Under the pieces are notes generated by a model. It made no database searches. It was given only the letters and a program-made list of their open reading frames with translations, and had not been told where the DNA came from. Positions 1 to 64,000 of a DNA stretch of 64,000 nucleotides are shown in pieces. The position numbers and the translations under genes were made by a program. Every line of letters begins with the position of its first letter. Position 1 is the stretch's first letter. The stretch comes from Prauserella alba (GTDB lineage Bacteria; Actinomycetota; Actinomycetes; Mycobacteriales; Pseudonocardiaceae). The stretch covers positions 484,841 through 548,840 of the forward strand of contig NZ_JAMTCH010000003.1 in the NCBI RefSeq assembly GCF_024171735.1, written 5' to 3'.

Positions 1-76
1 CCGGGCGGTCGTGACGACGCGAGCACGCACAGTAGGCTCGCGGCGGTTTGTCGGCTGAACGCGGGGGAGGACCAGC

Positions 77-841
77 GTGGCGGTACCGAATCCGGGAGAG
101 CCGGTGCCCGGCGACCGGAGTCCGGCGAGTCTGCCACGGCCGCGGTGGGGGTTCGGTGCGTTCCTGCTCGTCGAGGCCGTACTGCTGGCCTCGGCCGCGT
201 TGATCGGCGCCATCCTGCACAGCGGCGGCGGTGCCATGTCGGTGCGCAACGTGCTCATCGGAACGATGCTGCCCACGGTGATCGCGGCGGGGACAGCGTT
301 GGCCATCACGAAGGTCCGTGGCAACGGCCCGCTGGCCGACCTCAGCCTGTCGTGGTCCATCAGCGATGTGAAGCTCGGTATCAAGCTGGGCGCCGTGGGC
401 CTGGTCGTGACCAGTGTCGGGGCGTGGGTCTGGACCGAGATCGTCGGCGAACGCAACGCTCAGTCCGCGATCAGTGCGCTCGTCGAGGGACAGCCGATGT
501 CGCTGCAGGCGGCCATCGTGATGTTCCTCTACCTGTGGCTGCTCGGGCCGATCTGCGAGGAGATCATCTACCGCGGCCTGCTCTGGAGCGCCACGGAACG
601 ACTGGAGTGGCGCAAGGAGAAATGGGGCAGGGTCGCGGCGTTCGTCCTGTCGACCGCGGTGTTCGCCGTCAGCCACCTCGAACCGCTGCGCACGACGTTG
701 CTGCTGGTCATTTCGATTCCCATCGGCCTGGCACGCCTGATCACCGGGCGACTGCTCGGCAGCATCGTGGCCCACCAGATGAACAACTTCCTGCCCGCCG
801 TGGCGATCCTGCTGACGGCGCTGGGCGTCGTCGAGGCCTGA
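77..841 (+). CDS. CPBP family intramembrane metalloprotease (CAAX protease-like)
   Basis: 254 residues, multi-pass membrane protein of the Abi/CPBP (type II CAAX prenyl endopeptidase-like) family. The three family motifs are visible: an EExxxR motif (CEEIIYRG, about residues 159-166), an FxxxH motif (FAVSH, about 193-197) and an HxxxN motif (HQMNN near the C-terminus). These normally form the metal and substrate site inside the membrane. The GTG start is preceded by a GGGGGAGG ribosome-binding site. The gene converges on the TSUP gene with only 4 bp between the stops. The substrate is unknown; bacterial members have been linked to bacteriocin self-immunity and protein maturation, but nothing here points to either. 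Confidence 0.85.
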   Translation: MAVPNPGEPVPGDRSPASLPRPRWGFGAFLLVEAVLLASAALIGAILHSGGGAMSVRNVLIGTMLPTVIAAGTALAITKVRGNGPLADLSLSWSISDVKLGIKLGAVGLVVTSVGAWVWTEIVGERNAQSAISALVEGQPMSLQAAIVMFLYLWLLGPICEEIIYRGLLWSATERLEWRKEKWGRVAAFVLSTAVFAVSHLEPLRTTLLLVISIPIGLARLITGRLLGSIVAHQMNNFLPAVAILLTALGVVEA

Positions 842-845
842 ACCG

Positions 846-1613
846 CTAGAGGGCCTGGACCAGCAGGTGGGTCGCGAGCCCGAGACCCGCGAGCGCGATG
901 CCGATCCGCAACGGGCGTTCCGGCAGCCGCCGCACCAGCATCGGACCCAGCCACGCGCCGAGGAACGATCCGGCCGCCAGCGAGACCGCCGCCGTCCAGT
1001 TCACCGGCGCGAGGATCGCGAACGCGATGGCGGCCGTGCCGTTCGCCGCGCCGCTGGCGATGTTCTTGAGCGCGTTGGCCACGGGCAGCCGGTCCGGCAA
1101 CGAGATCGACAGCACCGCGAGCATCATGATGCCCGCACCCGCCCCGAAGTAGCCGGAGTAGATCGTCACGGCGACGAACGCCGCCGCGAACCCGGCACCG
1201 GGGGAGCGCTCGCGGCCCCGCCGTGCCGCGCGGATGTCCGCGGCCTGCCGGAGGCGGTCGCGTAACAGGAGCAGCACCGAGCCGAGCGCGATCAGCCACG
1301 GTACGACGACTTCGAACGTGTCGGCGGGTGTCGTCAGCAGCAGCGCGGCACCGGCGGAACCGCCGACGGTCGCCGCGGCGACGATCTTGCCGAGCCTGCG
1401 GCCCTGGCCACGGAGCTCGTGACGGGAACCGCCCGCGGCGCCGAGGGTCGTCGCCAGCATCGCCACGGTGTTGGTCATGTTCGCCGTCAGCGGCGGCAGC
1501 CCCGCGGCGAGCAGCGCCGGGTAGCTGAACAGCGACGCCAGGCCCGCCACCGACGACGCCAGTCCTGCCGCCACCCCCGCTCCGGAGAGCAGTGCCACCG
1601 AGGTGACGTCCAC
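846..1613 (-). CDS. TSUP/TauE-SafE family sulfite or organosulfonate permease-like protein
   Basis: 255 residues and about eight hydrophobic segments with the duplicated four-helix layout of the TauE/SafE (TSUP) family. The N-terminal half has the glycine-rich [12 protein letters not shown] stretch and the second half the matching [11 protein letters not shown] stretch typical of both repeats. The frame stays open for another 124 codons upstream, but that part is arginine-rich and not hydrophobic. I place the start at the GTG at 1613, with GAGAGGA about 7 bases upstream. Members export sulfite, sulfoacetate or thiosulfate, or take up sulfur compounds; the substrate here cannot be told. Confidence 0.75.
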
Positions 1614-1950
1614 GTGCGATCCTCTCGTCGTCGTCGGCCCGGCTCCGGAAACGGTGTCGCGGCCCCCGCCGCGCGCAGGTGCCCGCCGGGTCCGGACCGC
1701 GCAGGCCGGCTCACGCCGCGGTGCCGGTACGGCCCGCACCGCAGTCTTCTCGGCCGCCGCCGGGCCTCGGGAGGGGAGCCCGTCGCAGGTGACGTACCTC
1801 GCTCTGGCAAAATGGTGGCTTGCCCGCTCCGAACGGGCCCTCTCACCGTGTCGGAGCGATACACAGACCTGCGGGCATCGCCGATCCGCTCCCCACTCGG
1901 GGGTGGTGCCTCGAACCGAGCAAGCGAACACGACAGGAGTACCCACACCC
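1614..1950. other. Intergenic region and rpsP leader
   Basis: 337 bases without a convincing gene, between the divergent TSUP gene and rpsP. The rpsP-proximal half is less GC-rich and must carry the rpsP-trmD promoter. A short hairpin (GCCCG at 1822-1826 pairing with CGGGC at 1834-1838) lies in the presumed leader. I could not identify a confident -35/-10 pair. A GACAGGAGT ribosome-binding site sits just before the GTG start of rpsP. Confidence 0.4.
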
Positions 1951-2430
1951 GTGGCCGTCAAGATCAAGCTGCAGCGCCTGGGCAAGATCCGTGCGCCGTA
2001 CTACCGCATCATCGTCGCGGACGCGCGTACCCGGCGGGATGGCAAGGCCATCGAGACGATCGGCAAGTACCACCCGAAGGAAGAGCCGAGCTTCATCGAG
2101 GTGAACTCGGAGCGTGCGCAGTACTGGCTGGGCGTCGGCGCACTGCCGACCGAGCCGGTCCAGCGCATCCTCGAGGTGACCGGTGACTGGCAGAAGCACA
2201 AGGGCCTGCCCGGTGCCGAGGGCACGCTGAAGCCGCAGCCCGAGAAGAAGACCAAGCAGGACATCTTCAACGAGGCGCTCGCCGCCGCGAACGAAGAGCC
2301 GTCCGTCGCCGCCGTCACCCCGAAGAAGAAGGGTGGCAACAAGAAGGCCGACAAGGCGGAGGCCCCGGCCGAGGAGACCGCCGAGGCCGCTGAGTCGACC
2401 GAGGGCGAGAAGAAGGCCGACGAGGCGTGA
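1951..2430 (+). CDS. rpsP: 30S ribosomal protein S16
   Basis: 159 residues. The first about 80 residues are canonical bS16 (start [12 protein letters not shown], then [20 protein letters not shown] and IGKYHP), a 16S-binding assembly protein. The remaining half is a lysine-, glutamate- and alanine-rich tail, probably disordered, as in many actinobacterial S16 proteins. The GTG at 1951 was chosen over the longer upstream frame because it reproduces the conserved N-terminus and has AGGAG at a good distance. The gene is first in rpsP-khpA-rimM-trmD; its stop overlaps the khpA start by 4 bases. Confidence 0.96.
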
Positions 2431-2666
2431 GCTTCCTCGCCGACTCGCTCGAGCACCTGGTCCGCGGCATCGTCGACAATCCCGACGATGTCCGCGTGGA
2501 CCTGGTCACCGGCCGTCGTGGTCGCACGCTCGAGGTGCATGTGCACCCGGACGACCTCGGTAAGGTGATCGGCCGCAGCGGGCGTACCGCGACGTCGCTG
2601 CGCACCGTGATGAACTCCGTCGGCGGCAAGGGCATCCGCGTCGACGTGATCGACACCGATCGCTGA
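2427..2666 (+). CDS. khpA: KH-domain RNA-binding protein KhpA
   Basis: 79 residues, a single KH domain with the GxxG-type RNA-binding loop in IGRSGRTA (about residues 51-58). KhpA proteins bind RNA, often with KhpB, and influence ribosome biogenesis and cell division in Gram-positive bacteria. The GTG start overlaps the rpsP stop (GTGA), which implies translational coupling. Its place between rpsP and rimM is the conserved bacterial position for this family. Confidence 0.93.
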
Positions 2667-2677
2667 CGGGGTTCGCC

Positions 2678-3247
2678 GTGGAGGTCGTAGTCGGCCGGGT
2701 CGCGAAAGCGCACGGCATTCGCGGCGAACTCGCCGTGGACGTGCGTACCGACTCGCCCGACGAACGCTTCGCCGAAGGTGCGGTTCTCACCGGCAGGTCC
2801 CGTAACGGTGGCACGACACGACTCACCGTGGCAGCCGCCCGCTGGCACAGCGGGCGGCTGCTGCTGCGTTTCGAGGAAGTTCCGGACCGCACCGCCGCCG
2901 AACAACAGCGTGGCCTGCTGCTGCTCGCGGAAGCGGGCGAACTGCCGCCGATCGACGATCCCGACGAGTTCTACGACCACGAACTCGAAGGACTGCGCGC
3001 GGAACTGACCGACGGCACGGTCGTCGGCACCGTGCGCGAAGTCGTCCATTCCCCGGGAGGGGAGTTGCTGTCCCTCGACCGTGACGGCGCCGAGGCGCTC
3101 GTGCCGTTCGTGCGCGAGATCGTGCCCGAGGTCGACGTCGACGGTGGGCGCGTCGTACTCGACCCACCGGAAGGGCTTCTGGACGACGCCGCCGAGACCG
3201 CTGGCACACCCGGCGACACGGCCGGTCGGGACGAGTCGTCCCGATGA
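2678..3247 (+). CDS. rimM: Ribosome maturation factor RimM
   Basis: 189 residues. The N-terminal RimM barrel begins [18 protein letters not shown], the family signature, and a PRC-barrel domain follows (about residues 95-170, with EFYDHELEG at its start). RimM binds S19 and helps mature the 30S head. The C-terminus is a short acidic tail. The GTG start lies 11 bp after khpA, in the same operon. An approximately 70-bp gap separates it from trmD. Confidence 0.95.
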
Positions 3248-3317
3248 CGACCACCCCGGTTCCGGGGCCCGTCCCCGTGGCCGATCCAGTCCGCGAACGT
3301 CTCTGAAAGCTGCCGCA

Positions 3318-4094
3318 GTGAAACTCGACGTCGTCACGATCTTCCCGGAATACCTGCAGCCGCTGCGTGCCGCGCTGCTGGGAAGGGCGGCGGAACGCGG
3401 GCTGATCGAGATCGGCGTGCACGACCTGCGGAACTGGACCTACGACGTGCACCGGGCCGTCGACGACGCGCCGTACGGCGGCGGTCCCGGCATGGTGATG
3501 AAACCGCAGGTCTGGGGCGAGGCGCTCGACGCCGTGTGCACCGAGCGGTCCCGGTTGGTCGTGCCGACTCCCGCGGGCAGGCCCTTCACCCAGGCGGTGG
3601 CGAGGGAGTACGCCGAACAGGAGCATCTCGTCTTCGCCTGCGGCCGTTACGAGGGCATCGACCAGCGGGTGTTCGACGACGCGGCCCGCCGGATGCCCGT
3701 CGACGAGGTGTCCATCGGCGATTACGTGCTCGTCGGCGGCGAGGCGGCGGTGCTGGTCATGGTCGAGGCCGTGGTGCGGCTCCTGCCGGGGGTGCTGGGC
3801 AATCCCGTCTCGGCCGAACAGGACTCGTTCTCCGACGGCCTGCTCGAAGGTCCCAGCTTCACGCGGCCCGAGGTGTGGCGTGACCTGACCGTGCCGGACG
3901 TGCTGCGCTCCGGTAACCACGCCCACATCGAACGGTGGCGCCGCGACCAGGCCCTCGAACGCACGTTTCGCCGTCGCCCCGACCTGCTCACCCTCCTGGC
4001 CGACGAGCTCGATGACCACGACCGCGCGGTCCTCGACCGGCTCCGTGACGACGACGGCGGATCCGACGCCACGCAGGCGCTCGACCAGGCATGA
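3318..4094 (+). CDS. trmD: tRNA (guanine37-N1)-methyltransferase
   Basis: 258 residues. TrmD methylates G37 of tRNAs to prevent frameshifting, using SAM bound in a trefoil-knot SPOUT fold. The family start [12 protein letters not shown], the [15 protein letters not shown] segment, the knot region [10 protein letters not shown] and the [12 protein letters not shown] stretch are all present. The GTG at 3318 was chosen because the upstream extension has no family match. It is the last gene of the rpsP operon; a probable separate promoter precedes rplS. Confidence 0.96.
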
Positions 4095-4137
4095 CGGCGG
4101 CTGCCGGCGGCCCCGTGTCCACCGCGGGCATCCCGCA

Positions 4138-4146
4138 TGCCATACT
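4138..4146 (+). promoter_or_regulatory. Possible extended -10 promoter for rplS
   Basis: TGC followed by CATACT at 4141-4146 resembles an extended -10 element in the 174-bp trmD-rplS gap. No clear -35 is visible. The leader would be about 115 nt. Confidence 0.3.
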
Positions 4147-4268
4147 TGACCAGTTGGCGCGACGTGTGAACACGCGCTGCCGAGAACTCCTGGGCCGCCC
4201 GCTGTGAGGCCGGTGCGCGCCCGGACATGTCAAGCCACATTGCCACAAGGACGAGGACGGACCTGAAG

Positions 4269-4625
4269 ATGAACACCCTGGACGCGCTGGACGCTCAGTC
4301 GCTGCGTTCCGACATCCCCTACTTCCGCCCGGGCGACACGCTCAAGGTTCACGTCCGCGTCATCGAGGGCAACCGTGAGCGGAACCAGGTCTTCGAGGGC
4401 GTCGTGATCGCCCGCCAGGGCGGCGGCATCCGCGAGACGTTCACCGTCCGCAAGATGTCGTTCGGCATCGGCGTGGAGCGTACGTTCCCGGTGCACACGC
4501 CGAACATCGCCAAGATCGAGGTCGCCAAGAAGGGTGACGTCCGCCGGGCGAAGCTCTACTACCTGCGCAACCTGCGTGGTAAGGCCGCCAAGATCAAGGA
4601 GCGTCGCGAGACCTCCGCTTCCTGA
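4269..4625 (+). CDS. rplS: 50S ribosomal protein L19
   Basis: 118 residues, the usual length for bL19, which sits at the 30S-50S interface. Recognisable segments are [41 protein letters not shown] and [18 protein letters not shown]-like sequence (KIKER here). I chose the ATG at 4269, preceded by a purine-rich GAGGACGG; 14 further codons upstream are open but not conserved. lepB follows after 30 bp. Confidence 0.96.
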
Positions 4626-4655
4626 TCACTGTGGAGCTTGCCGTAGCCTGACGCC

Positions 4656-5642
4656 GTGGTCGAGCCTGTGCCTTCAAACGCCCCCCAGGATGAGCCGGAG
4701 CAGCCGGACGACGAGCGGAAGAATCCGTTCGGGAGCCCCGCCGACAGGTCGGAATCGTCCGAGGACAGCGAAGGGAAGGCACAGGCCGGCGGCGACGGTG
4801 GCCGGTCGCGGAGCCGCCGCGACGGCAAGGCGAAGAAGCAGCGGTCGTTCTGGAAGGAACTGCCGATCCTGATCGGGATCGCGCTCGTACTCGCCTTCGT
4901 CATTCAGCAGTTCTTCGCCCGGGTCTACATGATCCCTTCGGGCTCGATGGAACACACGCTGCACGGCTGCCCCGGCTGCACACCCGACCGGATCCTGGTC
5001 GACAAGCTCGTCTACGACTTCGCCGATCCCGACCCGGGGGAAGTCGTCGTGTTCCGCGGTCCCGAGTCCTGGGTCGGTCCGGGACTCGCCGACGACGGCG
5101 GCAACGCCGTGGCCGACTTCTTCCAGATGGTCGGCTCGGCCTTCGGCCTCGCTCCGCCCGATGAGCGCGACTTCGTCAAACGAGTCATCGCGACCGGTGG
5201 GCAGACCGTCGAATGCTGCGACGACCAGAACCGGGTCCTCGTGGACGGCCGGCCGCTCGACGAGCCCTATCTGCACCTCGCCGGTGGCAGGCCGCAGGCC
5301 TCGTTCGACGAGGTGACCGTGCCCCAGGGATACGTCTGGGTCATGGGTGACAACCGGAACAACTCTGCCGACTCGCGGTATCACAACGACGGTGGCGGTG
5401 CGTCCGGTGCAGTGCCCGTGGACAACATCATCGGCAAGGCGCGCCTGATTGTGCTGCCGCCGTCGCGATGGGGAATCATCCACGGGGACAATCCGCAACA
5501 GCAGCAGGCGGAGGCGATGAGCGCGCCGACCTGGCAACAGGGCATCCCGCTGGCCGGCGGCGCGTTGGCAGCGTGGCCGGTGCTCACGACGAGCCGTCGC
5601 ATCGGCGCCGCCGTAGGCGGAGCGTTGCGACGCGACCCCTGA
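4656..5642 (+). CDS. lepB: Type I signal peptidase
   Basis: 328 residues. A charged, disordered cytoplasmic N-terminus (about 1-66) leads into one membrane helix (about 70-88). The catalytic serine is in PSGSM (Ser97), the general-base lysine in FVKRVIATGG (Lys175), and box E is GDNRNNSADSR. A second hydrophobic stretch near residues 295-312 may be a C-terminal membrane anchor. The extracellular part carries a CPGC pair and a CC pair. It removes signal peptides from Sec/Tat substrates at the outer membrane face. Position after rplS and before rnhB is the standard actinobacterial order. Confidence 0.95.
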   Translation: MVEPVPSNAPQDEPEQPDDERKNPFGSPADRSESSEDSEGKAQAGGDGGRSRSRRDGKAKKQRSFWKELPILIGIALVLAFVIQQFFARVYMIPSGSMEHTLHGCPGCTPDRILVDKLVYDFADPDPGEVVVFRGPESWVGPGLADDGGNAVADFFQMVGSAFGLAPPDERDFVKRVIATGGQTVECCDDQNRVLVDGRPLDEPYLHLAGGRPQASFDEVTVPQGYVWVMGDNRNNSADSRYHNDGGGASGAVPVDNIIGKARLIVLPPSRWGIIHGDNPQQQQAEAMSAPTWQQGIPLAGGALAAWPVLTTSRRIGAAVGGALRRDP

Positions 5643-5669
5643 CCCGGCGGGTGAGAGCTGGAGCGTCCC

Positions 5670-6509
5670 GTGCCCACACCGTCGAACCGTTCCCCGGCGT
5701 CGTCGGCCCCGGCCACGAACAGGTCGAGGCGGCGGTCGTCGCTGTCGTTCGACGGTCCGAGGCCACCTCGCGCCGTCGTCCGCGGCGCGATGCCGTGGGC
5801 GCTGCAGGGTGCACTGGACCGGCGCGGGCTTGGTCCGGTGGCGGGCGTCGACGAGGCGGGCCGGGGTGCCTGCGCAGGGCCCCTGGTGGTCGCCGCGTGT
5901 GTACTGCGCCCCGGAGACGCGTCGCGGCTTTCCGAACTGACCGATTCGAAACTGCTGACGGCGGCGGCCAGGGAACGGGTGTATGGACGGGTCGTCCGGC
6001 GCGCCGTGTCGTACACGGTCGTCGTCGTACCGCCTGCCGAGGTGGACGCCCGCGGCATCCACGTCACCAACATCGAGGGCATGCGCCGGGCCGTGACGCG
6101 GCTGGAGGTCGCGCCGGGCTACGTGCTGATCGACGGATTCCGCGTGCCTGGGCTGCCTGCGCCGAGCATTCCCGTGATCAAAGGTGATCGGGTGGCGGCA
6201 TGTGTGGCGGCCGCGTCGGTACTGGCCAAGGTCACCCGGGACCGGATCATGGCCGACCTGCACGCCGAGCATCCGCAGTACGGATTCGACGTGCACAAGG
6301 GTTACACCACGGCCGACCACGGGCGCGCGCTGACGGCTCACGGACCGTGCGCGGCGCACCGCTGGTCGTACACGAACGTCGCCGTCGCGGCGCAGGAACA
6401 CGACCTGCAACCGCCGCATCCGGTGTTGCTGACCGCGGCTGCGCTGCAGGCGAAGCCGGCGCCCGCCGTCGACAACCAGGAAGCGCTGTTCGACGTTCCC
6501 GCCGGATGA
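5670..6509 (+). CDS. rnhB: Ribonuclease HII
   Basis: 279 residues. RNase HII removes RNA from RNA/DNA hybrids and misincorporated ribonucleotides. Catalytic acidic residues are visible in [18 protein letters not shown] and LTDSKLL, with the later DGFR and KGD segments. The first about 40 residues are basic and poorly conserved, and an ATG 40 codons in is an alternative start. I kept the GTG at 5670 because the pre-domain PPRAVVR segment resembles homologues as I remember them. Its neighbours lepB and DUF2469 are typical. Confidence 0.93.
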
Positions 6510-6605
6510 GATGGAAACGGCGGTGCCCGAGTCCTCTCCAGCCGGGCGTTCGGGTGTCACAATGGTTGTTCGCCACCGACCGGCTGTAAGGCTTGCGAGG
6601 AGCAG

Positions 6606-6929
6606 ATGAGCGCAGAGGATCTCGAGAAGTACGAGACCGAGATGGAACTGTCGCTGTACCGGGAGTACCGCGACATCGTCGGGCAGTTCTCGTACGTCGT
6701 GGAGACCGAGCGGCGGTTCTACCTGGCCAACTCCGTCGACGTGCAGGTGCGTGACAGCGGCGGCGAGGTGTACTTCGAGGTGCGCATGTCGGACGCGTGG
6801 GTGTGGGACATGTACCGTCCGGCGCGTTTCGTCAAGAGCGTCCGGGTGATCACCTTCAAGGACGTCAACGTCGAAGAGCTCGAGAAGCCCGAGCTGCGAC
6901 TGCCCGAGGAGGGCCCGTTCGGCGGCTGA
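6606..6929 (+). CDS. DUF2469 family protein
   Basis: 107 residues, acidic and highly conserved in Actinobacteria, almost always between rnhB and yraN as here. The start (MSAEDLEKYETEMELSLYRE) and the aromatic-rich middle are the family hallmark. No function is established. No membrane segment or known catalytic motif is visible. The ATG is preceded by GAGGAGCAG. Confidence 0.9.
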   Translation: MSAEDLEKYETEMELSLYREYRDIVGQFSYVVETERRFYLANSVDVQVRDSGGEVYFEVRMSDAWVWDMYRPARFVKSVRVITFKDVNVEELEKPELRLPEEGPFGG

Positions 6930-7016
6930 CGTGCGGTGCGCCGCCACTCCGCCGGGGTCGGCGCCGTAGCACGGACCCCTGACGAGATCGGAGTGCCGCC
7001 GCTCGCGGCGCCTGGG

Positions 7017-7043
7017 TTGTCCACAGCATCCGGGTTGTCCACA
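7017..7043 (+). promoter_or_regulatory. Two direct DnaA-box 9-mers upstream of yraN
   Basis: TTGTCCACA occurs at 7017-7025 and again at 7035-7043, same strand, 18 bp start to start. This 9-mer matches the reported Streptomyces DnaA-box consensus. The pair lies in the 210-bp gap between DUF2469 and yraN, so it could regulate yraN-comM-dprA or act as a DnaA-titration site. It is not an origin: there is no dnaA or dnaN and no AT-rich region. Confidence 0.5.
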
Positions 7044-7139
7044 ACTTCGCAGAAACCCCCTCCCGTGGAGCCGGTGAACCGGTGATCGTGGGTTCGAGGG
7101 CCGGTGAGTGCCGGCCGCGGACCTTGGGGGTGAACGCGA

Positions 7140-7547
7140 GTGAATACCACGTTGCGCGGCCGGGGGAACGACAATTCCCGGGCACGCGGCAAACGATCCC
7201 ACCTCGACCTCGGGCGCCGGGGTGAGGAACTGGCGGTGCGGTACCTGACCGAACGCGGCCTGATCGTGCTGAGCCGCAACTGGCGATGCCGGGAAGGCGA
7301 GCTCGACATCGTCGCGACCGATCGGTCGATGCTCGTCGTGTGCGAGGTCAAGACCCGATCCGGTCATCGCTTCGGTGCCCCGGCCGAAGCCGTCACCGCG
7401 GACAAGCAGGCGCGGATCCGGCGGGTTACGTCGCGGTGGCTGTCGGAGTTCCAGATCGGCTGGTGCCCGATCCGGTTCGACGTGCTGTCCGTGGACTGCC
7501 CGCCCGGTGGTGAGCCGACCGTCCGGCACATCGTGGGTGCGTTCTGA
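7140..7547 (+). CDS. yraN: YraN/UPF0102 family endonuclease-like protein
   Basis: 135 residues with the Holliday-junction-resolvase-like fold of UPF0102. The nuclease core is visible: GRRGEELAVRYL, then GELDIVATD and VVCEVKTRSG, which together give the acidic and Lys residues expected for a PD-(D/E)xK centre. The function is unproven; it is usually next to comM and dprA, as here. The GTG start is chosen because sequence similarity begins shortly after. Its stop overlaps the comM start (TGATG). Confidence 0.88.
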   Translation: MNTTLRGRGNDNSRARGKRSHLDLGRRGEELAVRYLTERGLIVLSRNWRCREGELDIVATDRSMLVVCEVKTRSGHRFGAPAEAVTADKQARIRRVTSRWLSEFQIGWCPIRFDVLSVDCPPGGEPTVRHIVGAF

Positions 7548-9058
7548 TGCCGCTCGCGCGAGCCTGGTCGGTTGCCCTGATCGGTATCGAGGGGCGGCCG
7601 GTGGAGATCGAAGCGGACATCGGTGCCGGACTGCCCGGGACGAAACTCGTCGGCCTGCCGGACGCGGGCCTGCGCGAGGCCAAGGACCGGGTGCGGGCCG
7701 CGGTGCGAAACAGCGGCCAGCGTTGGCCCGACAGCAACGTGACGCTGGGCCTGTCCCCGGCGGATCTGCCGAAGGACGGCTCCGGTTACGACCTGGGGAT
7801 TGCTGCCGCCGTGCTCGCCGCGTCCGGTGCGGTGCCCGCTCCGAAACTGGTGGACACGATCCTGTTGGGGGAGCTCGCGCTCGACGGCAGGGTCCGGCCG
7901 GTGCGCGGCGTCCTGCCCGCGCTGCTGGCGGCGCGCAGGTCCGGGTACCGCAGGGCGGTGGTGGCGCCCGAATCGCTGGCCGAAGGGTCGCTGGTCGGCG
8001 GGATCGACGTCCTGGGGGCCGGAAGGCTCGGCGAACTCATCGCCTGGCTGTGCGACGAGGACGGGTTGCCCCGCGCCGAACCCGATCACGGCCGCGCCCC
8101 GCCGCAACACCCTGACCTGGCCGACGTCGTCGGACAACCCGAGGCGCGCTGGGCCCTGGAGGTGGCGGCGGCAGGAGGGCACAACCTGTTGATGACCGGG
8201 CCGCCGGGGGTCGGCAAGACGATGCTGGCCACGCGCCTGCCGGGCCTGCTGCCGGAACTCGGGGACGACGAAGCGCTCGAGGTCACCGCGGTGCACTCGG
8301 TCGACGGCTCGCTGGAGCCCGACTCACCGCTGGTGCGGGTGCCACCGTTCGTTGCGCCCCACCATTCGATCTCGGTCGCGGCGTTGATCGGCGGGGGTAC
8401 CGGTCTCGCGACGCCCGGTGTGATCAGCAAGGCGCACCGCGGCGTGCTCTTCCTCGACGAGGCGGCGGAATACGGCGGTGAACGCCTCGATGCGCTCCGT
8501 ACGGTGCTGGAGGAGGGCGAGGTGCGGATCGCCCGCTCCCGCGGCTCGGTGCGTTACCCGGCGCGATTCCAGTTGGTGCTGGCGACGAACACCTGCCCGT
8601 GTGCGCCGCCTCGGGAAACGGAGTGCAGTTGCAGCCCGGCCGCGCGGCGGCGGTATCTGGCGAAGCTGTCCGGTCCGTTGCTCGACCGGGTCGACCTGCG
8701 CGTGCGAATGCGCCCCGTGACGGCGATGAACGTGGCGGGCGGCGAGTCGGCCGAGCCGACCGACCGGGTTCGGGAACGTGTCGTCGCCGCCCGGGAACGT
8801 GCGGCGAAGCGATGGTCCGACCGCGGCTGGCAGACCAACGCCGAGGTGCCGGGCCCTGCATTGCGCCGCGAGTTCGCCCTCCCGCAGGAAACGACCCGAC
8901 TGCTCGACCGCGGGCTGAATCGGGGCGCGATCACGGCCAGGGGAGCGGATCGCTGTCTCCGCATCGCATGGACCCTTTCGGACTTGGCCGAGGCCGACGA
9001 ACCCGCCGCCGACCATGTCGCGGCCGCCCTCGAGTTCCGGGACCGGAGGGCGGCATGA
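7547..9058 (+). CDS. comM: YifB/ComM-type Mg-chelatase-like AAA+ ATPase
   Basis: 503 residues. An N-terminal Lon-protease-like domain (start LARAWSVALIGIEG; GLPGTKLVGLPDAGLREAKDR) is followed by an AAA+ module with Walker A GPPGVGKTM (about residues 218-226), Walker B LFLDEAAE, and a cysteine cluster TCPCAPPRETECSCSP. A C-terminal Mg-chelatase lid follows. In Gram-negative bacteria ComM is a helicase that promotes branch migration during transformation. Here it sits between yraN and dprA with 1-bp and 4-bp overlaps, which suggests a DNA-processing operon. Natural transformation in this organism is not implied. Confidence 0.92.
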   Translation: MPLARAWSVALIGIEGRPVEIEADIGAGLPGTKLVGLPDAGLREAKDRVRAAVRNSGQRWPDSNVTLGLSPADLPKDGSGYDLGIAAAVLAASGAVPAPKLVDTILLGELALDGRVRPVRGVLPALLAARRSGYRRAVVAPESLAEGSLVGGIDVLGAGRLGELIAWLCDEDGLPRAEPDHGRAPPQHPDLADVVGQPEARWALEVAAAGGHNLLMTGPPGVGKTMLATRLPGLLPELGDDEALEVTAVHSVDGSLEPDSPLVRVPPFVAPHHSISVAALIGGGTGLATPGVISKAHRGVLFLDEAAEYGGERLDALRTVLEEGEVRIARSRGSVRYPARFQLVLATNTCPCAPPRETECSCSPAARRRYLAKLSGPLLDRVDLRVRMRPVTAMNVAGGESAEPTDRVRERVVAARERAAKRWSDRGWQTNAEVPGPALRREFALPQETTRLLDRGLNRGAITARGADRCLRIAWTLSDLAEADEPAADHVAAALEFRDRRAA

Positions 9059-10293
9059 ACGACGAGGACAGCACCGGACCCGGCTCCGGTGCCCGGGTTC
9101 CTGCCGACGACGTGCACCGTGCCCGCGCGTACCTGCTCGGTGTCGCCGAGCCGCCCGCGGCCGCACTCGTCGCGTTCGTCGCGGAACACGGTCCCGTGGA
9201 AGCGGCCGAGCGGGTCCAGCGCGGAGACGTGCCGGACCGCGTCGCCAAGGAGACCGAGGCGCGGCGCGGCGCCGACAGGTCGGAACGGGACCTCGCCAGG
9301 GCTGCCGAGGCGGGCTATCGCCTGCTGACCCCGGAGGACGACGAGTGGCCGGCGTGGCCCCTGCTGTCGCTCGAGGTGGCGACAGGCCGCGGCGCCGACG
9401 GTGTGGCACCGCCGCTGGGCCTGTGGGTCAGGGGAACGGTACGCCTCGACCAGGTCGTGGACGGCGCGGTGGCCGTGGTCGGCGCGCGAGCGGCGACGGA
9501 GTACGGCGAGCACACCGCGGCGGAACTCGCGCACGGGCTCGTGGCCGAGGAGGTGGCCGTGTTCTCCGGTGCGGCTTACGGCATCGACGGCGCCGCTCAC
9601 CGCGGTGCGCTGGCCGCGGGCGGCCCGACCGTGGCGGTGCTGGGGTGCGGACTCGACGGCGGTTATCCCGCGGGCCACGTCGGGCTGCTCAACCGTGTCG
9701 CCGAGCGGGGAGCGGTGATCAGTGAATACCCGCCGGGTGCGCCGCCCGCACGCCACCGGTTCCTCGTCCGGAACCGACTGCTCGCGGCGCTCACCGCCGG
9801 GACCGTCGTGGTGGAGGCGGGGCGGCGGAGCGGTGCCCGCAACACGTCGTCGACGGCGGGCGTGCTCGGCAAAGTCGTCATGGCGGTACCGGGGCCGGTC
9901 GGTTCGGCGACCTCGCTCGGCTGTCACGAGCTGATCCGCGAGGCGTACGCGACGCTCGTGGGATCGGTCTCCGACGTCCTCAGCACCGTCGGACGCCTGG
10001 GAGAGCGCCGAGGCGAGTCGACCGCGCCGCGCCCACGCAGGCCGACCGACGAGCTCGGCCCACAGGCGCTGCGGGTACACGAGGCGCTCAGTCGGCGGCG
10101 GGGCCGGTCTCCCGAAGTCGTCGCCGAGGAATCGGGTGTGCCGCTCGCTCGCGTGCGCGCGTTGCTGCCGGAACTGGAACTGTCGGGGTTCGCCGAACGC
10201 TGCGAGACCGGCTGGAGACTCACCACCGATGTCCCCGATCGGGTGATATCGCCCGACAGTGTGACGGGAAGGGAGGAACGCCGCCCCTCGTAG
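9055..10293 (+). CDS. dprA: DNA-processing protein DprA
   Basis: 412 residues. DprA loads RecA on single-stranded DNA. The Rossmann-like DNA-binding core is clear: [43 protein letters not shown] and the arginine-rich [12 protein letters not shown] winged-helix domain follows at the C-terminus (about residues 340-398). The start is the ATG at 9055, overlapping the comM stop by 4 bp. A longer open frame upstream only reads through comM in another frame. Confidence 0.93.
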
Positions 10294-10367
10294 CGGCTGG
10301 TTGCAGCTTGATCATCGAGGTGTGGCGATGCTTGACCCCGTTGGTGGCGTGGCCCAGCGTCGGCGGC

Positions 10368-11531
10368 ATGAGTTCTTCGACAGCGCGCGGGCGACGGCCC
10401 GCGGGCACCGCGGGTCGGCGCACGGACCTGCGCCGGTTGCGTGAGCGCCTACCGGCGCGCGCCGCAACCGTCGTCGATGACTACGAGCGGCACCTGGCCT
10501 CCGAACGCGGGTTGTCCGAACACACGGTCCGTGCCTACGTCGGTGACGTCGTGTCGATGCTGGCGTTCCTCCATGGTCTCGACGGTTCGGAGGACGCCGA
10601 CAGCACAGACGTCGTGGACAGCGGTGCCGAGTCCGACGGTGCCGGATTCGAGGGCGCCGAGTCCGATGGCGCCGCGTTCGACGGTGCGGATTCCGGCGGC
10701 GCTCGTGCCGACGGTCCGGCGACGGCGAGCGGGGACGACACCGCGGGCGAGCCCGACGGGCTCGGCGGACTCGATATCGAGGTGCTGCGTTCCTGGCTCG
10801 CCCAGCAGCGCGGGGAGGGGCACAGCCGTACGACACTCGGGCGGCGGGCGGCTTCGGCGAGGACGTTCACCGCGTGGGCTGCCGATCGCGGGCTGCTGGC
10901 GACCGACCCGGGACTCCGGCTGGCCGCTCCGAAGGCGCACCGCAGGCTGCCCGGCGTGCTGCGGCAGGAACAGGCCGCCGACGTCCTGGGTGCATCCGCT
11001 TCGGGGGCAGAGCAGGAGGATCCGGTCGCCCTGCGTGACCACGCACTCCTGGAGATGTTGTACGCGACGGGAATGCGCGTGGCCGAACTGTGCGCCGTCG
11101 ACGTGGACGACGCCGATCTCGACAGCAGACTCGTGCGGGTGTTCGGCAAGGGCTCGAAGGAGCGGATGGTTCCGTTCGGGCTGCCGGCCGAACGGGCGCT
11201 GCGGGGCTGGCTCGACACGGCCAGGGGCCGGTTGGTCACCGCGTCGTCGGGCCCTGCACTGTTCCTCGGCGCCCGGGGTGGGCGGATCGATCAGAGGACG
11301 GTGCGGCGCGTCGTGCACGACGCCGTAGAGTCGGTGCCCGGCGCGGCGGGCATGGGCCCGCACGGGCTGCGGCACACGGCGGCGACGCACCTGCTCGAAG
11401 GGGGAGCGGATCTGCGAAGCGTTCAGGAACTGCTCGGTCACGCTACGCTGTCCACGACGCAGCTCTACACGCACCTGACCGTCGAGCGGCTGAAGGCGAT
11501 TCATGACCGAACCCACCCCCGTGCCCAATGA
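10368..11531 (+). CDS. xerC: XerC-type tyrosine recombinase with an acidic insertion
   Basis: 387 residues. The core-binding domain starts [27 protein letters not shown], and the catalytic domain carries all active residues: Arg237 (GMRVAEL), Lys261 (GKGSKER), His332 and Arg335 (HGLRH), His358 (LLGHAT) and Tyr367. XerC works with XerD at dif to resolve chromosome dimers. About 60 residues of Asp/Gly/Ala-rich repeats (about 72-133) interrupt the core-binding domain, which makes the protein some 80 residues longer than usual. I chose the ATG at 10368; TTG and other starts upstream are possible. Its end overlaps whiG by 29 bp. Confidence 0.9.
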
Positions 11532-12675
11532 CGCCGGTGGAGTTTCGGCCCGTTCGATCGGGCGCAGGGCGGGTGAGACCGTGACATCCACCCGTGAGCC
11601 CGCCGACGCACCTCCCGCCGATGCGGGTGTCGGCGACCCGACGCCCGGTACGGACCCGGCATCCGGTGCCGACACGGCCGGTTGGGTCACAGCACCCGGT
11701 GCCGACGTCGCCGCGGCCGATGCCGTCGTGCCGGACGCGCCCACGGCGGACACCCCCGTGACCGACGGACCCGGGGCCGACACGGCGGTTACCGACTCGA
11801 CGGTGGCCGGTGCCCAGGGTGCCGACGTCGACCGGCGGGACCGCGATGCGCCGGGCGGCGACCCCGCTCGCCCACCACAGGCGGACGCCAACGGTTCCGG
11901 CGGTGGCCGGGCCGAAGCGGATGCCGCGATCAAGGCGTTGTGGCACGAGTTCGCCACCGAACCCTCGCAGCGCGTGCGCGACCGCCTCGTGCTGCACTAC
12001 GCACCGCTGGTCAAGTACGTCGCAGGCCGGGTGGGCACGGGTCTGCCCACGCACGTCGACGTTGCGGACCTGATCCAGTCGGGCATCTTCGGGCTCGTCG
12101 ACGCGATCGAGAAGTTCGACCCCGACCGTGGGCTGCGGTTCGAGACGTACGCGATGCAGCGCATCCGCGGGGCGATCCTCGACGACCTGCGGTCGCAGGA
12201 CTGGGTGCCGCGCGTCGTCCGCAGTCGTGCCCGCGAGGTGGAACGCACCCTTGAGCGGCTCGGGGCACGGCTCGGCCGGACGCCGACCGACGCCGAGGTC
12301 GCCGCCGAGCTCGGCATCTCGCAGGGCGAGCTGCACGATCTCTACGGCCAGTTGCGCCTCACCAGCGTCGTCGCGCTCGAAACGCTCGTCGCGGCCGGCC
12401 GGGACAGTGAGTCGGTCGTCGAATCGTTGCCAGACGACGACGCGGTCGACCCGGCGGCCGTGCTCGTCGACCGCGACAACCGCAAGCAGCTCGCCGACGC
12501 CATCGCTCAGCTGAACGAGCGTGACCGCATCGTCGTCAGCCTGTACTACTTCGAGAGTCTGACGCTCGCCGAGATCGGCAAGGTCCTGGGTGTGACCGAA
12601 TCGCGAGTCAGCCAGCTGCACACGCGGGCGGTTCTGCGGTTGCGCGCGAAACTCCAGGAGCAGTCCGGAACCTGA
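11503..12675 (+). CDS. whiG: WhiG/FliA-type sigma factor
   Basis: 390 residues. The sigma factor proper runs from about residue 141: region 2 ([50 protein letters not shown]), region 3 and region 4 ([29 protein letters not shown]). In Streptomyces WhiG commits aerial hyphae to sporulation and is restrained by RsiG with c-di-GMP. The first about 140 residues are a low-complexity Ala/Asp/Thr/Pro tail not found in Streptomyces WhiG. The ATG at 11503 lies inside xerC; a GTG at 11580 is an alternative. Location between xerC and rpsB is shared with other actinomycetes. Confidence 0.88.
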
Positions 12676-12689
12676 TCGGCCGCCGCCGG

Positions 12690-13598
12690 TCACCCCGGCC
12701 ACGGCTTCAGCCGCAGCGGGCCGGCGACGGGTACGACGGTGAGCGGGTCGAGGTAGCGCTCGCCGCGCCGCAACCCCCAATGCAGGCATGCGGCGCGGCG
12801 ACAGCCGTCGTGGCCGCGGGCGACCGTGCCGATGCGGCGGCCCGCCTCCACCCGGTCTCCCTCGGCGACTCGCACCGACAACGGTTCGTACGTCGTCCGC
12901 AGGCCACCGCGGTGTTCGATCGACACGACGCCCCTGCCCGCGAGATCACCGGCATAGACGACCCGACCTGCGGCAGCCGCCGACACCGGTTGCCCGGGCT
13001 CGGCGGCCAGGTCGACACCCCGATGCCCTGGGCCGTACTCGCTGTCGGGCGGGTCGAACGGCCGCACCACCGCCGGACGCGGCGTCAACGGCCAGGTGAA
13101 CGTGCCCTCGGGTCGCGGCGCGTTCGCGGTGCGCCCGGACCGCACGGCAGCCGTGGCGCTCCAGGCCTCGGACGCGCGGTGCTCGGACGCGCGGCGCTCG
13201 GGTGCGCCGGTCTCGGGCGTGCGGGTTCCGGTCAGGAAGCCGGCTGCCGAGCCCCACGCACTCCTTTCCTGCCCGGACCGTGGGCCGGGTGCGACCGTGA
13301 CGGCCGGTGGGACGAGCACCGCGAGGACGGCGACGGCGACGGCCAACGCCACGGCGGTGCGGTTCGCGACGGCCGTGCCCGTGCCTCCGGGCGGCCGACA
13401 AGCGCTGCCGGGCGGCCGATCCGTGGTGCCGGGCCGCCGATCTTTCGTGCCGGGCCGCCGTCCCGCGGTGGCCGGCAGCGGCGTGTGGGGCGCGGTGACG
13501 GTATGTGGCCGGTGCCGCGGTCCGTCCAGCCGGCGTTCGGCTGCGGCGGCGCGTGCGGACGGGCCGCGGGGCGGTCGCGCGATCGAGCGGAACCTCAT
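12690..13598 (-). CDS. M23 family (LytM-like) peptidase-fold membrane protein
   Basis: 302 residues. A basic, Pro/Arg-rich cytoplasmic part is followed by one hydrophobic helix (about residues 80-104) and an extracellular M23 domain. His192 and Asp196 of the HxxxD zinc motif are present (HRGVD), and His273 is in CLHWG. The residue two before it, normally the catalytic His of HxH, is Cys271, so hydrolytic activity is doubtful; it may bind peptidoglycan or regulate an amidase. I chose the ATG at 13598, although the frame is open further upstream. It converges on whiG and diverges from rpsB. Confidence 0.82.
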   Translation of the reverse strand: MRFRSIARPPRGPSARAAAAERRLDGPRHRPHTVTAPHTPLPATAGRRPGTKDRRPGTTDRPPGSACRPPGGTGTAVANRTAVALAVAVAVLAVLVPPAVTVAPGPRSGQERSAWGSAAGFLTGTRTPETGAPERRASEHRASEAWSATAAVRSGRTANAPRPEGTFTWPLTPRPAVVRPFDPPDSEYGPGHRGVDLAAEPGQPVSAAAAGRVVYAGDLAGRGVVSIEHRGGLRTTYEPLSVRVAEGDRVEAGRRIGTVARGHDGCRRAACLHWGLRRGERYLDPLTVVPVAGPLRLKPWPG

Positions 13599-13968
13599 CC
13601 GCCCAGCGTGCCGTCGGAAACGCCGGCCGCGGCCGTGCGCTGCGAATCTGTGGATGGCCGACGTCGATGTGGACAACTCGTGGCGGCCGGGCCTCCGGGT
13701 CGAGCGCCGACTGCGGGGCGGCGTACACTACTTGGCGCAGTCTGTGTTCACACAGGCTGACTTCGCGTGCACGTGCGCGCCCCGCCTGCGGCTTCGGCCG
13801 TGACGGGGCAACGGTGCCCGGCGGTCTCCCGGACCGAGGAACTACCCGGGAGTCCGGACGCCGGCACGGCACCAGGGCGGCCACCGACCCCGGTGGACCG
13901 CGACAACCGGCCCCGCGTACCGGACGAGACGTCCGGTACGCCGAGACAGAAGAGGTGCGAATCAGGCC
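13599..13968. other. Intergenic region, rpsB promoter and leader
   Basis: 370 bases between the divergent M23 gene and rpsB. It contains TGTGGACAA at 13668-13676 (reverse complement of the TTGTCCACA DnaA box), with a weaker TGTGGATGG at 13649. A TACACT at 13724-13729 is a possible -10 element. CTGTGT/ACACAG arms (13742-13747 and 13750-13755, 2-bp spacer) form a small inverted repeat just after it. The remaining 210 bases would be the rpsB leader; I see no known autoregulatory structure. Confidence 0.4.
13668..13676 (-). promoter_or_regulatory. Single DnaA-box 9-mer upstream of rpsB
   Basis: TGTGGACAA on the + strand is an exact TTGTCCACA on the minus strand. It stands alone except for a degenerate copy about 19 bp upstream. 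It could be chance in GC-rich DNA or a DnaA-responsive site. Confidence 0.3.
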
Positions 13969-14775
13969 ATGGCCGTCGTCACCATGAAGCAGCTGCTCGA
14001 TTCCGGCGTGCACTTCGGGCACCAGACCCGCCGCTGGAATCCGAAGATGAAGCGCTACATCCTCACCGAGCGCAACGGCATCTACATCATCGACCTGCAG
14101 CAGACGCTGAGCTACATCGACCGCGCGTTCGAGTTCGTGAAGGAGACGGTCGCCCACGGCGGCACGATCCTGTTCGTCGGTACGAAGAAGCAGGCGCAGG
14201 AGGCCATCGCGACGGAGGCCCAGCGCGTGGGCATGCCGTTCGTGAACCAGCGCTGGCTCGGCGGCATGCTGACCAACTTCCAGACCGTGCACCGTCGTCT
14301 CCAGCGGCTCAAGGAGCTCGAGTCGATGGAGCAGACCGGTGGCTTCCAGGGGCTGAACAAGCGCGAGATCCTCACGCTGACCCGTGAGAAGGACAAGCTG
14401 GAGCGGACGCTCGGCGGTATCCGCGACATGTCCAAGGTGCCGAGCGCCGTCTGGATCGTGGACACCAAGAAGGAGCACATCGCCGTCGGCGAGGCGCGCA
14501 AGCTCAACATCCCGGTCGTGGCGATTCTCGACACGAACTGCGACCCGGACGAGGTCGACTACCCGATCCCGGGCAACGACGACGCGATCCGCTCGGCCGC
14601 CCTGCTGACCAAGGTCGTGGCCGAGGCCGCCGCCGCGGGTCTGATGGCGCGTTCCGGACGCAACGGTGCCGCCCCCGAGGGTGAGGACAAGCCCGAGGCC
14701 GCCGAGCCGCTGCCCGAGTGGGAGCAGGAGCTGCTCGCCGGCTCCGAGGCCGCCGGCCAGAGCACCGCTTCCTGA
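13969..14775 (+). CDS. rpsB: 30S ribosomal protein S2
   Basis: 268 residues. The uS2 start [27 protein letters not shown]-type sequence, [20 protein letters not shown] and [12 protein letters not shown] are unmistakable. A Glu/Ala-rich tail of about 40 residues follows, as in other actinobacteria. It binds the 30S subunit late, near S1 and the mRNA exit. First gene of the rpsB-tsf pair, with tsf 50 bp downstream. Confidence 0.97.
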
Positions 14776-14825
14776 TCCCGTACCGACACCACTGCGCATC
14801 CAGCGACAGAGAACGGAAACGCACG

Positions 14826-15650
14826 ATGGCGAACTACACCGCGGCAGACGTCAAGCGCCTCCGCGACCTCACCGGCTCCGGCATGATGGACTGCAAGAAG
14901 GCGCTGGAGGAGAGCGAAGGCGACTTCGACAAGGCCGTTGAAATCCTGCGCATCAAGGGTGCCAAGGACGTCGGCAAGCGCGCCGAGCGTTCGACCGCCG
15001 AGGGCCTGGTGGCCGGCGCAGGCGGTGCCCTGGTCGAACTGAACTCCGAGACCGACTTCGTCGCGAAGAACGAGGAGTTCCAGCAGCTGGCCGACAAGCT
15101 CGTCCAGGTCGCCCAGGAGCAGAAGACCGACGACGTCGAGAAGTTCACGGCCGCCGAGGTCGACGGCAAGTCCGTCGCCGAGGTCGTCCAGGAGCTCTCG
15201 GCGAAGCTCGGTGAGAAGCTCGAGGTCCGCCGGGTCACGTACTTCGACGGCAACGTCGAGACGTACCTGCACCGCCGTGGCTCCGGTCTGCCGCCCGCGG
15301 TCGGTGTACTCATCGAGTACAGCGGCGAGGGCGAGGCGGCCGCCGAGGCCGCCCGTGGTGCCGCGCTGCAGGTCGCGGCGCTGAAGGCGCAGTACCTGAC
15401 GCGTGACGAGGTGCCCGCCGACATCGTCGACAACGAGCGTCGGATCGCCGAGTCGACCGCCCGCGAGGAAGGCAAGCCGGAGCAGGCGCTGCCGAAGATC
15501 ATCGAGGGCAAGGTGGGCGCGTACTACAAGGACAACGTGCTGCTGGAGCAGCCGTCGGTCACGGACAACAAGAAGACCGTGAAGGCGCTGCTCGACGAGG
15601 CCGGGGTCACCGTGACGCGGTTCGCCCGCTTCGAGGTCGGCCAGGCCTGA
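14826..15650 (+). CDS. tsf: Elongation factor Ts
   Basis: 274 residues. EF-Ts exchanges GDP for GTP on EF-Tu. The UBA-like N-terminus ([28 protein letters not shown]) and the coiled, acidic middle ([10 protein letters not shown]) are typical. The ATG at 14826 follows GAGAACGGAAAC. The gene ends just before a strong stem-loop (15656-15710) that separates it from pyrH. Confidence 0.97.
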
Positions 15651-15655
15651 GCCCG

Positions 15656-15710
15656 CTCGCACACATGTGCCCCGTCTCCCGCCAGGCCGGAGGCGGGGCA
15701 CATGTGCGAG
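15656..15710 (+). terminator. Strong stem-loop between tsf and pyrH
   Basis: A long inverted repeat begins 5 bp after the tsf stop. The left arm (15656-15679, from CTCGCACA) pairs with the right arm (15689-15710, ending TGTGCGAG) with one 2-nt bulge and one G-U pair; the loop is about 9 nt. There is no U-run, as is usual for actinobacterial terminators. It could terminate rpsB-tsf or stabilise its 3' end. Confidence 0.6.
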
Positions 15711-15765
15711 ACGTACATCGACACCCCTCCGATCGCCGCCCGTAGACGCTGAAGGGACCCCGGAC

Positions 15766-16521
15766 ATGACCGAAGGACAGAGCGACCGGCCCGGACGCGG
15801 TTACCGGAGAGTCCTGCTGAAGCTCGGCGGCGAGATGTTCGGCGGTGGTTCCGTCGGCGTCGATCCGGACGTGGTGCACTCGGTTGCCGAGCAGATCGCC
15901 GAGGTCGTGCGCGACGGTGCGCAGATCGCGGTCGTCATCGGTGGCGGCAACTTCTTCCGGGGTGCGGAGCTGTCGACGCGGGGTCTCGATCGTGACCGTG
16001 CCGACTACATGGCGATGCTCGGCACCGTGATGAACTCGCTGGCGTTGCAGGACTTCCTCGAGAAGGAAGGCGTGCCGACGCGCGTGCAGACCGCCATCAC
16101 GATGGGACAGGTCGCCGAGCCGTACGTTCCCCGGCGGGCCGAGCGTCACCTGGAGAAGGGGCGCGTGGTCATCTTCGGCGCCGGTACCGGCATGCCGTAC
16201 TTCTCCACCGACACCGCCGCGGCCCAGCGTGCCCTGGAGATCGGCTGCGACGCCGTGCTGATGGCGAAGGCCGTCGACGGCGTGTTCTCCGCCGACCCGC
16301 GGGTCGATGCGAGTGCCAAGCTGTACGACGAGATCACCCACCGCGAGGTGCTCGAACGCGGTCTGAAGGTGGCCGACACGACGGCGTTCAGCCTGTGCAT
16401 GGACAACAACATGCCGATCATCGTTTTCAACCTCCTCACCGAGGGCAACATCGCGCGCGCGGTCAGCGGTGAGAGGATCGGGACACTGGTCAGTACACCG
16501 ACGAACCTGGAGCAGCCGTGA
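15766..16521 (+). CDS. pyrH: Uridylate kinase
   Basis: 251 residues, amino-acid-kinase fold. UMP kinase makes UDP for pyrimidine nucleotides and lipid II precursors. Motifs: [12 protein letters not shown] (phosphate-binding), [27 protein letters not shown], and DGVFSADPR. The ATG at 15766 is preceded by GAAGGGACC. The stop overlaps frr (GTGA), the usual pyrH-frr coupling. Confidence 0.97.
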
Positions 16522-17075
16522 TCGACGAGACACTCTTCGACGCAGAAGAGAAGATGGAAAAGGCGGTGTCCCACGCCAAGGAGGAGCTGTCGTCGGTGCG
16601 CACCGGCAGGGCGAGCCCGGCGATGTTCTCCCGCATCACGGTCGAGTACTACGGCGCGCCGACCCCGCTGAACCAGATGGCCAGCATCAACATCCCCGAG
16701 GCACGCATGGCTGTCGTCAAGCCGTACGACGCCTCGCAGCTCGGGCCCATCGAGAAGGCCATCCGGGACTCCGACCTGGGCGTGAACCCGACCAACGACG
16801 GTCACATCATCCGCGTCGTCTTCCCGCAGCTCACCGAGGAGCGGCGCAAGGAGATGGTCAAGGTCGCCAAGCAGAAGGGCGAGGACGCCCGTGTCTCCGT
16901 TCGCGGGGTGCGGCGCAAGGCGAAGGACGAGCTCGACCGCATCGGTAAGGACGGCGAGGCCGGCGAGGACGAGGTTTCGCGCGCGGAGAAGGAGCTGCAG
17001 AACCTCACCGACAAGTACGTGGCGCAGGTCGATGAGCTCGTCAAGCACAAGGAATCCGAGCTGCTCGAGGTCTGA
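16518..17075 (+). CDS. frr: Ribosome recycling factor
   Basis: 185 residues, the normal RRF length. Signature segments are [35 protein letters not shown] and [13 protein letters not shown]. With EF-G it splits post-termination ribosomes. The GTG start overlaps pyrH by 4 bp, and the stop overlaps cdsA by 1 bp. Confidence 0.97.
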
Positions 17076-18070
17076 TGCCGAACGTGACCGACGACCAGGA
17101 GCGGCGCTCCGGTGCTGCCGATCCTGGCCGGCGTCCGGACCACAGCGACGACGCCGCAGTGTTCGAGCCGGGTGATCGACCGGACCGGCCCGCCTCCACG
17201 GGCGATCCGGCCGTCCCGTCGTCGGGTTCCGCCGAGCCGGTGCACGAGCCCGAGAAGAAGGGGAAGGCCGGGCGGAACCTGCCCGCCGCGATCGCCGTGG
17301 GCGTGCTGCTCGGCGGCGCGATCCTGACGTCGCTGTTCACGGTCCGATACCTGTTCATCGGGATCGTCGCCATCGCCATCGCGATCGGCACGGTCGAGCT
17401 GAGCCGGGCGTTCCGCAAAGCGGCCGACATTCGCATCGCCATGACGCCGGTGCTGGTCGGCGGGCAGGCGATGATCTGGCTTGCCTGGCCGTTCGGCCGG
17501 GAAGGCGCGTTGACGGCGTTCGTTCTCACGGTGCTGGTGTGCCTGCTGTGGCGGTTGCCGGGCGGGGCGGACGGCTATGTGCGGGACGTCGGGTCGTCGG
17601 TGTTCGCGGCGGCGTATCTCCCGTTGTTCGCCTCGTTCGCCGCGATGCTGGTGCCACCGGACGACGGTGTCGGCAGGGTTCTTTCGTTCATGATCGTCGT
17701 GGTCGCCTCCGACACCGGCGGATACGTGGCCGGGGTGCTGCGTGGCCGGCATCCGATGGCGCCGTCGATCAGCCCGAAGAAGACCTGGGAGGGTTTCGCC
17801 GGTTCGCTCGTTGCGGGTATCGCGGCGGGTTCGCTGGCGCTGGCGCTGCTCGTCGACGGTCTTGCCTGGCAGGGCGTGCTGTTCGGCGTGGCGATCGTGT
17901 TGACCGCGACGCTCGGTGACCTCATGGAGTCGCTGATCAAGCGCGACCTCGGCATCAAGGACATGGGGACTCTGCTGCCGGGCCACGGCGGGCTGATGGA
18001 CCGCCTCGATTCGCTGTTGCCATCGGCGCTCGCGTCGTGGCTGTTGCTCAGCGCCTTCGTTCCGGCTTGA
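17075..18070 (+). CDS. cdsA: Phosphatidate cytidylyltransferase (CDP-diacylglycerol synthase)
   Basis: 331 residues. A soluble, charged N-terminus of about 65 residues precedes about eight membrane helices. The C-terminal CdsA signature is visible in KRDLGIKDMGTLLPGHGGLMDRLDS, whose aspartates bind Mg2+ and CTP. It makes CDP-diacylglycerol for phospholipids such as phosphatidylinositol and cardiolipin. The ATG overlaps the frr stop, as in many actinobacteria. Confidence 0.94.
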   Translation: MPNVTDDQERRSGAADPGRRPDHSDDAAVFEPGDRPDRPASTGDPAVPSSGSAEPVHEPEKKGKAGRNLPAAIAVGVLLGGAILTSLFTVRYLFIGIVAIAIAIGTVELSRAFRKAADIRIAMTPVLVGGQAMIWLAWPFGREGALTAFVLTVLVCLLWRLPGGADGYVRDVGSSVFAAAYLPLFASFAAMLVPPDDGVGRVLSFMIVVVASDTGGYVAGVLRGRHPMAPSISPKKTWEGFAGSLVAGIAAGSLALALLVDGLAWQGVLFGVAIVLTATLGDLMESLIKRDLGIKDMGTLLPGHGGLMDRLDSLLPSALASWLLLSAFVPA

Positions 18071-18131
18071 CGCCTCCGGCCTGCAGGCGGTGTCTCGCCG
18101 GGCAGGACCGTCCGGCGCCGCCCGGCGACAA

Positions 18132-18971
18132 TCAGTCGTCGTAGGGGTCGTCGACCTCGGCGCGGCCGACTCCGAGATCCACGGGGCAGCTGTGATCGAC
18201 CACGGAGAACACGGCACCCCCGGGGTCGGCGAGCACGGCGATCCGGCCGAACGGGGTGTCGAACGGCGGAGTGATCACCGAGCCGCCGAGCATCAGGCTC
18301 TGCCCGGCGACCGCGTCGGTGCCGCGGTGCGGGTCGACCTGCAGGTAGACCATCCAGTGGGGGCTGTAACCGGCCTGCTCCGGCGGCAGTACGTACCGGT
18401 AGATGACAGGTTCGGCGCCGAGCCGCCATTCGAGGTAGTCGATGCCGTCGGTGCCTACCTGGTGGCTGGCGTAGCCGAAGAGCTTGTCGTAGAAGTCGTC
18501 GGCGCGGCCGGCGTCGTGGGTGCCCAGGTCGGCGCCGCTGAAGCTGCCTGGCAGGGTTCTGGCGAACGTCCAGCTGTCGGTGAGTTGCCAGAACACGACG
18601 GGTGCCCCGCTCGGGTCGAGTGCGTGCACGATGGCGCCGCGGCCTGGGATGTCGACGGGGCCGAGGGTGACGACGCCGCCGAGGTGCTGCACCCATTCCG
18701 CGGTGGCTGCGGCGTTGCTGACGGCCAGGTGCGGCACCCAGCCGGTGGGCTGGTTCCGCCCGGCCTGGTACATGCCGCCGACTTCCCAGCCGTCGAGCGT
18801 CGCGATGTTGTAGCGATGGTTGACGGTCGCGGGATCCCGGTTGACGGCGAACGTCCAGCCGAACAGTTGCTCGTAGTACGCCCGTGCGACGTCTTCGTCC
18901 GGGGTGGCCAGCTCGATCCAGCACGGCGTGCCGGCGGCCAGAATCGCGGTGGGTTCGGTGGTATCTGACAT
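18132..18971 (-). CDS. VOC family protein with two glyoxalase-like domains
   Basis: 279 residues made of two vicinal-oxygen-chelate domains (about 1-130 and 135-270). The first starts GTPCWIELATPDEDVARAYYEQLFGW, a common start of actinobacterial double-VOC proteins annotated as hydroxylases or bleomycin-resistance-like. No specific substrate can be assigned. I chose the ATG at 18971, with GAAGGG 10 bases upstream, rather than the GTG two codons earlier. It converges on cdsA and diverges from the methyltransferase gene. Confidence 0.8.
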   Translation of the reverse strand: MSDTTEPTAILAAGTPCWIELATPDEDVARAYYEQLFGWTFAVNRDPATVNHRYNIATLDGWEVGGMYQAGRNQPTGWVPHLAVSNAAATAEWVQHLGGVVTLGPVDIPGRGAIVHALDPSGAPVVFWQLTDSWTFARTLPGSFSGADLGTHDAGRADDFYDKLFGYASHQVGTDGIDYLEWRLGAEPVIYRYVLPPEQAGYSPHWMVYLQVDPHRGTDAVAGQSLMLGGSVITPPFDTPFGRIAVLADPGGAVFSVVDHSCPVDLGVGRAEVDDPYDD

Positions 18972-19046
18972 GGTCACGAGACCCTTCGGCGCCGTCGTCC
19001 TCGAGCTGAAACGTAAATGATCTTACGCCCGGGGGAGTGACGTCGA

Positions 19047-19052
19047 TACGCT
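19047..19052 (+). promoter_or_regulatory. -10 element placing a leaderless start at 19059
   Basis: TACGCT ends six bases before the GTG at 19059, the spacing expected if transcription begins at the start codon. The GGGGGAG at 19031-19037 is rather far upstream for either GTG to use as a ribosome-binding site. No -35 was identified. Confidence 0.35.
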
Positions 19053-19058
19053 GTGTGC

Positions 19059-19841
19059 GTGAACCGGCTCCTGCGTAAGACCGAGGTCTATCCCAGCCCG
19101 AACATCTGGTACCACACCGGCACCTACGAGCTGGAGAACCAGGTGCAGGACGCCGACGACGCGATCTGGGCGGAGCTGTGCGGCAGGGCGCCGTGGGCCG
19201 GCAGGGACGTGATCGACCTCGGATGCGGTGACGGTTTCCACCTTCCGCGGTTGGCGGCAGGGGCACGGTCGGTGCTGGGTGTCGAACCGCATGCTCCGCT
19301 GGTGCGCAAGGCCCGCCGCCGCGTCATGGCGTCGTCGAACGTGACGGTCGAGCGTGGGCGTGCGCAGCGGATTCCCGCGGCCGACCGTTCCGCGGACCTG
19401 GTGCACGCTCGCACGGCGTACTTCTTCGGCCCCGGCTGTGAGGCGGGACTGCGCGAGGCGGAGCGGGTGCTTCGGCCCGGTGGTGCGCTGGTGATCGTGG
19501 ACCTCGACGCTCGACACGCACCGTACGGCGACTGGATGCGCGACGACCTTCCCCACTACGACCCCGACAACGTCGATGCGTTCTTCGCCGACGCCGGGTT
19601 CGAGTGCACGCGGGTGGAGACACGCTGGGTCTTTCCCGGCCGGGACGCCGTCGAGGCCGTGCTGGGCATCGAGTTCAGCCCGCCGGTCGCCCGGCGTGCC
19701 GTGGGGGAGACGCTGGGCCGGAACGCAGGGGCAGGCGGGTCGTTCGAGTTGCCGGTCGGTTATCGGGTGCTGGTGCGCCACAAGCCGGCCGGTCTCGTGC
19801 TTCACCCTTCCGTGGAGGGTGCTTCGCCGAGGATGCCGTAG
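19059..19841 (+). CDS. Class I SAM-dependent methyltransferase
   Basis: 260 residues. Motif I is VIDLGCGDGFHLPRL, motif II the acidic end of VLGVEPH, and post-I/motif III sequences include AERVLRPGGALVIVDLD, the UbiE/Methyltransf_11 layout. The substrate is unknown. The start is one of two GTG codons 6 bp apart; the second is preferred because TACGCT lies in a leaderless position. The last 40 bp overlap the end of the convergent PadR gene. Confidence 0.78.
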   Translation: MNRLLRKTEVYPSPNIWYHTGTYELENQVQDADDAIWAELCGRAPWAGRDVIDLGCGDGFHLPRLAAGARSVLGVEPHAPLVRKARRRVMASSNVTVERGRAQRIPAADRSADLVHARTAYFFGPGCEAGLREAERVLRPGGALVIVDLDARHAPYGDWMRDDLPHYDPDNVDAFFADAGFECTRVETRWVFPGRDAVEAVLGIEFSPPVARRAVGETLGRNAGAGGSFELPVGYRVLVRHKPAGLVLHPSVEGASPRMP

Positions 19842-20407
19842 AGCGTGCGGCGGGCCTCGTCGAGCGCATCGGTGGCGCGGGCACGTTGGTCGCTCGAGGC
19901 GACCTGCGAGACCTGCTTGATCGCCACCATCAGGGAGCCCGCCGCTTCGCGGAGCCGGAGCTCGTTGGGGTCCGCGTCCTGGGTGAAGTGTTCCCACGGC
20001 GGTGTCCCGATCTTCCCGGCGGCGGCGCGGCCCTCGTCGGTGAGCTGGTACAACCGCTTGCCGCCTTCCTCGTCGCCCTGTACGAGGCCTTCGTCGGCCA
20101 GTAGTTGGAGCGTGGGGTAGATGGAGCCGGGGCTCGGCTTCCAGAATCCGCCGCTGCGTTCGCTGATCTCGCCGATGATCTCGTAGCCGTGCCGTGGTTG
20201 TTCGGCCAGCAGCGTCAGAACGGCCGACCGCACGTCGCCCCGCTTGCCTCGGCCGCCCGGGCCGCCGTGTCTGCGCCGGGGTCCGCCACGCATGCCCGGA
20301 CCGAACTCGGGTCCGAACTCGCCGTCGAACGGCCCACCGCGCGGGCCGAAGGCCGGTCGTCCGTGGTGGCCGCCTGGTGTCCTGAAGTCGTTGCGTCGCC
20401 TTCTCAT
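19802..20407 (-). CDS. PadR family transcriptional repressor
   Basis: 201 residues. An unusual Gly/Pro/Arg-rich N-terminal tail of about 55 residues precedes the PadR winged helix (VLTLLAEQPRHGYEIIGEI, SPGSIYPTLQLLADEGLV, YQLTDEGRA) and a C-terminal dimer helix. The upstream gap to rlmN holds two palindromes (20428-20458 and 20471-20484), which suggests autoregulation. No effector gene is adjacent, so its target beyond itself is unknown. Confidence 0.85.
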   Translation of the reverse strand: MRRRRNDFRTPGGHHGRPAFGPRGGPFDGEFGPEFGPGMRGGPRRRHGGPGGRGKRGDVRSAVLTLLAEQPRHGYEIIGEISERSGGFWKPSPGSIYPTLQLLADEGLVQGDEEGGKRLYQLTDEGRAAAGKIGTPPWEHFTQDADPNELRLREAAGSLMVAIKQVSQVASSDQRARATDALDEARRTLYGILGEAPSTEG

Positions 20408-20427
20408 GATGTCGTCCTTTCACGATT

Positions 20428-20458
20428 GTTTCCGACAGGTCGACGATATATCGGAAAC
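20428..20458. promoter_or_regulatory. Inverted repeat, candidate PadR operator
   Basis: Perfect 8-bp arms GTTTCCGA (20428-20435) and TCGGAAAC (20451-20458) separated by 15 bp, lying 20-51 bp upstream of the padR start. Confidence 0.45.
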
Positions 20459-20470
20459 AGTCGCCGCGCA

Positions 20471-20484
20471 ACATGTCGACATGT
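20471..20484. promoter_or_regulatory. Perfect 14-bp palindrome upstream of rlmN
   Basis: ACATGTCGACATGT is its own reverse complement and lies between the divergent padR and rlmN genes. ATGT/ACAT half-sites are typical of PadR operators, so this may be a second site that also touches the rlmN promoter. Confidence 0.45.
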
Positions 20485-20502
20485 GGGACCATGGCGAGTG
20501 CT

Positions 20503-21609
20503 ATGACTGCTCTTCCCCTCGTTTTCGACGCGCCCCGCCGCGGCCTGCCCGCGCGGCACCTCGCCGACCTCACGCTGGACGAGCGTGCCGAGGCCGTCGC
20601 CGAGCTCGGCGAGAAGCCGTTCCGCGCCAAACAGCTCTCGCACCACTACTTCTCGCGGCTGACCGTCGATCCCGAGGAGATGACCGACATCCCGGCTGCG
20701 TCCCGGCAGCGGCTGGTCGACGACTTGATGCCGGCGCTGCTCACCGAGGTGCGGGCGCTCGACTGCGACGACGGCGAGACGCGCAAGACGCTCTGGCGCG
20801 CACACGACGGGACCATGCTCGAGAGCGTGCTCATGCGCTATCCGGACCGGGCCACGCTGTGCATCTCCAGCCAGGCAGGGTGCGGAATGGCGTGCCCGTT
20901 CTGCGCCACCGGCCAGGGCGGGCTCGACCGCAATCTGTCGACGGCGGAGATCGTGGACCAGGTGCGTTCGGCCGCGGCGGTGATGCGTGACGGTGCGATG
21001 CCGGGCGGCGAGGGCCGGTTGTCGAACATCGTCTTCATGGGCATGGGGGAGCCGCTCGCCAACTACAAGCGCGTCGTCGCCGCGGTGCGCCGCATCACCG
21101 AACCCGCACCGGCCGGGCTGGGCATCGCGCAGCGTTCGGTGACCGTGTCGACCGTCGGTCTCGCACCGGCGATCCGCAAGCTCGCCGACGAGCGCATGCA
21201 GGTGCGGCTCGCCGTGTCGCTGCACACTCCGGACGACGAGCTGCGCGACACGCTCGTGCCGGTGAACAACCGCTGGGCGATCGACGAGGTCCTCGAGGCG
21301 GCGCGTTACTACGCGGACACCTCCGGCCGTCGCGTGTCGATCGAGTACGCGCTGATCCGCGACATGAACGACCAGCCGTGGCGCGCGGACCTGCTGGCGA
21401 AGCGCCTGCGGAAGCACCTCGGCCACCTGGTGCACGTCAACGTCATCCCGCTGAACCCCACGCCGGGTTCCAAGTGGGACGCCTCGCCGAAGGACGTGGA
21501 GCGCGAGTTCGTCCGCCGCGTCAACGACGGGGGCGTGCCCTGCACCGTGCGTGACACCCGGGGCCAGGAGATCGCCGCGGCCTGCGGCCAGCTCGCCGCC
21601 GAGAGCTGA
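20503..21609 (+). CDS. rlmN: 23S rRNA (adenine2503-C2)/tRNA (A37-C2) methyltransferase
   Basis: 368 residues, a radical-SAM enzyme. The [4Fe-4S] cluster motif CxxxCxxC is Cys127, Cys131 and Cys134 (GCGMACPFC). [14 protein letters not shown] and the late CTVRDTRG with the second catalytic cysteine are present. It makes 2-methyladenosine in 23S rRNA and some tRNAs. I chose the ATG at 20503 because homologues begin close to [11 protein letters not shown]; an ATG at 20491 is the alternative. Confidence 0.94.
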
Positions 21610-21664
21610 GGCCCCGCCGGCTGACCGCAGTGGGACAGGGCTCGGCGGACCTCGGCGGGGCGAG

Positions 21665-22363
21665 TCAGCCCGCGCGTAGGTCGTAGAAGCGGCCGATGTG
21701 CGCGGTCACCTCCCGGGAGGCGCGCTGCGGATCGCCCTGTTCGACGGCGAGCAGGATGTCGTGGTGCTCGTCGGCGAGTCGTGCGGCGGTGTACGGCCAG
21801 CGCAGCATCCGGCCGTAGCCGGAGTGCATCTCGTGCTGAACCGCATCGCCGAGCGACGTGAGCAGGAGCGTCGCGAGGTCGTTGTGCCCGGCGCGGGCCA
21901 GGCCGGTGTGGAAACGTCGGTCGAGCTCACCGAAGCGGCGGAGGTCGACGTCGGGCCGGGACATCGCCTCGACGATCTGGTGCAGCGGAACGAGGTCGTC
22001 CGGGTCGGCGCCCGTGGCCGCGCGTGCGGCGGCGGTGCTCTCGAGCTCGAGGCGGATCGACATCAGGTCGTTGGTGTCGAAACCGGACAGGCTCATGTGC
22101 AGTCGGACCAGTCGGTCGACCAGGGCGGATTTCTGCTCGCTCAGCATGTGGCGTCCGTCGGCGGCGTGCAGGACCTGCATCGACGTGAGGACTGCGAGCG
22201 CATGGCGGACCTCGGCCAGAGTGACGTCGAGACGCCGTGCGAGATCGCGTTCGTGCGGCAGGTGATCGCCCGCTCCGAGTCGGTCGGTGACGATCACGTC
22301 CTGGACGGCGTTGACGACCGCGTGGCGGGGTCGCAGGTAGTGAACGTTGTCCGGCTCGTCCAT
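21665..22363 (-). CDS. FadR-type GntR regulator (FCD domain), likely controls the B12-mutase operon
   Basis: 232 residues: an N-terminal winged helix (about 10-75) and an FCD ligand domain (about 85-225) with the metal-site histidines in DRRFHTGL, DEHHDIL and TAHIGRF. The recognition helix (LDVTLAEVRHAL) is divergent from the canonical SRTxVREAL. The start is the ATG at 22363 with GAGGAGGCG upstream. A TTGTGG-17-TACGCT promoter (22429 back to 22401) overlaps a TGGTCNGACCA operator, so it probably represses itself. It resembles the regulator at 30482 along the FCD domain. Confidence 0.85.
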   Translation of the reverse strand: MDEPDNVHYLRPRHAVVNAVQDVIVTDRLGAGDHLPHERDLARRLDVTLAEVRHALAVLTSMQVLHAADGRHMLSEQKSALVDRLVRLHMSLSGFDTNDLMSIRLELESTAAARAATGADPDDLVPLHQIVEAMSRPDVDLRRFGELDRRFHTGLARAGHNDLATLLLTSLGDAVQHEMHSGYGRMLRWPYTAARLADEHHDILLAVEQGDPQRASREVTAHIGRFYDLRAG

Positions 22364-22414
22364 CGAAAAGTCGCCTCCTCGACAGCATTGTCGGAACGCG
22401 AGCGTAGCTTGATA

Positions 22415-22427
22415 GTGGTCCGACCAC
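22415..22427. promoter_or_regulatory. FadR-type operator 1
   Basis: GTGGTCCGACCAC is a 13-bp palindrome with a single central base. It overlaps the -35 of the minus-strand promoter of the regulator at 21665-22363. The core TGGTCNGACCA fits the FadR-subfamily consensus TGGTNNNACCA. Confidence 0.65.
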
Positions 22428-22462
22428 AATCGAGGACTGATTGCCGAGGTCGTCCCGGAGGG

Positions 22463-23497
22463 TCACAGCACGAGGTCGTCGTCGAGCGGCTTGAAGAAGC
22501 GCTCCACGTCGGTGTCGGTCACGGTCGTCGGGTCGGCGGGGTTCCATCGCGGCGTCCGATCCTTGTCGATCACTGCGGCACGGATACCTTCGGCCAGGTC
22601 GGGGTGTCGCAGGAACCGGCTGCACACGCGGTAATCCTGGCGTAGACACTGGTCGATGCCCGTGTGCGTGGGGGCGATCTCGAGGGCGCGGCGTGTCACG
22701 GCGAGGGCGGTCGGAGCGCCCGAGGCGATCGTGTCGAGGGCGTCGGCGGCCTCGGGTTCGGTGCGTCGGGCGAGGTTTCGCATGATCGTCTTCACATCGG
22801 CCGCGTCGTAACAGGCATCGACCCATACCCGCTGCGTGGGCATTGTGAAGCGCGGCTCGACGGCGTACTTGGCGGCGACGGCGTCGGGTGTAGCGCCCGC
22901 GACGAGATCGGCGACCAGCGACGGCAGCGACGACGACGGCACGACGTGGTCTGCGAGCCCGCAGTACACCGCGTCGTGCGGGCCGACGCGGCGCCCGGTC
23001 AGCGCGAGGTGGGTGCCGATCCGGCCGGGTGCGCGGGACAGCAGCAGCGTGCCTGCGACGTCGGGTGCGAGGCCGATGGCGACCTCCGGCATCGCCAGTG
23101 CGGCTCGGTCGCCCACGACCCGCACGCTCGCGTGGCAGCCGATCCCCATGCCGCCGCCGAGTGCCAGGCCGTCCATCAGTGTCACCACCGGCTTCGGGTA
23201 ATGGGCAATGCGAGCGTCCAGTCGGTACTCCTCCCGCCACAGGAGGCGTGCGTGTTCGGGATCGCCGCGGGCCGCCTCGTGCACCGCCACGATGTCACCG
23301 CCCGCGCAGAAGGTCCGCTCGTCGGAGGAGTCGATCGCGACGGCACCGATCCCGGTGTCGTGTTCCCAGCGCGCGAGAGCGTCGAGCATTCGCCGGATCA
23401 TCGTGAGATCCAGTGCGTTGCGTGAGGCCGGGCGGTCGAGAGTGATATGCCCGACGGCTCCGTCGCGGCGGCATACGACCCCGTCCGGGTGGGCCAT
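22463..23497 (-). CDS. 3-hydroxyisobutyryl-CoA hydrolase-like crotonase-fold protein
   Basis: 344 residues. The crotonase fold has oxyanion-hole segments CAGGDIVAVHE and GLALGGGMGIGCHASVRV. The length, the ALAMPEVAIGLAPDVAG stretch carrying the Glu and Asp of 3-hydroxyisobutyryl-CoA hydrolases, and the C-terminal helical part favour that subgroup over enoyl-CoA hydratases. It would release a hydroxy acid from its CoA ester. The ATG follows GAAGGAG. It is divergent from the mutase operon and shares its 117-bp control region. A thioesterase acting on 2-hydroxyisobutyryl- or 3-hydroxybutyryl-CoA is possible. Confidence 0.8.
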   Translation of the reverse strand: MAHPDGVVCRRDGAVGHITLDRPASRNALDLTMIRRMLDALARWEHDTGIGAVAIDSSDERTFCAGGDIVAVHEAARGDPEHARLLWREEYRLDARIAHYPKPVVTLMDGLALGGGMGIGCHASVRVVGDRAALAMPEVAIGLAPDVAGTLLLSRAPGRIGTHLALTGRRVGPHDAVYCGLADHVVPSSSLPSLVADLVAGATPDAVAAKYAVEPRFTMPTQRVWVDACYDAADVKTIMRNLARRTEPEAADALDTIASGAPTALAVTRRALEIAPTHTGIDQCLRQDYRVCSRFLRHPDLAEGIRAAVIDKDRTPRWNPADPTTVTDTDVERFFKPLDDDLVL

Positions 23498-23547
23498 GGC
23501 ATCTCCTTCGTGGACTGCTCCACAGGTGGCCGTCTCAAGGTTAGGCC

Positions 23548-23576
23548 TTGTCTCGATGTCTGGCCAGTCCTATGGT
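23548..23576 (+). promoter_or_regulatory. Promoter of the hydroxyisobutyryl-CoA mutase operon
   Basis: -35 TTGTCT (23548-23553), 17-bp spacer, -10 TATGGT (23571-23576). The -10 is partly covered by operator 2, so a bound FadR-type repressor would block RNA polymerase directly. Confidence 0.55.
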
Positions 23577-23583
23577 CTGACCA
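23573..23583. promoter_or_regulatory. FadR-type operator 2
   Basis: TGGTCTGACCA, the same palindromic core as operators 1 and 3, overlapping the -10 of the mutase operon promoter and lying 85 bp from the divergent hydrolase gene. Confidence 0.65.
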
Positions 23584-23614
23584 CATCGCTGTCGTACCAA
23601 AACTCGGAGTTGAG

Positions 23615-24034
23615 ATGGATACACGCGAGGAGCCGATCAGGGTGATGCTCGCCAAGATCGGCCTCGACGGACATGACCGCGGCGTGAAGGTCGTCGCCCG
23701 GACGTTGCGCGACGCGGGGATGGAGGTGATCTATACGGGGCTGCACCGTAGCCCCGAACAGGTACTCGATGCCGCGGTGCAGGAGGACGTCGACGTCCTG
23801 GGCGTGAGCCTGCTGTCCGGCGCACACATGCCGATTTTCACGCGCATCTTTCACTTGATCGACGGGATGCCCGAACGGCCGCGCTTCGCGATCATCGCCG
23901 GCGGTGTGATGCCCGACGAGGACGTCGATGCGCTCACGGCGATGGGCGTGGCCGCCGTGCTCGGGCAGGACACCGCCCCCGACACGGTCGTCGAGCGCAT
24001 CCGCGACGTGAGTGCTCCGGCGCGGGAGGCGTGA
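23615..24034 (+). CDS. hcmB: 2-hydroxyisobutyryl-CoA mutase, B12-binding small subunit (probable)
   Basis: 139 residues, a free-standing cobalamin-binding domain. The base-off/His-on motif DxHxxG is Asp18-Gly-His20-Asp-Arg-Gly23; His20 would ligate cobalt. VLGVSLLSGAH and IIAGGVMPDEDVDAL complete the Rossmann-like nucleotide-tail pocket. The small size with a separate large subunit is the isobutyryl-CoA/2-hydroxyisobutyryl-CoA mutase arrangement, not that of methylmalonyl-CoA mutase. The ATG at 23615 was chosen because the upstream reading frame crosses the promoter and operator. It is first in an operon running to 30278. Confidence 0.88.
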   Translation: MDTREEPIRVMLAKIGLDGHDRGVKVVARTLRDAGMEVIYTGLHRSPEQVLDAAVQEDVDVLGVSLLSGAHMPIFTRIFHLIDGMPERPRFAIIAGGVMPDEDVDALTAMGVAAVLGQDTAPDTVVERIRDVSAPAREA

Positions 24035-25437
24035 TGGAACAGTGGAGCTGGCCGCCGCGCTATGACGAGTCGTACCGGCCCGATCCCGCGGAGCGCTTCT
24101 GGTTCCGGCGCAGGGAGACCATGCCCGCGGACGAGCGGGACGAGGCGATCCTGGTCCGCATTCGCCGGGTCATGGAGTACGCCTGGGAGAACGCTCCCTT
24201 CTACCGCCGGAAATGGGACGAGGCGGGGATCCATCCCTCGTCGATCAAGAGCCTGGCCGATTTCGAGAAGGTTCCCGTGGTGCGCAAGGAGGAGCTGCGC
24301 GCCGACCAGGCGGAGAACGAACCGTTCGGCAGTTACCTCGCCGTGCCCCTGTCCGAGGTCAAGCACATCAACGGCACGTCGGGTACGACGGGACGTCCCA
24401 CGGCGTTCGGTATCAGCGAGCGAGACTGGCGCAGCGTCGCCAACGCGCACGCCCGCGTGATGTGGGCGATGGGCATTCGCCCGGACGACACCGTGCTCGT
24501 GGCGTCGCCGCTGAGCCTGTACTGGGGTTCGTGGGGTGCCTACATCGGTGCCGAACGCCTGGGTGCGCGGGTTTTCCCGTTCGGTGCGGGCACCGCGGGG
24601 CAGACCGCACGGACGGTGCGATGGATGCGGCAGATGGGGGTGACCGTCTTCTACGGCACGCCCTCGTATGCGCTGCACCTGGCGGAGGTGGCACGCGACG
24701 AAGGCGTCGACCCGGCGTCGCTCGGGCTGCGGAAACTGTTCTTCTCCGGTGAGCCGGGGGCGAGCGTGCCGTCGATCCGGTCACGCATCACCGAGGCGTT
24801 CGACGCGCAGGTCTACGACTCCGGCAGTATGGCCGAGGTCAGCCCGTGGATGCACCTCGGCGCCGGCAGTGACGAGCCGGGCGTGCTGTGCTGGCAGGAC
24901 CTCGTCTACACCGAGGTGTGCGATCCCACCGGCCTGAACCGCGTCGACTACGGCTCCGAGGGCACGCCGGTGTACACGACGCTCGAGCGCACCAGCCAGC
25001 CGATGATCCGCCTGGTGTCGGGTGACCTCACGCGGTGGGAGGCGCCGTCGGCCGATCGCGGACGCACGTACCCGTTCCTGCCGCGCGGGATCTACGGTCG
25101 GATCGACGACATGTTCACCGTCCGGGGCGAGAACGTCTACCCGAGTGCCATCGACGACGTCGTCATGGCGGCCCACGGCTACGGCGGCGAGCACCGCATC
25201 GTGATCAGCAGGGACTCCACGATGGACTCGCTCGCGGTGCAGGTGGAGTACGAGGACGCGGTGTCGTCGTCACTGGAGTCCTGGGTCGCCGGCATCGCCG
25301 ATCGCCTGCGCACGGTACTCGGGGTGGGCGCGAAAGTGGTCCCGGTGCGGCAGCAGACGTTCGACCGTACGGAGTTCAAGGCCCGCCGTGTGGTCGACGA
25401 CCGCGATCTGCTGCGTCGCTTGGAAGGCGCGTCATGA
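24034..25437 (+). CDS. hcl: Phenylacetate-CoA-ligase-like acid-CoA ligase, probable 2-hydroxyisobutyrate-CoA ligase
   Basis: 467 residues, an adenylating enzyme of the PaaK-like class. The phosphate-binding loop is NGTSGTTGRP (about residues 113-122); the mobile domain hinge region reads YGRIDDMFTVRGENVYPS. Such enzymes make an acyl-adenylate and then the CoA thioester. A PaaK-like subgroup is known to activate 2-hydroxyisobutyrate (Hcl of Aquincola), and this gene lies between the two mutase subunits, so the same role is inferred. An aromatic acid substrate is the main alternative. The ATG (24034) overlaps the hcmB stop; a GTG one codon earlier is also possible. Confidence 0.78.
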   Translation: MEQWSWPPRYDESYRPDPAERFWFRRRETMPADERDEAILVRIRRVMEYAWENAPFYRRKWDEAGIHPSSIKSLADFEKVPVVRKEELRADQAENEPFGSYLAVPLSEVKHINGTSGTTGRPTAFGISERDWRSVANAHARVMWAMGIRPDDTVLVASPLSLYWGSWGAYIGAERLGARVFPFGAGTAGQTARTVRWMRQMGVTVFYGTPSYALHLAEVARDEGVDPASLGLRKLFFSGEPGASVPSIRSRITEAFDAQVYDSGSMAEVSPWMHLGAGSDEPGVLCWQDLVYTEVCDPTGLNRVDYGSEGTPVYTTLERTSQPMIRLVSGDLTRWEAPSADRGRTYPFLPRGIYGRIDDMFTVRGENVYPSAIDDVVMAAHGYGGEHRIVISRDSTMDSLAVQVEYEDAVSSSLESWVAGIADRLRTVLGVGAKVVPVRQQTFDRTEFKARRVVDDRDLLRRLEGAS

Positions 25438-26372
25438 CGGCTCCGAAGGAGATCGTCGACGCCGTGCTGGAAGGGCGGAACCAGGCGGTCGCGCGCATGC
25501 TGACGTTCGTCGAACGCCGCACCGACGGTGTCGACGACGCCCTCGCCGTGCTGCACCGGTCTGCAGGAAGCGCGCACGTGCTCGGGCTGACGGGGCCGCC
25601 GGGCAGTGGCAAGAGCACGCTCGTGTCCGCACTCGCCCGCCATTACCGCAGCGAGGGCAGAACGGTCGGGGTGCTGGCCGTGGATCCGTCCAGTGTGTTC
25701 AGTGGGGGAGCGATCCTCGGTGACCGCATCCGGATGAGTGACCACGGAGACGACGCGGGTGTGTTCATCCGCTCGGTCGCCACTCGGGGCGCGCTCGGCG
25801 GGTTGTCGCGCGCGTGCCTCGACGCCATCACCGTGCTGGACGGGGCCGGCACGGACGTGGTCATTCTCGAGACCGTCGGCGTCGGCCAGGCCGAAGTGGA
25901 CGTCATCAGCGCGGCGCAGACGGTCGCCGTGGTGAGCGTGCCGGGCATGGGCGACGACGTGCAGGCGATCAAGGCCGGTCTGCTGGAAGTCGCGGACGTG
26001 CACGTGGTCAACAAGGCGGACCGGGACGGTGCGTCCCGCACCGTGGCGGAACTGCGGGAGATGTTGCGGCTTTCGCGTCGCAGCGCGGGCCAGTGGAACG
26101 TGCCGATCCAGCAGACGGTGGCGGCGAACGGGGATGGCGTCGCCGACCTGGCAGCCGTGTTCGGGGCCCACCTTGAGTGGATGACCGAGCACGGGGAACG
26201 CGAACGCCGGGCCCGTCGCAATGCCGCGACCCGCATTCGCTGGGTCGCCGAGGAGCTCGTACTCGACGAACTGCGGCCGGGAGTAGCCGCGTTCGATCAC
26301 GCGCTGGACGAAGTCACGGCTCATCGCACCGATCCGCTCTCCGCTGCACGGCACCTGGTCGGCCGGCGTTGA
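25434..26372 (+). CDS. meaB: MeaB-type G-protein chaperone of a B12-dependent mutase
   Basis: 312 residues. Walker A is GPPGSGKST (about residues 54-62), with DPSSVFSGGAILGDRIRM, ETVGVGQAEVDV and NKAD for guanine recognition. MeaB-class GTPases load adenosylcobalamin from the adenosyltransferase and protect or reactivate the mutase. It overlaps the ligase stop (ATGA) and lies 34 bp before the mutase large subunit. This matches the accessory GTPase that accompanies hcm genes elsewhere. Confidence 0.9.
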   Translation: MTAPKEIVDAVLEGRNQAVARMLTFVERRTDGVDDALAVLHRSAGSAHVLGLTGPPGSGKSTLVSALARHYRSEGRTVGVLAVDPSSVFSGGAILGDRIRMSDHGDDAGVFIRSVATRGALGGLSRACLDAITVLDGAGTDVVILETVGVGQAEVDVISAAQTVAVVSVPGMGDDVQAIKAGLLEVADVHVVNKADRDGASRTVAELREMLRLSRRSAGQWNVPIQQTVAANGDGVADLAAVFGAHLEWMTEHGERERRARRNAATRIRWVAEELVLDELRPGVAAFDHALDEVTAHRTDPLSAARHLVGRR

Positions 26373-26406
26373 CCCGGCCCCTGCCACGAACCTCAGGAGG
26401 ATTCTC

Positions 26407-28110
26407 ATGACCGACGACAGCCGGTACCGGCTCGCCGCCCCCGAACTCGCCCAGACCGCGACCGACGACCTTGCCTCGTGGGCGAACGACGAGCTCGCCG
26501 GGTTCCTCACCCGGCGGCCCGAGTCCCGCGACGAATACCGCACCGGCAGCGGAGTCCCGGTCGAGCGCGTGTACACGCCTGCCCACGTCGACGGCGATTG
26601 GCGCGACGTCGGCCTCCCGGGCCGCTATCCGTTCACCCGCGGGCCGTACCCGACGATGTACCGCGGTCGCACCTGGACGATGCGGCAGATCGCGGGATTC
26701 GGTCAGGCGGAGGAGACCAACGAACGGTTCCGGTACCTCATCGCACAAGGCCAGACCGGGCTGTCGATCGACTTCGACATGCCCACTCTCATGGGGCTCG
26801 ACAGCGACGACGCGATGAGCCTCGGCGAGGTGGGCCGGGAGGGCGTCGCCATCGACACGCTGCCGGACATGGAGGCGCTGTTCGACGATATCGACCTGGA
26901 GCAGATCAGCGTCTCGATGACGATCAATCCGTCGGCCTGGATTCTGCTGGCGATGTACGTCGCCGTCGCCGAGGAGCGTGGTTACGACCTCGACAAGCTG
27001 TCGGGAACCATCCAGAACGACATCCTCAAGGAGTACGTCGCACAGAAGGAATGGATCTTCCCCGTCGAACCGAGCATGCGGATCGTGCGGGACACGATCG
27101 GTTACTGCGCCGAGAACATGGCGCGCTACAACCCGGTGAACATCAGCGGCTATCACATCAGCGAGGCCGGTGCGAACGCACAGCAGGAGATCGCCTTCAC
27201 CATGGCGATCACCAAGGCCTACGTGGCCGATGCCGTGGCGACCGGACTCGACGTCGACTCGTTCGCTCCTCGGCTGTCCTTCTTCTTCGTCAGCCAGGCG
27301 GATCTGTTCGAGGAAGTGGCGAAATTCCGGGCGGTGCGGCGGTTCTATGCGCGCATGATGAAGGAGACCTTCGGCGCGCAGGATCCGGCGTCCATGCGGT
27401 TGCGTTTCCACGCGCAGACCGCGGCCGCGACACTGACGAAGCCGCAGCCGATGAACAACATCGTCCGCACGGCGCTCCAGGCGCTGTCGGCGGTACTCGG
27501 AGGCGCGCAGTCCCTGCACACCAACGGGCTGGACGAGGCGTACACGATCCCGAGCGAGCAGGCGATGAAGATCGCGCTGCGCACGCAACAGATCATCGCC
27601 GACGAGACCGGGGTGACCAGCGTGATCGACCCGCTGGGCGGTTCCTACTACGTCGAGCGCCTGACCGACACGCTGGAGGAGGGCATCGCCGACTACTTCA
27701 CGAAGATCGAGGAGCTCGGGGGTGTGGTCGCGGCGATCGAGCAGGGCTTCTTCCAGCGTGAGATCTCGGACAGTGCGTACGAGTTCGCGCGTCGTAAAGC
27801 GTCCGGTGATCGCCCGGTCATCGGCGTGAACAAACAGATCGACGCGGGCCAGGCCGAGAAGATCGAGACCCACGAGCTCGACCCGGAATCGGAGGCCCGG
27901 CAGATCTCGCGGCTGAAGCAGGTGCGGGATGCCCGGGACCCGGAGCGTGCCAAGCACGCCATGGAGCAGCTTCTCACCGCGGCAGCCGACCCGTCGGCGA
28001 ATCTGATGCCGGCGACGATCGAGGCCGTGAAGGCACATCTGTCGATGGGCGAGATCACCGGCGCACTGCGCGACGTGTTCGGCACCTACACGGAGACGCC
28101 CGTGTTCTGA
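26407..28110 (+). CDS. hcmA: 2-hydroxyisobutyryl-CoA mutase, catalytic large subunit (probable)
   Basis: 567 residues, the TIM-barrel substrate-binding part of an acyl-CoA mutase without a fused B12 domain. The discriminating active-site position after MRQ is Ile95 (RQIAGF), where methylmalonyl-CoA mutase has Tyr and isobutyryl-CoA mutase Phe. Asp122 (SIDFDMP) is 27 residues later, as Ile90 and Asp117 are in Aquincola HcmA. The C-terminus GTYTETPVF also recalls HcmA. The predicted reaction interconverts 2-hydroxyisobutyryl-CoA and 3-hydroxybutyryl-CoA by an adenosylcobalamin radical mechanism. AGGAGG precedes the ATG. Assignment over other small-chain mutases rests on these residues. Confidence 0.85.
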   Translation: MTDDSRYRLAAPELAQTATDDLASWANDELAGFLTRRPESRDEYRTGSGVPVERVYTPAHVDGDWRDVGLPGRYPFTRGPYPTMYRGRTWTMRQIAGFGQAEETNERFRYLIAQGQTGLSIDFDMPTLMGLDSDDAMSLGEVGREGVAIDTLPDMEALFDDIDLEQISVSMTINPSAWILLAMYVAVAEERGYDLDKLSGTIQNDILKEYVAQKEWIFPVEPSMRIVRDTIGYCAENMARYNPVNISGYHISEAGANAQQEIAFTMAITKAYVADAVATGLDVDSFAPRLSFFFVSQADLFEEVAKFRAVRRFYARMMKETFGAQDPASMRLRFHAQTAAATLTKPQPMNNIVRTALQALSAVLGGAQSLHTNGLDEAYTIPSEQAMKIALRTQQIIADETGVTSVIDPLGGSYYVERLTDTLEEGIADYFTKIEELGGVVAAIEQGFFQREISDSAYEFARRKASGDRPVIGVNKQIDAGQAEKIETHELDPESEARQISRLKQVRDARDPERAKHAMEQLLTAAADPSANLMPATIEAVKAHLSMGEITGALRDVFGTYTETPVF

Positions 28111-28164
28111 CCCAGCTCCGTCCCACTGTCCCCCTCTCAATGTCGAGAGTCGCCGGAGGTCGTC

Positions 28165-29835
28165 ATGTACCAACAGGTTCCCGATCCGCTGTGGGGCAGT
28201 CTGGGATGGTCCGCGCTCGTCGCGGCTCTTCCACTGCTCACGCTGTTCGTGTTGCTGGGCGTGTTCCGTATACGTGCGTGGCTCGCATCGCTGATCGGGC
28301 TCGGATTGTCCATTGTGGTGGCGGTGGCGGCGTACGGGATGCCGCCTTTCACCGCTGTGAACTCGGCGCTCGAAGGCGCGGCGTTCGGTCTGTTCCCTGC
28401 GCTGTGGATTGTGGTGAACGCGATCTGGATCTATCAGATGACGCGTGTGTCGGGGCACTTCGATGTCTTGCGGCGCGCGTTCTCGCGGATCAGCGACGAC
28501 CAGCGGGTGCAGGGCATCATCATCGCGTTCTCGTTCGGAGCGTTGCTCGAGGCGTTGGCGGGGTTCGGCGCGCCGGTGGCGATCTGTGCCGTGATGTTGG
28601 TAGCCGTCGGGCTCAAACCGGTCAAGGCCGCGACCGTGGCGTTGATCGCCAACACGGCTCCGGTGGCCTACGGCGCGGTGGCACTGCCGGTGATCACGCT
28701 GGCGAAGGTCACGGGCTTACCCCTGGACGACCTGTCGGCGATGACGGGGCGCCAGGTGCCGGTGCTGGCGCTGATCGTGCCGCTCGTGCTGGTCGTCGTG
28801 CTCGACGGCAAGCGCGGGTTGCGGGAGACCTGGCGCGAGGCGCTGGTGTGCGGCGCGGTTTTCGCCGTCGCCCAGTTCTTCATGGCGAACTACGGAGCGG
28901 TGCAGCTGACCGACATTGTCGCGGCGCTCGCGTCCGCGGCTGCGGTGCTCACGGTGGTGCGGTTGCGTAAGCGGCCGGCGGCCGGACCGGTGACGGACTC
29001 GGGAGGGCGCGCGCCCGTCGACGGTCCCGGCGCCGGACCGGTCGGCAGCGGGACCATCACCGCTGTGGAGACCGTCGCCGCCCCGTCCGACACACGTCTC
29101 GAGCGGCTGCGGTCGTTCGCACCGTACGCAACGATCATCGTGCTTTTCTCGGTGGCCGCCGTGCCGGCGATCGCGGATCTGCTCGATCGCACCACCGTTT
29201 CCTTCGACTGGCCCGGCCTCCACGTGGTCGACGCCGAGGGGCAGCCACTCAGCCTCGCCGAGTACAAGTTCGACTGGCTGGCCAGCAGCGGGACGGTACT
29301 GTTCGTCGCAGGCCTGCTGTCGATCCCGATGCTCGGGGTGCCGTTGCGTGAATCGGTGCGCGCGTTCGGAGATACCGTGCTGCAGCTCCGCACGGCAGGT
29401 GTGACGGTCATGGCGGTGCTCGGGCTCGCGTACGTGATGAACATGTCCGGGCAGACCGCGACGCTCGGCCTGCTGCTGGCAGGGGCGGGCGGTGCGTTCG
29501 CGTTCCTGTCGCCGTTGCTCGGCTGGTTCGGTACCGCCGTGACCGGGTCCGACACATCGGCCAATTCGCTCTTCGGTGCATTGCAGGTCAGTGCGGCCTC
29601 CGGGGCGGGACTCGACCCCGTCCTGATGGCTTCGGCCAACACCAGCGGCGGCGTGCTGGGCAAGATGGTGAGCCCGCAGAATCTCGCCATCGGCGCCAGC
29701 GCGGTCGGCCTCGCGGGACGGGAGGGCGAACTGTTCCGGAAGGTACTGGCGGCATCGGCGCTGTTCGTGCCGTTGATGTGCGTTCTCGTCTACCTGCAGT
29801 CCACGCCGGTGCTCTCGTGGATGGTGCCGTCGTGA
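28165..29835 (+). CDS. L-lactate permease (LldP) family transporter, candidate 2-hydroxy acid uptake
   Basis: 556 residues with about 12-14 membrane helices. Family segments: WIVVNAIWIYQMT near the start, EALAGFGAPVAI, NTAPVAYGAVA, SGQTATLG, FLSPLLGWFGTAVTGSDTSANSLFG and ANTSGGVLGKMVSPQNLAI. LldP proteins co-transport lactate or glycolate with protons. Placement directly after the mutase subunit suggests the alpha-hydroxy acid 2-hydroxyisobutyrate as cargo. A hydrophilic loop of about 40 residues sits mid-protein. Its stop overlaps the next gene by 4 bp. Confidence 0.88.
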   Translation: MYQQVPDPLWGSLGWSALVAALPLLTLFVLLGVFRIRAWLASLIGLGLSIVVAVAAYGMPPFTAVNSALEGAAFGLFPALWIVVNAIWIYQMTRVSGHFDVLRRAFSRISDDQRVQGIIIAFSFGALLEALAGFGAPVAICAVMLVAVGLKPVKAATVALIANTAPVAYGAVALPVITLAKVTGLPLDDLSAMTGRQVPVLALIVPLVLVVVLDGKRGLRETWREALVCGAVFAVAQFFMANYGAVQLTDIVAALASAAAVLTVVRLRKRPAAGPVTDSGGRAPVDGPGAGPVGSGTITAVETVAAPSDTRLERLRSFAPYATIIVLFSVAAVPAIADLLDRTTVSFDWPGLHVVDAEGQPLSLAEYKFDWLASSGTVLFVAGLLSIPMLGVPLRESVRAFGDTVLQLRTAGVTVMAVLGLAYVMNMSGQTATLGLLLAGAGGAFAFLSPLLGWFGTAVTGSDTSANSLFGALQVSAASGAGLDPVLMASANTSGGVLGKMVSPQNLAIGASAVGLAGREGELFRKVLAASALFVPLMCVLVYLQSTPVLSWMVPS

Positions 29836-30278
29836 CGGCTGCGCGGGATGCTGTCGACGAGGCGAACGCGACGCTCGGTGCGGCACTGTCGACGCTCGGT
29901 GTGCCCGCCGATCTCGAGGAGGTGTTGGGCGGGATCCAGCTGGAGCTGCTTCGGCTCGGCGACGCGCTCGACGGCGACGGCGAGGCACCGTCGAGCGCGC
30001 GGATTCGGAGTGCACTGGCCGACCATCCGCTCCCGCCGGAGCTGCCTCCCGGATTCACCGTGTCGGCGGGCTTCAGTTCGGCGGTGGGGCTGCTCAAACT
30101 CGCGCGGATAACCGCCGTACGGGCATCACGGACGGTGACTCGTGGAGCGGCCGATTATCTGAGTGCTCTCGCCGACTTGTTGCTCGCCTCGGCTGCGCGA
30201 ATCGATCGGGAAGAGCAGTGCGAGGTGCCGTTGGGAGTCTGTGGAGGTGTGGTCGGACCAACAGAGTGGTCACATTGA
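29832..30278 (+). CDS. Truncated PduO-type cobalamin adenosyltransferase-like protein
   Basis: 148 residues. The pattern DAVDEANATLG, IQLELLRLGDAL, ELPPGF...GLLKLARITAVRASRTV and YLSALADLLL follows the PduO/MMAB five-helix bundle (DELNxxLG, IQxxLxxLGxxL, LPPLxxFILPGG, ARxxxRRAERxV, YLNRLSDLLF). The N-terminal ATP-binding motif (GDxGxT) is absent, and the Asn/Arg/Ser of the NRLSD motif are replaced. It may be a degenerate enzyme or a non-catalytic B12-handling partner. The GTG overlaps the permease stop. The last bases lie in the -35 box of the next promoter. Confidence 0.6.
   Translation: MTAARDAVDEANATLGAALSTLGVPADLEEVLGGIQLELLRLGDALDGDGEAPSSARIRSALADHPLPPELPPGFTVSAGFSSAVGLLKLARITAVRASRTVTRGAADYLSALADLLLASAARIDREEQCEVPLGVCGGVVGPTEWSH
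30250..30260. promoter_or_regulatory. FadR-type operator 3
   Basis: TGGTCGGACCA, identical in form to operators 1 and 2, ends 14 bp before the -35 box of the promoter for the second FadR-type regulator. Confidence 0.65.
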
Positions 30279-30304
30279 CAGACCCGTGTGGTTCTGATTA
30301 CCTT
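30275..30304 (+). promoter_or_regulatory. Promoter of the riboswitch-regulator transcript
   Basis: -35 TTGACA (30275-30280), 18-bp spacer, -10 TACCTT (30299-30304). Transcription would begin near 30311, at the 5' edge of the cobalamin riboswitch. Confidence 0.6.
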
Positions 30305-30307
30305 GAG

Positions 30308-30404
30308 TGACAGATCGCGGAGTCGAGGAATTCCGGTGAGAACCCGGACCGGTCGCGCCACTGTGATCGGGGCGCCGTGCGGCGGCCCCGGAGGCAGACC
30401 CTCC
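30308..30404 (+). promoter_or_regulatory. Cobalamin (B12) riboswitch
   Basis: The conserved core is recognisable: GAGGAA, then TTCCGGTGAGAACCCGGA (30331-30348) matching the GGAA-CCGGTGxGAATCCGG block, then CGCGCCACTGTGA (30354-30366) matching the cobalamin-box sequence CCGCxACTGTxA. A GC-rich arm (30368-30389) and a closing GGAGGCAGACCCTCC segment (30390-30404) follow. The short peripheral arms suggest a compact subclass. The next gene is a GntR regulator, not a B12 transporter or synthesis gene. Which ligand form binds, and whether it acts on transcription or translation, cannot be told. Confidence 0.75.
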
Positions 30405-30455
30405 CTCCGCGCCCGTCCTTGATTGGGTCGCTCGAACCCAGAGGGAGGCACCACG

Positions 30456-30485
30456 ATGATGTTCAGCCCCGGGAGCCGATCGTGA
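30456..30485 (+). CDS. Nine-codon leader ORF overlapping the regulator start
   Basis: ATG-ATG-TTC-AGC-CCC-GGG-AGC-CGA-TCG then TGA, encoding MMFSPGSRS. It has its own GAGGGAGG ribosome-binding site 7-14 bases upstream, and its stop overlaps the GTG start of the regulator (GTGA). The regulator has no good ribosome-binding site of its own at that GTG, so translational coupling through this mini-ORF is plausible. It may alternatively mark an extended regulator start in another frame, but that frame is not conserved-looking. Confidence 0.4.
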   Translation: MMFSPGSRS

Positions 30486-31216
30486 CCAGCGACGCGGCGT
30501 GGGAGCCGGTCCGTCGTGTCCGTACCCATGAACAGGTACTGACCCAGATCCAGCAGAAGATCCTCGATGGCACGCTGCGTGCAGGGGAACGCCTGCCGAG
30601 CGAGCGCGAGCTGGTGAGCATGCTCGGAGTCAGCCGGACCAGCGTGCGCGAGGCGTTGCGTGCGCTCGAAGCCATGGGGATCGTCGAATCCCGCACGGGA
30701 TCCGGGCAGGATGCGGGCTCGGTGATCACCGCGACGTCCACTCCTGCGATGACGAACCTGCTGCGGTTGCACATCGCGCTGGCCAGGATCAGCCTGTCCG
30801 ACCTGGTCGACACCCGGGTCGAACTCGAGCGCAGCGCGGCCCGTGGGGCCGCGTCCGTGCGCACCGACGACGACCTGAGACACCTCGCGGAGCTGCTGGC
30901 CCAAATGCGGTCCACCGACTCCGATCCGCACGAGTTCAACGCTCTGGACACGGAGTTCCACGTGCTCATCGCGCGGATCTCCGGTAATGCGCTGGCCGTC
31001 GATCTGATGCAGGCGCTACGAGGTGCCGTCGAACACGAGATGGCCGAGACGTTCGCGCAGCTGGGGGACTGGCGTGCTGCGGCCGACGGGCTCATCGACG
31101 AGCACGAGGCGATCTACCGCGCGATCGAGAAGGGCAGCGGTGAACTGGCCGCAAACCTGGTCGCCGACCACATCACGACCTTCTACCGGGACCGCATCGC
31201 GGGCGGCGAGGACTGA
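30482..31216 (+). CDS. FadR-type GntR regulator (FCD domain) under a B12 riboswitch
   Basis: 244 residues: winged helix with canonical recognition helix (SRTSVREALRAL, about residues 46-57) and an FCD domain with metal-site motifs DTEFHVLI, DEHEAIY and ADHITTF. It is the more typical DNA-binder of the two FadR-type proteins flanking the mutase operon. It could bind the three TGGTCNGACCA sites. Its transcript starts with a cobalamin riboswitch, so its own level probably depends on B12. A strong terminator follows at 31382. Confidence 0.87.
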   Translation: MTSDAAWEPVRRVRTHEQVLTQIQQKILDGTLRAGERLPSERELVSMLGVSRTSVREALRALEAMGIVESRTGSGQDAGSVITATSTPAMTNLLRLHIALARISLSDLVDTRVELERSAARGAASVRTDDDLRHLAELLAQMRSTDSDPHEFNALDTEFHVLIARISGNALAVDLMQALRGAVEHEMAETFAQLGDWRAAADGLIDEHEAIYRAIEKGSGELAANLVADHITTFYRDRIAGGED

Positions 31217-31235
31217 GCGAGCGGCTCGGCGGGCC

Positions 31236-31330
31236 TTACAGCCGGTGGAAGCGCACCGCGTTGTCGTGGAAACAGTGCCCACTTCTCGGCGTCGGAGTAG
31301 TCCCGCGTGATCCCCTGAAACGGTCGGGAC
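31236..31330 (-). pseudogene. Relic of an amidohydrolase C-terminus
   Basis: Read on the minus strand, the frame gives FQGITRDYSDAEKWALF, and after one inserted T (in a TTT run) FHDNAVRFHRL-stop. This resembles the last about 28 residues of amidohydrolase-2 family proteins. Nothing recognisable lies upstream of about 31330. It is probably the remnant of a gene that once ended next to catA. Confidence is limited by the short length. Confidence 0.4.
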
Positions 31331-31381
31331 CTCGGCCGAATCCGGCAGCACGAACGGGAGTGTGCCGATCGGGGCCGCCGC

Positions 31382-31423
31382 GCTCACGGCCTCCGGCACC
31401 TGCGGGCACCGGAGGCCGTGAGC
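31382..31423. terminator. Perfect 15-bp stem-loop between the gntR gene and catA
   Basis: The left arm 31382-31396 (GCTCACGGCCTCCGG) is exactly complementary to 31409-31423, with a 12-nt loop. It lies just after the catA stop on the minus strand and after the regulator on the plus strand, so it probably works as a bidirectional terminator. Confidence 0.75.
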
Positions 31424-31436
31424 GGGTCAGCAGCCG

Positions 31437-32303
31437 TCAGGCCTTGACCGGGTCGAGTACGAAGCCGTAGTCGACCGCGACCGAGCCGTCGCCGGCGGGT
31501 TTCGGGGCGAGGATCAGCTCCGGTTTCACGGCCGAGGCGATGTCGTCGTCGTTGTGCTCGTCGCCGGGGAAGTACAGCTGGGCGGTCAGCAGCTCGTGGC
31601 CCGGCGCGGAGACCTTCACGTGGAGGTGGGCAGGCCGCCAGGCGTGCCAGCCCGCGGCGGCGATCAGCCTGCCGCAGGAGCCGTCGGTCGGAATCTGGTA
31701 GGGCGCGGGCTGGATCGTGGTGATCTCGAACCGGCCGCCCTCGCCCACGGTGAACGTGCCGCGCAGGTTCCACTGCGGCTGGCTCGGCTCGAACTGGCTG
31801 TAGTAGCCGTCGTTGTCGGCGTGCCACAGTTCGACCTTGGCGTCCTCCAGCGGAGTGCCGTCGGTGGCAGTGACCGTGCCGGTCCAGGTCAGCTTCGTGC
31901 CCTGCTCGTCCGCACGCATCGGGATGGTGCCGACACCGTTCTCGGCGCACTCGGGCGCGTCCGGAACGTAGTACGGGCCCTCGATCGTGCCCTTGCTGCC
32001 CTCACGGTGGTCCGTGGCGACCTCCTCGACGACGTGCTCGACCCACACGTCGAGGAACAGCGGCCATTCGCCGTCCTCGCCGACCTGGATCAGCCACGCC
32101 TTGAGCGCGTTGTACTCGTCGTAGGTGACCTTCTCCTCGCGGATCGTGTCGTGGATGGCCGACAACACCCGCTTGGCCAGCTTGTCCACCCGCGCCGGCG
32201 GGACGTCCTTGACGGCCTCGTACGGGTTCTTGTCGCTGGTGAAGTGCGCGGTGGCGTTGGCACCGGCGGCCGCGGCGGTGGGTTCGGCGGGAACGGTGGT
32301 CAT
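31437..32303 (-). CDS. catA: Catechol 1,2-dioxygenase
   Basis: 288 residues, intradiol ring-cleavage enzyme turning catechol into cis,cis-muconate. The four Fe(III) ligands are recognisable: Tyr168 (DGYYSQF), Tyr202 (PAPYQIP), and His226 and His228 (RPAHLHVKV). An N-terminal helical dimerisation domain (about 20-100) and the IEGPYYVPDAPE linker are typical. The ATG follows AAGGAGGATCCC. It is last in the minus-strand catR-catB-catA operon, 51 bp after catB. Confidence 0.95.
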   Translation of the reverse strand: MTTVPAEPTAAAAGANATAHFTSDKNPYEAVKDVPPARVDKLAKRVLSAIHDTIREEKVTYDEYNALKAWLIQVGEDGEWPLFLDVWVEHVVEEVATDHREGSKGTIEGPYYVPDAPECAENGVGTIPMRADEQGTKLTWTGTVTATDGTPLEDAKVELWHADNDGYYSQFEPSQPQWNLRGTFTVGEGGRFEITTIQPAPYQIPTDGSCGRLIAAAGWHAWRPAHLHVKVSAPGHELLTAQLYFPGDEHNDDDIASAVKPELILAPKPAGDGSVAVDYGFVLDPVKA

Positions 32304-32354
32304 GGGATCCTCCTTGATTCCGGTGTCGGGAGTGGTGGCCCTGCCGCCGGGGAC

Positions 32355-33458
32355 TCAGACGTCCTGCCGGTAGTGGGCGAGCTTGTCGGGGTCGATCTCG
32401 ACGCCGAGGCCCGTGCCGGGCCGGATGGCGAGTTCGCCGCCCGAGATCTGCAATGGTTCGGTGAGCAGGTCGTCGCTCATGTCCAGGAAGTTCGAGAGCT
32501 CACCGGCGCGCCGCGCGGTGAGTTCGAACGCCGCGCCGAACGCGACCGTGCACATCGACCCGAGCTGGCCGTCGATCTGGTTGCCCATCACGAGTTCGAG
32601 CCCCAGTCCTTCGGCCAGATGATGCGTCCGCTGCGCGAGGGTGAACCCGCTGCGGGCGACCTTGATGTTGATCGCGGTGGCCGAACCGCCCAGGATCTCG
32701 CGGGTGACATCGGCGGCGGTGACCGCCGACTCGTCGGCGATGAACGGAACATCCAACCTGGACACGAGCCAGCGCCGGCCCAGCACGTCGTCGGCGGGGG
32801 AGAGCTCCTCGGCGAACAGCAGGTCCAGGTCGGACATCTGCTGCATCGCCTTGGCCGACTCCGCCGCGGTCCACCCTCGGTTGCCGTCGACGTACAGCTC
32901 GACGCCCTCGCCGAGGTGTTCGCGCAGCGCCCGCACCACGGCGGTGTCCAGCGACACGGGACGCCTGCCGACCTTCACCTTGAACGTCGTGATGCCGTAC
33001 TCGTCCCGCATGCGTTCGGCCTCGGCCACCATGGCCGCCGGTTCGTCGAACCCGAGCATGTGCGAGACACGCATCCGGTCGGTGTACCCGCCGAGTAGTT
33101 CGCTCACCCCGACGTCGAGGCTGCGGCCGAGCGCATCCCACACGGCCATGTCGATCGCGGCCTTCGCGGCGGGATTGCCGACCGTGCGGTGCATCCGCGC
33201 ATGCATGGTCTCCCGTTCGAGCAGGCTCAGCCCCGTCAGCTGCGGCGCGAAGATCTGGTCGATCACGGCGATGATGCCGGTTTGCGTCTCCCCGTAGGTG
33301 AACGGCCGGGGCGGGGCCTCGGCGACACCGACGACGCCGTCGTCGGTGTGCACCCGCACCAGTACGTGCTCGGCCGCGTACACCTCGCCGGAGGCGAACT
33401 TCAGCGGCTTGCGGTAGGGGATGGCGAACGGGATCGCCTCGATCTGCGTGATCTTCAT
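32355..33458 (-). CDS. catB: Muconate cycloisomerase
   Basis: 367 residues, enolase superfamily, muconate-lactonising subgroup. The catalytic Lys pair is in FKVKVG, the metal ligands in YVDGNRG, FAEELS and ADESA, and the second Lys in INIKVARSG. It converts cis,cis-muconate to muconolactone. The next enzyme, CatC (muconolactone isomerase), is not found in this window. Its start overlaps the stop of the LysR gene (ATGA). Confidence 0.94.
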   Translation of the reverse strand: MKITQIEAIPFAIPYRKPLKFASGEVYAAEHVLVRVHTDDGVVGVAEAPPRPFTYGETQTGIIAVIDQIFAPQLTGLSLLERETMHARMHRTVGNPAAKAAIDMAVWDALGRSLDVGVSELLGGYTDRMRVSHMLGFDEPAAMVAEAERMRDEYGITTFKVKVGRRPVSLDTAVVRALREHLGEGVELYVDGNRGWTAAESAKAMQQMSDLDLLFAEELSPADDVLGRRWLVSRLDVPFIADESAVTAADVTREILGGSATAINIKVARSGFTLAQRTHHLAEGLGLELVMGNQIDGQLGSMCTVAFGAAFELTARRAGELSNFLDMSDDLLTEPLQISGGELAIRPGTGLGVEIDPDKLAHYRQDV

Positions 33459-34387
33459 GAACTTCCCTCGGGATTCGGGGCCTCGGTGGCAGTGGGGACG
33501 GCGCCGGGGGAGGTGAGGGCGGGTTCGAGCACCTCGACGACCGAGCGCACCAGTGCGGAATCGCTGCCCGTGTGCCAGGCGAGTGCGAGTTCGACGGCAC
33601 CGGCGTCGGTCAGGTCGCGGAACACGACGCCCTCGAGCGGCAGCGCGCGCGCCGACGTCGGCACCATGGCGATGCCGAGCCCTCCTGCGACCAGCGACAA
33701 CAGCACCGCCGTGCCGGCGGCCTGGTGCTCGCGCTGCGGCGTGAACCCCGCGGCCTCACAGCTGCGGGTCACCGCGTCGTTGACCACGGAGTCCTTGCTC
33801 GCGTACCCGATGAACCCCTCGGTCCGCAGATCGGGCGTGGCCACGACGGGTTCGTGCGCCAACCGGTGGTCGGCGGGCACGGCCAGGATCAGCGGTTCGG
33901 ACTCCACGACGCGCAGCTCGATGTCCTCGCCGCGTACCGGCGGGCGCAGAAAACCGAGGTCGAGATCGCCCGACCGGAGCAGGTCGCACTGGGCGGGCGT
34001 CAGCAGGTCGGCATTGACGTCGAGCGCGACCTCGGGCAGGTCGCGTTTGAGGGTCCTCGCGATCAGGGGCAGGTGCGAGAACGCGGCCGTGCCCGTGAAC
34101 CCCATCCGCAACAGGCCGAGCCTGCCTCCTGCGATCTGCCGCACGCCGTGCACGCTGTCGGCCAGCGTGTCGAGCACCCGCTGCGCCTCGGCGAGGAAGA
34201 ACTCGCCCGCCGGCGTCAGGCTCACCTGGCGGGTGGTGCGGGCGAACAGGGTCGCGCCCAGCTCGCCCTCCAACTGGCGGATCGCATGCGACAGCGCGGG
34301 CTGGGCCAGCCGCAACCGCTCGGCGGCACGGCCGAAGTGGCAGGTCTCGGCGACCGCGACGAAGTAGCGCAGATGACGTAGCTCCAT
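33455..34387 (-). CDS. catR: LysR-type regulator of catechol genes
   Basis: 310 residues. The N-terminal helix-turn-helix reads HLRYFVAVAETCHFGRAAERL...QPALSHAIRQLE, and the effector domain follows. The family uses muconate or benzoate as inducers (CatR/BenM group). It heads the operon catR-catB-catA and diverges from benA. A T-N11-A palindrome at 34493-34517 in the shared gap is its obvious site. The name catR is by position; CatM or BenM would be equivalent. Confidence 0.88.
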   Translation of the reverse strand: MELRHLRYFVAVAETCHFGRAAERLRLAQPALSHAIRQLEGELGATLFARTTRQVSLTPAGEFFLAEAQRVLDTLADSVHGVRQIAGGRLGLLRMGFTGTAAFSHLPLIARTLKRDLPEVALDVNADLLTPAQCDLLRSGDLDLGFLRPPVRGEDIELRVVESEPLILAVPADHRLAHEPVVATPDLRTEGFIGYASKDSVVNDAVTRSCEAAGFTPQREHQAAGTAVLLSLVAGGLGIAMVPTSARALPLEGVVFRDLTDAGAVELALAWHTGSDSALVRSVVEVLEPALTSPGAVPTATEAPNPEGSS

Positions 34388-34492
34388 CGCTGCGTCTCCT
34401 TCCGTGGCCGACCCGGCCCGCCTGCTGTGACCTGGGCCGATTCTTCACGGTACGGAGCAGCATTCATCCATGACAAGGACTTGTTTCCGCAG

Positions 34493-34517
34493 TATTGATA
34501 GACACCGTCGATCAATA
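34493..34517. promoter_or_regulatory. LysR-type operator in the catR-benA gap
   Basis: Perfect 7-bp arms TATTGAT (34493-34499) and ATCAATA (34511-34517) separated by 11 bp, the LysR T-N11-A layout. It is AT-rich within GC-rich DNA. It lies 106 bp upstream of catR and 107 bp upstream of benA, so one bound regulator could control both operons. Confidence 0.7.
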
Positions 34518-34624
34518 TCCCCCTGGGTCAGGACTCGGCATTTGCCTTGTTTGTCCCCGTTAACGGCGCTGCCACAGTCGGGACACCCGCCGATTTCAGA
34601 GCCGAACGGCTTCAGGAGGACTCC

Positions 34625-35992
34625 ATGACCGAGACCCTTGACCACGTGTCGGACGTGATCGCCGACGCCGTCGTCGAAGACCCCGAAGCCGGTGTGTACC
34701 GCACCAACCGGCGGATCTTCACCGACGAGGAGACCTTCGAACTCGAGATGAAGCACATCTTCGAGAGCAACTGGATCTACCTCGCCCACGACAGTCAGCT
34801 GCCCAACCCCGGTGACTACTTCACCACCCACATCGGCCGCCAGCCCGTCGTGATCACCCGCGACAAGCAGGGCGAGCTGCACTGCCTCATCAACGCGTGC
34901 GCCCACCGCGGTGCGATGCTCTGCCGGCGCAAGACCGACAACCGCACCACGCTGACCTGCCCGTTCCACGGCTGGACGTTCCGCAACGACGGGAAGCTCC
35001 TCAAGGTCAAGGACCCGGACGGCGCCGGCTACCCCGACTCCTTCGACGCCGGCGGCTCGCACGACCTCACCAAGGTCGCCCGGTTCGACTCCTACCGCGG
35101 CTTCCTCTTCGGCAGCCTCAACCCCGACGTGCTCCCACTGGCCGAACACCTCGGCGACACCACGACGATCATCGACATGCTCGTGGACCAGTCACCGGAA
35201 GGGCTCGAAGTCCTCCGCGGCGCCTCCACCTACACCTTCGACGGCAACTGGAAGGTCCAGGCCGAGAACGGCGCCGACGGATACCACGTCACCGCCACCC
35301 ACTGGAACTACGCCGCCACCACCTCCCGCCGGAACACCGGCGAGTCGAAGAACGAGACCAAGACCCTCGACGCGGGCAGCTGGGGCAAGTCCGGCGGCGG
35401 CTACTGGTCCTTCCCCCACGGCCACCTGTGCCTGTGGACCTGGGCAGGCAACCCGCAGGACCGTCCACTGTGGCCACGCATGGACGAGCTCAAGGAGGAG
35501 TTCGGCGACGCCAAGGGCGAGTTCATGGTCAAGGGGTCCCGCAACCTCTGCCTGTATCCGAACGTCTACCTGATGGACCAGTTCTCCACCCAGATCCGCC
35601 ACTTCCGCCCCATCGCGCCGGACAAGACCGAAGTCACCATCTACTGCATCGCGCCCAAAGGTGAAAGCGACGAATCGCGTGCCTGGCGCATCCGCCAGTA
35701 CGAAGACTTCTTCAACGCCTCCGGCATGGCCACTCCTGACGACCTCGAAGAGTTCCGCTCCTGCCAACTCACGTTCCGCGCCACCGCCGCGCCCTGGAAC
35801 GACATGAGCCGCGGCGCCGAGCACTGGCTCACCGGTCCCGACGAGGTCGCCACCGCACTCGGCATGGAAGGCGTCATCTCCGCAGGCCAGCGCAACGAGG
35901 ACGAAGGGCTCTACCCCGTCCAGCACGGTTACTGGGCCGACACCATGCGCGCCGCCGTCGAGAAGGAAGCATCCGGCAAGGGCGACGCCTGA
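34625..35992 (+). CDS. benA: Benzoate 1,2-dioxygenase, large (alpha) subunit
   Basis: 455 residues, Rieske non-heme iron oxygenase. Rieske ligands are Cys92-x-His94 and Cys112-xx-His115 ([15 protein letters not shown]). The mononuclear iron site is in [12 protein letters not shown]. With BenB it makes benzoate cis-1,2-dihydrodiol. The ATG at 34625 has CAGGAGGACTCC before it. First gene of the ben operon; toluate dioxygenase (XylX) is the close alternative. Confidence 0.93.
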
Positions 35993-36033
35993 AGCGCCCC
36001 GACGTCCGACCAGCCACGAGGAGGCTTTCCGGC

Positions 36034-36579
36034 ATGACTGTCACCGCCGACACCGCCACCGACGGAGCAGACACCCCTCCGCGGACCAAACACATCACCC
36101 AGAACGACATCGAACAATTCCTCTACCGCGAGGCCCGCTACCTCGACGACCGCGAATTCGAGAAATGGCTCGAATGCTACGCCGACGACGTCGTCTACTG
36201 GATGCCGTGCTGGGACGACAACGGCAACCTCACGGAGAACCCTCAGCGGGAGCTGTCGCTCATCTACTACCCGAACAAGGGCGGCCTCGAAGACCGTGTC
36301 TTCCGCATCCGCACCGAACGCTCCAGCGCGACCTCCATCCCCGAGCCGCGCACCAGCCACAACATCACCAACGTGGAAGTCATCGAACGCCGCGGCGACC
36401 TCGTCGACATCCGGTTCAACTGGCACACCATGTACTTCCGGTACAACACCGTCGACCCGTACTACGGAACCTCGTTCTACACGGTCGACTTCTCCGGCGA
36501 ATCGCCACTCATCCGCCGCAAGACCGTCATTCTCAAGAATGACTACATTCACCACGTCGTCGACATCTATCACATTTGA
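36034..36579 (+). CDS. benB: Benzoate 1,2-dioxygenase, small (beta) subunit
   Basis: 181 residues, NTF2-like beta subunit: QNDIEQFLYREARYLDDREFEKWLECYADDVVYWMP is the family start, with RTSHNITNVEV and DYIHHVVDIYHI at the end. It is structural in the alpha3beta3 hexamer. ACGAGGAGG precedes the ATG. A 138-bp gap with two hairpins separates it from benC. Confidence 0.93.
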   Translation: MTVTADTATDGADTPPRTKHITQNDIEQFLYREARYLDDREFEKWLECYADDVVYWMPCWDDNGNLTENPQRELSLIYYPNKGGLEDRVFRIRTERSSATSIPEPRTSHNITNVEVIERRGDLVDIRFNWHTMYFRYNTVDPYYGTSFYTVDFSGESPLIRRKTVILKNDYIHHVVDIYHI

Positions 36580-36620
36580 TGAATTGACGGTGGTTGCGCT
36601 GCGTAGCGGTGCACGCGGCG

Positions 36621-36657
36621 GTGCCGGCAGGCCGGCACGGAACCGCCCGCAGGCGGT
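36621..36657 (+). terminator. Two adjacent hairpins in the benB-benC gap
   Basis: GTGCCGGC (36621-36628) pairs with GCCGGCAC (36631-36638), and ACCGCC (36642-36647) pairs with GGCGGT (36652-36657) across a 4-nt loop. They could attenuate read-through or protect the benAB message, giving more oxygenase than reductase. Confidence 0.45.
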
Positions 36658-36717
36658 CCGAGACCGCGTGGCGAGCGCCTGGATCGCCGCTTTCGAAGAC
36701 GTTTGCTAGGAGCTGTT

Positions 36718-39645
36718 GTGAGTCACCAAGTAGCGCTGTCCTTCGAGGACGGTGTCACCCGCTTCATCACGTGCGAGCCGGACCAGACCGTCGCCGACGC
36801 CTCGTACCGGCAGCGGATCAACATCCCGCTCGACTGCCGTGACGGCGCCTGCGGCACCTGCAAGGCGCTGTGCGAATCCGGTGACTTCGACGGCGGCACC
36901 TACATCGACGACGCCCTCACCGACGACGAAGCGGCCCGGGGCTACGTGCTGCCCTGCAGCATGACCCCCAGGTCCGATCTCGTCCTCCGCATCGCCACCA
37001 CCTCCGAGGTCGCCAAGACCCAGGCGGGCACCTTCGAGGCCACCATCACCGGCCTCGACCGGCTCTCGCCGACCACCGTCGCACTCACCATCGAAACCCC
37101 ACAGCGCGACGACCTGGCCTTCCTCCCCGGGCAGTACGTCAACATCACCGTGCCCGGCACCGACGAGACCCGCTCCTACTCGTTCAGCAACGGGCCCGAT
37201 GAGAAATCCCTGACCTTCCTCATGAAGCTCGCCCCCGGCGGCGTCATGTCCGACTACCTCACCGGCCGCGCCGGCGTCGGCGACCAGCTCACCTTCACCG
37301 GCCCGCACGGCAGCTTCTTCCTCCGCGAAACCGACCGGCCGGTGCTGCTGCTCGCAGGCGGCACCGGCCTCGCCCCGATCCTGTCGATCCTGCGCACCAT
37401 GGTGGCCACCGGATCGAGACGTCCCGTGCACCTGATCTACGGCGCCAGCACCGACGACGACGTCGTCGAACTCGGCACCATCGCCGAACTCGCCGCCCGG
37501 CTACCCCAACTCACCTGGGACTACGTCGTCTCCGACCCCGCTACCGCCGCGCCGAACAAGGGGTACGTCATGAGCCTCATCGGCGACGAACACCTCTACG
37601 ACGGCGACGTCGCCGTCTACCTGTGCGGCCCGCCGCCCATGGTCGAGGCCGTCCGCGGCCACTTCACCGAACGCGGCATCGAACCCACCGGCGTCTACTA
37701 CGAGAAGTTCGCCGTCGCCGCTGTACCTGATACCGCCGTACCCGATACCGCCGACACCGACGGCGCGGACACCGACACGACCGGCGACGACGGCATGGCG
37801 GGCCGAGTCGGGAGAGACGGCCGGGTCGGGGGAGACGGCCGCGAACCCACCGAACCGGAGGCCACCATGGACAGCGCCGTCCTCGCCCTCGAACCGGAAC
37901 CACTCCTCGAAGTCGCAGCCCTCGGCGCGGGTGAAGGCCGCCGCATCGCAGGTCAGGACACCTTTCCCGGCACCACCGCCGAACCGGTCGGAGCTCACGT
38001 CGCGGCGGCCAGGCCCGCCGCCGCCGAGGCCGACACGATGCGCGCCATCGCCCGCCAGCCCATCTGGCCCGGCGGAGAGGGCCGGCCGCTCGACCGCGAT
38101 CCCGGCGAGGAACTCCTGCCCGCCGGTGCCGCCCGCGCCGTCGCCGGCCAGGAGATGCACGCGGCCGATGAGGCGATGCGTCCTCTCTCCGCTGGGCCGG
38201 AGACCACCACCACCGCCACGACCGGGCCTCCCGCCGCGACGTCCCGCCCCGTCGCCGACGCTCCCGAGGCGTCGAACGCGTCGGCCACGACTCCGACTCC
38301 GGCCACGACTCCGGCCACGGCCACGACTCCGGCTACGACCCGGGCCGGTGCCGCCGCCTCGGAGACGGCGGACGGCTACGAGATCGGCGAGGAACACCCG
38401 TCGGTGCACGAGTCGGACGCCGTGTTCGACGCGCGGCAGGCACTCGAACTCGGGGTCGTCGAGCTCACCATCGGCAGGCTCACCTCGCAGCAACTGTCGG
38501 GATTCCGGTTGCTGGCGGAGGCAACCGTGCCCTATGTGGACGGTGACCGGTTCGTCGACGCGGCCGCGTACACCGAGACCAACGCCGCCTTCCACGACTA
38601 CCTGTTCACCCTGACCGGCAACGACCACCTGCTCCAGGCCTACCGCGCTCTCGGCGTCAAAGGCCACATGGACGAGGTGCTGCGCGACGCCACGTGGTGC
38701 GACCCCCGCTGCACGCAGGACCATCTCGACATCGTGGCGGCGTTCGAAGCAGGCGACCGGCAGACGGCGCGGGCGCTCATCGCCGAACACGGCGCACGGT
38801 CGAAAGCCACCACCCGGCGTGCCATGAAGGACGCCGAACGCGCCACACGTCCCGCGTTCGTCTCGCCCGGCCGATTCGACGGCAAGGTCGTGGTCGTCAC
38901 CGGCTCGGCCCAGGGCATCGGCGAACGCGCGGCCAGGCGGATCGGCGCGGAAGGCGGTCAGGTCGTGCTGGCCGACCGTTCCGACCTCGTCACCGGCGTC
39001 GCCGACGACGTCGTCGCGGCCGGCGGCCGGGCCCATGCGGTACTCGCCGACCTGGAGACGTTCGAGGGTGCGCAATCGGTGGTCGCCGCGGCGCTGGAGA
39101 GGTTCGGCCGCATCGACGTGCTGATCAACAACGTCGGCGGCGCGATGTGGTTCAAGCCCTACACCGAGTTCACCGCCGAGCAGATCCAGGCCGAGATCAA
39201 CCGGTCGCTCATGACGACACTGTGGTCGTGCCGGGCCGTCCTCCCGGACATGGTCCGCCAGGGCGGGGGAACGGTCGTCAACGTCTCGTCGGTCGCACGC
39301 CGCGGCATCCACCGCATCCCGTACTCGGCGGCGAAGGGCGGGATCAACGCGATCACCGAGTCGTTGGCCCTGGAGTACGCCGACGCCGGCATCCGCGTCG
39401 TCGCGACGGCGCCGGGCGGTACCGAGGCGCCGCCCCGCCGGATCCCGCGCGGCGGCGACACGCCGGCGACCGAACAGGAACAGGCCTGGTTCCAGGCGCA
39501 CATCGACCAGACCGTCGATTCCTCGCTGCTGAAGCGCTACGGCACCCTCGACGAACAGGCCGCCGTCATCGCGTTCCTCGCCTCGGACGAGGCCGCCTAC
39601 GTCACCGGCACCGTCGTGCCGGTAGCCGGGGGCGACCAGGGCTGA
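36718..39645 (+). CDS. Fusion of BenC reductase, FCD sensor domain and BenD dehydrogenase
   Basis: 975 residues in one frame. Residues 1-95 are a plant-type ferredoxin (Cys40, 45, 48, 80). About 100-335 form the FAD/NAD reductase (RSYSFSNGP; LLAGGTGLAPILSIL; VYLCGPPPMV). About 336-560 are a low-complexity linker rich in Ala, Pro and Thr. About 561-706 are an FCD domain without a DNA-binding domain (His626, His669, His691, with Asn622 where Asp is usual). 718-975 are an SDR dehydrogenase (TGSAQGIG; Ser857/858, Tyr869, Lys873) matching BenD. It would feed electrons to BenAB and oxidise the resulting diol to catechol. The GTG follows CTAGGAG. An ATG at 37867 could start a separate FCD-BenD form. 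Confidence 0.9.
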   Translation: MSHQVALSFEDGVTRFITCEPDQTVADASYRQRINIPLDCRDGACGTCKALCESGDFDGGTYIDDALTDDEAARGYVLPCSMTPRSDLVLRIATTSEVAKTQAGTFEATITGLDRLSPTTVALTIETPQRDDLAFLPGQYVNITVPGTDETRSYSFSNGPDEKSLTFLMKLAPGGVMSDYLTGRAGVGDQLTFTGPHGSFFLRETDRPVLLLAGGTGLAPILSILRTMVATGSRRPVHLIYGASTDDDVVELGTIAELAARLPQLTWDYVVSDPATAAPNKGYVMSLIGDEHLYDGDVAVYLCGPPPMVEAVRGHFTERGIEPTGVYYEKFAVAAVPDTAVPDTADTDGADTDTTGDDGMAGRVGRDGRVGGDGREPTEPEATMDSAVLALEPEPLLEVAALGAGEGRRIAGQDTFPGTTAEPVGAHVAAARPAAAEADTMRAIARQPIWPGGEGRPLDRDPGEELLPAGAARAVAGQEMHAADEAMRPLSAGPETTTTATTGPPAATSRPVADAPEASNASATTPTPATTPATATTPATTRAGAAASETADGYEIGEEHPSVHESDAVFDARQALELGVVELTIGRLTSQQLSGFRLLAEATVPYVDGDRFVDAAAYTETNAAFHDYLFTLTGNDHLLQAYRALGVKGHMDEVLRDATWCDPRCTQDHLDIVAAFEAGDRQTARALIAEHGARSKATTRRAMKDAERATRPAFVSPGRFDGKVVVVTGSAQGIGERAARRIGAEGGQVVLADRSDLVTGVADDVVAAGGRAHAVLADLETFEGAQSVVAAALERFGRIDVLINNVGGAMWFKPYTEFTAEQIQAEINRSLMTTLWSCRAVLPDMVRQGGGTVVNVSSVARRGIHRIPYSAAKGGINAITESLALEYADAGIRVVATAPGGTEAPPRRIPRGGDTPATEQEQAWFQAHIDQTVDSSLLKRYGTLDEQAAVIAFLASDEAAYVTGTVVPVAGGDQG

Positions 39646-39852
39646 GGCCCGCGGCGGTGGCCGCAGTGGCCGCCGCCGCGTGTTCATCGGGTCAGGCAGG
39701 GCGATCCCCGGCAGGACCCGCACCGGGACTCCGGTTCCACATTTCCGCGGTTCCACATCTCCGCACCCGCCACAGCGGGCCGACGCGGTCCACCGTCGCA
39801 GCACGCGGCGCACCGCGATGATCGTCATCCCCTTCTCCCCGGGAGTGCAGCA

Positions 39853-41175
39853 ATGTCCGACTCCGACGCAACGAAGCGCCGGCGCACCGTCTTCTGGGTG
39901 GTCGCCCTGTCCGCGATCTCCCTCGTCTTCGACGGCTACGACCTGGTCGTGTACGGCACCGTCCTGCCCATCCTGCTCGACGACCCCAGCCACCTCGGCG
40001 CGATCAGCCCGGAACAGGGTGGGGCGCTCGGCAGCTACGCCCTCGTCGGCGTGCTGGTCGGCGCGCTCGCCGCGGGCACGTTCGGTGACCTCATCGGCCG
40101 CCGCCGGATCATGCTGCTGAACCTGGCGTGGTTCTCGCTGGGCATGGCGTTCACCGCCATGACCACCAGCGTCATGCTGTTCGGCATCGGCCGGTTCTTC
40201 ACGGGTATCGGGGTGGGCGCCCTCGTCGGCACCGTCGGCGCGATCGTCGCCGAGTTCGCACCGACCCACCAGCGCAACCGCCTCAACGCGATCGTCTACA
40301 GCGGCATCCCCGCGGGCGGCGTGCTCGCCTCGCTGCTGGCGCTGGCGCTGACCGACGCGATCGGCTGGCGGGGCCTGTTCTGGATCGGCGCCATGCCGAT
40401 CGTCACCGTGCTGCCGCTCGCGCTGATGAAGCTGCCCGAATCGGCGCAATGGCTCGCCTCGCGAGGCAGGCACGAACAGGCGCGCGCCGTGGCCGAGCGC
40501 AACGGCATTCAGCTGGTGCCGGAGACCGGCTCCGCCGGCGGCCGCGTCGGATTCCCCGCGCTGGCCACCCGTGCGCTCGCGTGGCCGACGCTGTTGCTCG
40601 GCACCATGAGCTTCGCCGGCCTGCTGCTGACGTACGGGCTCAACACGTGGCTGCCGGAGATCATGGGGGAGAACGGCTACGGCGAGGGCTACTCGCTGGC
40701 GTTCCTGCTCGTGCTCAACGGCGGCGCGATCGCCGGTGGCCTGCTCGCCTCCGCGTGGGCGGATCGGATCGGCGCGAAACGCGTCGTCAGCACGACGTTC
40801 GTGACGGCGGCGATCACGCTGGCGTTGCTTCCGCTCGACCTGCCCCTTGCCGTGCTCATGCTCGCCGTGGCCGTGGCGGGTACCGGCACGATCGGCACCC
40901 AGGTGCTCATCTACGGCCTCGTGTCGAACTACTACCCGACGCGGGCGCGTGGCGCCGGAGTCGCGTGGTGCGCCGGATTCGGCAGGCTCGGCGGCATCGG
41001 CGGGCCGGTCATCGGTGGCCTGCTCGTCGGGGCCGGGCTCGGCGGGATGGCGGCGTTCTACATCTTCGCCGGCATCGCCCTCCTCGCGGCACTCGTGACG
41101 CTGCTGGTTCCCCGTTCCGGCCGTGAGGTCGCGCAGCCGCGCACCGTACCGGAGGGCCAGCCGGAGCCGGCCTGA
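39853..41175 (+). CDS. benK: Aromatic acid:H+ symporter (BenK-like MFS transporter)
   Basis: 440 residues and 12 predicted helices, AAHS family of the major facilitator superfamily. The family DGYD motif in helix 1 (VFDGYDLVVYG) and the GxxxDxxGRRR loop (GTFGDLIGRRRIM) are present. It most likely imports benzoate. It lies 207 bp after the benCD fusion; the gap has no strong hairpin, and GGGAGTGCAGC precedes the ATG. Confidence 0.88.
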   Translation: MSDSDATKRRRTVFWVVALSAISLVFDGYDLVVYGTVLPILLDDPSHLGAISPEQGGALGSYALVGVLVGALAAGTFGDLIGRRRIMLLNLAWFSLGMAFTAMTTSVMLFGIGRFFTGIGVGALVGTVGAIVAEFAPTHQRNRLNAIVYSGIPAGGVLASLLALALTDAIGWRGLFWIGAMPIVTVLPLALMKLPESAQWLASRGRHEQARAVAERNGIQLVPETGSAGGRVGFPALATRALAWPTLLLGTMSFAGLLLTYGLNTWLPEIMGENGYGEGYSLAFLLVLNGGAIAGGLLASAWADRIGAKRVVSTTFVTAAITLALLPLDLPLAVLMLAVAVAGTGTIGTQVLIYGLVSNYYPTRARGAGVAWCAGFGRLGGIGGPVIGGLLVGAGLGGMAAFYIFAGIALLAALVTLLVPRSGREVAQPRTVPEGQPEPA

Positions 41176-41407
41176 GAGCGCAGGGACTCGCGCGGCCGCG
41201 GCAGGGCAGGTGCGTCCTCCGCGGCCGCGCAGGACGGCGGAGGTGGAGCCGTGCCGGCCGGCGAGTTCCGTGGGCGCTGGTGTCGGTGGTGATGGCGTGG
41301 TCGGGGGACAGGTGGCACGTGACGCGGCTGCGAGGGCCGTACGGCGGCGGAGACCGGCGCCGGATCGGCGAGCCGGTACCGCGCGCTCCGGGCGATACAG
41401 TGCGAGC

Positions 41408-44176
41408 GTGAGCGACGAGGCCGCAGCCCTGACCGGTAGGGACCGCGCGCTGAGCACCCTGGAACGGGCCCTCGGCCGCGCCGCGGCGGCCGAACCCGGG
41501 TTCGCGGTCGTCACCGGTGGCGCGGGCACCGGTAAGACCGCGCTGCTCTCGGCGCTCGCCGCCCGGCACACGGGACCGGTGCATCGCAGTGCGGGCGTGT
41601 CGTGGGAGTCGGAACGCGTCTTCGGTGTCGCCGACCAGTTGGTCCGCGGCTTGGGAGACCCGTCGGGCATCCCCGGTGTGGCCGCCCGCATCGCCGCCCT
41701 CGCCGACCCCGGCGCGGACCACCCCGGTGACGCCCGGCGTACCGGATCCGCAGTCGCCGAGCCAGGCCAGGACGGCCCGCAGGCCGGGGACCCGGACGAG
41801 GCGCGTCCCGCCACGCTGCTGCTCGTCGACGACGCGCAGTGGGCCGACGAGGAATCGCTGCGCGCGCTGGTCTCGGCGGTGCGGTACCACCCGACGGCGC
41901 GACTGCTGGTCGTCGCGGCCACGCGCAGCACCGACCGCGATGTGCTGCGCCAGGCGACGACGACGGTCGTGCACCTGCCCGCACTCGGCGTCCGCGAGGT
42001 GGCCGATCTCGCCGCGGCCCGCGGTGTGGTGCTGTCACGGGCCATGGCCGAACAGCTGACCCGGCACACGTCCGGGGTTCCGGCGCACGTCGTCGACCTG
42101 CTCACCGAAGTGCCGCCGGACACGTGGCGCCGTTTCGACCCGCGGCTGCCCGCGCCCGGCGCGGTCGTCCGGCGTGTGGCCGCAGCACGGGAGCGCTGTT
42201 CCGCGCCCGCCCGCAGGCTCGTCGACGCAGCGGCGGTGCTCGGGCAGGGCGCCGCCGTCCGTGACGTCGCGATGTTGGCGGGGCTGGGCGACGGTCCCGG
42301 TGGGCTGCTCGACGTCGCCGACGAGGCGTGCGCCAGTGGGCTCGTCCGTACCGGACCGCGCGGGCTCACCGAGCTCGGGCCCACCGATCCGATGGTGCGC
42401 GCGGCAGTGCTGGACACACTCGGCCATGCCGCGGCCGCCGACCTGTGCACGCGGGCCGCGGAGCTCGTCGACGACCCGGTTCAACAGGCGCGACTGCTCG
42501 TCGCAGCCACCCCGGTGCCCGATGCGGCACTGGCCGACCGGCTCGACACGCTGGCCGCCGACCACGCCGAGGAGGGCGCGTGGGGCGTCGCCGCGTCACT
42601 GCTGAGCGACGCGGGCAGGCTCACCGAGGACAGGCTCGTCCGCGAACGCCGCATGACCCGGGCCGTCGACGCGCTGATCGGGGCGGGCGACGCCCTCGGT
42701 GCGGGCGCGCTGGTCCCCGAGGTCGAGGGACTGCGCGAGACGCCGCTGCGCAACGCCGTGCTGGGTTACCTCGCCGTCGTGCGGGGCAGACCGGCCGAAG
42801 CGCAGGCACGGCTCGACCGGGCGTGGCGGCTCGTCAACCCCGACCGAGACTCGGGCGTCGCGGCGGTGATCGCCCAGCGGTACGTGCTGCACTGCCTGTG
42901 CCGGTGCCGTGCCGAAGACCTCGTCACCTGGGCCGACCGGGCGATGGCGCTGGCGGGGGAGCACGATCCGACCACGGTCGAGGCTGCGGCCATTCGCGGC
43001 CTCGGCCTCGCGGGCACCGGCCGGGGCGACGAGGCGGCCGCGGCCTACTCCGAGCTGGCCGATCGGGTTCCCTCGGGTGCGCAGTGGCAGCGCATCGTCA
43101 TGGGACGCGGCTGGCTGGGGCTCGGCCGCGACGCGCTCGACGATGCCCGGACCGACCTCGAACTCGGCGTTCCGACCACCGTGCTGGGCGGGTCGACCCG
43201 CGTGTCCCTGTGGGCGCGGGGGTGGCTGGCGCGGACCCAGTTCCTCACCGGCGAGTGGGACGAGGCGCTGCGCACGGTGCACGCCGCGCAGGACGTGCTC
43301 GACCGCAGCGGTATCGCCGTGACAGGGCCGCTGCTGCACTGGTCGGCGGTCGCCGTGCACGCGCTGCGCGGCGAGTGGGACGCGGTGGCGGCGACGATGC
43401 ACCGTGTCGACGCCGGGCCGCGCGACTACGAGATCATGCAGCTGCCCTCGTGCCTCGCGCACGCACTGGTGGCGGAGGTGAAGGCCGACGCCGCAGGAGT
43501 GTTGCGGGCGTTGCGGCCGTTGACGAAACGGTGGGCGCACAGTTCGGTCGACGACGAACCGGGCCGCTGGCCGTGGGCCGACATGTACGCGCACGCGCTG
43601 GTCGCCGAGGGCCGTGTCGACGAGGCCGACACGTTCCTGCTCCCGCACGAACAGCGAGCGACCGAACGAGGCCCCGCATCGGCGCGTGCCCGGCTGCGGG
43701 CGGCCCGCGGGCGGATCGCCGCCGGCCGCGGCGACCTCGGCGAGGCGCGCACCGCGTTCGGCGATGCCCTCGACCTGCTCGAAGGGCTGCCCCTGCGTTA
43801 CGACCGCGCCCGCACCGAGTTCATCCACGGCCAGGTGCTGCGGCGGGCGGGCAAGCGCAAGGAGGCCGACGACGCGTTCACGGCTGCCCGCGAGGTGTTC
43901 GCGGCGCTCGGCGCGGTGACCTACGTCGAGCGCTGTGACCGCGAGACCAAGGCGGGTGGCGTGCGCGCGCCGCGCAGCGAGCGGGACCCCGGTGAGCTGA
44001 CCCCGCAGGAGCAGGCCGTCTCCCGGCTCGTCGCGCAGGGCATGACGAACCGGGAGGTGGCCGCCGAGCTGTACCTGTCGACCAAGACCGTGCAGTTCCA
44101 CCTCACGCGCGTCTACGGCAAACTCGGTGTCCGCTCCCGGTCGGAACTGGCCGCCCGGCTCGGCGGCGCGGACTGA
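41408..44176 (+). CDS. benR: Large LuxR-type (LAL) ATPase regulator, candidate BenR
   Basis: 922 residues. The N-terminal AAA domain has Walker A GGAGTGKTAL (about residues 37-46) and Walker B LLLVDDAQWAD. A helical-repeat middle part follows, and a C-terminal LuxR helix-turn-helix (LTPQEQAVSRLVAQGMTNREVAAELYLSTKTVQ). ATP-binding LuxR-type regulators activate ben genes in Corynebacterium and Rhodococcus, which with the position supports BenR. The GTG at 41408 is chosen because the preceding 95 open codons are arginine-rich. It is separated from benK by 232 bp without a recognised feature. Confidence 0.8.
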   Translation: MSDEAAALTGRDRALSTLERALGRAAAAEPGFAVVTGGAGTGKTALLSALAARHTGPVHRSAGVSWESERVFGVADQLVRGLGDPSGIPGVAARIAALADPGADHPGDARRTGSAVAEPGQDGPQAGDPDEARPATLLLVDDAQWADEESLRALVSAVRYHPTARLLVVAATRSTDRDVLRQATTTVVHLPALGVREVADLAAARGVVLSRAMAEQLTRHTSGVPAHVVDLLTEVPPDTWRRFDPRLPAPGAVVRRVAAARERCSAPARRLVDAAAVLGQGAAVRDVAMLAGLGDGPGGLLDVADEACASGLVRTGPRGLTELGPTDPMVRAAVLDTLGHAAAADLCTRAAELVDDPVQQARLLVAATPVPDAALADRLDTLAADHAEEGAWGVAASLLSDAGRLTEDRLVRERRMTRAVDALIGAGDALGAGALVPEVEGLRETPLRNAVLGYLAVVRGRPAEAQARLDRAWRLVNPDRDSGVAAVIAQRYVLHCLCRCRAEDLVTWADRAMALAGEHDPTTVEAAAIRGLGLAGTGRGDEAAAAYSELADRVPSGAQWQRIVMGRGWLGLGRDALDDARTDLELGVPTTVLGGSTRVSLWARGWLARTQFLTGEWDEALRTVHAAQDVLDRSGIAVTGPLLHWSAVAVHALRGEWDAVAATMHRVDAGPRDYEIMQLPSCLAHALVAEVKADAAGVLRALRPLTKRWAHSSVDDEPGRWPWADMYAHALVAEGRVDEADTFLLPHEQRATERGPASARARLRAARGRIAAGRGDLGEARTAFGDALDLLEGLPLRYDRARTEFIHGQVLRRAGKRKEADDAFTAAREVFAALGAVTYVERCDRETKAGGVRAPRSERDPGELTPQEQAVSRLVAQGMTNREVAAELYLSTKTVQFHLTRVYGKLGVRSRSELAARLGGAD

Positions 44177-44310
44177 CGGGAGACGCCGACGCCCTCAGCG
44201 GAGCGTGGTGGTTCGGCGCGTGTGGTGGTTCGGCGCAGTGGCGTGTTCCAGTGGTGCCGTGGTTCAGCGCAGCGCCGCGTTCCAGGCGTGGCGCTGCGGC
44301 GGCGTGGTGT

Positions 44311-44736
44311 TCAGCGCAGCGCGACGGTCAGCAGCACGGCCGTGTCGGTGAGGGCGTCGAGGCTGTGCCGTTCGGGCGGGACCGACAGGAGGTCGCCGGC
44401 GTCGACGGACCATTCGCGGTCCGCGGTGTGCAGCCGGGCGCGGCCGACGAGGACCTGCAGCGTCGCGGCCGGCGGCGCGTCGTGCTTGCCCAGTTGCGCG
44501 CCCTCGGCCAGCGCGATGACGGTCGCCCGCTGGGACGGACCGGAGGTGACGGTCCGCGCGGCGCGCCGGGAATCGTGCTCGCGTGCGATGCCGAGCAGTT
44601 CGCGGGCCAGGTCGGTGAGGGCGGTTCGCTCCGGATGGCCGGTCATGTCGCGGCGTCCCACCCCCGCGCCGTGGAGCCCTGCGCCGTGGAGCCCTGCGCT
44701 GTCCGCATCTGTCCTGTTCGAGTACGTGCCCGTCAT
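44311..44736 (-). CDS. Small cupin-domain protein
   Basis: 141 residues. The cupin barrel covers about residues 60-141 (APPAATLQVLVGRARLHTADREW, AGDLLSVPPERHSLDAL). The first 30 residues contain a short tandem duplication (GLHGA twice) coded by repeated DNA. The start at 44736 has GGAGG six bases upstream; a second ATG 30 codons later begins the conserved part. Role unknown. It converges on the benR gene. Confidence 0.65.
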   Translation of the reverse strand: MTGTYSNRTDADSAGLHGAGLHGAGVGRRDMTGHPERTALTDLARELLGIAREHDSRRAARTVTSGPSQRATVIALAEGAQLGKHDAPPAATLQVLVGRARLHTADREWSVDAGDLLSVPPERHSLDALTDTAVLLTVALR

Positions 44737-44887
44737 GTCCCGCCGCCTCCGTACGAGTCGGGTGGTCCGAGGACCTCACACGGTCATTGTCGGCCGGGTG
44801 CGGCGCCGCTGCCACGCGGCGGACGGGACGGCAGGCCGAGGCCGGTCCGGATCGTTTCGTGAGCTGACACCCCGTGGATCTGCCCGA

Positions 44888-45225
44888 ATGATCGTTCCGG
44901 ACACCGACGTCGTCTCGGAGTTCATGTCTTCGGCGCCGGACGAGGGGTCGCTGACTGGGGCTGGACCGTCGTCCGGCCGACGTACTCTTCGTGACCGCCG
45001 TGACGGTGTCGGTGAACTGACCTACGGAGTGCGGCGGCTGCCTGCCGGCCGCCGGAGGGATGCGCTCCTGACCAACGATGCGTTCCTGACCAACGATGCG
45101 TTCCTGACCAACACTGCGGAACTGGTGAACGGGGCGTTCCACGGTCGCTTGCTTGCCGTCGACCCTCACACGCGGCCACGCACTACGGGGCCGTCAAAAC
45201 CGACGGCTCCGTGACGTTCTCGGCC
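44888..45225 (+). pseudogene. Frameshifted VapC-like PIN-domain toxin relic
   Basis: Frame 1 gives MIVPDTDVVSEFMSSAPDE, like the VapC start MIVLDTNVVSEL. A shift to the next frame gives LDRRPADVLFVTAVTVSV, then frame 1 returns with GELTYGVRRLPAGRRRDALL, then an 18-bp tandem repeat (45071-45106) and GRLLAVDPHT, and finally another frame continues THYGAVKTD. At least three frame changes and loss of the last third show it is not functional. No intact vapB antitoxin precedes it. Confidence 0.7.
45071..45106 (+). repeat. 18-bp tandem duplication inside the vapC relic
   Basis: ACCAACGATGCGTTCCTG occurs twice head to tail, with a third degraded copy at 45107-45124. It encodes TNDAFL repeats. Confidence 0.85.
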
Positions 45226-45367
45226 GCAGTCGGAACCCGGTCCCGGTTCGACGTAGCCACAGGTGCCGGAGCGCAGCGTGAGCGGAAACGCCGAGCACGG
45301 GGCGCTGGTGGGGCGGGCGCATGACACGCGCCCTCGTCGAGGCCCGGGTCGGCCGTCGGGAGTGGTC

Positions 45368-45451
45368 GGAACGCGCAACACGCGCCCCGGAACGCGCAAC
45401 ACGCGCCCCCGAACGCGCAACACGCGCCCCGGAATGCGCAACACGCGCCCC
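45368..45451 (-). repeat. Four tandem 21-bp hairpin repeats downstream of DUF2631
   Basis: Four near-identical 21-bp units (45368, 45389, 45410, 45431). Each can fold as CGCG-CAACA-CGCG flanked by GG and CC, so a 5-nt CAACA loop is shared. The array starts 34 bp beyond the stop of the minus-strand DUF2631 gene. A related 22-bp set lies at 59075-59140. Confidence 0.75.
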
Positions 45452-45485
45452 CGAATCGGGTGGCTGCCGGCCGCGGGGGTTCGGC

Positions 45486-45767
45486 TCAGTTGCGGCGCCA
45501 GGCCGTGCGGCGGCGCTTGAGGTCGTAGACCAGGCCGAGAGCGACGGCGGCGGCGATGCCCACGAGCCAGAGGTTCGCCATGTTGCCCTCGTGGTTGCCG
45601 ATCAGCATCATCAGCAGCGCGAACACGGTGAACCAGCCGGCACCCTGCGTGGCCTTGGGGAACCCGCCGTGCCAGCCCCACTCGGCGGACGGCTCCTCGT
45701 GCGGGTCGACCCCGTTCGAGTAACTCACCTCGTCGCCAGTGCGCTTCTCGACCGCGTTTCCAGCCAC
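45486..45767 (-). CDS. DUF2631 family membrane protein
   Basis: 93 residues. The conserved PSAEWGWHGGFPKATQ-type segment precedes two hydrophobic helices (about residues 43-60 and 62-80) and a basic tail. DUF2631 is an actinobacterial family of unknown function, often beside dxr as here. I chose the GTG at 45767 because GAGGAG lies at the right distance; the GTG two codons earlier would be too close to it. Confidence 0.82.
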   Translation of the reverse strand: MAGNAVEKRTGDEVSYSNGVDPHEEPSAEWGWHGGFPKATQGAGWFTVFALLMMLIGNHEGNMANLWLVGIAAAVALGLVYDLKRRRTAWRRN

Positions 45768-45860
45768 GTTCACTCCTCACGTGCTCGGACTCGTGCTCGA
45801 CAGGCATGATCCCACATGCCTGCTGTCACGCCGCTGTCAGGAGTCCGAGAGAATGGCCAC

Positions 45861-47081
45861 GTGACCTATCCACGCAGCGTCCTCGTCCTCGGTTCCACCG
45901 GGTCGATCGGCACCCAGGCGCTCGACATCGCCGCGCGCTATCCGCAGCAGTTCCGGATCGCCGGTATCGCCGCGGGCGGCTCCGATCCGAAGGTGCTGGC
46001 TGCGCAGGCCATCGAACACGGCGTGAACTCGGTGGCGATCACGCGGGCCACGTCCGTCGAAGACCTGCAGCTCGCGCTGTACGCCGAGGCGCAGCGGCGC
46101 GGCTACGCCCGGGGCGAGTTCGCGGTGCCGCGGATCTTCGCGGGTGCCGACGCCGTGACCGACCTGATCGACGCCGAACGGGCCGACGTCGTGCTCAACG
46201 GCCTGCCGGGTTCGCAGGGGCTGCGCCCGACGCTCGCCGCGATCGACACGGGCGCCTCGCTGGCCCTGGCCAACAAGGAGTCACTCATCGCGGGCGGCCC
46301 GCTCGTGCTCGGCGCCGCCGCCCCCGGGCAGCTGGTGCCCGTCGACTCGGAGCACTCGGCGCTCGCGCAGGCCCTGCGCAGCGGCCGTGCCGACGAGGTC
46401 GACCGGCTCGTGCTCACCGCCTCCGGCGGCCCGTTCCGCGGGCGGACCAGGGCGGACATGGCCGACGTCACAGTCGACGACGCCATGGCGCATCCCACGT
46501 GGGCGATGGGGCCGCTCATCACGATCAACTCGGCGACACTCGTCAACAAGGGCCTCGAACTGATCGAGGCGCACCTGCTGTTCGACATCCCCTGTGACCG
46601 CATCGACGTGACGGTGCATCCGCAGTCGATCGTGCACTCCATGGTCACGTTCACCGACGGTTCGACGATCGCCCAGGCCAGCCCGCCGGACATGCGCCTG
46701 CCGATCGCGCTGGCGCTGCACTGGCCGGACCGGGTGCCGGGCGCCACCCGCCCCTGCAGGTGGGACACCGCAGCGCAGTGGACGTTCGAGCCGCTGGACG
46801 ACGAGGCGTTCCCCGCTGTCGAGCTGGCCCGCGAGGCCGGCGCGGCGGGCGGCTGCCTGCCCGCGGTGTTCAACGCCGCCAACGAGGAACTGGTGGGAGC
46901 CTTCCTGGCCGGAAACGCCGGTTTCACGTCCATCGTGGACACTGTGAGTGCGGTGGTCGCCGCAGCCGACGAATGGCGCCGCGAACCCGCTGGCGTTGAT
47001 GACGTCTTCGCAGCAGAGGAGTGGGCACGCGTGCGTGCCCGCGAGGTCGGGGGACCGATGATCGGTAACGGAGGAAAGTAG
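45861..47081 (+). CDS. dxr: 1-deoxy-D-xylulose 5-phosphate reductoisomerase
   Basis: 406 residues, second enzyme of the MEP isoprenoid pathway. The NADPH motif is [39 protein letters not shown] and [11 protein letters not shown] are the substrate/metal segments. I chose the GTG at 45861 (MTYPRSV) over the ATG at 45816; a purine-rich GAGAGA precedes it. rip1 begins 3 bp after, and ispG follows. Confidence 0.95.
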
Positions 47082-47084
47082 CGG

Positions 47085-48308
47085 GTGCTCGTCTACATCC
47101 TGGGGGTCGTGCTCTTCGCGCTCGGCATCTGCATCTCGGTGGCGTTGCACGAGGCGGGCCACATGATCGCCGCCAAGTCGTTCGGGATGAAGGTGCGGCG
47201 CTACTTCGTCGGCTTCGGCCCGACGGTGTTCTCGTTCCGCCGCGGCGAGACCGAGTACGGCCTGAAGTGGCTGCCCTTCGGCGGTTTCTGCGACATCGCG
47301 GGTATGACCGCGCTCGACGAGGTCACCGACGACGAGCGGCCACGCGCGATGTACCGGTTCAAGACGTGGAAGCGCACCGTCGTCATGGCGGCCGGGTCGT
47401 TCACCCACTTCGTCCTGGGCTTCGTCGTGCTGTACCTGCTGGCGGTCACGATGGGCCTGCCGAACCTGTTCGGCACGCCGGAGATCTCGCAGGTGTCGCC
47501 GTGTGTCCAGGACGCGCGCACCAACCAGCAGTACACGAACCCGACCTGTGATCCGGGAGCGCCCGCGCCGGCCCGTGACGGCGGGATCCGGCAGGGCGAC
47601 GTGATCGTGGCGGTGAACGGCCAGGAGACCCCGACCTACAACGACGTCGTGGCCGAGGTGCAGAACCTGTCCGGCCCCACCGACTTCCGCGTCGAGCGCG
47701 GCGGCGAGGTCATCCCGCTGACCGTCGACGTGGAGAAGGTCACACGGCCGGTGACCGATCCGGAGAACCCCGAGGCCAGGAAGCTCGTCGACATCGGGTC
47801 GATCGGCGTGACGTTCACCAACCGCTGGGAGTACGGCGCTGCGGAGGCGATCGGCGGCACGGCCGCGTTCACCGGCGACCTCGTGGCCGAGACGTGGAAC
47901 CGGCTGCTCGAACTGCCCGAGCGGGTACCCGCGGTCGTCGAGGCGATCTTCGGTGCGGAACGCGATCCGAACACGCCGATCAGCGTCGTCGGGGCCAGCC
48001 GGATCGGCGGCGAGGCCGCCCAGGAGGGCCTGTGGGAACTGTTCTTCTTCCTGCTGGCCAGCCTCAACTTCTTCGTCGGCATCTTCAACCTGCTGCCGTT
48101 GCTGCCGCTCGACGGCGGTCACATCGCGGTGACCTGGTACGAACGTGTTCGCGATTGGCTGCGAAAACTGCGCGGCAAGGCGGCTGCCGGACCGGTCGAC
48201 TACACGAAGCTCAACGCTGTGACGATGGTCATCATCGTCGTCGGCGGCGCGTTCGTGCTGTTGACCATCACCGCCGACGTGGTCAACCCGATCCGTATCA
48301 CCGAATAG
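47085..48308 (+). CDS. rip1: Site-2 (M50) intramembrane metalloprotease, Rip1-like
   Basis: 407 residues. The zinc motif HEAGH lies in the first helix (about residues 22-26) and the third ligand in LPLDGGH near residue 345. A PDZ domain (about 165-240) lies between. Rip1 of Mycobacterium tuberculosis, in the same dxr-rip-ispG order, cleaves anti-sigma factors and PBP3. The GTG start is 3 bp after dxr, so the two are co-transcribed. Confidence 0.94.
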   Translation: MLVYILGVVLFALGICISVALHEAGHMIAAKSFGMKVRRYFVGFGPTVFSFRRGETEYGLKWLPFGGFCDIAGMTALDEVTDDERPRAMYRFKTWKRTVVMAAGSFTHFVLGFVVLYLLAVTMGLPNLFGTPEISQVSPCVQDARTNQQYTNPTCDPGAPAPARDGGIRQGDVIVAVNGQETPTYNDVVAEVQNLSGPTDFRVERGGEVIPLTVDVEKVTRPVTDPENPEARKLVDIGSIGVTFTNRWEYGAAEAIGGTAAFTGDLVAETWNRLLELPERVPAVVEAIFGAERDPNTPISVVGASRIGGEAAQEGLWELFFFLLASLNFFVGIFNLLPLLPLDGGHIAVTWYERVRDWLRKLRGKAAAGPVDYTKLNAVTMVIIVVGGAFVLLTITADVVNPIRITE

Positions 48309-48317
48309 GCGCCACTG

Positions 48318-48333
48318 ATCTTCCCTTGATCAT
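48318..48333 (-). repeat. Dispersed repeat, copy 1
   Basis: On the minus strand this reads ATGATCAAGGGAAGAT, identical to 61211-61226, and both continue with two variable bases then GTGGC. It starts 10 bp after the rip1 stop. Confidence 0.6.
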
Positions 48334-48557
48334 GGTCGCCCGGTGGGAGCCGAGGCGGGGTGAACCGGTGCGGGCGCCCGCGCTCGGCTGTGCCCGGCCC
48401 GCCCGGCCCGCCCGGCCCGCCCGGTTCGCGTGCCGGGCGGGGGCCACACGGCCTTCGATGCCGTGACGATGGCCATTGTCGTCATCGGCGGCGCGTGGCC
48501 GATCCGGGCGCGAGTATCCTGGGAGCGAACGCGTTCGCCGACTTTGCAGAGGAATCG

Positions 48558-49709
48558 ATGACCGTCGACCTTGGTCTGCCCGGCACCCCACCCCCCGTAC
48601 TGGCCGAACGGCGTAAGACCCGGCAACTGCAGGTCGGACCCGTCGGGGTCGGCAGCGACCATCCGATCTCGGTGCAGTCGATGACCACGACGAACACCGC
48701 GGACATCAACTCCACACTGCAGCAGATCGCCGAGCTGACCGCGTCGGGCTGCGACCTCGTGCGCGTGGCCTGTCCGAGTGCCGACGACGCCGAGGCGCTG
48801 CCCGCGATCGCCCAGAAATCGAAGATCCCGGTGATCGCCGACATCCACTTCCAGCCGAAGTACGTCTTCGCCGCGATCGAGGCCGGCTGTGCGGGCGTGC
48901 GCGTGAACCCCGGCAACATCCGCAAGTTCGACGACCAGGTCGCCGAGATCGCGCACGCCGCGAAGGACCACGGCACACCCATTCGCATCGGCGTCAACGC
49001 AGGCTCGCTCGACAAGCGACTGCTGGAGAAACACGGCAAGGCGACGCCGGAGGCACTCGCCGAGTCGGCGTTGTGGGAGGCGTCATTGTTCGCCGAACAC
49101 GACTTCCACGACCTGAAGATCTCCGTCAAGCACAACGACCCGGTCGTGATGGTGCGCGCCTACGAGATCCTCGCCGAACAGTGCGACTACCCGCTGCACC
49201 TCGGCGTCACCGAGGCCGGACCGGCGTTCCAGGGCACCATCAAGTCCGCCGTGGCATTCGGTGCGTTGCTGCGGCAGGGCATCGGCGACACGATCCGCGT
49301 GTCGCTGTCCGCGCCGCCGGTCGAGGAGATCAAGGTCGGCACGCAGATCCTCCAGTCGCTCAACCTGCGCCCGCGCAAGCTCGAGATCGTGTCGTGCCCG
49401 TCGTGCGGCCGCGCGCAGGTCGACGTATACAAGCTGGCCGACGAGGTCACCGCGGGTCTCGAGGGCATGGAGGTGCCGCTGCGGGTCGCGGTCATGGGCT
49501 GCGTCGTCAACGGCCCCGGTGAGGCGAGGGAGGCCGACCTGGGCGTCGCGTCCGGGAACGGCAAGGGGCAGATCTTCGTCAAGGGCGAGGTCATCAAGAC
49601 CGTGCCGGAGGCGCAGATCGTCGAGACCCTCATCGAGGAGGCCATGCGCATCGCCGAGGAGAACGGCGACGTCGACGGCTCGGGGGAGCCGGTCGTCACG
49701 GTGGGCTGA
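48558..49709 (+). CDS. ispG: 4-hydroxy-3-methylbut-2-enyl diphosphate synthase
   Basis: 383 residues, [4Fe-4S] enzyme of the MEP pathway (GcpE). [36 protein letters not shown] and the cluster cysteines in [12 protein letters not shown] and [11 protein letters not shown] are visible. The ATG at 48558 has AGAGGA eight bases upstream. The 249-bp gap after rip1 holds a dispersed 16-bp repeat and a GC-rich 9-bp direct repeat (about 48392-48424). Confidence 0.95.
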
Positions 49710-49757
49710 CCCCACGCCGGACGTGCCCGAGGCGGACCGTCCGGTTGTTACTGGTCC

Positions 49758-50642
49758 GTGCTGCACGTTTCTGCCACGCTCGACGGTGTGGGAGACGGCT
49801 GGGCTGTCGCGAGGCCGCGGCCATGGCTGCGGCCATGGGTGGCGCGCTACGTCGGGTACCGGTCCGCCGGCGCCGCGGACGTGGGAGCCGATGCGGCGTC
49901 CGTGCATCGCGGCCTGCCGAGCGGACATCTGACCCTCAACATCAGCCTGGGCGACCCGGTCCGCGTCCTGGGCATGCCGCGCGATGACCAGTCACCCGGC
50001 GAGTTCCGGGCGCTGCTCGGCGGGCTGCACACCTCGCCGGTGCTCATCGAGCGCCGCGCGGCGGAGTACGGGATGGAGCTGGCGCTCGAACCCGTGGGCG
50101 CGGCGGCGCTGCTGGGCGTGCCCGCCGCCGAACTCACCGGGCACGTCGTCGACCTGGCCGAGCTTGGTGACGACCTCGCCCGGCTGCCGGAGCGGCTCGC
50201 AGCGGCCCCCGACTGGCCGAGCCGGTTCGCGATCCTCGACGACGTGCTGAGCGCCCGGCTGAGCGAGGACTCGCACCGGGCCGCGGCGGACCTCGGGTGG
50301 GCGTGGCGGCGCATCCGCAGCTCCGCCGGAACCGTCCGGGTGGACACGCTGGCCCGCGAAACAGGGTGGAGCAGGCGCCACTTCGGCGAGCGGTTCCGCC
50401 GCGAGATCGGACTGACGCCGAAACAGGCCACCCGGGTCGTCCGGTTCGAACGTGCCGTAGACCTGTTGAAAGCGGGCCGTGGCCTGGCCGAGACGGCGGC
50501 ACTGTGTGGCTTCTCCGACCAGCCGCACCTGACGGGGGAGTGGCGGGCACTCGCCGGCTGCGTGCCCACCACCTGGCTCGCCGAGGAGTTCCCGTTTCGC
50601 CAAGACCCGGGCATGGCCCCGAACCCAGACTCGGAGCCATGA
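49758..50642 (+). CDS. AraC family regulator
   Basis: 294 residues. The C-terminal AraC DNA-binding domain (about 190-275) has ARETGWSRRHFGERFRREIGLTPKQATRVVRFERA and a second helix-turn-helix AETAALCGFSDQPHLTGEWR. The N-terminal part is a DUF6597-like sensor region. It is translationally coupled to a VOC-domain gene (ATGA overlap), a frequent pairing. The ligand is unknown. Confidence 0.85.
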   Translation: MLHVSATLDGVGDGWAVARPRPWLRPWVARYVGYRSAGAADVGADAASVHRGLPSGHLTLNISLGDPVRVLGMPRDDQSPGEFRALLGGLHTSPVLIERRAAEYGMELALEPVGAAALLGVPAAELTGHVVDLAELGDDLARLPERLAAAPDWPSRFAILDDVLSARLSEDSHRAAADLGWAWRRIRSSAGTVRVDTLARETGWSRRHFGERFRREIGLTPKQATRVVRFERAVDLLKAGRGLAETAALCGFSDQPHLTGEWRALAGCVPTTWLAEEFPFRQDPGMAPNPDSEP

Positions 50643-51118
50643 CGAACCCAACGACCGACACCGCAACGACCGACACAGCAACGACCGACACAGCAACGAC
50701 CGCCGAATCCTCGTCCGGTCAGGGCCGCGCCACGCCGGGCGTGTGGCCGGGCGTGCTCTACGACGACATCGCCGCGGCCCGGGGCTTCCTCACCGGAGTA
50801 CTCGGCTTCACCGAAACGTTGATCGTCCCCGGTGAGAACGGCGGGGTCGTGCACGGCGAGCTCCGCTGGCCCGAGGGCGGCGGCGTGATGGTCGGCTCCC
50901 GCAGCCCCGAGGCGCACGACGGTGCGGGTGCGGCGGGCCGGGAACCGCAGTGGATCTACGTCGTGACGGCCGATCCCGACGCGGTGTACGACCGTGCGCG
51001 GGCCGCAGGCGCGACGATCCGGCAGGAACCGCACGACACCGACTACGGCTCCCGCAACGTCGCGGTCGCCGATCCCGAGGGCACGGTCTGGGTCTTCGGC
51101 ACCTACCCGGGTGCCTGA
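50639..51118 (+). CDS. VOC family protein coupled to the AraC regulator
   Basis: 159 residues, single glyoxalase/bleomycin-resistance-like domain (about 35-158: YDDIAAARGFLTGVLGFTET, EPQWIYVVTADPDAVYDRA, DPEGTVWVFGTY). The N-terminal tail has TTDTA three times, coded by a 15-bp tandem repeat (50651-50695). The start overlaps the AraC stop. Substrate unknown. Confidence 0.8.
   Translation: MTNPTTDTATTDTATTDTATTAESSSGQGRATPGVWPGVLYDDIAAARGFLTGVLGFTETLIVPGENGGVVHGELRWPEGGGVMVGSRSPEAHDGAGAAGREPQWIYVVTADPDAVYDRARAAGATIRQEPHDTDYGSRNVAVADPEGTVWVFGTYPGA
50651..50695 (+). repeat. 15-bp tandem repeat coding a TTDTA tail
   Basis: Three head-to-tail copies of ACGACCGACACNGCA (one base differs), followed by a partial copy. 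The length is a multiple of three, so copy changes keep the frame. Confidence 0.85.
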
Positions 51119-51202
51119 CACTCGCCGGAGCGACCCGCCGCGGGTACGCCCACTGGGGTGGTCGCTGCCCGCTGCGGGCGGATCTCTGGCAGGCTGGACG
51201 AT

Positions 51203-52054
51203 GTGTTGCGGGTTGCTGGTGCGCGGCTGCTCGATGACAGGGACTATCCGGCCGTCCGGGCCGCGCTCGGCGCGAACCCGGTGGCGAACTGCATGGTGTC
51301 CGCGCGCGTCGAGATCGCGGGTGTGGACCCGTGGCGCCTCGGCGGTGAGTTGTGGGGTTCCGACGGGCGTGAGCCGAAGGGCGCGCTCGACGGGTTGTGC
51401 TTCGCCGGGCCGAACATGATCCCCCTCGCCGGCGGCAGCGTCGCCATCCGGTCGTTCGCCGACCGTGCACTGCGGCGCTCGCGGCGCTGTTCCTCCGTGG
51501 TCGGTCCGTCCGAGCAGGTGCTGGGCCTGTGGGACGAGCTCGCCGTGGACTGGGGCCCGGCGCGCGAGGTCCGCGCGGAACAGCCGTTGATGGCACTCGA
51601 CCGCAACCCGGACGTACTGCCCGACCGGCTCGTGCGACCCGTGCGACCGGACGAACTGGAACGCTATCTGCCCGCGGCCGTCGCGATGTTCACCGAGGAG
51701 GTCGGCGTCGACCCGCGTGCCGGCGACGGCGGTGCCGGGTACCGGGCACGCGTCGCAGAGCTGATCGCCAGTGGCCGCGCATTCGCCCGGTTCGAGGGCG
51801 GCCAGGTCGTGTTCAAGGCCGAGATCGGCGCGCTGTCCCAGCACGTCGGCCAGATCCAAGGGGTGTGGGTACACCCGGACCGCCGCGGCGAAGGCCTCGG
51901 CGCCGCGGGCACGGCTGCGCTCGCGTCCCGTCTGGTGAAAGGAATGGGCCGGGTGGCGAGCCTGTACGTCAACTCGTTCAACACGCCCGCGCTCGCGTCG
52001 TACCGCAAGATCGGATTCCGCCAGGTCGGCAGTTTCGCGACGGTGTTGTTCTGA
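51203..52054 (+). CDS. GNAT family N-acetyltransferase with DUF4081
   Basis: 283 residues. An N-terminal DUF4081 domain (about 1-130) precedes a GNAT domain (about 140-283) with the acetyl-CoA loop VHPDRRGEGLGAAGT and the SLYVNSFNTPALASYRKIGF strand-helix. This pairing occurs downstream of ispG in mycobacteria as well. The substrate is unknown. The start is the GTG at 51203 (the TTG next to it is possible); the PBP gene follows after 3 bp. Confidence 0.85.
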   Translation: MLRVAGARLLDDRDYPAVRAALGANPVANCMVSARVEIAGVDPWRLGGELWGSDGREPKGALDGLCFAGPNMIPLAGGSVAIRSFADRALRRSRRCSSVVGPSEQVLGLWDELAVDWGPAREVRAEQPLMALDRNPDVLPDRLVRPVRPDELERYLPAAVAMFTEEVGVDPRAGDGGAGYRARVAELIASGRAFARFEGGQVVFKAEIGALSQHVGQIQGVWVHPDRRGEGLGAAGTAALASRLVKGMGRVASLYVNSFNTPALASYRKIGFRQVGSFATVLF

Positions 52055-52057
52055 TCC

Positions 52058-53872
52058 ATGGCGAAACGTGCTGCTACCGCCTTCGTGCTGACGGTCGTGC
52101 TGGCCGTGTCCGGCTGCAGTGTGTTCGGCGGCAGCCAGGCCGAGAACGTCCTCGACGAGTTCCTCGCCGCATGGCAGGAGAACACGCTCGGTGAAGCGGC
52201 CGCGCTGACCGACGCACCCGACACCGCCCGCGCGACGCTGGGCCAGGCAAGGGACGAGCTCGGCGAACCGGCGTTGTCGGCAGCGGCAGGCGAGGTCACC
52301 GAAACCGCGGGCGGCGAACGAGCGGACGGCCGCTACACCCTCACCTGGGACCTCGGCGACGGGCGGACCTGGCGCTACGAGGCGCAGGCCGAGCTGCGCT
52401 CGACCGACGACGGCTGGAAGGTGCACTTCGCGCCCACCGTCGTGCATCCGGACCTCGGGGCACAGCAGAGCCTCTCGCTCGTCACCGACACCCCCGCGCC
52501 CGCACCCGTACTCGACCGCGACGGCGCGGCGCTGTTGAAGACCGACACCGTCGTCGGCGTCATGCTCGACCGGAAAGCTGCGGGCGACCGGCTCGACGAG
52601 GTGGCCGGCACGCTGGCCGACGCGGTGTCGCAGTTCGACGAGCGCATCACGAAACGCTCGATCCTCGACGGCGCACGCGGCACCGAGGACGGACAGGGCT
52701 ACCTCGTCGTCAGCCTGCGGTCGGCCGACTACCAGCAGGTCAAGCCGCAGATCTACGAGCTTCCGGGAGTGCGGTTCACCAGCCGGGAGCGGTTGCTGTC
52801 GGCCGAACGAGGCCTCGGCGACACGATCCTGCCGATGATCCGCAACCACGTGGCCGACCGGGTGGCCGGCAAGGACGGCTGGCGGATCGCCGTCAACGAC
52901 AGCGCCGGCGCGGAAGTGCGCCAGCTGCACGCCGTGGAGGCGAAACCGGCGTCGGCCGTGCACTCGACGTTGAGCCTGCCCGTCCAGCAGGCCGCCGAGC
53001 GTGCGTTGCAGAAGGTCGACGGGCCCGCGGCGATCGTGGCCGTCCGCCCTTCGAACGGTGACCTGCTGGCGGTCGCCCAGAACGAGGCCGCAGCCGACCA
53101 GGGCGCGATTGCACTGACCGGCCGGTACCCGCCGGGTTCGACGCTGAAGATCGCCACCGCGGCCGCAGCGCTCGACGCGGGGGAGACCAGGCCGAACGCG
53201 ACGGTGGCGTGTCCCGCGACGACCACGATCGGCCACCGGCGCATCCCGAACGAGAACCGGTTCGATCTGGGCAGAGTGCCACTGCACACGGCGTTCGCCG
53301 AATCGTGCAACACGACGTTCGCCCAGCTGTCGGCGCAGCTGCCCCCCGACGCGCTCACCGACGCTGCGCGGTCGCTGGGTATCGGCGCCGACTTCGTCAT
53401 CCCCGGGATCACCACGATCACCGGATCGGTGCCCGCCTCCGACGACCGGGTGCAGCGTGCGGAGAACGGCATCGGCCAAGGCAAGACGCTGGCGAGCCCG
53501 TTCGGAATGGCACTGGCCGCCGCGACCGTCGACGCAGGCGAGATGCCCACGCCCGGGCTCGTCCGCGGTGACCGCACCGAGACGAGCAAGACCGGCGAAC
53601 CCCTGCCCGGCGAGGTGCTGCGGCCGTTGCGGCGCATGATGCGCGAGGTCGTCACCGACGGCACCGCGACCGCGCTGCGGGACCTGCCGGACGTGCGCGG
53701 CAAGACCGGAACCGCCCAGTACGGCGACGGCAGCAACTCCCACGGCTGGTTCGCCGGCTACGGCGACGCCGGGCCGCTCGACGACGTCGCGTTCGCCACC
53801 CTGCTCACCGGCGCCGGGTCGTCGAAACCCGCCGTCGACGTCACCCGCGACTTCCTCTCCGGCCTGCGGTAG
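52058..53872 (+). CDS. Lipoprotein-type penicillin-binding protein (class B transpeptidase)
   Basis: 604 residues. A lipoprotein signal ends VLAVSGC with lipidation at Cys20. A MecA_N/NTF2-like domain (about 25-145) and a PBP dimerisation segment precede the transpeptidase domain: Ser361-xx-Lys364 (GSTLK), SCN (416-418) and KTGT (549-552). It cross-links peptidoglycan. It resembles the M. tuberculosis Rv2864c type and holds the same place between ispG/GNAT and map. Confidence 0.92.
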
Positions 53873-53904
53873 CCCGGCGTCGTGCCGGCACCGACCACGC
53901 CGCC

Positions 53905-54010
53905 GCCCGCCCGTCGCCCGACCGCCGCCCCCCAAGGACGCGCTACCGCGCGACTATGCCCGCCCGTCGCCCGACCGCCGCCCCCCAAGGACGCGCTACC
54001 GCGCGACTAT
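53905..54010 (+). repeat. Perfect 53-bp tandem duplication upstream of map
   Basis: 53905-53957 and 53958-54010 are identical, and two further bases match after each. The copies duplicate the sequence directly upstream of the map start, including the TAT of its -10. After copy 2 the sequence reads GCTTTT, giving TATGCT; after copy 1 it reads GCCCGC, giving TATGCC. Confidence 0.9.
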
Positions 54011-54013
54011 GCT
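54008..54013 (+). promoter_or_regulatory. -10 element of a leaderless map promoter
   Basis: TATGCT is followed by seven bases and then the ATG at 54021. There is no ribosome-binding site in that short space, so a leaderless transcript is likely. Confidence 0.5.
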
Positions 54014-54020
54014 TTTGGGT

Positions 54021-54878
54021 ATGCCCGTTCGCGCTCCGTTGCAGCCCGGTGTTCAGACGCCCCGCCGTGAGGTTCCGCCGTCGATCACCCGCCCCGAATA
54101 TGTCGACAAGCCTGCCCCGAAGCGGGACAACAGTGGCGCGGTGCGCACACCCGAGACCATCGAGGCGATGCGGGTGGCCAGCAAGATCGCGGCGCAAGCA
54201 CTGCAGGAGGGCGGCAATGCCGTCAAGCCCGGCAACACGACCGACGACGTCGACAAGGTCGTGCACGAGTTCCTGATGGACCACGGCGCCTACCCGTCGA
54301 CCCTCGGCTACCGGGGCTTCCCCAAGTCGTGCTGCACCTCCATGAACGAGGTCATCTGCCACGGCATCCCGGACTCGACGGTCATCGAGGACGGCGACAT
54401 CTGCAACATCGACGTCACGGCCTACATCGGTGGCGTGCACGGCGACACCAACGCCACGTTCCTCGCCGGGGACGTCGACGAGGACGCGCGCCTGCTGGTG
54501 GAGCGCACCGAGGAGACCCTGAGGCGTGCGATCAAGGCGGTCCGGCCGGGCAGGCAGCTCAACGTCATCGGCCGGGTCATCGAGGCCTACGCCAAACGAT
54601 TCGACTACGGCGTCGTGCGCGACTTCACCGGTCACGGCGTCGGCCCCGCATTCCACACCGAGCCGACGGTGCTGCACTACGAGGAGCCGAACGTCACCAC
54701 GCTCATCGAGGAAGGCATGACCTTCACGATCGAGCCGATGATCACCCTCGGCACGATCGACTACGACGTGTGGGACGACGACTGGACGGTCACCACCAAG
54801 GACAAGAAGTGGACCGCCCAGTTCGAACACACCCTCGTGGTGAACGCCGACGGTGCGGAGATCCTCACCCTGCCCTGA
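54021..54878 (+). CDS. map: Methionine aminopeptidase, type I
   Basis: 285 residues. The metal ligands of the pita-bread fold are seen in [17 protein letters not shown] (two Asp), FTGHGVG (His), FTIEPM (Glu) and FEHTLVV (Glu). An N-terminal extension of about 40 residues (with the PxxPxR-like [15 protein letters not shown]) matches actinobacterial type Ic enzymes, as M. tuberculosis MapB. It removes N-terminal Met from nascent proteins. It appears leaderless, immediately after a duplicated 53-bp segment. Confidence 0.95.
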
Positions 54879-54982
54879 CGGAGTGCCCGGACATGCATGT
54901 ATTCCGGGCACACTGCAGTCGTCCGAGGTGTATCGCGTGACCACATAGCCGCGGCGGGGTCTTCCACTTACGGTCGACACCT

Positions 54983-55774
54983 GTGACCACGACCACTCCA
55001 GTCGCCGCCGGAGCGGCCGCATCGCCGTATCCACCGCTGCACGGGCGCAGCGTGCTCGTCACGGGTGGCGCAGGCGGCATCGGCCGGGCCTGCGTCCGCG
55101 CGTTCGCGGAAGCGGGCGCGTCGGTGCACCTCGTCGACGTCGACGAGCGTTCCACCGCCGAGGCCGCGGCGGAAAGCGGTGCCCGGCCCCATACCGCCGA
55201 CCTCACCGACCCCGCCGCGATCGACCGGCTGCCCAGCGATGTCGACATCCTCGTCAACAACGCGGGCATCCAGCACGTCGCTCCGATCCCGGACTTTCCG
55301 CCCGAGATGTTCCGGACCATCCAGACCCTCATGGTCACGGCACCGTTCCTGTTGCTGCGCCGCGTGCTGCCCGGCATGTACGAACGCGGCTGGGGACGTG
55401 TCGTCAACATCTCGAGCGTGCACGGTCTCCGCGCCAGCCCGCACAAGTCGGCCTATGTGGCCGCGAAACACGCGCTCGAAGGGCTCAGCAAGGTCACCGC
55501 GCTCGAAGCCGCGGCCCACGGGGTGACCAGCAACTGCATCGACCCCGGCTACGTGCGCACACCCCTGGTCACCGGGCAGATCGCCGATCAGGCCCGTACC
55601 CGCGGCATCGGCGAGGACGCGGTCACCGACGACGTCTTCCTCGCCCGCACCGCGGTGAAACGCCTCATCGAACCGGAGGAGGTCGCCGCCGTCGCGGCGT
55701 GGCTGTGCGGCGATCACGCGGCCTACCTCACCGGCGCATCCATCCCGGTCGACGGCGGCTGGACCGCGGCCTGA
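54983..55774 (+). CDS. 3-hydroxybutyrate dehydrogenase (SDR)
   Basis: 263 residues. Cofactor motif TGGAGGIG, NNAG, catalytic Ser in NISSVHG, and Tyr-xxx-Lys in SAYVAAKHA. IQHVAPIPDFP, HGLRASPHKSAY and CIDPGYVRTPLV are typical of D-3-hydroxybutyrate dehydrogenases, which make acetoacetate with NAD+. It heads an operon with an MHS permease and a PucR-type regulator, fitting uptake and oxidation of a hydroxy acid. The GTG start is 104 bp after map. Confidence 0.85.
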   Translation: MTTTTPVAAGAAASPYPPLHGRSVLVTGGAGGIGRACVRAFAEAGASVHLVDVDERSTAEAAAESGARPHTADLTDPAAIDRLPSDVDILVNNAGIQHVAPIPDFPPEMFRTIQTLMVTAPFLLLRRVLPGMYERGWGRVVNISSVHGLRASPHKSAYVAAKHALEGLSKVTALEAAAHGVTSNCIDPGYVRTPLVTGQIADQARTRGIGEDAVTDDVFLARTAVKRLIEPEEVAAVAAWLCGDHAAYLTGASIPVDGGWTAA

Positions 55775-55829
55775 GCCGGTCCGGAGACTCCCCAACCGTC
55801 CCCGCACACACAACGAAGTGGTGATCGAG

Positions 55830-57230
55830 ATGACAGATCCGACGTCCGGGCCGACCCCCGGCTCCGCCGAGTCCGGAGAGCAGCCGAAACGGACCAACAT
55901 CGTCCGCGTCGTCGGCGCGAGCATGATCGGAACCACCGTCGAGTGGTACGACTTCTTCCTCTACGGCTCGGCCGCCGCGCTCGTGTTCAACAAGCTGTTC
56001 TTCCCCGACTACGACCCGCTGGTCGGCGTCATGCTGGCGTTCGCAACCTATGCCATCGGCTTCGTGGCCCGTCCCCTCGGCGGGCTGGTGTTCGGCCACT
56101 TCGGCGACAAGCTCGGCCGCAAGAAGCTCCTCGTGCTGAGCCTGCTGCTGATGGGCGCCGCCACGTTCCTCATGGGCCTGCTGCCCACCTACGCGTCCAT
56201 CGGGGTCGCGGCGCCACTGCTGTTGATTTTCCTGCGCCTCGTACAGGGATTCGCGGTCGGCGGCGAATGGGGCGGCGCCGTGCTGATCGTGTCCGAGCAC
56301 GGCGATGCGAAGCGGCGCGGCTTCTGGGCGTCGTGGCCGCAGGCCGGTGTGCCGGCGGGCAACCTGCTGGCCACCGCGGTGCTGGCCGTACTGGCCACCG
56401 TGCAGAGCGATGCGGCGTTCGAGGCCTGGGGCTGGCGCATCCCGTTCCTGCTCTCGGGCGTGCTGGTGGCGATCGGCCTGTGGATCCGGCTCGCGGTCGA
56501 AGAATCGCCGGTGTTCGTCGAGGCGGTCAAGAAGGCGGGCGACAATCCGGCTCCCGAGAAGGCGCCGATCCTGACGGTGCTGCGCCACAGCTGGCGCGAG
56601 GTGCTCATCGCGATGGGCGCGCGGTTCGGCGAGAACGCCTCGTACTACGTGATCACCGCGTTCGTGCTCACCTACCTCACGACACACCTGGAGCTGCCCA
56701 AGTCGCTCGGCCTCAACGCCGTGCTCATCGGTTCGGCCGTGCACTTCGCGGTGATCCCGTTCTGGGGCTGGCTCTCCGACATCGTGGGACGCCGCATCGT
56801 GTACCTGTTCGGGGCGATCGGCATGGGCGTGTGGGCGTTCGCCTTCTTCGCGCTCCTCGACACCGCGTCGGCGCTGGGAACCATCGTGGCGGTCACGGTC
56901 GGCCTGGTCCTCCACGGCGCCATGTACAGCCCGCAGGCGGCGTTCTTCTCCGAACTGTTCGGCACGAAGGTCCGCTACTCGGGCGCGTCGATCGGGTACC
57001 AGCTCGCCTCGATCGCCGCGGGCGGGCTCGCACCGCTCATCGCGACGGCCCTGCTCAGCAGCACCGGAGCCAGCGTGGCGATCTCGCTCTACGTCGCCGC
57101 GACCTGTGCGATCACGATCGTCGCGGTGTACCTGGCCAAGGAGACCAGGGGCCGCTCACTGGCCGATGTGAGCGGATCCGACGCCGATGATCCGCGCTCG
57201 GCAGACACCGGTGCGACGATCGAGCGGTGA
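55830..57230 (+). CDS. MHS-family MFS symporter, candidate 3-hydroxybutyrate permease
   Basis: 466 residues, 12 helices, metabolite:H+ symporter group (ProP/ShiA-like): IGTTVEWYDFFLYGSAAAL, ARPLGGLVFGHFGDKLGRKK, GFAVGGEWGGAVL. The substrate is not readable from sequence; the neighbouring dehydrogenase suggests 3-hydroxybutyrate or a related acid. The start is the ATG at 55830, with GGTGA upstream; a GTG four codons earlier is possible. It overlaps the regulator by 4 bp. Confidence 0.85.
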   Translation: MTDPTSGPTPGSAESGEQPKRTNIVRVVGASMIGTTVEWYDFFLYGSAAALVFNKLFFPDYDPLVGVMLAFATYAIGFVARPLGGLVFGHFGDKLGRKKLLVLSLLLMGAATFLMGLLPTYASIGVAAPLLLIFLRLVQGFAVGGEWGGAVLIVSEHGDAKRRGFWASWPQAGVPAGNLLATAVLAVLATVQSDAAFEAWGWRIPFLLSGVLVAIGLWIRLAVEESPVFVEAVKKAGDNPAPEKAPILTVLRHSWREVLIAMGARFGENASYYVITAFVLTYLTTHLELPKSLGLNAVLIGSAVHFAVIPFWGWLSDIVGRRIVYLFGAIGMGVWAFAFFALLDTASALGTIVAVTVGLVLHGAMYSPQAAFFSELFGTKVRYSGASIGYQLASIAAGGLAPLIATALLSSTGASVAISLYVAATCAITIVAVYLAKETRGRSLADVSGSDADDPRSADTGATIER

Positions 57231-59053
57231 CCGACGGCGCTGCCCGACTCCTGCGACTGCTGGCCGACGGCGCTTCGGCGGAGGACCTCACCCGGACCGA
57301 CACCGGTGAGACCGACGACGAAGCGCTGCGGCTGGCGCTGACGATCCGGCGCACCCTCGACGCGCACACGCGGCGCGAGACCGAGCTGGCCGCGCTGTTC
57401 GACACGGCCAGCGATCTGGCGCGGCTGCGGGACCTGGACGCCGTGCTGCGCTCCATCGTCCACCGGGCGCGCATGCTGCTGCGGGTCGACGTGTCGTACC
57501 TGAGTCTCAACGACGAGGGTTCCGACAGCACCTACATGCGCGTCACGGACGGTTCCGCGTCGGCGCTGTTCCAGCAGGTGCGGCTCGGGATGGGGGAGGG
57601 CCTCGGCGGACTGGTGGCGCAGACGGTGCGGCCCTACGCCACGTCGAACTACCCGCAGGACGACCGGTTCCGCCACACCGGGCCGATCGACAGGGCCGTG
57701 CGCGACGAGGGGCTGATCGCCATCCTCGGCGTTCCGCTCGCGCTCGGTGACCGGGTCATCGGCGTGCTCTACGCCTCGGACCGCAGGTCGCGCACGTTCA
57801 CGCCCGACGAGGTCGCGCTGCTGTCCTCGCTGGCCGACCACGCCGCGATCGCGATCGACAACGCCCGTCTCATCGAGTCCAGCGCTGCGGCTCTGGACGA
57901 GCTGGGCCAGGCCAACGAGACGATCCGCGGCCACCACGAGTCGCTCGCACGGGCGCAGGACGCCCACGACCGGCTGGCGGAGCTGGTGCTCGGTGGTGCG
58001 GACGTCCAGCGCGTCGCCGAGGCCGTCGCGGCGGTGCTCGACGGCGGCATCGTCGTGCACGAGCCCGACGGGACACAACTGGCGTGCGCGGGAGCTGAGC
58101 CGGGCGCCCGCAGTGCGTACGCACTGGCGGCCTCACGTGCCTCGGGCCGTGCCGTCGCCGATGCCGGCGACTGGGTGTGTGCGGTGATGGCGGGTCCGCA
58201 GCTGCTCGGCAGCATCACGCTCACCGGACGGTCGGATCTCGGCGACGCGGACCGGCGGTTGTTCGAACGGGCAGGCATGGTGACGGCGCTGCTGCTGTTG
58301 CTGCGGTCGTCGGCGGCCGAAGCCGAGGACCGGGTGCGCGGCGAGCTGCTCACCGACCTGCTCAGCGCCCCGGAACGGGACCCCGCGACCCTGCTGGAAC
58401 GGGGACGCAGGCTCGGGGTCGACCTGACCGAGCCGCACGCCGTGCTGTTGCTGCACGCCGACGGCGACGCGGGTCTCACGCGCACCCGGCTGGCCTCGGC
58501 CGCAGCGCGCTACGGCGTGCTCGCCGGTGTGCACGCCGACCGGGTCGTGGTGCTGATCGCGCGTGAACGACCGGGAGAGGTGGCGCGCACCGTCGCCGCG
58601 GATCTCACCCGGCAGCTCCACGGTCCGGTCACGGTCGGGGCGGCCGGTCCGGCGGGCGGGCCCGCCGAGATCGCCGAAGCGCACGCCGAGGCCGCCCGTT
58701 GCCTGAGTGCGCTGCTCGCACTGGGCAGGCGCGGCACCGGCGCCGACGCGGCGGACCTCGGGTTCGTCGGACTGCTGCTCGGCGACAGGGCGAACGTGCC
58801 CGACTTCGTGCGAGCCACGCTCGGCCCCGTGCTCGACTACGACGCCGAGCGTGGCACGGATCTGGCCAACACCCTGTCCGCCTACTTCGACTGCAACGGC
58901 AGCCTGACGCGCGCCAAGGACCGGCTGCACGTCCACGTGAACACCGTGGCGCAGCGGCTGGAACGCGTATCGACACTGCTGGGCGACGACTGGCAGGAGC
59001 CCGAGCGGGCGCTGGAACTCCAGCTCGCACTGCGGCTGCACCGGCTCGGCTGA
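57227..59053 (+). CDS. GAF-PucR (CdaR-like) transcriptional regulator
   Basis: 608 residues. A GAF domain (about 50-210; LDAVLRSIVHRARMLLRVDVSYL, GMGEGLGGLVAQTVRP) is followed by a helical linker, a GGDEF-like CdaR domain and a C-terminal PucR helix-turn-helix (TDLANTLSAYFDCNGSLTRAKDRLHVHVNTVAQRLERV). Such proteins activate catabolic genes on sensing substrate. The GTG overlap with the permease gene implies it regulates its own operon (dehydrogenase-permease). Confidence 0.87.
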   Translation: MTDGAARLLRLLADGASAEDLTRTDTGETDDEALRLALTIRRTLDAHTRRETELAALFDTASDLARLRDLDAVLRSIVHRARMLLRVDVSYLSLNDEGSDSTYMRVTDGSASALFQQVRLGMGEGLGGLVAQTVRPYATSNYPQDDRFRHTGPIDRAVRDEGLIAILGVPLALGDRVIGVLYASDRRSRTFTPDEVALLSSLADHAAIAIDNARLIESSAAALDELGQANETIRGHHESLARAQDAHDRLAELVLGGADVQRVAEAVAAVLDGGIVVHEPDGTQLACAGAEPGARSAYALAASRASGRAVADAGDWVCAVMAGPQLLGSITLTGRSDLGDADRRLFERAGMVTALLLLLRSSAAEAEDRVRGELLTDLLSAPERDPATLLERGRRLGVDLTEPHAVLLLHADGDAGLTRTRLASAAARYGVLAGVHADRVVVLIARERPGEVARTVAADLTRQLHGPVTVGAAGPAGGPAEIAEAHAEAARCLSALLALGRRGTGADAADLGFVGLLLGDRANVPDFVRATLGPVLDYDAERGTDLANTLSAYFDCNGSLTRAKDRLHVHVNTVAQRLERVSTLLGDDWQEPERALELQLALRLHRLG

Positions 59054-59074
59054 CGGCGCGATCGACCCGGCCCC

Positions 59075-59140
59075 GGGAACCGCAACACGGGCTCCCGGGA
59101 ACCGCAACGCGGGCTCCGGGGAACCGCAACACGGGCTGTG
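59075..59140 (+). repeat. Three tandem 22-bp hairpin repeats
   Basis: Units start at 59075, 59097 and 59119. The first folds as GGGA...CCG-CAACA-CGG...TCCC, with the same CAACA loop as the repeats at 45368-45451. They lie between the convergent stops of the PucR-type and GntR-type genes, so they may serve as a two-way terminator. Confidence 0.7.
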
Positions 59141-59160
59141 CCGGTCGTTCGGTGCGGTGT

Positions 59161-59838
59161 TCAGCTCACGTCGCGGTGGGCGTCGAGTTCGGCGAAGAAG
59201 GCACACACCTCGGTGGCCGCGCGGTCCGCGTCCCTGGCGACGATCGCGTCGAGCAGACCGCGGTGGCCGGTCTCCTCGGGCTTGGGGAGGCCGAGTCTGG
59301 TCATCGCCGCGACGCTGGCGACGACCACTTCGGTGAGCCCCCGGTACAGTTCGGTGAGCACGGAGTTGTGCGCAGCCTCGACCGCGGCCTGGTGGAACGC
59401 GGCGTCGATGCGGACGTAGTCGTCGATCTCGCGGTCGGCCCATGCGCGGTCGCGGCCGTCGAGGAGTTCGCGCAGCCGGGCGATGTCGTCGTCGGTGCGT
59501 GCGGCGGCGGCGAGGCGGGCACCCTCGACCTCGAGGGGTTTGCGCACCTGGAGTACTTCGCGCAGTTCGGTGCCCGCGAGGTTGCGGATCGCACCGGACA
59601 CCTCGCTCGTGGCTCGTACGTACGTCCCGTCGCCCTGCCGGACGTCGAGCAGGCCGCTGTGCGCCAGCGCGCGCACCGCCTCGCGCACCGTGTTGCGCCC
59701 CACGCCGAGGTCGGCCGCCAGTGACGCCTCGGTGGGGATGCGCTCGCCGAGCGGCCATTCGCCGCTGCGGATGGCCTCGCGCAGCTGGCCGATCACCTGG
59801 TCGACCAGCCCGGAGCGCTGGGGTGCGGACAGTGGCAC
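59161..59838 (-). CDS. FadR-type GntR regulator divergent from the CynX-like exporter
   Basis: 225 residues. Winged helix with canonical recognition helix (GVGRNTVREAVRAL) and an FCD domain with DAAFHQAA, ETGHRGLL and the end VCAFFAELDAH. The start is decided by a perfect AAGGAGGT (59853-59846) seven bases before the GTG at 59838; the 13 codons upstream would place that site inside the gene. It probably controls the divergent MFS gene 100 bp away. No TGGTCNGACCA site is seen here. Confidence 0.87.
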   Translation of the reverse strand: MPLSAPQRSGLVDQVIGQLREAIRSGEWPLGERIPTEASLAADLGVGRNTVREAVRALAHSGLLDVRQGDGTYVRATSEVSGAIRNLAGTELREVLQVRKPLEVEGARLAAAARTDDDIARLRELLDGRDRAWADREIDDYVRIDAAFHQAAVEAAHNSVLTELYRGLTEVVVASVAAMTRLGLPKPEETGHRGLLDAIVARDADRAATEVCAFFAELDAHRDVS

Positions 59839-59924
59839 GGGCGGCACCTCCTTCGGGTCGGCCATTCTGCCGAACACCGATCACACCATGAAAGGTTGGT
59901 TCGCCCGGTCATCCTACCTTTTGT

Positions 59925-59930
59925 TAGCGT
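59925..59930 (+). promoter_or_regulatory. -10 element of a leaderless MFS gene
   Basis: TAGCGT, then seven bases, then the ATG at 59938, the same spacing as upstream of map. No ribosome-binding site is present. Confidence 0.4.
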
Positions 59931-59937
59931 CGTGGGT

Positions 59938-61173
59938 ATGACGAGCAGTTCGACGGAGTCCACCGCCGAGGCGCCGCCCGCGGCGTCAGGGCGACCCCGA
60001 CGGCACGGTGCGGCAGGCGCCGGTGCCGGTCTGCTCGCCGTCGCCGTCGTGCTGGCCGCCATGAACCTTCGCCCCTCGGTGACCTCCGTCGGCGCCATCC
60101 TCGACGAGGTCACCCGCACCCTCGGTGCGAGTGGCACGTGGGCAGGCGCGCTGACCACGATGCCCGGGCTGTGTTTCGCCGTCGCCGGGTTCGGGGCGCC
60201 CTGGCTGGCGCGCCGGATCGGACTGTCGGCCGCCGTCGCCACGGCACTGGTCGTGCTCACCGGCGGACTGCTGCTGCGCGTCGTCGACGGCCCTTCGGTG
60301 GTGCTGGCGGGAACGTTCGTGGCCAGCGCCGGTATCGCACTGGCCAACGTGCTGATCCCCGTCGTGATCAAGACCTCGTTCGCCGCCCGTGTGGGCCTGA
60401 TGACCGGCATCTACACGGCGGCACTGCAGACCGGCGGCGCGCTCGGGTCGTCGGTCACCCCGCCGCTGACGCAACTCGCCGGAGGCTGGCGGGGCGGCCT
60501 CGGCGGCTGGGCGGTACTGGCCGTGGTGGCGCTGGTGCTGTGGTTCGCCGCGACCCGCGGCGGTGGCCTCAGCGCGTCACACGCGGCGCAGTCGGCCGGG
60601 CCCCGCCGTTCACTGCTGCGCAACCGGCTCGCATGGATCGTCACCGGATTCTTCGGCACACAGGCCTGTTTCGCCTACATCATGATGGGCTGGATGCCGC
60701 AGGTGCTCATCGACGCCGGGGTGGGCCGGACCAGCGCAGGACTGCTGATGGGGCTGGTGTCGCTGCTGGGCCTGCCGGTCAGCTTCTTCGTCCCGCCGCT
60801 CGTCGTCGCCCGCGGCGGCCTCGGCTTCTGGTCGGTCGGGCTCGGCCTGCTCGGCATCACCGGACTCACCGGCCTGCTGCTGGCACCCGCCGCCGCGCCG
60901 CTGCTGTGGTCCATCCTCATCGGACTCGGCATGGCGGTGTTCTCCCTCGCCATCACCGCGATCACCCTGCGCGGCCGGACCGGAACCGACACCGCGGCAC
61001 TGTCCGGCATGGCACAGGGACTCGGCTACCTGCTGGGTGCGCTCGGGCCCTTCGCCTTCGGCGTGCTGCACGACCTCACCGGTGGCTGGACGGTGCCGCT
61101 GACGATGGTCATCGTCGTCGTGACCGCCCAGCTCGCCTTCGGCTGGTACGCGGGCAAGGATCGCTACGTCTAG
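59938..61173 (+). CDS. CynX/NimT-family MFS transporter
   Basis: 411 residues, 12 helices. LAAMNLRPSVTSVGAILDEV near the start and GIALANVLIPVVIKTSF are family features of the cyanate/2-nitroimidazole transporter group. Cyanase or nitroimidazole genes are not nearby, so the substrate is unknown. It appears leaderless. The adjacent divergent GntR-type gene is the likely regulator. Confidence 0.85.
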   Translation: MTSSSTESTAEAPPAASGRPRRHGAAGAGAGLLAVAVVLAAMNLRPSVTSVGAILDEVTRTLGASGTWAGALTTMPGLCFAVAGFGAPWLARRIGLSAAVATALVVLTGGLLLRVVDGPSVVLAGTFVASAGIALANVLIPVVIKTSFAARVGLMTGIYTAALQTGGALGSSVTPPLTQLAGGWRGGLGGWAVLAVVALVLWFAATRGGGLSASHAAQSAGPRRSLLRNRLAWIVTGFFGTQACFAYIMMGWMPQVLIDAGVGRTSAGLLMGLVSLLGLPVSFFVPPLVVARGGLGFWSVGLGLLGITGLTGLLLAPAAAPLLWSILIGLGMAVFSLAITAITLRGRTGTDTAALSGMAQGLGYLLGALGPFAFGVLHDLTGGWTVPLTMVIVVVTAQLAFGWYAGKDRYV

Positions 61174-61210
61174 CGATTGCCTCCACACGGTCGCGAGCCT
61201 CGCCCGGGTC

Positions 61211-61226
61211 ATGATCAAGGGAAGAT
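61211..61226 (+). repeat. Dispersed repeat, copy 2
   Basis: ATGATCAAGGGAAGAT, identical to 48318-48333 on the other strand, 37 bp after the MFS stop and followed by GTGGC after two bases. Confidence 0.6.
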
Positions 61227-61330
61227 TGGTGGCTCCCGCCCGTCAGCCCTCACGGGCACGCTGACGCGTGGCTGTGTTCGATGCCACCAAGGTGCCCCCG
61301 GGGGCATTGCACACCGGACGCGCCGGATGT

Positions 61331-62731
61331 TCAGTCGAGCGCCAGGTTCAGCAGCGCGTTCTCGATCAGCTCCGGCATGGCGGGGTGGATCCAGTACTGG
61401 CCGCGGGCCATGCTGCGCGCGTCCAGCCCGAAGCTCATGGCCTGGATCAGCGGCTGGATCAACGTCGGTGCCTGCGGGCCGATGATGTGCGCACCGAGCA
61501 ACGTCCCGGTCGACGGATCGGCGAGCAGCTTGGCGAAATGCGACTCGTCCTCCATCGCCCAGCCGTAGGCGATGCCGCCGTAGTCCTGCGTCGCCGTCAC
61601 GTACGCCACGCCCTGCGCAGCCGCGTCCCGTTCCGTCAGCCCCACCGAGGCGATCTGCGGCGATCCGAACACGGCGTGCGGCACGAACCGGTGATCGGCC
61701 GCCACGGCGGAGTCCTCGACGCCCAGGTCGTGCAGCAGGTTGTGCTGCACCACACGCGCCTCGTGGTTGGCGACGTGCTTGAGCTCGGCGGGGGAACTGA
61801 TGTCGCCCAGTGCGTAGATGCCGTCGACGGCCGTGCGCTGATACTCGTCGACCTCGACGTGCCCCGACCGCGTCACCGCGACACCGGTCGCCTCGACGTC
61901 CAGCACGTCCGCGTTCGACCGCCTGCCGGTGGCCACCAGCAACAGGTCGCCCTCGACCGTCTCGGCGCCACCCGGCCCTTCGAGGTCGAGCGCGACCCCC
62001 GTCTCCGTGCGGCGGGCGCGGGTGGTGTTGCGGTTGAGGCGCAGGTCGATCCGCTGTGCGGCGAGCTCGGTGTAGCGGCGGCTGACGTCCTCGTCCTCGG
62101 CGCGCAGCATCGCCCCGGAACGGGCGATCAGCGTCACGTCGACGCCGAACGCCGAGAACACGTGCGCGAACTCGGCCGCGACGAACCCGCTGCCGAGGAT
62201 CACCAGGCGCCGTGGCAGCTCGTCGATCCGCATGACCGTGTCCGACGTGTGGAAGCCGGTTTCGGCCAGCCCCGGCACGTCGGGAGCGACCGCCCTGCCG
62301 CCCGCCGCGAGGACGAACCGGTCGGCCGTGATCGTCTCCGGACCGCCCGCGAGTTCGACCGTGAGCTCCTTGTGCCCGGTGAACCGGCCTTCGCCCTCGT
62401 AGACGGTGACGTTCGCGTTGTCGTCGTGTTCGATGCGGTACTCCCGCCCGCCCGCGGCGATCGCGTCGATACGCCCGAAGATGCGGTCGCGGATGTCGCG
62501 CCAGCGCACCCCGTCCAGCGTCTCGTCGACCCCCAGCCGCGCCGCCGACGCCGGCGTCGCAGCCAGGTCCGCGGGGTGGACGAACATCTTCGTCGGGATG
62601 CAGCCGACATTCAGGCAGGTTCCGCCGAACACGCCCTTCTCGACGATGGCGACCTTCCGGTCGGCGAAGCGCTGGTCGAGGATCGAGTTCCCCGAGCCGG
62701 TCCCGATGATGACGATGTCGTAATGCGGCAC
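61331..62731 (-). CDS. mtr: Mycothione reductase
   Basis: 466 residues, flavoprotein disulfide reductase. FAD motif IIGTGSGNS, redox disulfide in GGTCLNVGCIPTKMF, NAD(P)H motif LGSGFVAAEFAHVF, second FAD motif YALGDI, and the catalytic His-Glu in HPAMPELIENALL. The GTGSGN start and lack of a longer N-terminus distinguish it from lipoamide dehydrogenase. It regenerates mycothiol, the actinobacterial thiol. The gene is divergent from the CobW-type gene. Confidence 0.9.
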   Translation of the reverse strand: MPHYDIVIIGTGSGNSILDQRFADRKVAIVEKGVFGGTCLNVGCIPTKMFVHPADLAATPASAARLGVDETLDGVRWRDIRDRIFGRIDAIAAGGREYRIEHDDNANVTVYEGEGRFTGHKELTVELAGGPETITADRFVLAAGGRAVAPDVPGLAETGFHTSDTVMRIDELPRRLVILGSGFVAAEFAHVFSAFGVDVTLIARSGAMLRAEDEDVSRRYTELAAQRIDLRLNRNTTRARRTETGVALDLEGPGGAETVEGDLLLVATGRRSNADVLDVEATGVAVTRSGHVEVDEYQRTAVDGIYALGDISSPAELKHVANHEARVVQHNLLHDLGVEDSAVAADHRFVPHAVFGSPQIASVGLTERDAAAQGVAYVTATQDYGGIAYGWAMEDESHFAKLLADPSTGTLLGAHIIGPQAPTLIQPLIQAMSFGLDARSMARGQYWIHPAMPELIENALLNLALD

Positions 62732-62836
62732 GTCGGTACCCTCTCAGGCCGTGGGTTTGCCGGTCTGTCCGCCTACCTCAACCCGTCCCGACGCCCGAGT
62801 GTTCCCAGGAGGCCGACACGTGGCTGGGAGGCAAGC

Positions 62837-64000
62837 ATGGCTGTGAGCGGTCAGCAGCGGCGCGGCAGGCAGGCGCGCCGTGGCGCGTCCCGCCGGGTGC
62901 CGGTCGTGATCCTCGCCGGCTTCCTCGGCGCGGGGAAGACGACGCTGCTCAACCACCTGCTGGCGGGCGCACGCGGCACACGCATCGGTGTCGTCGTCAA
63001 CGACTTCGGCAGCGTGAACGTCGACGCGCTGAGTGTGGCAGGGCAGGTCGACTCGATGGTCTCGCTCGAGAACGGGTGCCTGTGCTGCGCGGTCGACGCG
63101 AGCGGGCTGGATCGGATGCTGTCGGTGCTCACCGACCCGGCGGCGGAGCTGGACCTCGTCGTCGTGGAGGCGAGCGGCCTGGCCGAGCCGCGCAGCCTCG
63201 TCCGGCTCGTGCTCGCCAGCGAGGACCCGTACGTCGAGTACGGCGGGCTGGTCGAACTCGTCGACGCCGCCGAGTTCCCCGCACTGCGCGAGCGGCATCC
63301 GGAGCTCGCCGACCAGGTGGCGATGGCCGACCTGGTCGTGCTCAACAAGGTCGACCGCGCCGCCGACGGGGTCGCGGACCTGGTCCGGGAGCTGGCAGGG
63401 CCGGCGCCGGTGCTGCCAGCCGAGTTCGGGCGGATCGACCCGGAGCTGCTGTTCGATCGCGTCACCGCCGCACCCGACGACGGCCCGCGCCAACTCACGT
63501 TCGACGACCTCCGGCTCGCCGAGGCGGACACGGATGACCACGACGACCACTCCGCGCACGCGCACGCCGTCTACGACACCGTCACCGTCGAGACCGGGCC
63601 GCTGCATCCGCGCCGGTTCGCCGCGTTCCTCGAGACCCGCCCCGCCGGGCTGTACCGGATGAAGGGCACCGTGACCGTCGGCGTGCCCGGCCGTCGCGAC
63701 GCCTACGACGTGCACACCGTCGGGGCGTACGTCCGCGCGGAACGAGTGGCGCCGCCCGGTGACCAGGGGAGCAGGCTGGTGCTCATCGGCGCCGGTGTGG
63801 ACGCCGCGACGCTGCGTGCCGAGCTGGAGGCGTGCTCGACGGCCGCGGCGGGGGAGGCCGACGAACAGGACCTGCTGCCACTGCTGCGGTACGTCGCCGA
63901 TCCGTCGCGAGACGCCGGCGGCGCGGCGGACGGCACCCGGGACGACGGTGACGGCGACGGAGCGGACCGCGCCGTGGCCGACGACCCGGTGGACGGTGGC
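62837..64000 (+). CDS. CobW/COG0523-family GTPase (3' end outside the window)
   Basis: At least 388 residues, cut by the window end. Walker A is FLGAGKTTLLNHLL (about residues 28-41), VVVNDFGSVNVD is switch-like, the metal site is NGCLCC (CxCC), and NKVD gives guanine specificity. A His/Asp-rich stretch (DDHDDHSAHAHAH-like, about 234-244) may bind zinc. The tail visible at the edge is Asp/Gly-rich. These proteins deliver metals; the exact metal is unknown. GGGAGGCAAGC precedes the ATG. Confidence 0.85.
   Translation, partial: MAVSGQQRRGRQARRGASRRVPVVILAGFLGAGKTTLLNHLLAGARGTRIGVVVNDFGSVNVDALSVAGQVDSMVSLENGCLCCAVDASGLDRMLSVLTDPAAELDLVVVEASGLAEPRSLVRLVLASEDPYVEYGGLVELVDAAEFPALRERHPELADQVAMADLVVLNKVDRAADGVADLVRELAGPAPVLPAEFGRIDPELLFDRVTAAPDDGPRQLTFDDLRLAEADTDDHDDHSAHAHAVYDTVTVETGPLHPRRFAAFLETRPAGLYRMKGTVTVGVPGRRDAYDVHTVGAYVRAERVAPPGDQGSRLVLIGAGVDAATLRAELEACSTAAAGEADEQDLLPLLRYVADPSRDAGGAADGTRDDGDGDGADRAVADDPVDGG

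Follow-up and report, generated by a model that had tools for sequence, protein, structure and literature searches.

A BenC–FCD–BenD fusion protein with linker repeats in actinobacterial benzoate clusters

A fusion of benC and benD with an FCD domain has been reported in Gordonia alkanivorans YC-RL2, within a ben operon that, like the one studied here, includes regulators of the LysR and LuxR types (PMC6362181). The part of that paper available to us gives the fusion for one strain and as annotation only, with no mention of repeats, distribution, losses or FCD site residues. In Rhodococcus, the available part of a second source labels the benC product 'FCD domain-containing protein' and shows benD as a separate gene, an arrangement that by annotation would fit BenC-FCD plus BenD (PMC11858498). 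The benC-benD-FCD fusion has therefore already been reported, and ours is not the first sighting, because the Gordonia paper states it for one strain; an initial reading of our locus from its letters, hereafter the sequence-only reading, had known of no described fusion of this kind and was mistaken on that point. Among open-licence papers on FCD and the benzoate ben enzymes we found none on function or on the repeats, and the search on linkers and docking was noisy.

The roles of the metal histidines, the arginine and the glutamate of FCD domains are known from the GntR/FadR regulators TM0439, CitO and HypR (PMC6608401). As far as the available part of that source allows the comparison, the fused FCD resembles these domains in family, three histidines, pocket arginine and first glutamate, matched by spacing, but it has no DNA-binding domain, sits inside an enzyme and carries Asn and Asp swaps in the second shell. 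The same two enzymes are also encoded by adjacent but separate genes, with no FCD match, in proteobacteria (loci L069–L071, L075 and L076) and in some actinobacteria (L096, L145, L146 and L148).

The fusion gene and its distribution

The window is a stretch of 64,000 nucleotides from Prauserella alba that carries a ben-cat cluster (Table 1). catA, a catB-like gene and a LysR-type regulator gene lie on the minus strand; benA, benB, the fusion gene and the genes for an MFS transporter and a LuxR-type regulator lie on the plus strand. The transporter comes after the fusion in several relatives too, and the LuxR-type regulator adjoins ben in 90/99 loci. A GntR regulator with an FCD of its own adjoins catA (30377–31216, plus strand); its ligand may also be a pathway acid. 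A minus-strand frame of 1649 aa at 37501–42450 crosses the fusion and its neighbours and is probably a shadow of the high G+C coding sequence.

Table 1. Features of the ben-cat cluster and of the fusion gene, in window coordinates
Feature	Position	Strand	Basis or remark
catA, catechol 1,2-dioxygenase	31437..32303	-	TIGR02438, 462.9 bits, cut-off 404.4
catB-like muconate cycloisomerase	32355..33458	-	TIGR02534, 195.8 bits, below cut-off 334.95
LysR-type regulator, cat/ben boundary	33455..34387	-	LysR-family models, all below cut-offs
benA, benzoate dioxygenase large subunit	34625..35992	+	TIGR03229, 802.9 bits, cut-off 780.95
benB, benzoate dioxygenase small subunit	36034..36579	+	TIGR03232, 275.1 bits, cut-off 225.55
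Likely ribosome-binding site AGGAG	36708..36712	+	sequence; GTG 5 bases downstream
BenC-linker-FCD-BenD fusion gene, 975 aa	36718..39645	+	GTG start, stop included
BenC reductase part, residues 3–332	36724..37713	+	NF040810; Fer2, FAD_binding_6, NAD_binding_1 (2Fe-2S, FAD, NAD domains)
Variable linker, residues 334–552, ~220 residues	37717..38373	+	pairwise identity, length variation, low pLDDT
Repeat-bearing linker stretch	37930..38196	+	A3 profile, own-genome match E 1.2e-27
Linker repeat 1, RRIAGQDTFP, residues 408–417	37939..37968	+	motif search
Linker repeat 2, RAIARQPIWP, residues 442–451	38041..38070	+	G -> R in this genome
Linker repeat 3, RAVAGQEMHA, residues 473–482	38134..38163	+	motif search
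Conserved FCD segment, residues 553–705 (Pfam match 569–691)	38374..38832	+	PF07729; H626, H669, H691, R573, E577 kept
BenD diol dehydrogenase part, residues 719–975	38872..39642	+	NF040811
MFS transporter, benK-like	39853..41175	+	TIGR00895, 243 bits, below cut-off 418.55
Large LuxR-type regulator, start uncertain	41408..44176	+	name based on similarity; NCBIfam gave nothing at 1e-30

BenC, FCD and BenD are parts of one protein, as the sequence-only reading had proposed, and each scores above its curated cut-off in the single frame (476.3 bits against 430 for BenC and 415 against 380 for BenD, both with equivalog profiles, and 58 against 24.3 for FCD). A six-frame search of the organism's own genome returned the same FCD, stop-free, at G000:C1:523262-523630. 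The best 80 related loci were listed, and in all 65 with an FCD match the three parts share one stop-free frame, with 74–201 residues between the BenC match and the FCD query. Because 65/65 FCD-bearing listed loci share the joined frame, the fusion is no assembly error; a sequencing error merging two genes, which the sequence-only reading had named as grounds for withdrawing its proposal, is ruled out. Among the other listed loci, five, all from Halomonadaceae, carry the genes apart and give no FCD match, and 10 have only a distant dehydrogenase. The alignment used below (A1) comprises the window and 64 loci, 65 rows in all; L056, in which the BenC start could not be extrapolated, was omitted from it and from the linker counts. 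A second alignment (A2) holds 47 of these rows, and 47/47 scanned members match PF07729 at E<=0.001. Both enzymes retain their catalytic residues throughout A1: the 2Fe-2S cysteines C40, C45, C48 and C80 of BenC are present in 65/65 rows, as are S857, S858, Y869 and K873 (Ser-Tyr-Lys) of BenD. The 2Fe-2S region itself is badly predicted in the model of the window protein (pLDDT 31–57, residues 31–100).

The 65 FCD-bearing loci among those listed come from 14 named genera: Prauserella, Amycolatopsis, Saccharopolyspora, Nocardioides, Geodermatophilus, Pseudonocardia, Knoellia, Rhodococcus, Rhodococcoides, Modestobacter, Gordonia, Williamsia, Antrihabitans and Blastococcus. Sampled evenly, the order had BenC in 46/397 genomes, and the full fusion accounted for 37/46, our own included; the other genomes had BenC-repeats-BenD without FCD (2), BenC-FCD with a separate BenD (2), separate BenC and BenD (3), or a separate BenC ending in one repeat (2). 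Across the phylum sample, the FCD-BenD query matched 4/396 genomes at E<=1e-60, three of them full-length, again including our own. Among 72,556 plasmid records, 101 matched the BenD part at E<=1e-60 and one, from Tsukamurella, covered most of the query; its gene is named benC in the record. L154 (G967) encodes a BenC-like reductase that scores 378 bits, below the BenC cut-off, and adjoins a distant BenA relative (29% identity); it is another oxygenase system. The bacterial microcompartment shell protein PF00936 gave 0 matches in the genome of the window, with positive controls in E. coli and Synechococcus, which rules out the fusion as microcompartment cargo.

The FCD domain

Of BenC, FCD and BenD, conservation is highest in the FCD, with a mean pairwise identity of 81% against 74% for BenC and 74% for BenD. 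H626, H669, H691, R573 and E577 are invariant (65/65 rows of A1), so that the three metal histidines and the ligand arginine, matched to the reference domains by spacing, are present in every row; the sequence-only reading was right to call the histidines kept. It was also right about the loss of the DNA-binding part, as the Pfam scan of the fusion (E<=0.001) gave no winged helix-turn-helix of GntR/FadR type. The model of the window protein predicts seven helices at 562–710, with pLDDT 73–97 over 571–700, in keeping with the six or seven helices of an all-helical FCD. Among the 50 matches listed by Foldseek for the full model there were only BenC and dehydrogenase chains, and this search is therefore uninformative on FCD. 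No relative of known structure was found for the FCD with a single sequence, and the best profile match, 7xp0, was not significant (E 0.37).

The surroundings of the site have changed. N622 and D668 stand at positions equivalent to those where the available part of the regulator study places Asp and Glu in TM0439 and HypR, and residue 692, beside the last histidine, is G or A instead of the leucine that directly follows the last metal histidine in CitO and HypR (PMC6608401). The fused domain additionally conserves H560 (65/65), H564 (63/65), C661 (60/65) and C665 (65/65), encoded at 38395–38409 (H560–H564) and 38698–38712 (C661–C665) of the window. A second metal site formed by these four residues is possible; L101 and L097, with BenC-FCD alone, have no cysteines matching C661 and C665. 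In 21 relatives we found no regulator FCD close to the fused one (best 30 bits, against 305–310 for fused FCDs), which rules out a recent capture of the domain from a neighbouring regulator.

Judged from the alignment, retention of the metal residues and of the arginine tips the balance towards ligand binding by the FCD, which may be a sensor or a dimerisation module. FCD domains dimerise in GntR regulators, and the domain could be a mere spacer or dimerisation module, its histidines kept for folding, in a fusion that gains by stoichiometry alone. The existence of FCD-free BenC-repeats-BenD proteins (L111 and L117, and L098 with a broken frame) and of FCD-free split BenC plus BenD agrees with this explanation; a spacer, however, would need less than invariant histidines, R573 and E577 in 65/65 rows of the most conserved domain of the three, and we regard it as unlikely, though to be taken seriously. 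We prefer ligand binding: the FCD has lost the DNA-binding half, but because its buried metal site and pocket arginine are kept it most likely binds an aromatic acid of the pathway.

Repeats in the linker

The linker between BenC and FCD contains short repeats that follow the motif R-x-[IVL]-A-G-Q-x-h-[FWL]-P. They were missed by the sequence-only reading. Linkers are 70–221 residues long (65 linkers) and have a mean pairwise identity of 33%, against 74–81% in the domains of A1; in the window model the linker has a pLDDT mostly <60 and is probably disordered. Even so, the strict core [ILVMC][ACFT]GQ occurs 136 times in the 65 linkers, against a mean of 1.5 and a maximum of 6 in 200 shuffles, and 62/65 linkers contain at least one copy. 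A relaxed form of the motif, counted without a chance control, is found in 79/79 linkers. Some lineages have altered copies, such as those in L142 and L144, in several of which I replaces A. The repeats were not found in the tails of the separate-gene BenC proteins of L096, L099 and L102.

A repeat profile (A3), for which 16 of 53 listed segments of the linker were used, gave no second match at E<=0.001 in the genome of the window among the best 150 of 197 candidates, with one weak match at E 0.065. In the class, 8/345 genomes matched among the best 15 candidates per genome, and 8/8 of these matches adjoin BenC. Matches to the profile are thus confined to the ben locus in both searches, which rules out the repeats as a general module.

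We compared repeat divergence with that of the neighbouring proteins in 62 of 79 linkers, near-copies having been removed. Repeat divergence follows BenAB when BenD is taken into account (partial correlation 0.29, p 0.001) and BenC when BenAB is taken into account (0.17, p 0.01); BenD given BenAB is likewise positive (0.11, p 0.005), and the comparison with FCD was not significant (0.09, p 0.10). These partial correlations point weakly to co-change of the repeats with BenAB and BenC. Positions fixed in loci with repeats and changed in repeat-free actinobacterial loci (6 of 7 used, one near-copy omitted) number 18/303 in BenA, 10/118 in BenB and 8/154 in BenC, and 1/119 in BenD, 1/187 in catB and 0/165 in luxR. 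The excess in BenA and BenB is not specific, because L142 and L144, which have retained altered repeats, behave alike, with 31/281 in BenA and 6/118 in BenB against 1/120 in BenD.

Instead of binding BenAB, the repeats might bind one another and so drive higher-order assembly or a condensate of the fusion. Self-binding would suit the multivalency of the copies and a linker that is modelled with low confidence and probably disordered. In the AF2 model of the window protein every one of the three repeats is predicted to carry a short pair of strands (409–414, 443–448 and 474–479), and the repeats are paired with one another at low confidence. The confidence of these strands is about 31–57, however, and the L019 model places the second repeat in a helix, so the pairing is not reproduced; split BenC, moreover, keeps a single copy. 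Self-binding therefore seems to us rather improbable, and we favour docking to a partner. A partner common to all forms is likely, with BenAB the best candidate, because the repeats sit on the BenC tail and outlast the FCD.

Variant architectures and a proposed scaffold

Three loci (L097, L147 and L149) encode BenC-FCD in one frame, with a short repeat-free linker and BenD separate; their FCDs are 45–59% identical to that of the window. L111 and L117 have no FCD and three repeat copies, in a frame open through to BenD, and L117 retains a scrap resembling the FCD end. In L141 and L143 the genes are split and the BenC tail keeps one repeat copy. L098, from the genus of the window, is without FCD, has two repeat copies and a broken BenC frame; its BenC match spans three frames (L098 5312–6308), by mutation or assembly error. 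FCD is thus dispensable in several lineages.

A BenA+BenB tree, which covers 75 of 99 loci plus the window after omission of L056, L154 and near-copies, clusters L097, L147 and L149 with three loci having separate BenC and BenD, with support 99. Changes in the repeat label, in BenD joining and in FCD number 1, 2 and 7 on this tree, 1, 2 and 6 on the BenC tree, and 2, 3 and 6 on the BenD tree; the 'agq' repeat label was assigned by architecture, and some loci so labelled have altered copies only. The direction of these changes is taken from parsimony, as the trees alone do not tell gain from loss. They suggest that FCD was joined to BenC first, that BenD fusion and repeats came later, and that FCD losses followed. 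FCD seems to have been a partner of BenC at first because three loci show BenC-FCD with a separate BenD, and its later loss is suggested in no fewer than three lineages whose frames are intact, all of which retained repeats.

Could the fusion be a neutral joining of adjacent genes, without gain, in which FCD and repeats are left-overs? benC and benD are adjacent anyway and FCD changes 6–7 times on the trees, as neutrality would allow; yet BenD joining shows only 2–3 changes and the repeats 1–2 on three trees, and the conservation of the repeats and of the FCD residues is not shared by the surrounding linker, which makes neutral joining very unlikely in our estimation. That FCD-BenD is additionally produced alone, from a linker-internal start or by proteolysis, is extremely improbable: in the scanned stretch, a start codon of any kind together with a ribosome-binding-like motif occurs in 15/65 genes, but only 1/65 combines ATG with such a motif, the positions are not conserved and the window has no start codon there, so the scan of 65 genes speaks against separate translation.

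BenC passes electrons from NADH to the oxygenase BenAB, which converts benzoate to a cis-diol acid; BenD turns the diol into catechol and returns NADH. As an alpha-hydroxy acid, the benzoate diol is the kind of ligand that suits a metal-carboxylate pocket. Based on the variants and conservation described above, our preferred reading, held tentatively but as a real prospect, is that the fusion is a pathway scaffold with docking repeats and a metal-dependent FCD pocket for an aromatic pathway acid. Against it count the dispensability of FCD in several lineages, the altered second shell of the metal site and the missing leucine, the unspecific excess of changes in BenA and BenB, the weak partial correlations and the disagreement of the two AF2 models over the repeats. 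A single chain would hold together the NADH maker (BenD), the NADH user (BenC) and the consumer of the diol. The repeats would serve as short elements for docking or assembly on the tail of BenC, most likely for the oxygenase BenAB, and the FCD may bind a pathway aromatic acid and either retain this ligand or tune the enzyme. Diol or benzoate is our first guess for the ligand, because the diol suits such a pocket. In a bolder version, the repeats are a new kind of multivalent element that clamps BenAB to a chain bearing its reductase and the next enzyme, and the FCD, a former transcription-factor sensor that no longer binds DNA, uses its metal site to capture or sense the diol acid. The protein would then be a benzoate metabolon found in nature, with a transplanted regulator domain tuning its flux; we think this version improbable.

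If the scaffold reading is true, the ligand domain of a transcription factor would have been re-used within an enzyme, and a short repeat would organise a ring-hydroxylating oxygenase pathway that serves aromatics and lignin-derived acids. Natural forms that carry FCD alone, repeats alone, the two together or none of them are a ready comparison for the function of each part.
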